From contig MFJL01000015.1 in NCBI GenBank assembly GCA_001779195.1, positions 1 to 43,334 of the forward strand: 43,334 nucleotides of DNA, in the 5' to 3' direction. Below the pieces are notes generated by a model, which made no database searches, was not told the DNA's origin, and was given only the letters and a program-made list of their open reading frames with translations. This DNA comes from Candidatus Gottesmanbacteria bacterium RIFCSPHIGHO2_02_FULL_39_11. Lineage in GTDB: Bacteria; Patescibacteriota; Microgenomatia; 2-02-FULL-39-11. Of this stretch, positions 1-43,334 are shown piece by piece. How positions within the stretch are numbered: position 1 is the stretch's first letter; every line of letters starts with the position of its first letter. Made by a program: the position numbers and the translations under genes.

Positions 1-1572
1 TAATTCTTCTATACTTCCTTTTATTTTTTCATAATTTCCGTCAGATCTAATTAATCCCAGATGGTAGGGCTCCTCAAAACCTGCTGTCATCCCGGGTTTA
101 TTTACCCTGTATACTCTTCCGAGTTCAAAAATAGTTACGGAATCAAAATTTGAGATATTTAATTTCAGCGCTGTTAATAAATTTCCCTTTAATGTCGGCC
201 TGAGGTACTCATAGTCCAAGCTTACGGGATTAGTTAATTTAATAACTTGAGACGGTTCTATGGTTAAATGGTTTAATTGTTGTTTGCTTATTAAGCTATA
301 GGTATACACCTCGGTATATCCAAAGCCTGAAATAATATTTTTTACTTTTTCTTCAAAAGAATAATTTTTAAAATAAGAAATTGGTTCTGTAGGAATTGAT
401 GAGTTGATAAATGTGGGGGTAAATCTATTGTACCCGTATATTCTTGCTACTTCTTCTATCAGGTCTTCTTCTATTTTTAAATCCTGGCGATAGGTGGGGA
501 TTGTGACGGTAATGATACTGGTGTTTTTGTCATGCTGAACTTGTTTCAGCATCTTCATTTCAGATTTTGAAGAGGATCCTGAAACAAGTTCGGGATGACG
601 TTTTTCTTTAGGATTTAGTGCGAGACTTTCAAGAATTGAGGTTATTTCTTTTTCCGGAATATGTATTCCTAATACTTTCCTAACCCTCTCAAGATCTAAG
701 TCTAATTTCCACGGATTAAATTCTTTTTCTTTTAAATCAATACTATCTGATGCTACTTCTCCCCCGGCAAGGGTCAAAATTAACCATGCAGCTCTTTTAA
801 GCGATTCCAAAAGCCCGCCTTTGTCTACACCCCGTTCAAAAATTGCGGATGCATCCGATCTTAAAGCCAGTGCATGGGATGAGCGTCTTATAAGTAGCGG
901 ATCATCCGCGGTAACCTGCAGATAGACAGTTGAGGTCTTATCTGTAATTCCGCTGTTTAGTCCCCCTTTTATTCCGCAAAGATCAATTATCCTCTCTCTG
1001 TCTTTTATAATAATTGCATTTTTCGGCAGCTTATAAGATTTTTCATCAACTGAAGTAAATTCTTCTCCTCCTTTTGAAAGTGAAACATGTATTTCGTGTC
1101 CTTTTATTTGGTCGTAATCAAAAGCATGGGTAGGAATACCCATCTCAAACATGACATAGTTTGTGATATCTACAATAGTATTAATGGGCCGCAGATTTAG
1201 TTGTTTAATTCTTTTCTTCAGCCAATCCGGTGAGGATTTAACTGAAATGTTATCTAAAATAATTCCGGTATATCTTGGAAAAAGTTTAAAATCATTGTGA
1301 ATGGTAATAGGTAAATTCTTGGAAGGCCTTGGTAAAGAAACTGAGGGAAGTTTTATTTTTTTCCTTCCGATTGCGGCTATTTCACGGGCAATTCCGATAA
1401 TTGAGAGAAGGTCGGGTCGGTTTGGGGTTACTTCAACCTCAAAAACATCTTCTCCTTCCATTTTTAATACTTTTTCAACGCTAAGACCCAGTTCCGTAAG
1501 ACGCCATGCTAATTCTTTCGTCGGAAGCGAAATATCTACGTATTCTTTAAGCCAGTTTATTGGAGCAAACAT
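1..1572 (-). CDS. pheT: Phenylalanine-tRNA ligase beta subunit, 3' part truncated by window edge (absent from ORF track)
   Basis: Minus-strand reading from ATG at 1570-1572: MFAPINWLKEYVDISLPTKELAWRLTELGLSVEKV...EVEVTPNRPDLLSIIGIAREIAA..., typical PheT; open to window edge in the stretches read. Confidence 0.93.
   Translation of the reverse strand, partial: MFAPINWLKEYVDISLPTKELAWRLTELGLSVEKVLKMEGEDVFEVEVTPNRPDLLSIIGIAREIAAIGRKKIKLPSVSLPRPSKNLPITIHNDFKLFPRYTGIILDNISVKSSPDWLKKRIKQLNLRPINTIVDITNYVMFEMGIPTHAFDYDQIKGHEIHVSLSKGGEEFTSVDEKSYKLPKNAIIIKDRERIIDLCGIKGGLNSGITDKTSTVYLQVTADDPLLIRRSSHALALRSDASAIFERGVDKGGLLESLKRAAWLILTLAGGEVASDSIDLKEKEFNPWKLDLDLERVRKVLGIHIPEKEITSILESLALNPKEKRHPELVSGSSSKSEMKMLKQVQHDKNTSIITVTIPTYRQDLKIEEDLIEEVARIYGYNRFTPTFINSSIPTEPISYFKNYSFEEKVKNIISGFGYTEVYTYSLISKQQLNHLTIEPSQVIKLTNPVSLDYEYLRPTLKGNLLTALKLNISNFDSVTIFELGRVYRVNKPGMTAGFEEPYHLGLIRSDGNYEKIKGSIEEL
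532..600. repeat. Palindromic repeat copy inside pheT, translated in frame
   Basis: catgctgaacttgtttcagcatcttcatttcag...gaggatcctgaaacaagttcgggatgacg; same family as 1583-1664, 10785-10866, 20562-20645; read in the pheT frame as RHPELVSGSSSKSEMKMLKQVQHDK. Confidence 0.85.
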
Positions 1573-1582
1573 AAGTTTCTCT

Positions 1583-1664
1583 CGTCATGCTGAATTTATT
1601 TCAGCATCTTCAGAAGATTCCTGAACCGAATTCAGGACAGGCTCTGAAACAAGTTCAGGATGAC
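1583..1664. repeat. Palindromic repeat in pheS-pheT intergenic gap
   Basis: gtcatgctgaatttatttcagcatcttcagaagattcctgaaccgaattcaggacaggctctgaaacaagttcaggatgac, near-identical to 10785 and 20562 copies. Confidence 0.9.
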
Positions 1665-1671
1665 AAATATA

Positions 1672-2709
1672 TTAAAATTGATTAAGTATCCTCAGATCCG
1701 GCATTGTTAATAATCTCAGATCATCCATTCCGTATTTTAAAGTTACCAGACGTGAAAGACCGATCGCGAAAGCAAATCCCCGCCACATTTTGGGATCAAT
1801 TTTAGCTGATTTTAATACATTGGGATGGATCATTCCCGCGGGCATAATTTCAGACCATCCCGAGTTTTTACAAAAACTGCACCCCATACCTTTGCAGACG
1901 GTGCACTGCATATAGGTGTCAACACCCGGCTCGACAAAAGGAAAATTAGTACAGGCAAATCTTAATTTAGTTTTTTCCCCCATGATCTTTTTTAAAACGG
2001 TTGTAATCGTTCCAAAAAGATCAGAAAGAGTGATGTTGCGATCAACGGCAAACCCTTCCAATTGCCAGAATTCAAACCCGTGGGAGGCATCAACAGCTTC
2101 GTATCTAAATGCCTTTCCGGGAACAATTACCCGGATAGGAGGTGGGGTGCCCTCCATGACGCGAACCTGCATGGCGGATGTTTGAGTCCTTAAAAGAATT
2201 TCTCCAGGATTTGTACTCCCTTTTGTATCTATATGAAGGGACTGCTGAGTATCCCGTGCGGGATGGTCGTTTGGAAAATTTAGACTCCCAAAATTATACC
2301 AGTCTGTCTCAATTTCAGGTCCGTCGGCAGCTTGAAATCCAAGACTCTTAAAAATATCCAGAAGCTCATATAAAACATGTGTCTGAGGATGAAGATGTCC
2401 AAGCGCGGGTTTTTCACCCGGAATAGTTACATCAAACCAGGGAGATGAGTAAAATACGATAAGAGATTTCTTTTTATCCGTAAATGCTTTTTCAAGTTCC
2501 TTTTTTACGCTATTAATCAGTTTTCCTATTTTTGGTTTTTCTTCATTTGAAACTGTTTTTATTTCCTTTGAAAGGGTTGTAAATGATCCGCTCGTTGCAA
2601 AAACAGACAACCAGAGAGACTCCAAAGTAGAGGGGTTATCGACACGTTTAATTTTTTCAAGGACATCCTGTTGTAACGATTTTAATTTAGATTCCATATA
2701 TGCTGTCAT
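1672..2709 (-). CDS. pheS: Phenylalanine-tRNA ligase alpha subunit
   Basis: 345 aa; class II aaRS motifs (HPARDTQQSLH, GKAFRYEAVDASHGFEFWQLEG, GFAFAIGLSRL). Confidence 0.96.
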   Translation of the reverse strand: MTAYMESKLKSLQQDVLEKIKRVDNPSTLESLWLSVFATSGSFTTLSKEIKTVSNEEKPKIGKLINSVKKELEKAFTDKKKSLIVFYSSPWFDVTIPGEKPALGHLHPQTHVLYELLDIFKSLGFQAADGPEIETDWYNFGSLNFPNDHPARDTQQSLHIDTKGSTNPGEILLRTQTSAMQVRVMEGTPPPIRVIVPGKAFRYEAVDASHGFEFWQLEGFAVDRNITLSDLFGTITTVLKKIMGEKTKLRFACTNFPFVEPGVDTYMQCTVCKGMGCSFCKNSGWSEIMPAGMIHPNVLKSAKIDPKMWRGFAFAIGLSRLVTLKYGMDDLRLLTMPDLRILNQF

Positions 2710-2813
2710 CCCGGGCTTTGACCCGGGATCCAGAATAGATTCCCACCTTCCTGCCTGTCGGCAGACAGGTAACCTACCACCACTTCTCTATTCTATCAAA
2801 AGACTTGTGAATG

Positions 2814-3980
2814 TCATCTATCCGTCGCTATTTGGTTAAGATATCCTTCGTAATTTCTCCTAAGTTCCGTTAAACTATCCCCTCCGAATTTTTCTAAGAA
2901 TGCCTGTGCTAAAGTAAAAGCGGCCATGGATTCGGATATTACTCCGGCTCTGGGTACTACGCATATATCCGATCTTTCTATATTTGCCCTCACTTCTTTT
3001 TTAGTTGTTATATCAACCGTTTTAAGGGGATTTCCCAGTGTTGAGATGGGTTTGTGATAAACCCGCAGGATTATATCTTCCCCGTTTGTGACCCCGCCTT
3101 CAATTCCTCCGGCCCGGTTTGTAATTCTTGCGTATTTATTATTAACCAATTCAATTTCGTCCTGGACTTCAGATCCAAGTTTTGAGGCATTTTCAATTCC
3201 GTTTCCAATCTCAACGGCTTTTACAGATGGGATACTCATAAGAGATGCGCTGAGTTGTCCGTCCAGTTTTCTGTCCCAATGTACGTAGCTTCCAAGACCT
3301 GTTGGAATTCCTTTTACAATAATTTCGATGACCCCACCTAAGGTATTTTTATTTAAAATTGTTTTTTTTATCTCCTCTTTCATTTTGCCAGACGTCTTCG
3401 GATCAATACACCGGATCTCGGGATCAGTTTCAAATACTTTTTTTATTTTTTCAAAATCACGGCTATTCTCTTCTAATCTAATTTGTCCAATTTGTATGGT
3501 ATGACTCGCAATTTCAATTCCAAATTCAGATAAAAGTTTTCGGCAGACGGATCCTACCGCAACTCTCATAACGGTTTCCCGGGCTGAAGCTCTCTCTAAA
3601 ACATTTCTGATATCCGTAAAATGATATTTTAACATTCCCGGTAAATCAGCATGACCGGGGCGGGGGTTGGTAATTGGTGACGGTTGATAGTTATTGGTTG
3701 GTGATTTGATAGACATTTTTTCTGACCAATTTTTAAAATCCAAATTATCAACTTTTAAAGCAATCGGACTTCCCAGAGTTTTTCCGTGCCTTACTCCTGA
3801 AAGTATTTCAACTTGATCATCTTCAATAATCCCTCTTCCGCCCCGTCCGGCTCCCGATTTTCTTTTATCAAGATCCTTTTGAATATCTTCTTTGGTTAAA
3901 TTTAAGCCAGACGGAATACCCTCTAAAATAGCTACCTCAGATGGCCCATGTGATTCTCCGGCGGTTAAAAAACATATCAT
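2814..3980 (-). CDS. aroC: Chorismate synthase
   Basis: 388 aa; GESHG near N-terminus, RASARET, GGVTNGE motifs. Confidence 0.96.
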   Translation of the reverse strand: MICFLTAGESHGPSEVAILEGIPSGLNLTKEDIQKDLDKRKSGAGRGGRGIIEDDQVEILSGVRHGKTLGSPIALKVDNLDFKNWSEKMSIKSPTNNYQPSPITNPRPGHADLPGMLKYHFTDIRNVLERASARETVMRVAVGSVCRKLLSEFGIEIASHTIQIGQIRLEENSRDFEKIKKVFETDPEIRCIDPKTSGKMKEEIKKTILNKNTLGGVIEIIVKGIPTGLGSYVHWDRKLDGQLSASLMSIPSVKAVEIGNGIENASKLGSEVQDEIELVNNKYARITNRAGGIEGGVTNGEDIILRVYHKPISTLGNPLKTVDITTKKEVRANIERSDICVVPRAGVISESMAAFTLAQAFLEKFGGDSLTELRRNYEGYLNQIATDR

Positions 3981-5254
3981 ATCAGTTTACTCAATTCTTT
4001 TTTAATATTATTTTTATTTAATTTTTGTCCTGTAAATAATTCAAACTGCAGTAAAACATTATTTAAAATCATTTTATCCCCGCAAATGGTAATTGCTCCT
4101 TTTTCCTTTGCTTCTTTTATGAATCGGGTTTCTCTTGGATTATACACGATGTCAAATACAATTTGGCTTTTTTTAATAAGATTTTTTGGAAGAGGTGTTT
4201 CATTTTCGTGTTGTCCTTTCATTCCTAATGGAGTTGAATTAATTATAATGTCATAGTCACCGATACCGGATAAATCCTTTAAGTCGTAAGCGCGGTTTAA
4301 TCTGAATTCTTCAACTAATTTTTGCGCGTTTTTAACCGTTTTATTGTAGACATCAATTATCCCTCCGTGCATCTTTAATCCGTAGCAAAGAGCCCGGGAT
4401 GCTCCTCCTGCTCCAATTATCGCAGTTCTTTTGTTAGAAAGAGAAATGATTTCAGATAACGCTAAAACTGCCGCTTCTGAATCCGTATTAAATCCCATCC
4501 ATTTATCTTTTTTCTTGATAGCAGTATTGATGGCGCCGGTCTTTCCTGATGACGGGTCCAGTTTGTCTAAAAAAGGAATGATATTTTTTTTATGCGGAAT
4601 GGTAACCGCTATACCTTTGAAATATAACCTGTTAATAATTTCCATTCCGATTTTAATATCAGGAATATCCAATGCAAACATGCGTGCATTTATGTTATTT
4701 TCCTTATATCCGATGTTATGAAGGGCAGGTGAAACGGAATGAGAAATAGGATGACCAACTACTCCAAAGAGGAAAGTTTTTTTATCAAAAATAGATTCAC
4801 TATCGTTGTAAATAATTAAATCCGCGGATTTTTCATATAAATTTTTTCTTTCCTCGTATGTTTTTTTCAGATCATCAAAGAAATTTTTGGCATCCGTTAA
4901 AAACGGTCTATTTACTTTGTCTTTTATTCTTTTATATAAAATATCAACGGTTGACTTAAGATAAATTACGTACCCGTTTTTTTTAAGTAAGCCAATATTA
5001 TCAGAGTCTAGAATCACTCCCCCGCCCGTTGCTATAATGTGATTATTAATTTTTGAAATTTTTGCGATTAATTTCTTTTCTTCATATCTGAATTCTTCCC
5101 ATCCGTTTTTTTTAACAAAATCGGAGATGGGTATTTTAAATTCTTTTTCAAGTTCCACATCCAAATCTATCCATGGCAATCCAAGCCTTGCTGAAAAAAT
5201 TCCGGCAAAACTTGATTTTCCACTTCCCCGCATTCCTATAAAAATAAGATTCAT
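3977..5254 (-). CDS. aroK-aroE: Fused shikimate kinase - shikimate 5-dehydrogenase
   Basis: N-terminal GMRGSGKSS P-loop, DLD, GGG (AroK); C-terminal GHPISHSVSPALHN, NTDSEA, GAGGASRA, INSTPLGM (AroE); one continuous ORF. Confidence 0.94.
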   Translation of the reverse strand: MNLIFIGMRGSGKSSFAGIFSARLGLPWIDLDVELEKEFKIPISDFVKKNGWEEFRYEEKKLIAKISKINNHIIATGGGVILDSDNIGLLKKNGYVIYLKSTVDILYKRIKDKVNRPFLTDAKNFFDDLKKTYEERKNLYEKSADLIIYNDSESIFDKKTFLFGVVGHPISHSVSPALHNIGYKENNINARMFALDIPDIKIGMEIINRLYFKGIAVTIPHKKNIIPFLDKLDPSSGKTGAINTAIKKKDKWMGFNTDSEAAVLALSEIISLSNKRTAIIGAGGASRALCYGLKMHGGIIDVYNKTVKNAQKLVEEFRLNRAYDLKDLSGIGDYDIIINSTPLGMKGQHENETPLPKNLIKKSQIVFDIVYNPRETRFIKEAKEKGAITICGDKMILNNVLLQFELFTGQKLNKNNIKKELSKLI

Positions 5255-5255
5255 A

Positions 5256-6416
5256 TTAGTGGATTACAATAATGTTTGCTCCTAAATTCTTTAAATCTTT
5301 CCAAAAATTCGGGTATGATTTATTTACAACTTCCGCATTTTTAATTACCGACTCGCCTCTGGCAAAACAGGCAAGAATGGAAAGAGACATGGCGATCCGG
5401 TGATCTTTCCATGTATTAAATATGTCTCCTTTAGGATTACCGCCCATTATTTCCAATGTATTTTCCGATGAATTTATTTTAATTCCTGTTTTGGTTAACT
5501 CTGTTTGCAAGGCTTCTATGCGGTCTGATTCTTTATGTCTTAGATTTTTTATTCCCGTTATTACTGTTTTATAATTATTAAAAGAAGCAAGTACTGAAAC
5601 GGTTGGGACTAAATCAGGAAAAAAAGACATATCTATATTTTCTTTTTTGTCTTTAATAATTTCTAATATTTTTTTATCTCCCTGTACCGAATTCTCAGTT
5701 AAGTTTTTAAATTTAATTTTAGCTCCCAGTTCATTTGCTAATATAAAATAGGATGCCGAACTGTAATCCCCTTCGATCCGATAGGTAACTCCCTGATATT
5801 TCTGAGGGGGGACATCATAAGTTTTATTGTCCTTTACATTTACGTTAACTCCGAATTTTTTCATAAGATCAACCGTTATATCTACGTATGGGTGAGAGGG
5901 TAACCGGGATATAAGATGTATTATTAACCCTTTTTTTAATACAGGCGAAATAATAAGAAGTGCACTTAAAAATTGAGAACTTAATGAAGAATCTAGGCGC
6001 ACTTCACCTTTTGGAATCTGCAAGAGAGCTTCTTCAAGAGGTTTGATTGGCCTTTCCAGCAAGCGATTACTTCCTGTAAAATGAATTGAGACAGATGATA
6101 AGAAGCTGACTGCTTTTAGAAATCTGTATGAAGTTCCTGATTCTTTTACGTTTAAAGTTATTTGTTTTTTGTCAGGATTTATATTCCCATTTGTGCCTAG
6201 AATAATAACTCTGTCTTTCTCCTTTTTAATCCCTACTCCTAATTGTGACAGACAATTTAGAGTTGTATCCGTATCTTCACTTACTAACGGATTAATTATA
6301 GTTGTAATCCCGCTTGCTAAAGCGGCCATTATAAAAGCCCGATGCGTGACGCTTTTACTGGGAGGAACCGAAATACTTCCTTCAAGTTTTTTACCCGGTA
6401 TTATTTTAATGTCCAC
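5256..6416 (-). CDS. aroA: 3-phosphoshikimate 1-carboxyvinyltransferase (EPSP synthase)
   Basis: 386 aa; PPSKSVTHRA, SGTSYRFL, DHRIAMSL motifs. Confidence 0.95.
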   Translation of the reverse strand: MDIKIIPGKKLEGSISVPPSKSVTHRAFIMAALASGITTIINPLVSEDTDTTLNCLSQLGVGIKKEKDRVIILGTNGNINPDKKQITLNVKESGTSYRFLKAVSFLSSVSIHFTGSNRLLERPIKPLEEALLQIPKGEVRLDSSLSSQFLSALLIISPVLKKGLIIHLISRLPSHPYVDITVDLMKKFGVNVNVKDNKTYDVPPQKYQGVTYRIEGDYSSASYFILANELGAKIKFKNLTENSVQGDKKILEIIKDKKENIDMSFFPDLVPTVSVLASFNNYKTVITGIKNLRHKESDRIEALQTELTKTGIKINSSENTLEIMGGNPKGDIFNTWKDHRIAMSLSILACFARGESVIKNAEVVNKSYPNFWKDLKNLGANIIVIH

Positions 6417-6849
6417 TTGATTTTATATGCGTAACCAATTTTAATAATCCTTCTTCATAACTTTTTTCCTTTTTACCCGCAACCGTTTCGACTGAAATTT
6501 CTTCTAATACATTTATTTTCCTGAAATCCTCCCGGTTTGAAATATCTGAAAGATGCACGTCGATAACCGGAATATTGGCATCCTTTAGTGCATCAGCGAG
6601 GGCATACGAGTAATGGGTAAGAGCTCCCGGATTTATTAGAACCCCTGAAGCTTTTTGGCAATTGTGTTGAATAAAATCAATCAGTTCTCCTTCATGATTT
6701 GATTGAAAAAAAACAAGATTTATCCCTCGGGATTTTGCCTGGGTTTTTAATTTATCGTTAATTTGGAAGATGGTAAGAAAACCGTAATGCTTTGAGTTTC
6801 TTTTTCCAAGCATATTAAGATTGGGTCCGTTTATCACCAATATTTTCAT
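6406..6849 (-). CDS. aroQ: Type II 3-dehydroquinate dehydratase
   Basis: 147 aa; INGPNLNMLGKR, QSNHEGELID, NPGALTHYSYAL, DVHLS motifs. Confidence 0.96.
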   Translation of the reverse strand: MKILVINGPNLNMLGKRNSKHYGFLTIFQINDKLKTQAKSRGINLVFFQSNHEGELIDFIQHNCQKASGVLINPGALTHYSYALADALKDANIPVIDVHLSDISNREDFRKINVLEEISVETVAGKKEKSYEEGLLKLVTHIKSSGH

Positions 6850-7919
6850 AAGTTTTTGTTACCGTTTAAAAAAGCTAACGATTTTTTCAAATTATCCGGA
6901 TTTATTTTTACTCCCGGCAGCGTAATTCCGATTTTTTTAATGGCAACATAGGTTTTATTTTTTTTATCTTTTTGCATAATGTCCAACACTTTCGGAGTTG
7001 AAAAAGTAATAGAATTTACAATATGTAAAGATAAAATACTCATTTTAATTTTTTCAAATTCTTCCTTACTTAAGTACCCGTCCAGCATGCTCATATAGCT
7101 TTCTCCTAAAAGTCCCCAAACTACTGCAACGCCATGTGAAACTGTCCCGTTTTTTTCTCCCTCAATGCCATGACCGATTGTATGTCCTAAATTTAATTTC
7201 TCTCTTTGTTGGCCCGTTTCATTCGGATCAGATGCTACAATTTCCATCTTTATTTTTTGACATGCTTCAATTATTGGTCTTAGGGTTTGACCCGATTTCA
7301 CATTGTTAAAAATAGACTGTATGTCCAAAAGTTTCGGACTATTCCATCCGACAAAGTACTTCACGATTTCCCCTATTCCGCTTTTTAATTCTTTTTGGGG
7401 AAGAGTCGCAAGAAAATCCGTATCGCACAACACGATTTCCGGCTGATAAAAAGTTCCGATCATGTTTTTGTAAAGCATTCCGTTATTTTGAACATTTACT
7501 CCTGTTTTCCCTCCGAGGGATGCATCTACCATCCCCAGAAGTGTTGTTGGGATATACACCGTTTTAATGCCTCTTAAAAGAACTGATCCTATAAATCCTC
7601 CCAGGTCCGTAACTGTTCCCCCCCCGATTGATAGAAAAACGGATTTTCGCTCAACATCTTTTTCTATAATTTGATTGATTAAGTTAATCAGATCACCATT
7701 TAATGTTTTACTTTTTTCAGATGCACTTACAGGAATAACAGAAGCCACAACACCCAGCTTTTTAAACCCGGAATTGATAGTATTTCCATATAATTTCAGT
7801 ATGGTACAATCGATAAGACATACGACAGATGAAGGATTTAACTCCTTTAACTTTTCAGAAAAGTTTTGCATCAAATGGGATCCTACACTAATTTTAGTGT
7901 CTATTTTGTGAGTAGTCAT
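6846..7919 (-). CDS. aroB: 3-dehydroquinate synthase
   Basis: 357 aa; GGGTVTDLGGF, PTTLLGMVDASLGGKTGVN, LNLGHTIGHGIE motifs. Confidence 0.95.
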   Translation of the reverse strand: MTTHKIDTKISVGSHLMQNFSEKLKELNPSSVVCLIDCTILKLYGNTINSGFKKLGVVASVIPVSASEKSKTLNGDLINLINQIIEKDVERKSVFLSIGGGTVTDLGGFIGSVLLRGIKTVYIPTTLLGMVDASLGGKTGVNVQNNGMLYKNMIGTFYQPEIVLCDTDFLATLPQKELKSGIGEIVKYFVGWNSPKLLDIQSIFNNVKSGQTLRPIIEACQKIKMEIVASDPNETGQQREKLNLGHTIGHGIEGEKNGTVSHGVAVVWGLLGESYMSMLDGYLSKEEFEKIKMSILSLHIVNSITFSTPKVLDIMQKDKKNKTYVAIKKIGITLPGVKINPDNLKKSLAFLNGNKNL

Positions 7920-7920
7920 A

Positions 7921-8181
7921 TTATTTTTGTTGATACGTTTTTGATTCTTTTAACATCTCTTTCCATATTTTTATAATGAATTTTTCAGATAATTTATAAT
8001 TTTTGTTTAACAATCTGACATGATTTAATATTTCCTCTTCTCTTTTTTTTTGAAATACAGGAATATGATTATTTCTTTTAAATGATTTAATTTTTTCGAC
8101 AACTGAAAATCTTTTTGCAATAAGCTTAATTATTTTTTCGTCCACTTTGTCAATTTTCTCTCTCAGGTTGTCAAGTTTCAT
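7921..8181 (-). CDS. Chorismate mutase (AroQ fold, monofunctional)
   Basis: 86 aa; LDNLREKIDKVDEKIIKLIAKRFSVVEKI, typical CM_2 helix 1. Confidence 0.88.
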   Translation of the reverse strand: MKLDNLREKIDKVDEKIIKLIAKRFSVVEKIKSFKRNNHIPVFQKKREEEILNHVRLLNKNYKLSEKFIIKIWKEMLKESKTYQQK

Positions 8182-8995
8182 ATACGGGTGATTGAGAATA
8201 AATTCCTAATAATTTGACGGACTCGCATTTATCTTCAAGACCCTCAACTAACGTATTAAAATTTCCGTTTTCAGGTTTTATAAGATCCACAAAAAAACGG
8301 TATTCCCACGGTTTTCCTTCAATCGGACGGGATTCAATGGTTGTTAAATTAAAATTCTTTGATGCAATACTAGACAGAACATGAGAGAGACTTCCGGGTA
8401 CGTGTTTAACGGAAAATAAAATAGACGCTTTCTCTCCGTCTTTTTTTAACCTTCTTGAAATAACTGCAAAACGTGTAAAGTTATCTCTATGATTTTCTAA
8501 ATGTTCTTTATATATAGTTAACCCGTAAATTTCTCCGGCTTTTTTGCTTCCCACCACAGCACTTGTGCTATCGCCGGTTTTACTCAAATCCCTGGCAGCC
8601 GTTGCGGTATCGTTGACGATAATTTGGATAATACCGGGATGTTTTCCAAAAAAATTTTCACATTGCGCAAAGGCTTGATAATGAGAGAAACAAGACTTAA
8701 TCTCATCCACTGATATCTCATTATTAATTGTTAAAAGACAATGATTAATTCGAAGGACAACTTCATTTGTAATAAATAAATGATATTTATTTAGAAGATC
8801 ATAGCTTTCAACAACTCTTCCATGCAATGTATTTTCAATTGGAATAACTCCCAAGTCATTTTCGCTCTTCCCAATCCTTTGGAATATCTCTTCAAGAGAG
8901 ACGCACGACAATAAATCATTCGTATTATTGAATTTTTCAGCAGCTATGTTTGAGAAAGATCCCGGTAAGCCAAAGTATGTAATAGTGTTTTTCAT
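8171..8995 (-). CDS. pheA: Prephenate dehydratase with ACT domain
   Basis: 274 aa; GLPGSFSNIAAEKF, GVIPIENTLHGRV, NFTRFAVISR; C-terminal ACT with ESRPIEGKPWEYRFFVDL. Confidence 0.93.
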   Translation of the reverse strand: MKNTITYFGLPGSFSNIAAEKFNNTNDLLSCVSLEEIFQRIGKSENDLGVIPIENTLHGRVVESYDLLNKYHLFITNEVVLRINHCLLTINNEISVDEIKSCFSHYQAFAQCENFFGKHPGIIQIIVNDTATAARDLSKTGDSTSAVVGSKKAGEIYGLTIYKEHLENHRDNFTRFAVISRRLKKDGEKASILFSVKHVPGSLSHVLSSIASKNFNLTTIESRPIEGKPWEYRFFVDLIKPENGNFNTLVEGLEDKCESVKLLGIYSQSPVYET

Positions 8996-8997
8996 AT

Positions 8998-10011
8998 TTA
9001 TTCCCTGTCAACTGCCCGTGCAACCCGTTTAACTTCTTTAACCAATTTTGTCAACTCCTGAGGCGAGATAGCCTGGTCGGCATCCGAGATTGATTTTCTG
9101 GGATCTGTGTGCGCCTCAATCAGGAGCCCGTCAGCCCCCGCTGCAACCCCCGCCCGGCTTAAGGCTCTGACCATATTAGCCCTTCCCGTGCCGTGACTGG
9201 GATCAACAAATACAGGAAGGTGTGTCTCATGCTTGAGGTATGCAACGGCATTTAAATCCAGGGTAAAACGGGTTTCCTGGACATGAGTCCGTATACCTCT
9301 TTCGCATAAAATCACATGCTCATTTCCTCCGACTAAAATATATTCGGCAGCCAGCAGCAATTCCTTGTATGTTGCCCACATGCCTCTTTTTAGAAGTACC
9401 GGTTTGCGACTTTTTCCAAGCTCGCGAAGGAGCGGATAATTCTGCATGTTTCGGGCACCTATCTGGAAAATGTCTGTATATTTTTCAACAAGCTCAATAT
9501 CTCTCACATCCAGTATTTCAGTAATTACGGGAAGATTATATTTTTTACCTGCATCGTGTAAAAATCGAAGTCCGATTTTACCTAACCCCTGAAAATCATA
9601 GGGTCCGGTACGGGGTTTAAAAGCACCTCCTCTTAGCACATGGCACCCGGCATTTTTGACTTCTTTTCCCATATCCTCAATCTGATGTTTAGTTTCAACA
9701 GAACAGGGTCCTGCCATAATAATTATTTCTCTTCCTCCGATTAATAGAGTGTTGCCAATTTTTATTTTTCCGTTGTTGGGGCGAAATGTTTTGCTTGCAA
9801 GCTTATACGGCCGGTCTATGGGAAGTATTGCTTCAACTCCTGAGTGTTTGGCAACTTCTCTTCGGGATAACTCGGAAAATTTGCCGTTAACTACATATAG
9901 ACTCTGGCTTTTCCATTCAACGGGAATAACATCCACGTGAAGACTTACCAGAAGCCTCCTTACATCCGCATTGTCTTTAAAAGTGTTTGTTTGTTTTAGA
10001 GTAATGATCAT
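8998..10011 (-). CDS. aroF: 3-deoxy-7-phosphoheptulonate synthase, type I-beta with N-terminal ferredoxin-like regulatory domain
   Basis: 337 aa; IIMAGPCSVET, GGAFKPRTGPYDFQGLG, LKRGMWAT, DPSHGTG motifs. Confidence 0.95.
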   Translation of the reverse strand: MIITLKQTNTFKDNADVRRLLVSLHVDVIPVEWKSQSLYVVNGKFSELSRREVAKHSGVEAILPIDRPYKLASKTFRPNNGKIKIGNTLLIGGREIIIMAGPCSVETKHQIEDMGKEVKNAGCHVLRGGAFKPRTGPYDFQGLGKIGLRFLHDAGKKYNLPVITEILDVRDIELVEKYTDIFQIGARNMQNYPLLRELGKSRKPVLLKRGMWATYKELLLAAEYILVGGNEHVILCERGIRTHVQETRFTLDLNAVAYLKHETHLPVFVDPSHGTGRANMVRALSRAGVAAGADGLLIEAHTDPRKSISDADQAISPQELTKLVKEVKRVARAVDRE

Positions 10012-10019
10012 GTTTTTGC

Positions 10020-10148
10020 TGTCATCCCGGACTTGATCCGGAATCCATTCTTTAATAAATAAGTTTTATTCTAAGATTCTTTTCTTAAGGATTGGATTCC
10101 CGCCTTCCCTAAAAAGCGAACTTTTCAGGGTAAACGCGGGAATGACAC
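10020..10148. repeat. Composite palindromic repeat, copy 1
   Basis: gtcatcccggacttgatccggaatccattc - aataaataagttttattctaag - aaggattgg - attcccgccttccctaaaaagcgaacttttcagggtaaacgcgggaatgac; inverted second copy at 13431-13557. Confidence 0.8.
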
Positions 10149-10158
10149 GTTTTTTCAT

Positions 10159-10238
10159 GGTAAAAAATCTTTCAGATTTTTCACCATAATGGAGAGTAAG
10201 CCTCTTCTTCACTTTGCTCAGAATCGTCAACTCTCCAT
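10159..10238. repeat. Two consecutive intergenic hairpins
   Basis: ggtaaaaaatctttcagatttttcacc and atggagagt...actctccat; similar pair at 27845-27913. Confidence 0.65.
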
Positions 10239-10263
10239 AAAAAAACCTCCCAGTTGGGAGGTT
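10239..10263 (-). terminator. Intrinsic terminator (segments 3:4 of attenuator)
   Basis: Minus strand: AACCTCCCAACTGGGAGGTTTTTTT. Confidence 0.93.
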
Positions 10264-10303
10264 CAATATTGAAAGTGCTTATTGCACCATCAATCTTGCC
10301 TCC

Positions 10304-10351
10304 CTAGGAGGTAAAGTAAAAATAAAAGAATTTGGTAGATGTCAGGTTCAT
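10304..10351 (-). CDS. Leader peptide MNLTSTKFFYFYFTS
   Basis: 15 codons plus TAG; 4 Phe and 2 Tyr codons consecutive (FFYFYF), stop codon inside hairpin 1. Confidence 0.85.
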   Translation of the reverse strand: MNLTSTKFFYFYFTS

Positions 10352-10368
10352 AGTGTTTATTTACCTTA

Positions 10369-10716
10369 TCAGCTATTTTTTACTTTGTCAACGATTGCGT
10401 TAAAAGTTCCGGTATCCGTTATCAGTAAATTAGACAGAATTTTCCGGTCCAGCGTAATATTTGCCTTTTTCATTTTTGAGATAAACTCACTGTAATTAAT
10501 TCCATGGTTTTTGAGGGCTTCTGAGATACGGACAATCCAAAGAGATCTAAAATCGCTCTTTTTCTTTCTCCGTCCGGCAAATGCATATTGTCCGGCATGA
10601 AGGGAAGCTTCTTTGGCAACCCGGACCAGTCTTCTCTTTGTCATCCGGTATCCTTTTACGGAACCGAGAAGCTTGTTATGTTTTCTTCTTGATACAACGC
10701 CTCTTTTTACTCGCAT
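10369..10716 (-). CDS. rplT: 50S ribosomal protein L20
   Basis: 115 aa; MRVKRGVVSRRKHNKLLGSVKGYRMTKRRLVRVAKEA; ribosomal operon context. Confidence 0.96.
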   Translation of the reverse strand: MRVKRGVVSRRKHNKLLGSVKGYRMTKRRLVRVAKEASLHAGQYAFAGRRKKKSDFRSLWIVRISEALKNHGINYSEFISKMKKANITLDRKILSNLLITDTGTFNAIVDKVKNS

Positions 10717-10749
10717 ATATATGAAGATACTAAGAGAAAAGATATTAAG

Positions 10750-10886
10750 ATACTAGAAGTAGTCTCGAAACCTCCGCGTCTGCGTCATGCTGAATTCATT
10801 TCAGCATCTTCAGAAGATTCCTGAACCGAATTCAGGACAGGCTCTGAAACAAGTTCAGGATGACAGTTTAGAGATGACTTCTAAGC
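10750..10886 (+). mobile_element. 137-bp MITE-like repeat, copy A (between rplT and rpmI)
   Basis: About 135/137 identical, by eye, to the reverse complement of 20542-20678; imperfect terminal inverted repeats AGAAGTAGTCTCGAAACC / GGTTT(A/T)GAGATGACTTCT. Confidence 0.82.
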
Positions 10887-10930
10887 GATTTTTTAATTTA
10901 ATCTCTAAATATCCTAGTATCTCTCTTTTG

Positions 10931-11119
10931 TTATATTATATTTTTAATAGCTTTATAAAAACTTTTATTTACCTGTTTTGGCTCTGAAAATCTCCGTATC
11001 TGTCTTTTGTTTTTATGACTCATTCTGTGACGGGAACCGTGGTGACCACGCATAATTTTTCCCGTTGAGGTAACCTTAAATCTTTTGGCAATAGTTTTGT
11101 TTGTACGCTGTTTAGGCAT
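10931..11119 (-). CDS. rpmI: 50S ribosomal protein L35
   Basis: MPKQRTNKTIAKRFKVTSTGKIMRGHHGSRHRMSHKNKRQIRRF; start trimmed from ORF-track 11230 to ATG at 11119. Confidence 0.93.
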   Translation of the reverse strand: MPKQRTNKTIAKRFKVTSTGKIMRGHHGSRHRMSHKNKRQIRRFSEPKQVNKSFYKAIKNII

Positions 11120-11132
11120 AGAATCCCCTATT

Positions 11133-11660
11133 TTACCGGGTTTCTTTAAATGGTGCAAGTCCTGCAACCAATACTCTTCCTTCAAACATAGGTTGCCGTG
11201 AAACTTTAGAAATCGCGGCCAGTTTTTCAATGGCTTTGTTCATCGTGTTGTATCCAAATTCTTTTCTCGTTATTTCTCTTCCACGGAAGGGAATGGCAAT
11301 TTTGACCTGATTTCCTTCTTTTAAGAATTCAGTTGCCTGGGCAACCTTGGTATTGAGGTCATGTTCACCGATAAAAGGTGAAAGTCTTATCTCTTTCATC
11401 CCTACATTTTTAGAGCTTTTCCGGGATTCTTTGTTCTTTTTAGCCTCAAGATACTTAAACTTCTTAAAGTCGATAAGCTTTACAACCGGAGGGTTGGCGC
11501 GGGGGGCAATCTCGACGAGGTCTTTCTCCTGAGACTGAGCCATACGGAGGGCTTCTTGCTTGTCTATAATACCGATTTGCTTTCCGGTATCATCTAACAG
11601 TCGGAGTTTTAGCGCCTGGATTTGGTAATTTATGCGGTAGTGTTTGTACAGGTTATTCAA
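11133..11660 (-). CDS. infC: Translation initiation factor IF-3
   Basis: 175 aa; LRLLDDTGKQIGI, VEIAPRANPPVVKLIDFKKFKY, IPFRGREITRKEFG motifs. Confidence 0.96.
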   Translation of the reverse strand: MNNLYKHYRINYQIQALKLRLLDDTGKQIGIIDKQEALRMAQSQEKDLVEIAPRANPPVVKLIDFKKFKYLEAKKNKESRKSSKNVGMKEIRLSPFIGEHDLNTKVAQATEFLKEGNQVKIAIPFRGREITRKEFGYNTMNKAIEKLAAISKVSRQPMFEGRVLVAGLAPFKETR

Positions 11661-13434
11661 GTTCTTTTTGAAAAGTTTGTAGAATTTCAGAAATTGAGTT
11701 TTGTCCTAAATCCCCCTCGTCCCGCTTTCTCAAACTTATAAGTGCTTCCTCAGGGTTTTTAGCATCAAAACGTTCTATCTCTTTATCCCCTATTATACCG
11801 ATAAAGGGTACTTTTTGTAAAGTCGCATCCCGGATCTTCGCCTGCATGCGTTCATTTCTATCGTCAACCTCAACGCGGAAATCCTTACTGATAAGATGAT
11901 CAGCGATTATTCGGGATGTGTCAACGTGTTTTTCGGAAATGGGAATTAAAGTTAACTGAACCGGAGAAAGCCACAGGGGAAACTTTCCTGCGTAATGTTC
12001 GATAAGAAATGCAATAAACCTCTCATGTGTTCCTAAAGGAGCCCGGTGGATAACATATACTTCTTTTTCTTTTCCGTCGTTGTCAATATAGTTCAAATTA
12101 AATCTCTTTTTTGCGGCAAAATCAAGCTGTACGGTTGAAATAGATTCTTCTCTTCCTATTACGGATTTAATTTGAAAGTCTACTTTAGGACCATAAAAAG
12201 CCGCTTCATCCATTTTTTCAATAAAGGGAAGTTTTGACTCTTTAAGAACCTCTCGGATTGCGTTCTCAGAGAAACTCCAGGAATCCGGCTCATCAATATA
12301 TTTAGATTTATTTTTGGGGTCATGAAGAGACAGGCGCATATAATAATCGGTAATTCCAAAAACTTTGTAATAATACTTATGAAGCTCAACAACGCGCAGA
12401 AATTCACTTTTTATCTGATCTTTTCTGCAGTAGATATGCGAATCATTCATCGTCATTCCGCGAACTCTTAAAAGACCTGCAAGAGTTCCTGAGAGTTCGT
12501 AGCGGTAAACCGTCCCATATTCAGCCAGACGAATCGGTAGGTCTTTGTAGCTTCTGGGTTTAGATCTATAGATAAGGTGATGGGCAGGACAGTTCATTGC
12601 TTTAAGGTAATATTCCCCATCATCCAATTTCATACCTGGATACATGCTTTCTTTATAATATGGAAGATGTCCGGATGTCTCAAAAAGAATTTTTTTAGCC
12701 AGATGCGGTGTGGCAACACGCTGGTATCCCCAGGCTTTTTCTGTTTTTTTAGCAAAGCGCTCCAGTTCTTCTCTTATAATTGTCCCTTTAGGAAGCCATA
12801 AAACAAGACCCGGACCAACCATGTCATCAAATGTAAAAAGTTCCAGTTCCGCCCCAAGTTTTCTGTGATCTCTTTTTTTAGCTTCCTCTTTTTGCCACAG
12901 ATATTTCTCGAGTTCATCTTTGGTCGGAAACGCTGTTCCGTAAATCCGTGTCAGCATTTTATTTTTCTCATCCCCCCGCCAGTAAGCACCGGCAATGGAA
13001 AGAAGCTTAAAGTGTTTGATATTACTTTTTGGATAGGGAGTATGACCTCCGCGGCACAGGTCGATAAAATCTCCTGATTTATAAAATGTTATTTTTTCTC
13101 CTTTTTGTATCAATTCTTCAATTAGTTCAAGTTTATACGGATTATTTTTAAAATACTCGATAGCTTGATCGCTTGATTTCTCAATCCTCTCAAACCCATC
13201 CCAGGATTTAACCATCTTTTTCATTTCCTCTTCTATTTTTGGCAAATCATCCTCAGATATTTTCACATTGTCGAAATCGAAGTCGTAATAAAACCCTTCA
13301 TCAATTGAAGGGCCAATGGTGGGTTTTGCGTCAGGATAAAATTTCAAAACGGCAGCGGCCAAAAGATGAGCGCAGGAGTGCCTGAGGTTATTAAGCTGGT
13401 TTTGTTTGTTGTTATCCATAAAATAATATGTCAT
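11653..13434 (-). CDS. thrS: Threonine-tRNA ligase, no N-terminal TGS domain
   Basis: 593 aa; starts at editing domain (NLRHSCAHLLAAAV..GPSIDEGFYYDF), MNCPAHH, RYELSGTLAGLLRVRGMTMNDSHIYC. Confidence 0.96.
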   Translation of the reverse strand: MTYYFMDNNKQNQLNNLRHSCAHLLAAAVLKFYPDAKPTIGPSIDEGFYYDFDFDNVKISEDDLPKIEEEMKKMVKSWDGFERIEKSSDQAIEYFKNNPYKLELIEELIQKGEKITFYKSGDFIDLCRGGHTPYPKSNIKHFKLLSIAGAYWRGDEKNKMLTRIYGTAFPTKDELEKYLWQKEEAKKRDHRKLGAELELFTFDDMVGPGLVLWLPKGTIIREELERFAKKTEKAWGYQRVATPHLAKKILFETSGHLPYYKESMYPGMKLDDGEYYLKAMNCPAHHLIYRSKPRSYKDLPIRLAEYGTVYRYELSGTLAGLLRVRGMTMNDSHIYCRKDQIKSEFLRVVELHKYYYKVFGITDYYMRLSLHDPKNKSKYIDEPDSWSFSENAIREVLKESKLPFIEKMDEAAFYGPKVDFQIKSVIGREESISTVQLDFAAKKRFNLNYIDNDGKEKEVYVIHRAPLGTHERFIAFLIEHYAGKFPLWLSPVQLTLIPISEKHVDTSRIIADHLISKDFRVEVDDRNERMQAKIRDATLQKVPFIGIIGDKEIERFDAKNPEEALISLRKRDEGDLGQNSISEILQTFQKELE

Positions 13435-13557
13435 TCCCGCGTTTACCCTGAAAAGTTCGCTTTTTAGGGAAGGCGGGAATCTATACCTTCAGATAAAAAT
13501 ACTAAGAATAAAACTTATTTATGAATGAGTGGATCCTCGATCGAGCCGAGGATGACA
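13431..13557. repeat. Composite palindromic repeat, copy 2 (inverted relative to 10020-10148)
   Basis: gtcattcccgcgtttaccctgaaaagttcgctttttagggaaggcgggaat ... ctaagaataaaacttatttatgaatg ... ggatcctcgatcgagccgaggatgac. Confidence 0.8.
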
Positions 13558-13562
13558 AAAAA

Positions 13563-13590
13563 TGTCATTCCCGCGCAGGCGGGAATCCAA
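13563..13590. repeat. GTCATTCCCGC palindrome
   Basis: gtcattcccgcgcaggcgggaatcc. Confidence 0.75.
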
Positions 13591-13593
13591 TCC

Positions 13594-13887
13594 TTAGACT
13601 ATTTCATTATATAAATCTTTCCAATAAGGGTTACTTCTTTCAATTAATTTTATTTTCCAATCACGATTCCAATGTTTAAGCTGTTTTTCTCTTTCTATCG
13701 CTTCTTCAATTGAGCTAAAGACTTCAAAATAAACTAACCTATTGACATTGTATGTATTAGTAAATCCTTCCACCAAGTGATTCTTGTGTTCAAAGATACG
13801 TCTTATTATATTGCTTGTTACTCCTATATATAATGTTCCTCTATATTTACTTGCAAGAATATAAATACAAAATTGTTTTTCTGTCAC
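13594..13887 (-). CDS. GIY-YIG nuclease domain protein (UPF0213-like)
   Basis: 97 aa; FCIYILASKYRGTLYIGVTSNIIRRIFEHK. Confidence 0.9.
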   Translation of the reverse strand: MTEKQFCIYILASKYRGTLYIGVTSNIIRRIFEHKNHLVEGFTNTYNVNRLVYFEVFSSIEEAIEREKQLKHWNRDWKIKLIERSNPYWKDLYNEIV

Positions 13888-13948
13888 TTTGTTGTAATTA
13901 TTAAGGATTGGATCCTTGTGTCAAGCACGAGGATGACAATCTCTTGCA

Positions 13949-14011
13949 TAAAAAAAGCCGCTGGATATTCACGATCCGGTTGGGAGGTTCCATCGTGATT
14001 CCTAAACGGCA
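13949..14011 (-). terminator. Probable terminator downstream of the hexokinase locus
   Basis: Minus strand GCCGtttaGGAATCACGAT...ATCGTGAATATCCagCGGCTTTTTTT. Confidence 0.7.
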
Positions 14012-14113
14012 CTTAATTATTCTTGTTTCGTAAAGATACGGTACTTCTTTGAGGTTGGTGAGATCTCATGCAAATGAAATACAATGATATGATACCAAAG
14101 CAATTCTGTTTGG

Positions 14114-15426
14114 TCAACTGTTTTCGTAGAGCATATTAAAAACATGCCCTGCTGCCCCCAGTATCCCCGCATTTGGAATTTGAAGAAATCGAATAGGTCT
14201 GCCGCTGTACCTGATCGCCTCTTTTCTAGCAATTATTTCATATCCGGGAGTTCCCCAGAAGAATGAACCCTCGATGGGGATTTTAATTTCATCAAAAGGA
14301 TCTCCCGGATCTAGAGAGACGGCAGATCCTATCATAGTTCCGACACATTGAGCTGAACGGTATCTGAGCCGTGCAGATGCTGCCTCCATGATGGCATAAT
14401 CATTAGGATACAATCCCTTCATAAAAGGTTCGAGAAGGAGGATCTGTACCTAAGAAACGGGAAATATCCGGGGCAGAAGAGAATTTTTCACCTACCTCGT
14501 TGGGTAAGTTGACTAAATTACCCAATAGACCTCCCGCAGTTCGTATGGAATCTCCTATATACATTCCTGATATTTGTTTTTTCAGCCGGTTGTAAACCGG
14601 GATTGGTGCTTTTTCTATTCACTATATGAGAAATAATCGTTTGTGGTATACCATTAAATCCCCCGGATTCGGAATTATATATTTTTCCGTTATAACTAAG
14701 TGCCAGATTAAATCCGGTTGCTACTACTCCGCCCCAATTATCTTCCAGAACAGCGACTGTATCGTTCATTACGGCAATTTTTAAGCTATCAGGTAAGTTA
14801 TCGATATTCCAACCCGTAAGATTTTCTCTAAGAACTTCTATAAAAGTTTGTCCGATATGGACATCCTCTATTCCTTCAACGCTAAATCCTTTTGCCATAT
14901 GTTTATATGGAACTACATCAACTCCATTTTGTGTATGACATGTTTCTCCTGGAAATGAATATACGATACCTAATCCGTGGAAAGTTTGTCCGGCTAATAT
15001 GTCTTTAACCGGATCCATCATTGCACGGATAAAGTCTTTGGGATTTGAATATACTTTTTGTGAAATAGGAGCTTGTTGGAAACAGGGAGATGAATTGTTG
15101 GAATTTTGAATTCGAACATTTCCCTCATTATCCGCCTTTACAATTGCAACACGTACGTTCGTTCCTCCTACTTCAAGAACCAGAACCTTATGGGAGGGAT
15201 TCACCTTCTCTGGATCGAAAGGAGAAAGTCCAGTGTCTATCATGGCGAGGCTTCCGGTACCGGGGTATCTGATTCCTTTTAGCAGTTCTTCTTGATATCT
15301 TCGGGAGATGGCATTAAGACTCGGTCTTGAAAGGTGTTGGGCTCCGAGCTTGTTTAATATATCGATTGCCTCCTGAAATTTTCTTCCGTCGGGAGAAGGG
15401 GGAAATATATGCTCGTGACTTTTCAT
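14114..15426 (-). pseudogene. Eukaryotic-type hexokinase family gene with two apparent frameshifts
   Basis: Start MKSHEHIFPPSP (15426); VLEVGGTNVRVAIV, GLGIVYSFPGET, AVMNDTVAVL; continues in other frames as LKKQISGMYIGDSIRTAGGLLGNLVNLP...DISRFLGTDPP and then FMKGLYPNDYAIMEAASARLRYRSAQCVGTMIGSAV...GSFFWGTPGYE. Confidence 0.78.
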
Positions 15427-15440
15427 AAAAAAGGGCAGGG

Positions 15441-15512
15441 TGCGCGCATATGGATTTGAACCATAGACCTTTTCGATGTCAACGAAACGCTCTACCACTG
15501 AGCTATGCGCGC
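15441..15512 (-). tRNA. tRNA-Val (GAC)
   Basis: GCGCGCATAGCTCAGTGGTAGAGCGTTTCGTTGACATCGAAAAGGTCTATGGTTCAAATCCATATGCGCGCA; anticodon loop TTGACAT; CCA not encoded. Confidence 0.94.
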
Positions 15513-15600
15513 AAAGTGAAGCAATTATACGGTATAGAAAAATTTGGAGCAAGGGAAAAATATATTATTCCAGGACAATCGTGTTTTAATTGTCTCAAAG

Positions 15601-15628
15601 CTGTCATCCCCGTGTAGACGGGGATCCA
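15601..15628. repeat. GTCATCCCC palindrome
   Basis: gtcatccccgtgtagacggggatcc. Confidence 0.75.
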
Positions 15629-15641
15629 TGGATTTCTGCAT

Positions 15642-15857
15642 TTATGGTTTCGTTGACGGATGCGTTATTCTTGCATCCGGATCTGAAGAATTTCGTGCGG
15701 GGACAAAAATAATTTGCTCCTCACCTAACCTAGCTTTGGAAACTTGAACAATTTCGTGGTTTGTAACTCCTAATGCATCTGCCATGTCAAAGTCTCCATA
15801 TCTACCACCGTGAATAGGTTGTTCAGTAGGAACAGGAACTTCACCTTTTTTTGCCAT
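15642..15857 (-). CDS. Small hypothetical protein
   Basis: 71 aa ORF MAKKGEVPVPTEQPIHGGRYGDFDMADALGVTNHEIVQVSKARLGEEQIIFVPARNSSD; upstream AAGG-type RBS. Confidence 0.6.
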   Translation of the reverse strand: MAKKGEVPVPTEQPIHGGRYGDFDMADALGVTNHEIVQVSKARLGEEQIIFVPARNSSDPDARITHPSTKP

Positions 15858-15926
15858 ATTTTCCTTTTAAAATAAATAATATTTATAACTGGATCCCGGA
15901 TCTTCGTCCGGGATGACGAATTGCTT

Positions 15927-16550
15927 TTATCCCGCGCTGGTTGCCAGAGAGCGTTCATTGGACATGCCGAATGTGGTTCCGTGTTTTTTGAACTGCTGCC
16001 AGTATCCTTTTTTCTTTTTACCCCGTCCGTTAAATTCTGAAAGCCATGAAGAACTTTCCTCAACTTTTATCCGAAGTTGTCTTATTACGGTAAGTAGCCA
16101 TTCGAAGAAGCGGATGTAATAAATTCCGGCCTTTGCCGGAGCATTATCAACAGAAACTTTAGCCAATTCTCCTTCAAGTTTTTTCTCGCTTTTTTCAAGC
16201 TTCTTGACTTGTTTTGTGATTTCTTTAAGAAGCTCACGGGTTTCTTTGGCAATTTCCTGTTCTCCTTCTCTTTTATCCAGATGGTGGAATGAAAAAATGG
16301 TTCCTTCATGTTTTTCGACCGGATGCTCTTCAGTTTCAGGGGAGCGTTCCGCATCGCCATTGCCGCTCCCGATCCCTAAAAGCTGGGAAAGAAAATCCGT
16401 GGGTTTTACGATACTGGCTGCATCTGCAGCCATTTTTTTAAGCAAGGTTGGGTCTTCTCCGAGATGTTTTGGAGTTTCCTTGAGTTTTTCGCCGGTTTCA
16501 TCCCCGAAGCGGTTTAATTTACGTTTGGATTTATTTCCAAATAGAGCCAT
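15927..16550 (-). CDS. DUF5660-like protein (family typical of CPR genomes)
   Basis: 207 aa; GTIFSFHHLDKREGEQEIAKETRELLKEITKQVKKLEKSEKKLEGELAKVSVDNAPAKAGIYYIRFFEWLLTVIRQLR. Confidence 0.7.
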   Translation of the reverse strand: MALFGNKSKRKLNRFGDETGEKLKETPKHLGEDPTLLKKMAADAASIVKPTDFLSQLLGIGSGNGDAERSPETEEHPVEKHEGTIFSFHHLDKREGEQEIAKETRELLKEITKQVKKLEKSEKKLEGELAKVSVDNAPAKAGIYYIRFFEWLLTVIRQLRIKVEESSSWLSEFNGRGKKKKGYWQQFKKHGTTFGMSNERSLATSAG

Positions 16551-16639
16551 AGGATAACCTTTTATAATTAATGGAAGTGTCGGTAGCCGGGGAATTTATA
16601 GCACAAAAAAGAGGAAAAGTCAAGAAAAACTATAGGTTA

Positions 16640-16668
16640 CATGTCATTCCCGCGAACGCGGGAATCCA
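16640..16668. repeat. GTCATTCCCGC palindrome
   Basis: gtcattcccgcgaacgcgggaatcca. Confidence 0.75.
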
Positions 16669-16737
16669 GTAATTTGAAGATGGATCCCGGATCCCTTCGA
16701 TGCTCAGGGTAAACAAGTCCGGGATGATAAGACAGGA

Positions 16738-17592
16738 TTAAAGAGAATTTAAGTAGTCTATTACTTTCTGTTGTCTTATTAAATGAGCCAGATAGTAGGT
16801 GTCTTTTTTCATAGCTTCCCGATCCTCAGGCTTCTCAACTTTTGCGATAACAGCCTCAATATCTTCCGGTGTGACTATGATTTTCTGCTCTTCCGCGACC
16901 TGTAACAAAGCAAATTCAAGCATGAGGTTTTTCTCGGCTTGGGTGGTGTATTCACCTTTCAGTTTATCTGTTGTTGTGTTTTTTGCCATAAGATACTGCT
17001 CAACCGTAAGGCCCAGTTTTTTTGTTTGATCCAAAAGGTTAGTAAGCATCCGGTTCACCTCATCTTGGACTAAAATGTCCGGTACTTCAGTCTCAGTTTC
17101 GCTTACCAGAGCTCCTAAGAGTTCATCCAGAGAGGGTTTATTATCCCCCTCTTTTGCCGGAGGGTCTCCCGGCTTATAAATTTTGACTTTACCTTTTTTA
17201 AGTTCAGCAATCTTTTCTTTGTAGTTTTTAAGCTTAACAACGGGTTTTATGGCGCAAATTGCAGTAAATTCCCACGGCTCATTTTCTTTAGCGCTTTTTA
17301 TGGTTACCTGAGGAGAGGAGATAGGATTGATAGAATTGGTTTTTAACGCCTCGGCATATGACTTAGGAACGATTTCTTTTATCACTTCTTCATATACTTT
17401 CTTCTGATCGATTTTTTCTTTGACGAGATCTATAGGAGCTTTACCTTTGCGGAATCCGGGAAGTTCTGTATCTGAAGCAACTGCAGCAAAAATAGTTTCG
17501 TACGTAGCTTTTACCTCATCCCAGGGAATGGTTACCGTAAGTTCAACGGTTGATTTAGGAAGCGATTTTACGGTTGATGCAGCCATAATCAC
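16738..17592 (-). CDS. tig: Trigger factor-like chaperone lacking a PPIase domain
   Basis: 284 aa; VELTVTIPWDEVKATYETIFAAVASDTELPGFRKGKAPIDLVKEKI (ribosome-binding signature GFRKGKAP), then C-terminal helical domain directly. Confidence 0.82.
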   Translation of the reverse strand: MIMAASTVKSLPKSTVELTVTIPWDEVKATYETIFAAVASDTELPGFRKGKAPIDLVKEKIDQKKVYEEVIKEIVPKSYAEALKTNSINPISSPQVTIKSAKENEPWEFTAICAIKPVVKLKNYKEKIAELKKGKVKIYKPGDPPAKEGDNKPSLDELLGALVSETETEVPDILVQDEVNRMLTNLLDQTKKLGLTVEQYLMAKNTTTDKLKGEYTTQAEKNLMLEFALLQVAEEQKIIVTPEDIEAVIAKVEKPEDREAMKKDTYYLAHLIRQQKVIDYLNSL

Positions 17593-17690
17593 GAATTATA
17601 CAATGAAAATGATCAATTTCCAATGCTCAATGTACAATGATACAATCAGATAAAGAATATTAAACGAACAACGAACAACGAATTACGAGT

Positions 17691-18134
17691 ATGTCAATTT
17701 CTAATAACAAGCCTTGTCCGGTATGCGGAAGATACCTGAACCGTGCGATGTCTGTTGATGCTTTGGTAGTAAAGGACGGTAAAGTACTTCTAATATTAAG
17801 AGGAGAAGATCCGTATAAAGGATACTGGGCAATTCCGGGCGGCCACCTGGATTTTGATGAGACTTTAGAAGATGCGGCTCTGCGGGAACTGAAGGAAGAA
17901 ACAAACTTAAAGGGATCGCAGACTCAATTACTCGGAACATACAGCAATCCCAAACGTCACCCCAAACAAACCGCCGCGGCAACTTTTATTATTCTGGATC
18001 CACAAGGGGAAGAAAAACCCGGCGATGACGCAAAAGAATGCAAGTATTTTCCCTTAGATAAACTTCCAGAAAATTTAGCATTTGACCACAGAGAGATTAT
18101 TGACGACTACAAACATTCAACATTTAACAAATAA
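17691..18134 (+). CDS. NUDIX hydrolase
   Basis: 147 aa; GGHLDFDETLEDAALRELKEETNL Nudix box; N-terminal CPVCGRYLNR Zn-ribbon-like. Confidence 0.92.
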   Translation: MSISNNKPCPVCGRYLNRAMSVDALVVKDGKVLLILRGEDPYKGYWAIPGGHLDFDETLEDAALRELKEETNLKGSQTQLLGTYSNPKRHPKQTAAATFIILDPQGEEKPGDDAKECKYFPLDKLPENLAFDHREIIDDYKHSTFNK

Positions 18135-18139
18135 CACCG

Positions 18140-18844
18140 ATGGAAAAAAATAAAAAGATAAATAAAATATTAAAAATACTAAAAAGTACATATCCCACAG
18201 CAACTATTGCTTTAAACTTTTCAAATCCTTTAGAGCTTTTGATTGCGGTTATTTTGTCCGCTCAGTGCACGGATAAAATGGTAAATACGGTTACGGATAA
18301 ATTGTTTAAGAAATATAAAACATTAAATGACTATTGCAGCGCCTCTTTAACTGAGTTTGAAAGCGACATTAAATCAACCGGTTTTTATCATAATAAAGCA
18401 AAAAATATTTTAGAAACGGTAAAAATTTTAAAAGAAAAGTTTGGCGGTACAGTTCCCAAAACAATGGAGGAACTGATTACTTTAAAAGGGGTAGCAAGAA
18501 AGACTGCAAATATTGTTTTGGGTAATGCGTATAAAGTAGTTGTTGGAATTCCGGTTGATACACATGTAGGAAGAATCAGCCAGCGTCTGAGACTTGTCGA
18601 TCTTGAGAAAATCGGAGGAAAGAGAACGGTTACATTTAAAAGAAAAGGGAAGGAAGTGGTCGACTTTAAGAAAGATGCCGATGCCAATAAAATTGAGAAA
18701 GAACTGATGAACGAAATTCCCCAAAAAGATTGGATAAAAATAAGCTACGAGATTATCGATCACGGCCGTGCAATCTGTAAAGCAGTAAATCCGAAATGCG
18801 AGATCTGTCCCCTATCCGAACTGTGTCCGGCGTCAAGGGTGTGA
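18140..18844 (+). CDS. nth: Endonuclease III
   Basis: 234 aa; LLIAVILSAQCTDKMVN, LKGVARKTANIVL, VDTHVGRISQRLRL; 4-Cys FeS motif CKAVNPKCEICPLSELC. Confidence 0.93.
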   Translation: MEKNKKINKILKILKSTYPTATIALNFSNPLELLIAVILSAQCTDKMVNTVTDKLFKKYKTLNDYCSASLTEFESDIKSTGFYHNKAKNILETVKILKEKFGGTVPKTMEELITLKGVARKTANIVLGNAYKVVVGIPVDTHVGRISQRLRLVDLEKIGGKRTVTFKRKGKEVVDFKKDADANKIEKELMNEIPQKDWIKISYEIIDHGRAICKAVNPKCEICPLSELCPASRV

Positions 18845-18917
18845 GATATGTGTCGAATATGTTACAAAATGAAATATAGTAAAAAAACTCAGGTTTGTCA
18901 GATGTTTTTTCACCATA

Positions 18918-19025
18918 TATACTGAAAAATGCCTTTTTCAGTATAAACCCTTTTTACACTGAAAAATTTTTCTTAAAATTTTTCAGTGCTAATCCGTTTT
19001 GCGAACTCTACGAGTTGCAAACCGG
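18918..19025. repeat. Three adjacent strong hairpins between convergent genes
   Basis: TATACTGAAAAAtgccTTTTTCAGTATA; CACTGAAAAATTTTtcttAAAATTTTTCAGTG; CCGTTTTGCGAACTCtacGAGTTGCAAACCGG. Confidence 0.8.
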
Positions 19026-19042
19026 AGTAAGATGGGTATAAA

Positions 19043-20428
19043 TTACTTAAAACGGTATATTATTTTTTCTTTTAATTCTTTTCTATAAAGTACATTTGTA
19101 AGTAATAGCCTGATATAATCCAGTCCCAATATTGAGATGATATCTACGTATTTTGGATTGCGTACAATTCCTGCCATTACTTTAGTTGGTGGAATACCGC
19201 TGTCTATTGCATTCCATAGCCCATCTTCATGCAGACTTTTAATTAAAAATTCTTGTAATCTGCTCGTTGCTGTACTTCTACCTTTTCCTGCGAGCGCCGC
19301 TTCCATTTTTCGTTTGCTTAGAGCTACCTGTTGTCCGAAATTAACCGGACTGGATCCTATCAGCATATCGTGTGGATTCCATTTACCTGTGTTTAAATAA
19401 CGCTGTATTTCATCTGCCATAATCTCTGCATATCCAGCAATGTTGCGAATAAGATACCCATTAAGCGGTTGATTAAGTCCTAATGATTCACCAAAGGCTG
19501 CAACACCACTTTCAGATGGAATCGAACGATAATCTAATAATCCTTGACTAAAAGATCCTGATACTACTTCCTGGCGTTTATCGAATGCAATGGGTATACC
19601 TCTGTCATTAAACCATTTAACATAGGCTTTAATCAGGTGTTTAAGTTTAGGAGTATGCCACTTAGCAATATCTATTAATGTTGTTTCCCAGCCTACAACG
19701 ACTTCAGCTAATCCATTTCCTAGTGGCATAACCCACCCAGCACCTTCTTTGGGAATTCCTTCTCCTAGTGCAGGAAAACCATCTGCAAAAAGCAAAGCAT
19801 CTTCGGATCCATGATACGGATATACTCCTCCGAAACAAGCCCTGACTGTTCGTTTCCCAACAGAATCTTGAATAATTTTATTTCCGAGAAGATTACTAAG
19901 AACACGGACTCTTGAACCTGTTGCATCAATAACGATATCCGAAGTAATAATATCTTCATGTGTTGTTTTAACTTCCCAGCGATGATCTGTATTAGTCACC
20001 TGGCATACAGATTTACCGGTAAGCACATGGTTATTAAACTTACTTCCTAATATATATCGTAGTTCTTCTAAAGAAAACGTCACAAATCCGTTTTTTCGCG
20101 TACTGTTTGGTAATACCTCTTCTCGTACAACTAGTCCGGGAGCTGATGCGTCATATCGAGTGTATCCTGTAATCAATTTTCTATCTTTTGCTTTTTCCTG
20201 ATATTCAGGATCAAGACCTAAAGTTGTTGCTGCATATAAAGAAGTCAGATAATGAATTGATGGACTTCGAGGTTCTTTGCTTGCTTCTAAAACAACATGA
20301 TTTAAACTGCGCCTCTCTAATTCTCTACTAAGAGTCAAGCCACTTAAACTTCCTCCTACAATAACAACAGGAGTTTTAATAATAATAGGTCCTTGTTCGG
20401 ACGATCTAATTGTTTCATTACGATACAT
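19043..20428 (-). CDS. FAD-dependent oxidoreductase (lycopene cyclase/geranylgeranyl reductase-like)
   Basis: 461 aa; TPVVIVGGSLSGLTLSRELERRSLNHVVLEAS Rossmann; IVIDATGSRVR; FGESLGLNQPLNGYLI. Confidence 0.8.
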   Translation of the reverse strand: MYRNETIRSSEQGPIIIKTPVVIVGGSLSGLTLSRELERRSLNHVVLEASKEPRSPSIHYLTSLYAATTLGLDPEYQEKAKDRKLITGYTRYDASAPGLVVREEVLPNSTRKNGFVTFSLEELRYILGSKFNNHVLTGKSVCQVTNTDHRWEVKTTHEDIITSDIVIDATGSRVRVLSNLLGNKIIQDSVGKRTVRACFGGVYPYHGSEDALLFADGFPALGEGIPKEGAGWVMPLGNGLAEVVVGWETTLIDIAKWHTPKLKHLIKAYVKWFNDRGIPIAFDKRQEVVSGSFSQGLLDYRSIPSESGVAAFGESLGLNQPLNGYLIRNIAGYAEIMADEIQRYLNTGKWNPHDMLIGSSPVNFGQQVALSKRKMEAALAGKGRSTATSRLQEFLIKSLHEDGLWNAIDSGIPPTKVMAGIVRNPKYVDIISILGLDYIRLLLTNVLYRKELKEKIIYRFK

Positions 20429-20541
20429 CGGCGGGGATTGTAAAGAAAAGAAGTGGAATAGTCAATCCTGATAGGCTAGAATACGAATTCTTATAGTCTA
20501 TATTCTCCTGATAGCCTACAAAATATAGTTCTGATATCTTG

Positions 20542-20678
20542 GCTTAGAAGTCATCTCAAAACCGTCATCCTGAACTTGTTTCAGAGCCTGTCCTGAATTC
20601 GGTTCAGGAATCTTCTGAAGATGCTGAAATGAATTCAGCATGACGCAGACGCGGAGGTTTCGAGACTACTTCTAGTAT
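20542..20678 (-). mobile_element. 137-bp MITE-like repeat, copy B
   Basis: Reverse complement of 10750-10886 with about 2 mismatches by eye. Confidence 0.82.
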
Positions 20679-20694
20679 TTATAAAGAATATTAT

Positions 20695-21021
20695 CTATGA
20701 AAAGTTTTTGAGAAGGGACTGAGGATTTTTTGACTGATCTGTGTTTGAATTAAGTTCTGTCTCTGTCCCATTGGCAGAGACGGGGGAAATTTCACTGGTT
20801 GATTGAGGGGTTTTTTCAGGGGGTGGAGCGCCCAATCCTTTATTACGAGTCTTAAGAAATGCTTTTGTTGCGTCAGATACAGCTTTAGGTACATTGATTG
20901 GTCTAACCTTATCAAAATTTTCCATATTAGAAATGGTAGGTCCCGAACCGTGTCCTGAACTTAAGCGTCTCTGTGAGAGAGTTGATGTATCTGCTTCTAT
21001 AATAATTTCTGCACTTTCCAT
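20695..21021 (-). CDS. Hypothetical protein
   Basis: 108 aa MESAEIIIEADTSTLSQRRLSSGHGSGPTISNMENFDKVRPINVPKAVSDATKAFLKTRNKGLGAPPPEKT. Confidence 0.55.
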   Translation of the reverse strand: MESAEIIIEADTSTLSQRRLSSGHGSGPTISNMENFDKVRPINVPKAVSDATKAFLKTRNKGLGAPPPEKTPQSTSEISPVSANGTETELNSNTDQSKNPQSLLKNFS

Positions 21022-21256
21022 AATTATGTATATAATACAATAATAAATACTTGGCGGGAATAGACTTCATGCATAGGCTTAGCTAAACACTCCATCAATA
21101 CAGGGATAATTCTCATTAATTATACCATGGAATAAACGGTACTATAAGATGTAATCCGAAGTATATTTCAGAAGAAATGTGTATGGTAGAGTAGTGGAAT
21201 ATTTGACACCCAATATCTTCAACAGTAAAATAAACCGCTTTATCAAATAGTAGACT

Positions 21257-21988
21257 ATGGAAATACTAAACATAAATGTAGGGGGAATGATGGTACCTCT
21301 TCATACATTTGAAAGTGAGTGGAAGGGTACGGAGCCAGATCCCGCGGATAAATTTTGGAAATTCCGTCTTCCCGATCAGCCGAGAGAGAAAGATCCCTAT
21401 GGTTCTTTTCACTATTTTCCGGAGTGTATCGGGAAACTAAGCTTACCCTTAACGATAGAAGATCGGGTAGGGCTTTATTCTGATCTCAAGAGCCGAAGAA
21501 GAAATGAATCTCCGTTGGCTGGTATATTGTTTGATAGGGAAACGCGCGCATTAGTAATAGATACGATGGATTTAATAGGAACCCAAGTAAAAGAGGAGGT
21601 CTATTCCGATTCTGTTTTTAGAGCACTTATATTTAATCCCCACCCGCCCGTAATTGAAGGGCTCCAAATTGGTGAGAGATACCGGGAAGCTTCACTGGTA
21701 TATCCCGGTTCTGACTGGCCAAGGACCGTTTATGTAAAAGGAGAAGTGACAACTCCTGAAGGGAAAATCGAAGGGTGGATGGGTCCGCAGGATGTTACAT
21801 GGCATTCAGCGGATATGGTAAGAGAAAGAAGCGGAGTATTTATATCTCCTATTGAGGAGGGAATTTTGTATTTCTGGTATTTTGACAAGTTAGCCGATGA
21901 AGTAGCGAAAAAAGCTTCTGATCTTAATTTTAAACCGAACATCAGACTAACTCCGGAGCAGAATATAAGAATCGTTTACAAAAGATAA
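21257..21988 (+). CDS. Hypothetical protein, no family recognised
   Basis: 243 aa ORF MEILNINVGGMMVPLHTFESEWKGTEPDPADKFWKFRLPDQ. Confidence 0.7.
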   Translation: MEILNINVGGMMVPLHTFESEWKGTEPDPADKFWKFRLPDQPREKDPYGSFHYFPECIGKLSLPLTIEDRVGLYSDLKSRRRNESPLAGILFDRETRALVIDTMDLIGTQVKEEVYSDSVFRALIFNPHPPVIEGLQIGERYREASLVYPGSDWPRTVYVKGEVTTPEGKIEGWMGPQDVTWHSADMVRERSGVFISPIEEGILYFWYFDKLADEVAKKASDLNFKPNIRLTPEQNIRIVYKR

Positions 21989-22065
21989 ATATTATTTACT
22001 CTTCATTTTCGGCTTGTTTGGAAAGTCTTCAGTTGTGCCGGAAAGAAGACTTGCTTATCCATTCG

Positions 22066-22971
22066 CTACTGACACTGTGAGTCACAGGCTATTTCGTCTT
22101 TGTCTGCATCTCTTGCACCACATCCGCAAACAGTCAGTTGATACTGGGCCTCAGCACAGGACATATTCGGACAGGTTTTACTACAGTTGCAGGCGTAGCT
22201 TTCCGATTGCGTCTGGCTTTGTTGAGTTTGTACTCCTCCAACTTGAGATTTTGTCGGTGTGCTGAAAATTTGAGAGATGGTTGGGGTTATCAGACATGCT
22301 TCTCCCCATAAGCCTCTGTTATTTTCCCTTGCTTCCTGTTCGGCCAACCGGAATTTTTCCTGATACTTAATATCGGGTGGATACGATGAAGATTTGGCAT
22401 AACCTTCTTTTACCAACAGTTCATTGACAAGTATGTTGTCTTTGTACACATACCGAAGCAGTCTTCCATATTTGTCGGTTTCAGATACATCTTTTTCCAA
22501 TCCCACAATTTGTCCTTCAACTAATTCCTTATTCCGGGCAGATGCTTCTTTTGCATAACATTGGACAGGTTTCCGGGGATCCACAGCTTCCGGAGTATCG
22601 ATACCGATATACCGGATTACTTTTCCGTTCTCAAGACTAATAGTGTCTCCATCGATAACTCTTTTGACCGTAGCAAGTTCCAAATTCAAAGGTGCCGGAG
22701 TAATAGACGGTTCAACTATAGAGGAAGGAATGGGTACAACTGTAGGGGCTTGAGTAATCTTAGTCTCGGCAACTTGTAAATTGTTTTTTGAAAGTGAGAC
22801 AATAATTCCCATCAAAATAAAAGATGCGAGTAAACTGCTGCCGAAAATGATAAATACTTTTTTACGGGTAGGATTTGGTATATGAAATAGAGAAAGTATC
22901 GGTGGCCAGAGCAGTCCTATGGGAAGGAGTATAAGGAAGAGAAGAAAAAGTAATACAGATAAACCAACCAT
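22066..22971 (-). CDS. Membrane-anchored thermonuclease (SNase-like) with C-terminal Cys-rich Excalibur-like tail
   Basis: 301 aa; N-terminal TM helices; VKRVIDGDTISLENGKVIRYIGIDTPE, DKYGRLLRYVYKD, EQEARENNRGLWG; tail CGCGARDADKDEIACDSQC. Confidence 0.9.
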   Translation of the reverse strand: MVGLSVLLFLLFLILLPIGLLWPPILSLFHIPNPTRKKVFIIFGSSLLASFILMGIIVSLSKNNLQVAETKITQAPTVVPIPSSIVEPSITPAPLNLELATVKRVIDGDTISLENGKVIRYIGIDTPEAVDPRKPVQCYAKEASARNKELVEGQIVGLEKDVSETDKYGRLLRYVYKDNILVNELLVKEGYAKSSSYPPDIKYQEKFRLAEQEARENNRGLWGEACLITPTISQIFSTPTKSQVGGVQTQQSQTQSESYACNCSKTCPNMSCAEAQYQLTVCGCGARDADKDEIACDSQCQ

Positions 22972-23271
22972 AATAAGATGTGACAGATTACGCGGGAAAC
23001 TCTCACGCCAGTGCCCCGGAGGAGCCTGTAATTGAACACTTTCTCCCCTGGATTCAGAAAATCATGCTCGCCTACGAGATCAAAAGCACAGATGAAACTG
23101 ATCCATTTCCGCCCGAAGGCATCAAGCTTTCTAAGGGTTATTATACGAAAAAAGTTAATTGATTAATATAGAACCTAGACGGATATATAAATTTACCTAT
23201 TGATCAGCACCGACATATTCTGATTATATAAAATTAAGTGCTACGCGCTACGTTGACAAAATTAGAAAATT

Positions 23272-25485
23272 TCAAAACAAACTCATTTGGTCTTTATTAA
23301 TGACTTTATTTTTAGAGGAACTGATAATTTTAGTTAATCCCAAACTTCGATAAGTTCGCAGTCGTTTAAAATACATCAATTTCAGCATGGGTGCTTGGTC
23401 ATCAAAGTAATCATGAACGACGGCTTGTGTTTTACCCTCACAATTTCTTTGCACTCTACCAACATACTGAATTAACTTACCCTTCCAAGAAGATGGAAAC
23501 GCCAGAAATAAGTGAGATACGGCTGGCCAATCAAAACCTTCGCCAATCAACTTGCCAGTAGCGATTAGCAATTGAAAGCGTTCTTGATTCATCCGTTTGG
23601 CGGTTCGCTCGCGTTGTTTTTTAGTCATAACTCCGGTTGCAATAGCGGCATGGATACCCTTGGATTTTTGTCGAACCAATTCAAGTAACTTCTCACAATG
23701 CTCAATCCGTTCGGTAAGCACCAAGCATTTTGCACCGGTTGTTAAAACTACTGCAATGTCGCTGGCAATTTGCTCATTCCGATTTACGTCGGCTACAATG
23801 AATCGACAGGCTTTCTGAAAGTCTTCCTGTTTACCGTTTCCTTTAAATTGGGTTTTCCGAGTAATTAACTCTGTTTTGATTGTTGGTCTTGATTCATTGC
23901 GTTTATCTTGATCATTATTTGTAGCCGTTATTACCTGGTCGCTGATGTATAAATACATCAATTTTTCCAATTTGTCCTTGCGAAAAGTAGTGGCGGTTAG
24001 CCCTAAAACATATTTTGCTGGGAATTGTTTGACTACAGTACTAAAAGTATTTGCAGGAACATGGTGGCATTCATCAATAATTATTAACCCAAAATCATTT
24101 TTTATTTCATCAACTCCTCGCCTGGATAGAGTCATATAAGAGGCAATAGTAACTTTTTTACCAATTTTCCACTTATTATCGCCAATCAACCCTAAATCAT
24201 CTTTTGCCAGCGAAAAGTAATCGGCAATTCGTTTTTGCCACTGATGTAGTAGGGTATTGGTGTGAACAATAATTAGCGTTTTTTGACCCAGCTTTTTCGT
24301 CAAAGCTAGAGCAACCATGGTTTTACCAAACCCCGGTTGAGCTTCCAAAATTACGCGATTATTTACAACCAGTCTCGACAAAACTTGTCTCTGGTCTTTT
24401 CGTAGAATTAATTTTGAAGGAAAACGCATCTGCTTAGTGGTTATTCGTTGATCGGTAATTTCAACTTTAAGTTGTTCTTTTTGAATAAATTCGTTTAGTT
24501 TGTTTAGAAATCCCAACGGAACGACAACACCATCTGGTAATACTCCAAGAGTTTTAATAAATCTTGATGTTTGCCATGTTGAATAACCAAATCTCTCTTT
24601 GTCATAAAAGTCAGGATTGGGGAAGTTCAACTCCTTTTTTAGATAGCCATAAAGCTTATCTGGTAACCAAATATTGGGAATGAAAATATTTGCTCTCAAA
24701 ACCAGCTTGACTTCATGGCTTTGAGTGATGGCTACCGGCTGATCGTCAGCCTCTTCATTCTCTTGAGTTTTGAGGTTTTCGTCAGGTGTTATCTTAGTAT
24801 TTGCTGAGAGTTTAACCGGAAGTTTTATATAGCGCTCAAGAAATTGATCAACTTCTTGCTTGGTTATTTTTCGAATCTCGCGTAAATACTGTCATTGGTT
24901 GGGAATCGCTATGCCGTCTTGGTTAATAAACACAGTTTTTTCTTCAACGACAAATTTTCCTTGAAGAGGTAAACAAATCAAATTGCCATAACCCTTGCCG
25001 GTATGTTCGTCTTGGCTTGGGAACATTCGATCAAACGTCTTTCTGTTCTTAATACCTGCCTGACCTAGGAGAAGTTTACCCATCTGACGCGCTTTATAGG
25101 CAGGTAACCGTTCGCTAAAGAAAAACCATAGATGTCCACCATTACCGGATTTTGACCGTTCTACAGCACAAAATAGACCGTTATCTATGGCAATAATTGA
25201 TACATTTTGTATCAAGTTAAACCAATCAAGTCTATCAAAATCAATGGCTAAGAAAGCAGTTGTATTGTCTGGAAACAAGGGGTAAACCCCAAGGGTTTGA
25301 TTTCCTTCAAGGTGGGCTAAGATAACTGTATCCGTCAGTGCTTGTGGACTTTGATTTAAGCGATAAACTGGGGCATAACCAGACTTTTTCTGAGATAAAT
25401 CTTCCCAATATCGAGCAAAGACGTCATCTCTGGTATTAAACAGAGATCTGTATAGCTTAATGTCTTCGACTGATATATTAGACAT
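23272..25485 (-). CDS. TOTE-type primase-SF2 helicase, one reading frame interrupted by a TGA at 24892-24894
   Basis: 25485-24892: LYRSLFNTRDDVFARYWEDLSQKKSGYAP...FLAIDFDR...ERSKSGNGGHLWFFF...DRMFPSQD...GYGNLICLPLQGKF; same frame after TGA: QYLREIRKITKQEVDQFLERYIKLPVKL... then helicase EAQPGFGKTMVALAL, IIIDECHH, LGLTATTFRKD, QYVGRVQRNCEGK. Confidence 0.85.
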
Positions 25486-25515
25486 ATCTTTTCATTTAAC
25501 TGAAAGCAACTAACT

Positions 25516-25545
25516 AATTGTTTTCATTGACAGTGAAAACAAATT
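25516..25545. promoter_or_regulatory. Dyad (putative operator) overlapping a sigma70-type promoter for the DUF4143 gene
   Basis: AATTGTTTTCA-ttgacag-TGAAAACAAATT; -35 TTGACA 25527-25532, 17-nt spacer, -10 TATAGT 25550-25555. Confidence 0.65.
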
Positions 25546-25564
25546 GTATTATAGTAGATAACAT

Positions 25565-26851
25565 ATGGCAGATCAACAACAGACCCAGATAACCAAAGAC
25601 GTTCTTGCTTCAGCCTTGAAAGAACAGGCTGAATCTTTCAAAAATCGTGATTTAGGTATTGAAAGAGAAATACTCGATCAGTTGAGTGATGCTGTTTCTG
25701 CACCCCAAATTACGGTTATTACTGGCTTGCGACGAGTCGGTAAGTCAACTCTCCTTACCCAAATAGCCAATAGATATCTTAAAGACGGGTATTATTTTGT
25801 CAATTTTGAAGACGAACGACTATTGAACTTCCAAGTCAGAGATTTTGATTTACTCCACGAAACACTCATCAGTCTGTTTGGTGAAAAGCAAACATTCCTA
25901 TTTGACGAAATTCAAAATGTACCAGAGTGGGAGCGATTTGTTCGTCGACTTCACGATCAGGGCTATAAGTTTATTGTAACCGGTTCAAATGCCTCTCTTT
26001 TAAGTCAGGAACTGGGGACCCGGCTGACTGGTCGTTCCATACGGATAGAACTATTTCCGTTTTCGTTTCGGGAGTTCTTGTTGTTTAAGAAGGTTGAAAT
26101 TCCTGATCTAAAAGTATTAACCACTAGGCAAAAAGGTCAACTTCTTAAATTGACGAAAGACTATATTGTCTCTGGTGGCATTCCAGACGCGCTCAAGTAC
26201 CCAGAACTAGAAATTCACAAAACACTCTATGATGATGTTTTGTATCGTGATATTGCGACTCGATATAAACTGGATAACGTCAAGAGTCTAAAAGAGTTGA
26301 CCTTTTACCTCGTCAGTAATATTTCAACACTTATTTCTTTCAATAAACTCAAGGAGCTTCTCAAGCTCGGAAGTGTTAATACCGTTAAGAGTTATATTGA
26401 TTACTTGGAAAATAGCTGGTTATTTTTTGTCGTCAATAAATATGCCTATTCTGTCAAAGAGCAACAAATTGCCGCCAAGAAGATATATAGTATTGATACA
26501 GGCTTAGTTGGTTCAGTCGGTTTTAGCTTTTCTAAAAACAAAGGGAAGTTAATGGAGAATGTGGTTTATCTTCAATTGCGAAGAAAGCGTCAAGACATTT
26601 ATTACTATAAAACCGTTCAAGATTATGAAGTTGATTTCTTTTTACCCAAAGAAAACGCATTTATTCAAGTATCACAATATTTTGACTCACCGGAAACGCA
26701 AGAGCGAGAATTAAGAGCGATTACTGCCGCCGTTCAGGAACAAAAGGAAGTTACAACACACGTTGTGGTGACTGAGAGTGATAAACAAATCTTGAATAGA
26801 GAAGGCTTACAAATTCAGGTTGTACCATTATACGAATGGTTATTAAAATAA
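25565..26851 (+). CDS. AAA-family ATPase with DUF4143 domain
   Basis: 428 aa; ITVITGLRRVGKSTLLTQIANR, FLFDEIQNVPEWERFVRRLHD, IVTGSNASLLSQELGTRLTGRSIRIELFPFSFREFL. Confidence 0.93.
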   Translation: MADQQQTQITKDVLASALKEQAESFKNRDLGIEREILDQLSDAVSAPQITVITGLRRVGKSTLLTQIANRYLKDGYYFVNFEDERLLNFQVRDFDLLHETLISLFGEKQTFLFDEIQNVPEWERFVRRLHDQGYKFIVTGSNASLLSQELGTRLTGRSIRIELFPFSFREFLLFKKVEIPDLKVLTTRQKGQLLKLTKDYIVSGGIPDALKYPELEIHKTLYDDVLYRDIATRYKLDNVKSLKELTFYLVSNISTLISFNKLKELLKLGSVNTVKSYIDYLENSWLFFVVNKYAYSVKEQQIAAKKIYSIDTGLVGSVGFSFSKNKGKLMENVVYLQLRRKRQDIYYYKTVQDYEVDFFLPKENAFIQVSQYFDSPETQERELRAITAAVQEQKEVTTHVVVTESDKQILNREGLQIQVVPLYEWLLK

Positions 26852-27055
26852 GGACAAGGATATTTAAGATTGCCTCTGAAACTTCATCGTCTAGTCAGCC
26901 CACCAGAAATTGTAACCGTTGAGGAATCTTGAACACTTTTGAAGCTAAATTATTAGTCTTAAAAACGAGGTTGTGTTCAATAAGTTTATATCCCCTGAGA
27001 TTAGCCCTATCTATCAATCTATTCGCATCTTTGAACCAAAGGTGTGCTCCTTGGG

Positions 27056-27137
27056 TGCCGGGGAGAGGACTTGAACCTCCAAACCTTTCGGTATACGGTC
27101 CTAAGCCGTACGCGTCTACCAGTTTCGCCACCCCGGC
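27056..27137 (-). tRNA. tRNA-Leu (TAG)
   Basis: GCCGGGGTGGCGAAACTGGTAGACGCGTACGGCTTAGGACCGTATACCGAAAGGTTTGGAGGTTCAAGTCCTCTCCCCGGCA; anticodon loop CTTAGGA. Confidence 0.94.
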
Positions 27138-27218
27138 GCATCAGTATTATATAAAAATAAGCGAAACGGAGAAAGAGAGGAAAAAGAGATTTGGAATATT
27201 ATGACCGAACTATCGGGA

Positions 27219-27728
27219 TTAAGATTTACTCGATTCAATCTGAGCCATGAACCATCTCACCTTTCCGGCCCACGTATGGGAAGGAGGAGCATAAACAGGA
27301 GCTATTTTTTCAGGTGTATCCAGTCCCCGTCCGAAATATTTCTTTCCCAGGGTTGTTGAGACGATCGTGATTGCATCTTCATAATCTTTGAAATAGGTGT
27401 TTCCATTGTTCCATCCCCAGCAATTATAAGACTCATACGGAATTCGTTTACAGAATGTTGATTCTACTCCTGAGATTGCCGCAACCAAATGCCAGGGAAT
27501 CTCGTTTTTTTCAGCCTCTTTGACAAGTTTTTCAGAGTAGGCTGCAAGTTCTGAATTGTGCTTTTTTAAATACTTTCTTACCGTTTCAATTTTTATTATT
27601 CTTTCCTGTGCCGCTTCTATTTCCTTCTGTACTCTTAAGTCTGAAATATCCGCCATAGAGGCATGGACTTTCCGTGTTAATGAAAGACCTATAAGTAGTA
27701 AAGCGATGATGACAAATATTTTTTTCAT
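27219..27728 (-). CDS. Secreted lysozyme/transglycosylase-like protein
   Basis: 169 aa with signal peptide; IPWHLVAAISGVESTFCKRIPYESYNCWGWN; paralogue of 28124-28768. Confidence 0.65.
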   Translation of the reverse strand: MKKIFVIIALLLIGLSLTRKVHASMADISDLRVQKEIEAAQERIIKIETVRKYLKKHNSELAAYSEKLVKEAEKNEIPWHLVAAISGVESTFCKRIPYESYNCWGWNNGNTYFKDYEDAITIVSTTLGKKYFGRGLDTPEKIAPVYAPPSHTWAGKVRWFMAQIESSKS

Positions 27729-27844
27729 AGAAAAATAAGCGAAAGTGAAAAAATAATTCTAAATTTGTTTCAGGATCTTAAAAAGAGTCTGAAACAAGTT
27801 TGGAATTACAATAAAAAATTTAGGGGACTGTAATATTGACTAAA

Positions 27845-27913
27845 ATGGTAAAAAATCTTATCAGATTTTTCACCATATGGGTGACTAAACTCACTTCGTT
27901 CATTAAGTCACCC
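27845..27913. repeat. Two consecutive intergenic hairpins
   Basis: atggtaaaaaatcttatcagatttttcaccat and gggtgactaaa...gtcaccc; same arrangement as 10159-10238. Confidence 0.65.
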
Positions 27914-27961
27914 AAAAAAAATCCTAAAGCAGCTTCGATAAATCGAAGAACCTTAGGATGT
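27914..27961 (-). terminator. Intrinsic terminator
   Basis: Minus strand ACATCCTAAGGTTCTTCGATTTATCGAAGCTGCTTTAGGATTTTTTTT. Confidence 0.88.
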
Positions 27962-28017
27962 AAGAAAGTATTATAGCACTTATTATAGGTTTGTCAAGTG
28001 ACGGAATTACCATTCAC

Positions 28018-28103
28018 CGTCATCCCGGATTTAATCCGGGATCCATTTCTCAAAGACTGGATCCCGACTTTCCTGTCTGCCGACAGGCAGGCGTCGGGAT
28101 GAC
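28018..28103. repeat. Two adjacent GTCATCCC palindromes
   Basis: gtcatcccggatttaatccgggatcc and ggatcccgactttcctgtctgccgacaggcaggcgtcgggatgac. Confidence 0.8.
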
Positions 28104-28123
28104 ATATAAGATGTATTTTGAGG

Positions 28124-28768
28124 TTATTCTGAGGCGTGGGAAAGGTTTTTTTCGTACTCTCGGATTTTGCCCAGATACGTATTTACTCCGTAAGACCACT
28201 CTCCAGAACTACTGGGTGTCCACTTATCTTCAACCAGAGTTGCATTGGTAAGACCATTATCCTGATAGGATTCCTTAAGAGTTTTGGCTACCTTCTCAAT
28301 TGCGGTTTCAAATGAATCAAATTTAGTAATCTTTTTGCCGTATATCCCATATCCCCAGCAATTGTGAGAATTTTTGGGTATTCTTTTACACCCGTGTGAC
28401 TCCTGCATAGAAATTGCCGGTATAAGGCGGTAATCGAGATTATTTAAGTCCGCTTCCCGCACTAATGTTTCACTTTCAGAAACAAGAGGAGATTGTATAT
28501 CAGTGAGAAAGTTTCGAAGGGCTATAAGGCGAATATCTTCTTTCGGGACAACATCCTGAGGTTTTAAAGTTGGGGTTGGCGGCTGGGTTTTTGCTTCTGT
28601 GGCATGAACCTCTTGCGGATGACGGGGTGTAAAACTTATGGGCAATCGATTATTAACCAGCGCAAAAAGAGAGAAAAAAAGAAGAGTAAGAGTTGCAGGA
28701 AAGAAAATAACGGATAAAATAAAAAGTTTTGTATAAAGAAGGGAACTGTGAGTAGGTTTATTTATCAT
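28124..28768 (-). CDS. Membrane-anchored lysozyme/transglycosylase-like protein
   Basis: 214 aa; TM N-terminus; YRLIPAISMQESHGCKRIPKNSHNCWGYGIYG. Confidence 0.68.
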   Translation of the reverse strand: MINKPTHSSLLYTKLFILSVIFFPATLTLLFFSLFALVNNRLPISFTPRHPQEVHATEAKTQPPTPTLKPQDVVPKEDIRLIALRNFLTDIQSPLVSESETLVREADLNNLDYRLIPAISMQESHGCKRIPKNSHNCWGYGIYGKKITKFDSFETAIEKVAKTLKESYQDNGLTNATLVEDKWTPSSSGEWSYGVNTYLGKIREYEKNLSHASE

Positions 28769-28856
28769 CTACTAACAAGCATGCTGCGTGAAAAATAGAT
28801 CGTCAAGACGGATAAAACTGATTAGCACTGGATCAAAAGGGGCGTGAATACAACTT

Positions 28857-29429
28857 TTATTGGCTTACCCGCTCCAGATATTCCCCCGTTTCAGGGTCAA
28901 TTGCGATCGTGTCTCCTTTTTTGATAAAAAGAGGAACAGTTATTACAACGCCGGTTTCAACGGTGACTGCTTTTCTGGCTGAAGTTGCCGTATCTCCTTT
29001 TACGCCCTCTTCAGCCTGAGTTACCAGAAGTCTTACTTTTTTGGGCGATCTTATGCCTATTGCTTCAGTGTCATTGTAAACCAGGATCTGGTACGTCTCT
29101 CCCTCTTTTAGGAAGTTTACGAAATTTCCCAAAATTTCTTTAGAAAGGTTAAACTGTTCATAAGACTGATTTTCCATAAAAACACACGCAGTGTCCGTTT
29201 TATAGAGGTACTGCATTTCCCGGACATTTATAGGAACTTCAATGACATCCTCACCAGATTTAAAGGTAAACTCCTGAACTTTTCCGGTTTTAACTGATTT
29301 AAGCCGTGTGCGCACAAATGCCGAACCTTTTCCCGGGTTTACATGCTGAAATTCCACAATCTGATGCGGCTCCTCTTTAAACTCTATAAACATTCCTTTT
29401 TGAAAATCGGCGGTTGTAGTTTTGGACAT
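28857..29429 (-). CDS. efp: Translation elongation factor P
   Basis: MSKTTTADFQKGMFIEFKEEPHQIVEFQHVNPGKGSAFVRTRLKSVKTGKV; start trimmed to ATG at 29429. Confidence 0.95.
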   Translation of the reverse strand: MSKTTTADFQKGMFIEFKEEPHQIVEFQHVNPGKGSAFVRTRLKSVKTGKVQEFTFKSGEDVIEVPINVREMQYLYKTDTACVFMENQSYEQFNLSKEILGNFVNFLKEGETYQILVYNDTEAIGIRSPKKVRLLVTQAEEGVKGDTATSARKAVTVETGVVITVPLFIKKGDTIAIDPETGEYLERVSQ

Positions 29430-29470
29430 GATGGAGAATATTACAATGTTACAATGATACAATGCAACAA

Positions 29471-30559
29471 TCAAAAACTGCAAAAACGAATCTCTTTAAT
29501 CTCTTTAGCATCTGTAAAAAGCATAACCAGACGGTCAATTCCGATTGCGATTCCCGAGCATTTAGGTAAACCCTTTTGAAGTGCCGCGATAAAATCCATA
29601 TCCGGAACAACTTCTGTCTTTTTCCTTCTTTTTATTTCTTTTAATTCGAATTTAAATCTGTTTTCCTGTTCTTTGGCATCTCTTAATTCATTATAGCAAT
29701 CTCCGATCTCCAGTCCGCCCGCATATATCTCAAATCGTTCTGAAAACCGGGGGTCTTCTTTTTTCACCGTTGCCAAAGCTGCCATGGGACGGGGGTAGTC
29801 AAAAAGAATAACCGGTTTTTCTAAATGTGAAATATATGGCTCTACTTCGTTTAAAAAGAATTGGTTAAAAAGTTCTTCCCAGGTGTTATCGCGTGAAATG
29901 GTATACCCCTTTTTTTTCGCAAAAGGTTTTATTAAGTTGACGTTAAACATTTCTTCAACTGTTTTTCCTTTTTTGTTGGTTATTTGGTCAAATGGAATTT
30001 CTGTATATTTTTCAAATGCATCTTTGACACTCATATAAATCCAGGGAGAAGAAAGATCGATTGATTTACCCTGGTAGGTTAACTGAAAAATTCCGTCACC
30101 CTGAACGGTCCGTCTGTTATTTTCTGAACGTTTTAACGACTTAATATAGATATATTGAAACAGCCTCTCGCAGTCTTTTGCAATGTCCATATAATTTGCA
30201 TTCACCCGATAAAACTCCAGAATGGTAAATTCCGGACTATGAGTTGTGGCATCCGTTTCCGTGTTTCTAAAACTTCTGGTTATCTCAAAACAGTTGCCGA
30301 TCCCTTCCACTAATAGTTTTTTAAGGGTTGATTCAGGAGAGGCCGTCAGAAACATTTTTTGAGGCTTTCTGTAACGATTAAAAAGAGTTGTTGTGAAAAT
30401 GTCTAAGTAGGATTCAGGAATTACAGAAGGAACTAAAAGAGGCGTCTCAACTTCGCAAAAGCCCTCATTCCAGAGAAATTGTCGAATTGAGCGGAGAATA
30501 GTATCACGAGTATAGTATTTGGAGAAGTTCATAGAAGAATTTCTAATTGACCTAACCAT
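29471..30559 (-). CDS. epmA: EpmA/PoxA/GenX-type lysyl-tRNA synthetase paralogue (EF-P lysylation)
   Basis: 362 aa class II LysRS catalytic core without OB-fold; ESYLDIFTT, FLTASPESTLKKLL, ITRSFRNTETDATTHSPEFTILEFYR, GIAIGIDRLVML; adjacent to efp. Confidence 0.87.
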   Translation of the reverse strand: MVRSIRNSSMNFSKYYTRDTILRSIRQFLWNEGFCEVETPLLVPSVIPESYLDIFTTTLFNRYRKPQKMFLTASPESTLKKLLVEGIGNCFEITRSFRNTETDATTHSPEFTILEFYRVNANYMDIAKDCERLFQYIYIKSLKRSENNRRTVQGDGIFQLTYQGKSIDLSSPWIYMSVKDAFEKYTEIPFDQITNKKGKTVEEMFNVNLIKPFAKKKGYTISRDNTWEELFNQFFLNEVEPYISHLEKPVILFDYPRPMAALATVKKEDPRFSERFEIYAGGLEIGDCYNELRDAKEQENRFKFELKEIKRRKKTEVVPDMDFIAALQKGLPKCSGIAIGIDRLVMLFTDAKEIKEIRFCSF

Positions 30560-30664
30560 AATAAATGAGATGTTTTGAGATTAGAAGTGAGAAATGGAAT
30601 ACGGAAGTAAGATATTTTGATTTCTTGATATCAAATAGTCTAGATCTCTCACTTCAAGAACCCA

Positions 30665-30713
30665 CTTCCTGCCTGCGGAAGGTACCGGCCGGTACTTCCC
30701 TGCGCAGGCAGGC
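30665..30713. repeat. Long near-perfect palindrome
   Basis: cctgcctgcggaaggtaccggccggtacttccctgcgcaggcagg. Confidence 0.8.
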
Positions 30714-30744
30714 CCATATCTCACTTCAAAATATCATAAAATAT

Positions 30745-32574
30745 TCATTCTCCTCTTCTTCCCATGATTTTTCTTTGAGTCAAAGACAGATATCTTTTTC
30801 TGATTCTAAGAATTTTGGGAGTTACCTCCAGAAGTTCGTCGTCTCCCAGAAAGTCCAGACACTGCTCAAGGCTTAGGGTGATAGGGGGTGTGAGCTGGAT
30901 GGCGATTTCAGCCGTTTCATTCCGGACATTTGTGAGTTTTTTTGTTTTGCATACGTTTATTTCGATGTCCTCAGCCCTACTGTTTACTCCGACAACCATC
31001 CCTTCATAAACCGCGGCTCCAGCTCCGATAAACAAAGTTCCTCGCGCCTGAGCATTTTCAAGTCCATATCCTGTTGAGGGTCCCGGGTCTGTTGCGACAA
31101 GAACTCCGTTTCTTATGGATTCCATTTTAGCAAGTTTTGGAAAATATCCCAAGAAAAAAGTTGAGATAGTGCCCGTTCCACGCGTTTGAGTCAAAAGGCT
31201 GTTTCTTATCCCTAAGAGATTTTGACTGGAGATTTTATAGACAAATCTAGTCGTGTTATTCGGTTCCGAGATCATATTTACCATTTCCCCTTTCCTTTTT
31301 CCCATTTCCTCGGTTACTACTCCGACATGTTCAGAAGGCACATCGATTGTCACTTCTTCAAATGGTTCGGATACTACTCCTTCAATCGTCTTATAAATGA
31401 CCTGTGGCTTTGAAACCTCCATTTCAAATCCCTCACGCCTCATATTTTCAATAAGGACTGCCAGATGAAGCTCTCCCCGACCGGCAACGGTAAAATTTTT
31501 ACCGTTTACATCCTCCTGGATCCGAAGACCCAGGTTTGTCTCTTTTTCTTTTAAAAGTCTCTCTTTAATCTGTTTCCCTGTCACAAATTTCCCGTCTTTT
31601 CCTGAAAGAGGACTTGTGTTGGGGCCAATCGTTATCTTAATCGTCGGCTCCTCTACTTTTATCTTGGGAAGACTTACCGGATAGCTTAGATCCGTAATCG
31701 TCTGGCCGATTGTCAGGTCGAGAACTCCTGCAACAGCAACAATATCTCCGGCTGAAACTTCAGGAACTTCCATGCGGAGAAGTCCTATGCTTGTATAAAG
31801 CTTTGTAATTTTTGCCTGGGCAATAACCTTACCCTCATCAACAACACTTACACTTTGTCCGATACGTATTTTTCCTTGATTTACCCGACCAATGCATAGT
31901 TTTCCGACATAATTGTCAAAGTCCAGAGTTGAAATCATCATCTGGAAAGGCTTCTCCTCCCCTACCGCGCTTGGGGGGATTTCTTTTAAAATGGTTTCAA
32001 AAAGAGGCGCAAGATTTCCCGGAGTATCCTTATCATAGTGCTCAGGAAGCTCAAAAAATGCTTTTCCATCCCTGCCTACCGCATATAAGATTGTGAAATG
32101 AAGAGAATGCTCGTCCGCGGCAAGCTCTAAGAAAAGATTTTCTACCTCAGTTAAAATTTCAGCAGGCCGTGCATCCCGTTTATCTATTTTATTGATGATG
32201 AGAATAATCTTAAGTTTTGCCTCCAGAGCCTTTTTTAATACAAATTTGGTTTGGGGAAGCGGTCCTTCCGCGGCATCAACTAAGAGTATTGCACCGCTTG
32301 CCATATTCATAATACGCTCAACTTCTCCCCCGAAGTCAGCATGGCCGGGAGTATCGATAATGTTTATTTTCGTGTCTTTGTACTGTACAGAAGTGTTTTT
32401 AGCAAGAATGGTTATCCCCTTTTCTCTCTCCAGGTCATTTGAGTCCATAATAAGCTCCTCCTGCATTTCTTTTTGGTTTTCGCGGAATGTATGAGTCTGT
32501 TTAAGCATTGCATCAACCAGGGTTGTTTTACCATGGTCTACGTGGGCAATAATTGCTATATTTCTGATGTCCAT
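30745..32574 (-). CDS. typA: Ribosome-associated GTPase BipA/TypA
   Basis: MDIRNIAIIAHVDHGKTTLVDAMLKQ, REKGITILAKN, DTPGHADFGGEVERI, NKIDKRDARP; translational GTPase domains. Confidence 0.95.
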   Translation of the reverse strand: MDIRNIAIIAHVDHGKTTLVDAMLKQTHTFRENQKEMQEELIMDSNDLEREKGITILAKNTSVQYKDTKINIIDTPGHADFGGEVERIMNMASGAILLVDAAEGPLPQTKFVLKKALEAKLKIILIINKIDKRDARPAEILTEVENLFLELAADEHSLHFTILYAVGRDGKAFFELPEHYDKDTPGNLAPLFETILKEIPPSAVGEEKPFQMMISTLDFDNYVGKLCIGRVNQGKIRIGQSVSVVDEGKVIAQAKITKLYTSIGLLRMEVPEVSAGDIVAVAGVLDLTIGQTITDLSYPVSLPKIKVEEPTIKITIGPNTSPLSGKDGKFVTGKQIKERLLKEKETNLGLRIQEDVNGKNFTVAGRGELHLAVLIENMRREGFEMEVSKPQVIYKTIEGVVSEPFEEVTIDVPSEHVGVVTEEMGKRKGEMVNMISEPNNTTRFVYKISSQNLLGIRNSLLTQTRGTGTISTFFLGYFPKLAKMESIRNGVLVATDPGPSTGYGLENAQARGTLFIGAGAAVYEGMVVGVNSRAEDIEINVCKTKKLTNVRNETAEIAIQLTPPITLSLEQCLDFLGDDELLEVTPKILRIRKRYLSLTQRKIMGRRGE

Positions 32575-32761
32575 AAAAAATAAGGACACGGATAAGCCCC
32601 GTGTCTCTTATCATTGTAACAGAAAAAACGATTAAAATCTACTGTAAAAGGGCATATAGACGACTTGACTTTAGGCCTATAATAGAGTAATATCACTCCT
32701 TAATCTTCTTTCTTCAGTGATCTATCCTCCCATTATCACGTGTCCGTTAATGCATTTATTT

Positions 32762-33445
32762 ATGAGCAATAAAAAAGAAAGTCCTATTAAATTAAGGCAA
32801 ATTGCAGGAATATTTTGTATCGGTATTCTTTTTTTATTTGCCTATCTCCCCTTTTCCTCTTCCCGTGAGATTCACGCTCAAAATGTGTATCTGAGCCGGA
32901 AATCATTCTCACTTTCCAAAAGATATTCGAATCCCTATGTAAATGATGTTATGAAGAAAAACATTCTTCTCTCTTTAGCCTATAAGCGTGGTTTGGTTCA
33001 TAAAGGAGAGTCAATCGATTGGAATTTAGTTGAAAAGCCGTTTGAAACAACCATTTATCTTTCCCCCGGTTCTCTTTTTTCATTTCATGAGGATATTATG
33101 GACAAATATAAAACCTTAACACCTTATACCTTAAATTCTCATTTTAACAGCAGTGAGGGATTTATCTCAGATGGATACTTAGTAGGAGACGGAGTCTGCC
33201 ACCTGGCTTCTCTTATCTATTGGGCCGCAAAAGATGCAGGGCTTGAGGCAGAAGCTCCGACCAATCATGACTTTGCTCGTATTGAGGAGATTGAAAAAGA
33301 ATACGGCGTGGCAATTTATTATACTCCGGGAAATTCTCACAATAACTCTCTTCAGAATTTATATATCAAAAACAGCAAAGGAAGAAATATCCAAATTCTC
33401 ATCAGTTTTAACGGAGACAAATTGTCTGTTGCGATAACGGAATAA
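32762..33445 (+). CDS. VanW-like domain protein
   Basis: NLVEKPFETTIYLSPGSLFSFHED...SEGFISDGYLVGDGVCHLASLIYWAAKDAGLEAEAPTNHDF; N-terminal TM. Confidence 0.7.
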   Translation: MSNKKESPIKLRQIAGIFCIGILFLFAYLPFSSSREIHAQNVYLSRKSFSLSKRYSNPYVNDVMKKNILLSLAYKRGLVHKGESIDWNLVEKPFETTIYLSPGSLFSFHEDIMDKYKTLTPYTLNSHFNSSEGFISDGYLVGDGVCHLASLIYWAAKDAGLEAEAPTNHDFARIEEIEKEYGVAIYYTPGNSHNNSLQNLYIKNSKGRNIQILISFNGDKLSVAITE

Positions 33446-33519
33446 CGAGCTTTTAATTATGGAATCAAATAAGTGAGTTTTAATAACGTTTGAATAGGAA
33501 AACACATTAACTTATAATC

Positions 33520-34623
33520 TTGGCCAAGATGAATCCAGAAATTTGCGTTACCGCTCCTCTTCGAATTGATCCCGCATGCGGAATGATGGATGCTCCTCCT
33601 TTAAATGAAGGAGGAACGGATATTACTAATTTTGGAATAACCGTATTTTCTGATTTAGGTAGAAGATCAAGACAGTTAGGTTTAACAGTAGAATTAACTG
33701 ATGGTTCTCAAATCGTATTTACTCGTAACGGAACTCGCGGTAATTTAGCTGATACAAATAATAAATCCATGCTGCTTCCACGAAGTATTATTCACTCTTA
33801 TCTTGAACAATATCCAAGATGCTCCGGATTAGTTTTTAGAGTTGATGATAATTTGCCTACCAGAACTGGATTAGGAGGAAGCGGAAGTTTATCTGTTGCG
33901 CTCCATGTAGGCATAGAGCACGCACTGGCACGTAAGCGTGGAGAAAAATATACTCCGGATCCGAATGTTCTTTTACAACGAGCGCATAATCTTGAAGTTA
34001 ACGAGTTAGGAATTACGGGGGGATTTCAGGATTTTGTAGCAGCTTTTTTTGGAAAACTAAATCATATAGATTTTTCAAGACTTTCTGAGACGAACTTAAC
34101 TACACACCCTACACTTGGTACGCAGATGGAAACGGGAATAAAAGGGTATTTTGATTCACATTTACTAATTTTACTCAGAAGAGATAGGAATATTCCTTCA
34201 AGTACGGTTATGGAAGATGTTATAGAACGGTATGGGACAAATCCAAGTTCTGCACGTGCTAGGTTTAGGGAAATAATCTCCTATAACAGACGTATGTTTG
34301 ATTTGCTCTCAACTTCTGGACCATTATCAAACAGACTTGAGGAAATTGGAGAAATTATGAATAATGCATGGGAACTTCACAGAAGTTTAAGTTCTCTAAT
34401 CGGAGGAAAAGATTTATCTGACTGGGAGCGACTTGTGAAACCCTATGTATATGGAGTTGGGGGTCCGGGAACCGGAGCAAATAGTTTGGTATTACTGACA
34501 CGAGAGGAGGGGAATAAACAGATAGAAAAAGCCCTTCATCCTTACCGGGATACAGTCGAAATTTTGTCAGCACACGTAAGTGAGACCGGAGTTAATGTTT
34601 CTGTACCAACTCCGGATTACTAA
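33520..34623 (+). CDS. GHMP-family sugar kinase
   Basis: 367 aa; NLPTRTGLGGSGSLSVALHVGIEHAL (GHMP ATP motif); C-terminal GGPGTGANSLVLL. Confidence 0.8.
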   Translation: MAKMNPEICVTAPLRIDPACGMMDAPPLNEGGTDITNFGITVFSDLGRRSRQLGLTVELTDGSQIVFTRNGTRGNLADTNNKSMLLPRSIIHSYLEQYPRCSGLVFRVDDNLPTRTGLGGSGSLSVALHVGIEHALARKRGEKYTPDPNVLLQRAHNLEVNELGITGGFQDFVAAFFGKLNHIDFSRLSETNLTTHPTLGTQMETGIKGYFDSHLLILLRRDRNIPSSTVMEDVIERYGTNPSSARARFREIISYNRRMFDLLSTSGPLSNRLEEIGEIMNNAWELHRSLSSLIGGKDLSDWERLVKPYVYGVGGPGTGANSLVLLTREEGNKQIEKALHPYRDTVEILSAHVSETGVNVSVPTPDY

Positions 34624-34638
34624 TTTAACAAAATCAAT

Positions 34639-36042
34639 TTACTTACTTACTCCAAGCGGCCGTTTCAAAACAGAGCCAAGTTTCCTTTGTGGAGCTCCGT
34701 CACTTGTTGTGAAGTCCGGAAACAACTTAAGATCTCCAATTTCGCATTGACCGTTCCGCTGACTAATTTTATCCGTCATAAAGCAGAAACTGGCGTGAAC
34801 CGGAAACGTTAACGTTATAGTATTTATTTCTGATGGATCTTTAGCGGCATCATAAATTAATTCTGTCAAAACTCTGTGTGGAATTTTTCCGTATTCCATT
34901 TTTTCCCGGAATAATCGGTATTTTTCCAATCTTTTTTCTATCCATTTTTTAGAATTACCTTCAGCAGTTGGTTTGAGAAGTTCTAATTGTCCATATGTTG
35001 GTTGGATCATGAGAATAAAGCGTGCGATGCTTCCTGCTTTTTTTTGTTCAATTCCGAGGGCATGTAAATAGGTTATAAGAGCAGATTCATATTCATTGGT
35101 ATTTGTATTCTGGGAAGACTCATAGTGACGGTAGTAGTCAAGCCATAAATTATTCATATTCTGGTAAACCCGATCTGTTGATCCAGTGAGATGAGTTAAT
35201 ACATCATATAGTTGTGGAAGTGAAATAGGAGTGCCAAAGTCGATATGAAAGCCCTTTTCTCTTCCTACCAACCCGTTAGCGAAGCGGGATGATTGATTTA
35301 ACAGGTTAATTTCTCCCGGATAGCCAAGAGAGTGAATCTCTTTAATTAAAAATTGAGAAATTTCATCTCCCATTTCTTCCTGAATAATCGTAATCCAGGG
35401 AGCGGTGTATTCTAATCTTGTTTTAACAGGTAAAGCTTCAACAGTAAGATGTTGCTTACTGATATCATAGGCACTGACATGAAGGTGACCTTGTTTCATG
35501 GTTGGTCCTCCCCGTGTTTGTCCTGTTTCGATTCTTTCATCCGGAGTGCCAAATCCCCAAGTACCCCATAACGTTGGAGATCCATGATGGACGACAGATA
35601 TAAAGTCAAGGGCCTTGTGTGTTGATGCACTTATAGCATTATAATAATCTCCACGCTGATTCTGTGGGATTTGGAATAAAGACTCAAAATCAAAAGGTTG
35701 ATGAGGTGCATCTCCATCTCTAAACCAGACAATAACTTGGGGTGAAAATAGCTCTATATGGGTTACACTTTTGGGTAACTCAACAGAATGCCCGAATGCA
35801 CGGGTAGCCTCTGATAAAAAAACAGATCGTGGTACGGATGGTTGAATATGGGGGGCTGGAACGATCGTAATACATGATTCTGCCGTGCCTCTTTTTTCAA
35901 CCCCTGAAAATCTTGAGCCTTCCGTAAAAACGTCCTGTCCGTCTGAGCGGGGACCTAATGGCGCCAGAGTATTTACTCCTATCTGCTGTGGTTCCTGCAA
36001 ATGAGCGCCAATAAGGCGCTGAATTAATATTTCTTCATTCAT
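34639..36042 (-). CDS. Hypothetical protein of about 467 aa, no family recognised
   Basis: Long ORF MNEEILIQRLIGAHLQEPQQIGVNTLAPLGPRSDGQDV...; co-directional with HAD gene. Confidence 0.75.
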   Translation of the reverse strand: MNEEILIQRLIGAHLQEPQQIGVNTLAPLGPRSDGQDVFTEGSRFSGVEKRGTAESCITIVPAPHIQPSVPRSVFLSEATRAFGHSVELPKSVTHIELFSPQVIVWFRDGDAPHQPFDFESLFQIPQNQRGDYYNAISASTHKALDFISVVHHGSPTLWGTWGFGTPDERIETGQTRGGPTMKQGHLHVSAYDISKQHLTVEALPVKTRLEYTAPWITIIQEEMGDEISQFLIKEIHSLGYPGEINLLNQSSRFANGLVGREKGFHIDFGTPISLPQLYDVLTHLTGSTDRVYQNMNNLWLDYYRHYESSQNTNTNEYESALITYLHALGIEQKKAGSIARFILMIQPTYGQLELLKPTAEGNSKKWIEKRLEKYRLFREKMEYGKIPHRVLTELIYDAAKDPSEINTITLTFPVHASFCFMTDKISQRNGQCEIGDLKLFPDFTTSDGAPQRKLGSVLKRPLGVSK

Positions 36043-36057
36043 ATTGAATAACAACCG

Positions 36058-36957
36058 TTATTCCTGTAAATAGTCAAATTTTTCCTCTGACAGATATTTT
36101 AGGGTTGCGGTATCGTTGAACTCTCCTGATATAAAAATGATTCCGTCTTTCTGCGCAGGATCAAAATTTTCTCTATTTCCAACAAAGATAAATTCAGATG
36201 GAAGTTCCAATTCTTTAAGCCTTTTATGCATCTCTATATCTGATTTACTGTCTCCAAAGCATTTAAATTGATCAGGACGTATTCCGCGATCATTAAGATA
36301 TCTAATAAATATCTCTGCGCCATGCGCTTTTCCTGCAAGAACGCTTTCAACATCTGTAGCAATTCCCGTAGGATCTACTCTAAATTGAGATGATAGTCCT
36401 GCCCCATCCAGTATGGCTTGTAAGTCCGCACACAACTTTTTTTGTGCTCGTTTGAAATCATCGGGTGTTTTCCCTCCCATCTGAGCGGCAGGCAGAACCT
36501 CAAGTGTGACCATGGTTTGTTTTGTGTCATCATAAAACATGGTATCCGAATATTTTTCTCCAAGAAGGGTTTTTACTTTATTCTGAATTGATTGCGGTAC
36601 TTGCAAGTCTTTTTCGATCTGAACCGTTCTCCTGCCTGATGTATCATGAACTATGAGTACCCCTCCTTTTTCTCCGATTGCAACGACGTTATTCATAAGG
36701 CTCGTATCATTCAGACGGTTTTTTAACGGATCAAGAATTTCCTGTTCCAGAAAGTTCTGTGCGCGTCCGGAATTTAAACATATGATCATCCCCATCCCGA
36801 GTCTTTTTTCCAACTGGATAAATAATTCTACTTTCTCCACCTTTTTAGTCCACGGATTGGTAAGTACCCCGTCGACATCAAATAAATACGCATACAATGG
36901 CGGGTAAGGTACGCGTTCTGTTTGAGATCTGCCTGTTTGCTCAAGTCTTAAGGACAT
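36058..36957 (-). CDS. HAD-superfamily sugar phosphatase-like protein
   Basis: 299 aa; YLFDVDGVLTNPWTKK (motif I), ICLNSGRAQ (motif II), KCFGDSKSDIEMHKRL (motif IV). Confidence 0.85.
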   Translation of the reverse strand: MSLRLEQTGRSQTERVPYPPLYAYLFDVDGVLTNPWTKKVEKVELFIQLEKRLGMGMIICLNSGRAQNFLEQEILDPLKNRLNDTSLMNNVVAIGEKGGVLIVHDTSGRRTVQIEKDLQVPQSIQNKVKTLLGEKYSDTMFYDDTKQTMVTLEVLPAAQMGGKTPDDFKRAQKKLCADLQAILDGAGLSSQFRVDPTGIATDVESVLAGKAHGAEIFIRYLNDRGIRPDQFKCFGDSKSDIEMHKRLKELELPSEFIFVGNRENFDPAQKDGIIFISGEFNDTATLKYLSEEKFDYLQE

Positions 36958-37030
36958 GATCGGGATTATAGCATGTTCCCTCCGCCCGAGGGCGGAAATG
37001 GTATAATTCTTTTTGTCATACCGTATATTC

Positions 37031-37102
37031 GCCCCTGTAGCTTAACGGATAGAGTAGGTGGCTTCGAACCATCTGGTGGGGGTTCGATTCCCTCCAGGGG
37101 CA
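37031..37102 (+). tRNA. tRNA-Arg (TCG)
   Basis: GCCCCTGTAGCTTAACGGATAGAGTAGGTGGCTTCGAACCATCTGGTGGGGGTTCGATTCCCTCCAGGGGCA; anticodon loop CTTCGAA. Confidence 0.93.
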
Positions 37103-37187
37103 CTTTAAATTTCAGCGTTAACAATAAAATTCTATGAAGAATTTTGCTGAAATTTAAGGTGTAAACACTATAAACGGTATTTAAAAC

Positions 37188-37460
37188 ATGAATTGGTTTG
37201 TTTATATAGCTGAATGTAATGACGGATCGTTTTACACCGGTATAACAAAAGATGTAAAGCGCAGAGAACTTGAACATAATCATGATAATAAGCTGGGAGC
37301 TAAGTCACTTCGTGGAAAAAGACCGGTAAAAATTGTTTATTTTGAGGAGTATAATACGCAAAAAGAAGCAGCAAAAAGAGAGTATGCGATTAAACAATGG
37401 AAAAAAGAGTATAAGATAAAGCTTATCGATAAATTGAAAATTTCAAAGGGTTTACCCTGA
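37188..37460 (+). CDS. GIY-YIG nuclease domain protein (UPF0213-like)
   Basis: 90 aa; WFVYIAECNDGSFYTGITKDVKRRELEHN. Confidence 0.9.
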   Translation: MNWFVYIAECNDGSFYTGITKDVKRRELEHNHDNKLGAKSLRGKRPVKIVYFEEYNTQKEAAKREYAIKQWKKEYKIKLIDKLKISKGLP

Positions 37461-37528
37461 AAATTTTTTTAAATTGCGAAGCAATTTTGGAAAAATTTAC
37501 AAAGTAAATTTTTAAAAAATTTTTAGGG
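37455..37528. repeat. Three-way-junction (cruciform) repeat, copy 1
   Basis: CCCTGAAAATTTTTTTAAA-TTGCgaaGCAA-TTTTGGAAAAATTTACaaaGTAAATTTTTAAAAAATTTTTAGGG. Confidence 0.75.
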
Positions 37529-37597
37529 CCCATAGCTCAATGGTAGAGCGCTTCCCTCTTAAGGAATCGGTTGGAGGTTCGAGTCCTCCTGGGCTCA
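37526..37597 (+). tRNA. tRNA-Lys (CTT)
   Basis: GGGCCCATAGCTCAATGGTAGAGCGCTTCCCTCTTAAGGAATCGGTTGGAGGTTCGAGTCCTCCTGGGCTCA; anticodon loop CTCTTAA. Confidence 0.88.
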
Positions 37598-37799
37598 CAA
37601 ACTGTTCTTGTGAGGTATTGTAAGCCTGGTTTAGCTCGACAATAGGCACTAACTGTGGAGTTCCATTGACCAACTCCTTGTAAGTGGGTGATGTATTAAA
37701 GAGTAGAGAGAACATAGCAGCGTTTTGGATCGGATTGTCGCTCCCAAGTACCAATTCTCCAATGTGTTCCAGAGTAGGAGACGGAGTAGGGGACGAGTA

Positions 37800-38530
37800 G
37801 GGGACGGTTCTCAATTGAGTACACTATTGATAAAAACCACGGTATGTAATAACTTGGAAATATGCCAAGATCTCCTCGACTTCTGCTTCCTTTGACTTAT
37901 TACCATATAATGACACGAGGGAATAATCTGAATGTCATATTCAGACAAAGTGACGATTATCTAAAATATCTAGAAATTCTCCATGACTTAAAAGAAATAC
38001 ATCCGTTTGATATGTATCACTATTGTCTTATGCCAAATCATACTCATTTTTTGGTAAGAACCAGGAGCGAAAGCGACTTTTCCTCATTTATGAAAAAGAT
38101 AAATCTTATTTATTTTTACTATTACAAAAAGAAATATGGTTGGGTTGGTCATTTCTGGCAGGGAAGGTTTAAAAGTCAACCGGTTGGAAAAGATGATTAT
38201 TTTATACAGTGTGGGAGATACATAGAACTAAATCCCCTGAGGGCAAATTTAGTTGATGATACGGAAGAGTATCCGTATTCAAGCTTCCACTATTATTCGA
38301 AAGGAAAAGTGGATAGTCTCATTACCGAGGATTTGTTTTATGAAGAGTTAGGTAAAACGATGAAAGAAAGACAGTTAAAGTATAAAGATATAATTATTAA
38401 TGATCTTGTTCTGGATACGTATAAGAAAAAAGCGTGGGGATCAAAAGAACAGAGATATAATGAACATAGGAAAATAAAATACCATGTTTACTAAAATTAT
38501 CAATTATGTGGCTGTTTGAGAACCGTCCCC
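37800..38530 (+). mobile_element. RAYT (Y1 HUH transposase) element with inverted-repeat termini
   Basis: Left GGGGACGGTTCTCAA (37800-37814), right TTGAGAACCGTCCCC (38516-38530) flanking the transposase ORF. Confidence 0.85.
37862..38494 (+). CDS. REP-associated tyrosine transposase (Y1_Tnp/IS200-like)
   Basis: 210 aa; MPRSPRLLLPLTYYHIMTRGNN, YCLMPNHTHFLVRT (HUH-type), GHFWQGRFKSQPV, YIELNPLRANLV. Confidence 0.93.
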   Translation: MPRSPRLLLPLTYYHIMTRGNNLNVIFRQSDDYLKYLEILHDLKEIHPFDMYHYCLMPNHTHFLVRTRSESDFSSFMKKINLIYFYYYKKKYGWVGHFWQGRFKSQPVGKDDYFIQCGRYIELNPLRANLVDDTEEYPYSSFHYYSKGKVDSLITEDLFYEELGKTMKERQLKYKDIIINDLVLDTYKKKAWGSKEQRYNEHRKIKYHVY

Positions 38531-38628
38531 ATACTCTTTCCGTTTTCTTACAGATTTATTTCTTTTTTAATATATTTACTTGAGATATTAAACTTATTTC
38601 TTTAATTATATAAAAGGGAGGTGAGTCT

Positions 38629-38847
38629 ATGAAAGATATAAAAAATGCTATCAAACATTTGAGTAGTCATCAAAAGTATCCCGCAACAAAAGCTGAACTT
38701 GTCGCAGAGTGCGACAATCTGTCTGATTTCTCACAGGAGGATAAAAACTGGTTTAAAAATCACCTCGCTGAGGGAGTGTATTCATCTTCTGATGAGGTAA
38801 TAACGGCATTAGGTTTAAGTGGGAGTGGCATGTCTGCTGGGATGTAA
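38629..38847 (+). CDS. Small DUF2795-like protein
   Basis: 72 aa MKDIKNAIKHLSSHQKYPATKAELVAECD...; RBS gggaggtg upstream. Confidence 0.6.
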   Translation: MKDIKNAIKHLSSHQKYPATKAELVAECDNLSDFSQEDKNWFKNHLAEGVYSSSDEVITALGLSGSGMSAGM

Positions 38848-38860
38848 GGAGGAATTATGT

Positions 38861-39601
38861 ATGGCAATCAGATGGGAACTTAGTGTGAAGTTTCTGGAGC
38901 AGGGAAATATATTTTTTTTCTACAAACCCAAGAAAGGAGTTGAGGAAGTAAAAGAGTTTGAAGACGTCGGCAGATTTTATTTTGTTTTGGACCCTTATGG
39001 AGAAAAACAGATTCGATTTGTTGTAATGGGACAAAAGAAAATGCCGAGTGTCACAGACGGTCATGAACGTGCATGGGGATTTATAGAAAAAGTCGGAGGG
39101 CGCGGGTTTATGGTGAGCAGCAAGCAGAAAGTGGTATCCGTCTCAGGAAATGCGCGTCCGGTTGGAGAAGGGCTTTATGCGATCCTTCATCATATTGATC
39201 ATACCCATCTGGTATACGTTCTTGAGCTTCCCCGAAAATTAGGAGAGGTGCAGAAGGCTTTTAATATAGAAAGACAGGCAAATTATATTTTTATCATAAA
39301 GCATCCCAATACACCGCTCCCTCCCGGTGCTCTACTTCCTTCTTCTAAGGGAGAGCCTAAAAATGAAAATTTTATAAAAGAATTTGGTACCAGAAAATAT
39401 ATTCCGGTTAATCCCCCATCTTTACTTGACTATGAAGGAGCGATGGTTTTTATGATCGGAGTAAATGACGAATTGGCAAAATTGGGAATTCAGGTAAACA
39501 AAGATATTGAGACGGAAGGGTCTGCAGATATTTTTCAGGAGCTAAAGATGAGTAAAAAAAGACACCCAATTGAACCCCTGATGAAGGGGACATGGAAGTA
39601 A
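38861..39601 (+). CDS. Conserved hypothetical protein
   Basis: MAIRWELSVKFLEQGNIFFFYKPKKGVEEVKEFEDVGRFYFVLDPYG...; RBS aaggagg; start trimmed to 38861. Confidence 0.7.
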   Translation: MAIRWELSVKFLEQGNIFFFYKPKKGVEEVKEFEDVGRFYFVLDPYGEKQIRFVVMGQKKMPSVTDGHERAWGFIEKVGGRGFMVSSKQKVVSVSGNARPVGEGLYAILHHIDHTHLVYVLELPRKLGEVQKAFNIERQANYIFIIKHPNTPLPPGALLPSSKGEPKNENFIKEFGTRKYIPVNPPSLLDYEGAMVFMIGVNDELAKLGIQVNKDIETEGSADIFQELKMSKKRHPIEPLMKGTWK

Positions 39602-39604
39602 ATG

Positions 39605-39905
39605 GTCTTTTTCGGGAACATTAGATCTATTAACCAATTTTGGCTCAGATCCAAGCATATCCAATATTTTTCTGGCGTCCTCTGAATCCGGAACTAACTT
39701 TCCGTTAATGTGACAAAATCTCCTTTTGGCCTTACCACAATTCTAAAGTATTCTCCTACCCTTTTGTTCCGGGTTTGGCTCTGGTTCTCCCCTGCCGCTG
39801 TGCTTGCCATGCTGCCGGTAAGACATGGATTTCCATGCTGCTTGAGCTTTTTTAATATTTTTCCGTGCAGCTTGAATTTGTAGTTGACTTTGCATACTTT
39901 CACCC
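39605..39905 (-). pseudogene. Degraded small-protein gene with coding-like segments in different frames
   Basis: MQSQLQIQAARKNIKKAQAAWKSMSYRQHGK... / EYFRIVVRPKGDFVT / RRFCHINGKLVPDSEDARKILDMLGSEPKLV on the minus strand in shifted frames. Confidence 0.5.
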
Positions 39906-39985
39906 CCTTTCTTTATAAAGCTAGAGAGTAAAGGTTAAATGGCAAATAGAGGAGAGTAAGAATTGGGTAATAAAAGTCGGCATCG

Positions 39986-40302
39986 GGTACAGTTCTCAAT
40001 TGAATACAATTTGATCTGTACCACTATTGTCTTATGCCAAATCATACTCATTTTGATGATTATTTTATACACGGTAACCCGTCTTGCTTGCATTGAGTTT
40101 AACGAATGTGTCCGGAATCCATGTTTGACTAACACAGATTCTGGATGCCTGTAACAATTCCTGTGAATTTTCAGGGTAAACGCCCACAAATCTAGTTTAC
40201 CAGAATGACGTAAATAACGTATTTATAAGATGAGTTCTAAACTGAAATTATCAATTATGTGGCTATTTGAGAACCGTCCCCATCTACCCATCTACCCATC
40301 TA
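39986..40302 (+). mobile_element. Internally deleted RAYT element
   Basis: Left ggtacagttctcaattgaatac, right attatcaattatgtggctatttgagaaccgtcccc; internal transposase fragments cactattgtcttatgccaaatcatactcatttt and gatgattattttataca; right end followed by (CATCTACC) repeats. Confidence 0.82.
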
Positions 40303-40394
40303 ATTCCGCAATTCACAAAAAATTAAACTTTTCATTGTTTAATTTCTCCGAACTGTTTACCCTCAAAATTTCTCAATTTTGTAGGGTACCTTTA

Positions 40395-40466
40395 CCCTAA
40401 AAATTTTTTAGCTTGCAAAGCAAGCAAGAAAAATATATCTGATATATTTTCAAAAAATTTTCAGGG
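40395..40466. repeat. Three-way-junction repeat, copy 2
   Basis: CCCTAAAAATTTTTTA-GCTTGCaaaGCAAGC-AAGAAAAATATATCtGATATATTTTC-AAAAAATTTTCAGGG. Confidence 0.75.
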
Positions 40467-40518
40467 CAAGCACCATAATAAATAATTTTCTTTTTGATTC
40501 CCCTTTCGGGGATCAAAT

Positions 40519-40773
40519 CTACTTCTTCCCCAGTCCTTTATCATGCATACCGATACTACGAAGAAATACTTCTTCATCAGTCATTATAAAAGTAAAGCGA
40601 TAATGAAAATCCACTCTTGCTTCCCATACTTTTGAATCCATTTTCTTAGTATAAAGAGAAGGATAATGCGGATCTTTAAGCAAGAATGTCATCTGTTTTT
40701 GAAATTTCTTTTGAATTTTGGGGTGAAGTCTGCGGTATTGTTTTTCAAATCCCGGAGTTTGATGGACAATCAT
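40519..40773 (-). CDS. RelE/ParE-family toxin
   Basis: 84 aa MIVHQTPGFEKQYRRLHPKIQKKFQKQMTFLLKDPHYPSLYTKKMDSKVWEARVDFHYRFTF. Confidence 0.85.
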   Translation of the reverse strand: MIVHQTPGFEKQYRRLHPKIQKKFQKQMTFLLKDPHYPSLYTKKMDSKVWEARVDFHYRFTFIMTDEEVFLRSIGMHDKGLGKK

Positions 40774-40776
40774 ACG

Positions 40777-41010
40777 TTAAAGAGTCTTGAGGTATTTTAA
40801 ATACTCTTCGCCATTTTCAAATGTCTTGTATTTTCCCATCTTTATTTCCGCATCAGCACGCTTCTCTGAATAGTCCCACCAGGCTGAAGTTCCACATGGA
40901 GGTTCTTTTTCCATCTTTTCTAATACCTTTTCTACAAGCTTTTCCAACCGACTCATTCGGGTAAGAAGAGAATTAAATGAATTGGATGAAATTGTTATTG
41001 ACTGATTCAT
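40777..41010 (-). CDS. Cognate antitoxin (putative)
   Basis: 77 aa ORF immediately upstream of the RelE-like gene, 3-nt gap. Confidence 0.65.
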   Translation of the reverse strand: MNQSITISSNSFNSLLTRMSRLEKLVEKVLEKMEKEPPCGTSAWWDYSEKRADAEIKMGKYKTFENGEEYLKYLKTL

Positions 41011-41064
41011 ATGCTACTAATATATCACTTGATAAAACCATTGTAAATCGCAATTCGTCGTTTG

Positions 41065-41140
41065 GAATTATCACTTATGTGGCTGTTTGAGAAAGGTGTG
41101 GACTCAATTCCACCCTCCAGGTGGAGAATTATATAAGATT
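41065..41140 (+). repeat. RAYT-associated REP repeat (type 2 tail)
   Basis: ggaattatcacttatgtggctgtttgagaaaggtgtggactcaattccaccctccaggtggaga. Confidence 0.8.
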
Positions 41141-41300
41141 TCTTTAATATATTTTAATTCTTCTCTATAATAAGCATAAGATTTTATATCCTGATGTTTT
41201 TTTCCAACATTACTATTTCCCATAATTTTCCAGGGTTTGCATAAAAGACACCCGCCTCTAATTGATTTTGGCCCTTTTCGTTTAAAGTTCATATCATAAT

Positions 41301-41627
41301 CTATTGAATAACAATTCCCGTTTTACGGATTTCTGAGGCTAGAGTGTAGTATTTATTAGTTAAATCATCAGGGGTAAAAGGCATGGGATTAATATCTATG
41401 TCTTCTTTACTTTTTATTCTCCATAACCGGTCAAACCAGCCTTGGTAATCCTTATCGAATATTTTTGACACTACACATAGGTCAATATCACTATATTTGT
41501 GGTTTGTTCCTTTGGCGAAGGAACCAAAAAGGATAAGCTTATCATAAGAAATTCCCTCTTCTTTGAGAAGATTTGAAAAATGAAGAATTTGATTTAGTAC
41601 TTTTTTATTTATAGTTTTTTTAACCAT
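41301..41627 (-). CDS. MNT-type nucleotidyltransferase (module 1)
   Basis: 108 aa; LILFGSFAKGTNHKYSDIDLCVV. Confidence 0.92.
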   Translation of the reverse strand: MVKKTINKKVLNQILHFSNLLKEEGISYDKLILFGSFAKGTNHKYSDIDLCVVSKIFDKDYQGWFDRLWRIKSKEDIDINPMPFTPDDLTNKYYTLASEIRKTGIVIQ

Positions 41628-41995
41628 AGAAGTATCTCCTTCGTCTTTTTCATATATTTAATAGTGAATCCTTCAGTCGCTTTTTTGTAAAAGGTAAACT
41701 TTTCATCTTCATATCTTGCCTGAATATTAAAGGTTGTTATTTCTGACAAGTCTTCCTTCATGTCTGCAGGTACAAGAGAGACACTGCTCACCTTAGCCAG
41801 TTTTTCCAGATCATGAATCCAGGGAGGTGCATTATGTTTTTTCTTTATAAAAACGCTTTTGAGCATTTTTTCAATTGTCAGATGACAGAAAAAAAGTGCG
41901 TTGTGGTATTGTTTTCCTTTAAAAAGCACCACTGCGCTTTTATAGTCATTCTCAGCACTTTTTTTCCAGAACTCTATCAATTCTTTTTCCGTCAT
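41609..41995 (-). CDS. HEPN domain protein (module 1)
   Basis: 128 aa; FWKKSAENDYKSAVVLFKGKQYHNALFFCHLTIEKMLKSVFI...NIQARYEDEK; overlaps the MNT gene. Confidence 0.9.
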   Translation of the reverse strand: MTEKELIEFWKKSAENDYKSAVVLFKGKQYHNALFFCHLTIEKMLKSVFIKKKHNAPPWIHDLEKLAKVSSVSLVPADMKEDLSEITTFNIQARYEDEKFTFYKKATEGFTIKYMKKTKEILLWLKKL

Positions 41996-42082
41996 TATTT
42001 TATTTTATCACAGTATTAAAAATACTCGCAGGTCGCGCAATTCGCAATTTACCCTAGAACCTATTTTATACTCTGAATAGTG

Positions 42083-42130
42083 GGTGTGGACTCAATTCCA
42101 CCCTCCAGGTGGAGGATTATGGAGGATTAT
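42083..42130 (+). repeat. RAYT-associated REP repeat
   Basis: gtgtggactcaattccaccctccaggtggaggattatggaggattat. Confidence 0.8.
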
Positions 42131-42138
42131 CTGGAATA

Positions 42139-42462
42139 TCAGCTATGAAGAATATCTTTACTTTCTTTCAAGGCTTCATATAAAGAAGTTAATGGGCTTA
42201 CTTTTTTTATTTCCTCAGCGGTAAATGCATGTAAATGCATGTCTAAAGGAATAAGGATACGTTTCCCATAAAGAATTTTCAGCCTATCATCAATATCCAT
42301 ATTTTTAAAGTAGTTAGAAACTACAATAAGATCGATATCGCTCCCCTCTTTATACGTTCCTTTTAAATAGGATCCAAAAAGAAGGACCTTTTCAGGCTTA
42401 ACATCTTTATTTAATCTTTCTATATATTGTATTAGGTAGTTATCAATTTTTCTTTTACCCAT
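42139..42462 (-). CDS. MNT-type nucleotidyltransferase (module 2)
   Basis: 107 aa; VLLFGSYLKGTYKEGSDIDLIVV. Confidence 0.92.
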   Translation of the reverse strand: MGKRKIDNYLIQYIERLNKDVKPEKVLLFGSYLKGTYKEGSDIDLIVVSNYFKNMDIDDRLKILYGKRILIPLDMHLHAFTAEEIKKVSPLTSLYEALKESKDILHS

Positions 42463-42820
42463 AAGTAAATTTCCTTACTAATCTTTATTATTGGTTCGAC
42501 TTTACGACGGCTGGTATATACATGCTCTCGAAAATCGGGATATCGTACTCTCCAAAAATGTCGTGTAATTTCTGCAAGTTCCTTTACCCAGTGACTTTTG
42601 GGAGATTCAAATCCTGCATGTACAAAAAGGTCATCTAAATTATGTGTTTTAATCGGAGCTTTATCTTTAAACTCTATATATGCACCCTTTAATATCATTT
42701 CTAAAGCCTGGTGGGCACAATATACAGATAGTGCATACTTGCTATTCTTTAATTAGAATTCCATATTTTCAAAGTTCTTTTCAGCATAGTTCAGCCATAG
42801 TTTGGTTTGTTACTTCATCT
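42432..42820 (-). pseudogene. HEPN gene (module 2) with in-frame stop(s) in N-terminal region
   Basis: LWLNYAEKNFENMEF*LKNSKYALSVYCAHQALEMILKGAYIEFKDKAPIKTHNLDDLF...RVRYPDF; TAA at 42753-42755. Confidence 0.65.
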
Positions 42821-42874
42821 CTATCTATTTTACCACACTGAAAAAATTCTTCGCAAAACCCATGTCATCCCTTT

Positions 42875-43075
42875 TGGAATTATCAATTCTGTGCCTGTTT
42901 GAGAAAGGTGTGGACTCAATTCCACCCTCCAGGTGGAGGATTCAGGTGGAGGATTACTGCTTGAGAAAGGTGTGGACTCAATTCCACCCTCCAGGTGGAA
43001 GATTACCAGGTGGAAGATTACGCAATTCACTCTTTTGGAATTATCAATTATGTGCTTGTTTGAGAACCGTCCCCA
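42875..43075 (+). repeat. Cluster of three RAYT-associated repeats
   Basis: ggaattatcaattctgtgcctgtttgagaaaggtgtggactcaattccaccctccaggtggaggattcaggtggaggatta; tgcttgagaaaggtgtggactcaattcc...; ggaattatcaattatgtgcttgtttgagaaccgtcccc. Confidence 0.85.
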
Positions 43076-43079
43076 TCTA

Positions 43080-43334
43080 TTATTCCTCAAATACAACCTG
43101 TCCGTGTTTTTTTATTTCAGCAATTAAGGAATGGTATTTCATATTCATTTCAACGGGGCGAAACGGTATAGGTGAGATACGATCGGATATCCTTTGAGAA
43201 AGCATCATCAGATTTACCATTTCATCATGAGGGTCTTTTGCAAAGGGATCCGAAATTATGGCAAGGTCTATATCTGAATCTTCATGAGCCTTTCCTTTTG
43301 CATAAGAACCATACAGAATAACCTTTCGTAAAGG
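43080..43334 (-). CDS. MNT-type nucleotidyltransferase (module 3), truncated by window edge
   Basis: LRKVILYGSYAKGKAHEDSDIDLAIISDPFAKDPHDEMVNLMMLSQRISDRISPIPFRPVEMN...HGQVVFEE. Confidence 0.88.
   Translation of the reverse strand, partial: PLRKVILYGSYAKGKAHEDSDIDLAIISDPFAKDPHDEMVNLMMLSQRISDRISPIPFRPVEMNMKYHSLIAEIKKHGQVVFEE

Follow-up and report, generated by a model that had tools for sequence, protein, structure and literature searches.

Does a bacterium of the Candidate Phyla Radiation (CPR) adjust the supply of its aromatic amino acids by translating a leader peptide? CPR bacteria are mostly uncultured and are often described as having little regulatory capacity. The question is raised by the minus strand at 10351–10239 of the window, the whole 43,334-nt stretch of DNA analysed here, which is contig 15 of a 1.55-Mb draft genome. 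At this site a leader ORF encoding MNLTSTKFFYFYFTS is followed by an intrinsic terminator and a competing antiterminator. A preliminary description had tentatively placed the DNA in the CPR, and this assignment holds: the closest rplT genes in named genomes, 54–76 percent identical, come mostly from Candidatus Gottesmanbacteria and other Microgenomates, the nearest named relatives being Candidatus Gottesmanbacteria (Microgenomates, CPR).

The leader, its hairpins and the genes around them

The leader ORF (10304..10351, minus strand) has 15 codons, with its ATG at 10351 and a TAG stop codon at 10306–10304. Directly upstream lies rplT, encoding ribosomal protein L20 (10369..10716, minus strand; TIGR01032, 126.8 bits), whose stop codon (10371–10369) is separated from the leader start by 17 nt rather than the 18 nt given in the preliminary description. 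Codons 8–13 (10313..10330, minus strand; TTC TTT TAT TTT TAC TTT) specify Phe-Phe-Tyr-Phe-Tyr-Phe, six putative regulatory codons in a row. Counterparts of the ORF are found at the equivalent site in relatives, where the run is kept with exchanges among Phe, Tyr and Trp. Behind the ORF come segments 2 (G-rich), 3 (C-rich) and 4 (G-rich), the last with a tract of seven Ts. When the sequence was re-read, the sequence, frame and coordinates of the leader, the positions of segments 1–4 and the T tract were all as first described.

All helices lie on the minus strand. Segment 1 (CCTCC, 10307..10311) is a weak partner of segment 2 in the window copy, the 1:2 hairpin having an energy of -6.8 kcal/mol. 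Segment 2, beginning with GGGAGGCAA, and segment 3, ending in CCTCCC, form an antiterminator hairpin with inner helices (10256..10304) of -23.2 kcal/mol. The intrinsic terminator 3:4 (10239..10264) pairs 10264–10256 with GGGAGG at 10251–10246, ahead of the T tract at 10245–10239; its energy is -12.3 kcal/mol as a separate helix, within a range of -12.3 to -14.4 kcal/mol. The 113-nt RNA as a whole folds at -36.1 kcal/mol, compared with -19.7 kcal/mol for dinucleotide shuffles (z -5.06; none of 200 shuffles was as stable). If the transcript ends ahead of segment 4, the 2:3 hairpin forms; at full length and without constraints, the minimum-energy fold has segments 1 and 4 paired, with 2:3 enclosed. 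In the originally proposed scheme of 1:2, 2:3 and 3:4 hairpins, the first is weak beside the latter two. The 1:2 hairpin is much stronger in most relatives, and segment 1 would have at most a minor role in the window copy. Owing to this weakness the window RNA prefers the antiterminator when no ribosome is present, so that the predicted default of an untranslated leader is read-through, not termination.

Upstream of the leader are thrS, infC, rpmI and rplT; behind it, all on the minus strand, lies aroF-pheA-aroB-aroQ-aroA-aroKE-aroC-pheS-pheT. The first gene of this putative regulated unit is aroF, for DAHP synthase (8998..10011; NF006421, 424 bits, and TIGR01361, 356.6 bits, both above cut-off). 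It is followed by pheA, for prephenate dehydratase (8171..8995; PF00800 above cut-off at 180 bits, NF008865 at 204 bits below its cut-off of 219), aroB, for 3-dehydroquinate synthase (6846..7919; TIGR01357, 282 bits, below the cut-off of 305), aroQ, for type II 3-dehydroquinate dehydratase (6406..6849; NF003805 above cut-off, and PF01220), and aroA, for EPSP synthase (5256..6416; TIGR01356, 348 bits, above cut-off). Next are aroKE, a shikimate kinase–shikimate dehydrogenase fusion (3977..5254; PF01202 over residues 9–154 and TIGR00507 over 162–422, above cut-off), and aroC, for chorismate synthase (2814..3980; TIGR00033, 405 bits, above cut-off). The last two, pheS (1672..2709; TIGR00468, 248 bits, above cut-off) and pheT (1..1572; TIGR00472, 404 bits, above cut-off), encode the alpha and beta subunits of Phe-tRNA synthetase. 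These profile matches confirm the aromatic biosynthesis and pheST genes of the preliminary description, and add that prephenate dehydratase is present and that pheT is truncated at the contig end.

The region also contains palindromic repeats. A repeat beginning with GTCATCCTGAACTTGTTTCAG has six matches where none would be expected (window 529–599, 1584–1664, 10844–10864 and 20564–20584); one copy lies in frame inside pheT (RHPELVSGSSSKSEMKMLKQVQHDK) and resembles Rickettsia palindromic elements, which insert into genes. Different palindromic repeats occupy the interval between the attenuator T tract and aroF, both in the window (10238–10012) and in relatives (L034, L035, L039 and L075). Such repeats often begin exactly at the T tract, as with those starting with ATGCAGCT in three relatives, as if terminators were their insertion targets.

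Recurrence, covariation and ribosome position

The recurrence of the leader was surveyed at 81 rplT loci, comprising the window and 80 named relatives, with the antisense strand and 403 random 800-nt pieces of the same contigs as controls. A leader was defined as a short ORF with at least five aromatic codons in a seven-codon stretch, lying within 800 nt of rplT and with a terminator behind it. Leader and terminator were found together at 39/81 loci in the sense orientation, compared with 2/81 antisense and 0/403 random pieces; with a stricter requirement of six aromatic codons in seven, 25 of the 81 loci remained, with none antisense and none among the 403 pieces. About half of the scanned rplT loci are without a leader, as are essentially all sampled loci outside the class. 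Examples from the same family, each behind rplT and each followed by a terminator, are MSKLRQTNNFYYFYFTAGSGIGLFCKL, MNSLTPTWSKYYFYFTS, MKLHLVNWFYFYFNPQAGSGFVV and MKEPKQTWFFYFYFKSPLSGTGLSGKN. An aromatic-rich ORF had been expected in related genomes, and it is borne out in relatives whose leaders otherwise differ: only the aromatic run is conserved, while the remaining residues of the peptide vary and Phe, Tyr and Trp interchange. This is the pattern expected of selection on the codons and not on the peptide. In 32/46 loci no more than 25 nt separate the leader start from the rplT stop codon, and translation of leader and rplT may therefore be coupled.

Gottesmanbacteria and Levybacteria often carry the rplT-linked leader, and other Microgenomates do so occasionally (5 of 34 further genomes of the class, one of them doubtful). 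Outside the class, in the same phylum, 66 regions downstream of rplT gave three weak sense candidates, which is no more than the four found antisense and equals background; phylum-wide presence beyond Microgenomates was accordingly dropped. One relative (L021) has, behind rplT on the minus strand of its locus, a leader that still begins with MQVPTIT and keeps a hairpin but is without the aromatic run, which was lost (MQVPTITLQHLTQFLSLPKAA); this element is possibly a decayed or re-purposed attenuator.

Covariation of the segments was assessed in 45 leaders by comparing the pairing energies of 1:2, 2:3 and 3:4 within each locus with those obtained when segments were exchanged between loci (20,000 permutations). 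Exchange was preferred to column pair counts because the MAFFT alignment of the leaders does not place their segments in true columns. The antiterminator 2:3 averaged -18.1 kcal/mol with its own segments and -12.9 kcal/mol with swapped ones (z -11.1), and the terminator 3:4 -13.1 and -8.5 kcal/mol (z -11.9). The protector hairpin 1:2, weak as it is in the window, was likewise locus-specific (-16.0 and -12.6 kcal/mol; z -8.2). For each helix, none of the 20,000 permutations reached the observed mean, a figure that is not a strict probability since the loci are related; relatedness makes swapped pairs more alike, however, so the bias runs against the observed result. The core of segment 3 occurs in 18 versions of 6 nt (CCTCCC, CCCCGC, TCCCGC and others), and the 2:3 helix has at least three pair types at most positions. 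The covariation of segments 2 and 3 anticipated in the preliminary description is thus found across loci.

The spacing of leader and hairpins is consistent with control by ribosome position. In most loci about 8–15 nt lie between the last aromatic codon and the start of segment 2. The leaders are of two designs, with an ORF that ends just ahead of segment 2 (the window and E. coli) or one that extends 20–30 nt into it; with the stop codon ahead of or within segment 2, a terminating ribosome would cover that segment in both. When the ribosome footprint was modelled in 45 loci as 27 masked nucleotides, the mean probability of the terminator was 0.36 with the ribosome on the first aromatic codon and 0.79 with it on the stop codon. 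The rise exceeded 0.2 in the predicted direction in 24 of the 45 loci and in none the other way; in the window the two values were 0.02 and 1.00. The ribosome-position logic first proposed is supported in this respect. A ribosome on the last aromatic codon also covers part of segment 2 and favours the terminator at thermodynamic equilibrium; the model therefore needs stalling at earlier codons or co-transcriptional folding.

Codon choice and leaders for other amino acids

The aromatic codons vary with the genes behind them. Tyr codons are present in all 19 leaders ahead of shikimate genes and in 10/25 ahead of pheS alone (Fisher p 1.5e-5), the other 15 of these 25 being without Tyr; when placed on a tree of thrS-infC-rpmI-rplT, this association is represented by about four informative pairs, all in the expected direction, with a median p of 0.125, which is not significant. 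A search for aroB found it absent from most genomes with pheS alone behind the leader and present in two, so that shikimate genes elsewhere do not account for the Tyr codons of leaders before pheS alone. Some relatives (L043, L046, L062, L079 and L084) differ from the window in the DAHP synthases and gene orders behind the rplT-linked leader. These loci look as if the regulatory site had stayed in place while the shikimate operons behind it were exchanged.

To search the class and family permissively, we used the Rfam model of the pheM leader of E. coli (RF01859, Phe_leader); many of its weak matches away from rplT proved to be further putative attenuators. Matches at E <= 0.01 occur in 153 genomes of the class and were inspected in part. 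Genes were named by eye from translations, except where confirmed in the window's family. Some inspected matches were rejected as plain terminators or palindromes (e.g. L264, L265, L276 and L283). Leaders rich in Phe, Tyr and Trp were found before pheS (MKRSLNFWFYYFTSR), prephenate dehydratase (MSKQSFQTFYFWFYFTDLKFGGIVLFKK), DAHP synthase (MNKFAAFYFYFTSLTGR, MKNLTNKNLYFYFDPKPGGDCC) and a gene that by eye resembles prephenate dehydrogenase (MLINVLCNFYFFTSPSSGGRFSA). Within the window's family, cysK is preceded by Cys leaders (MTVRFINLVCCCTSPKKGRYVC), leuA (MRQNLLLNLDFLLLGEI) and leuS (MNIFFLLLLRTA) by Leu leaders, aspartokinase by Thr/Ile leaders (MLKGKSFIIVTTTIGPSLKEVS), and ilvD-ilvB or ilvB by Ile/Leu/Val leaders (beginning with MIKNNLIILSVIVLAIVQGY). 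Thr/Ile, Cys, Leu and branched-chain leaders recovered in this family from weak Phe_leader matches include L266, L267, L271, L272, L274, L275, L278, L280, L281 and L282. Two lie in the window's own genome (G000), both with alternative hairpins and a terminator: a Cys leader before cysK (L269, contig 37:19300-19395; MNIFLICIIRCTLKT) and a Leu leader before leuA (L270, contig 26:52860-52972; VITNSLSNLLNLLLLGGI).

Among strong cysK matches with a placeable gene start, 10/12 loci have a Cys leader with a terminator. Upstream of leuA a Leu-rich leader and terminator are present in 9/10 loci, eight within 400 nt of the gene and one, doubtful, at 1.3 kb. Cys accounts for 2–4 of every seven codons in the cysK leaders and for fewer than two in the leuA leaders, and locus specificity also holds for 2:3 pairing in a set of 18 cysK and leuA leaders (5/20,000 permutations). 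Most ilvB loci have no leader directly upstream, and these may be inner genes of ilvD operons.

The match between leader codons and downstream pathway for several amino acids is the strongest argument that sensing is done by the codons. Judged from their sequences, the Cys, Leu and other leaders are the same mechanism read with other codons. It is probable that translation-sensing attenuation is general for amino-acid supply in this CPR lineage, with separate attenuators for Phe/Tyr/Trp, Cys, Leu, Thr/Ile and the branched-chain amino acids within a single family of bacteria with reduced genomes, and with codons re-tuned (Phe only or Phe and Tyr) as shikimate genes were gained or lost behind the rplT-linked site.

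Mechanism, alternatives and known systems

The window has the features of a classical attenuator, namely an FFYFYF ORF with a start and a stop, a terminator between this ORF and the first gene, and a covarying, mutually exclusive antiterminator. The codon run, the exclusive helices, their conservation, the locus-specific pairing and the gene order support the Yanofsky-type reading of the preliminary description, and the element is very likely a ribosome-mediated transcription attenuator for Phe and Tyr. A polymerase leaving thrS-infC-rpmI-rplT would transcribe the leader ORF, on which a ribosome would start immediately after rplT. If charged tRNA-Phe or tRNA-Tyr ran short, this ribosome would stall within the run of six aromatic codons, which lies upstream of segment 2, allowing the 2:3 antiterminator to form and the polymerase to continue into the nine genes from aroF to pheT. 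When both charged tRNAs are plentiful, the ribosome would reach the stop codon and cover segment 2, so that 3:4 forms and transcription ends in the T tract. We infer translation of the leader ORF, ribosome stalling on it, control of termination by tRNA charging and co-transcription of all nine genes.

Terminators are common after ribosomal-protein operons, and the hairpin might be a constitutive terminator of the rplT operon, with a short ORF that arose by chance and an aro operon served by its own downstream promoter; in the window, T tract and aroF are about 230 nt apart, which would suit such an arrangement. It is nonetheless very improbable, given that aromatic runs recur at this site far beyond the antisense level (39/81 loci against 2), that the antiterminator segment covaries with the terminator, and that the first aro gene directly follows the T tract in five relatives, which leaves no room for a promoter behind the terminator. 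The same codons argue against a sensor of another kind, such as a T-box binding uncharged tRNA, a metabolite riboswitch or binding of L20 protein, for which the aromatic ORF would be incidental. What speaks for such a sensor is that pheST is under T-box control in Firmicutes and that in E. coli the L20 protein regulates its own operon. In the window, however, no T-box or riboswitch model matches at its gathering threshold (and no T-box at E <= 5 in 10180–10400), the stretch from leader ORF to terminator holds only complementary segments and no conserved aptamer-like sequence, and codon identity tracks the downstream pathway for several amino acids; we regard such a sensor as extremely improbable.

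More plausible, though still unlikely, is a mixed device in which segment 4 (GGGAGG or GGGG, the 3' arm of the terminator) doubles as the ribosome-binding site of the next gene, so that the hairpin would control translation of aroF as well as termination. In L031, L036, L037, L056 and L079 no gap separates the T tract from the AUG of the first aro gene, and no purine-rich stretch other than segment 4 lies at a suitable distance for ribosome binding. The window and several relatives, by contrast, have palindromic repeats between T tract and aroF, so that segment 4 cannot serve aroF there, and the hairpin and T tract alone are sufficient for termination.

A Phe/Tyr attenuator of known mechanism is thus very probably present in a lineage for which a full-text search of the open-licence literature found no description of leader-peptide attenuation (Candidate Phyla Radiation or Patescibacteria), and is part of a wider set; in the one Microgenomates paper found to use the term, 'leader peptide' refers to bacteriocin leaders. 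The preliminary description, which knew of no amino-acid attenuator in the CPR, agrees with that search and understated the case, as the same family has several amino-acid specificities. A set of amino-acid-specific attenuators suggests fine biosynthetic control in Gottesmanbacteria and their relatives, and the leader codons would show which amino acid controls which operon, making amino-acid needs readable from metagenomes.

The closest known counterpart is E. coli pheM, the attenuator of pheST-ihfA, which lies between rplT and pheS (as annotated in L111), in line with the parallel drawn in the preliminary description. Both have a short leader with a Phe/Tyr run, a stop codon shortly before a G-rich segment 2 and a terminator with a T tract. 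Against RF01859 the window gives a full-length match of 32.7 bits (E 5e-4), which ranks first among 4227 families in this stretch and falls below the gathering score of 55; E. coli itself scores 75, and none of 288 class genomes exceeds the cut-off. The two differ in the distance of the leader from rplT (122 nt in E. coli, 17 nt in the window), in phylum, and in the regulated unit, which in the window begins with the shikimate/Phe pathway: pheS follows directly in many relatives, whereas seven aro/pheA genes precede it in the window. Position, peptide ending and the full-length match suggest homology with pheM, which is not claimed because Cys and Leu leaders of the same genomes also match RF01859, as do 11/14 control genomes at E <= 1. 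The occurrence of rplT-pheS attenuators in both organisms raises the question of whether they were inherited or arose by convergence.

T-boxes likewise couple tRNA charging to termination of pheST and aro genes, while in the window sensing would occur through translation of codons. Beyond Proteobacteria and Actinobacteria, leader-peptide attenuation is known from the histidine leader of hisS/hisZ in Firmicutes (PMC2965389), which differs from the window in amino acid, genes and phylum. Leader-codon attenuators that set a terminator against an antiterminator are described from gamma-proteobacteria, including pheST, and Actinobacteria (PMC1262725). As in the classical trp, his, leu, thr, ilv and pheA attenuators, the putative regulatory codons of the window lie in a leader ORF, and a terminator competes with an antiterminator. 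In contrast to these, the present element belongs to Microgenomates within the CPR, and one attenuator with Phe and Tyr codons, and in relatives also Trp, would serve both the common shikimate pathway and Phe-tRNA synthetase, extending leader-peptide attenuation to a deep bacterial branch.
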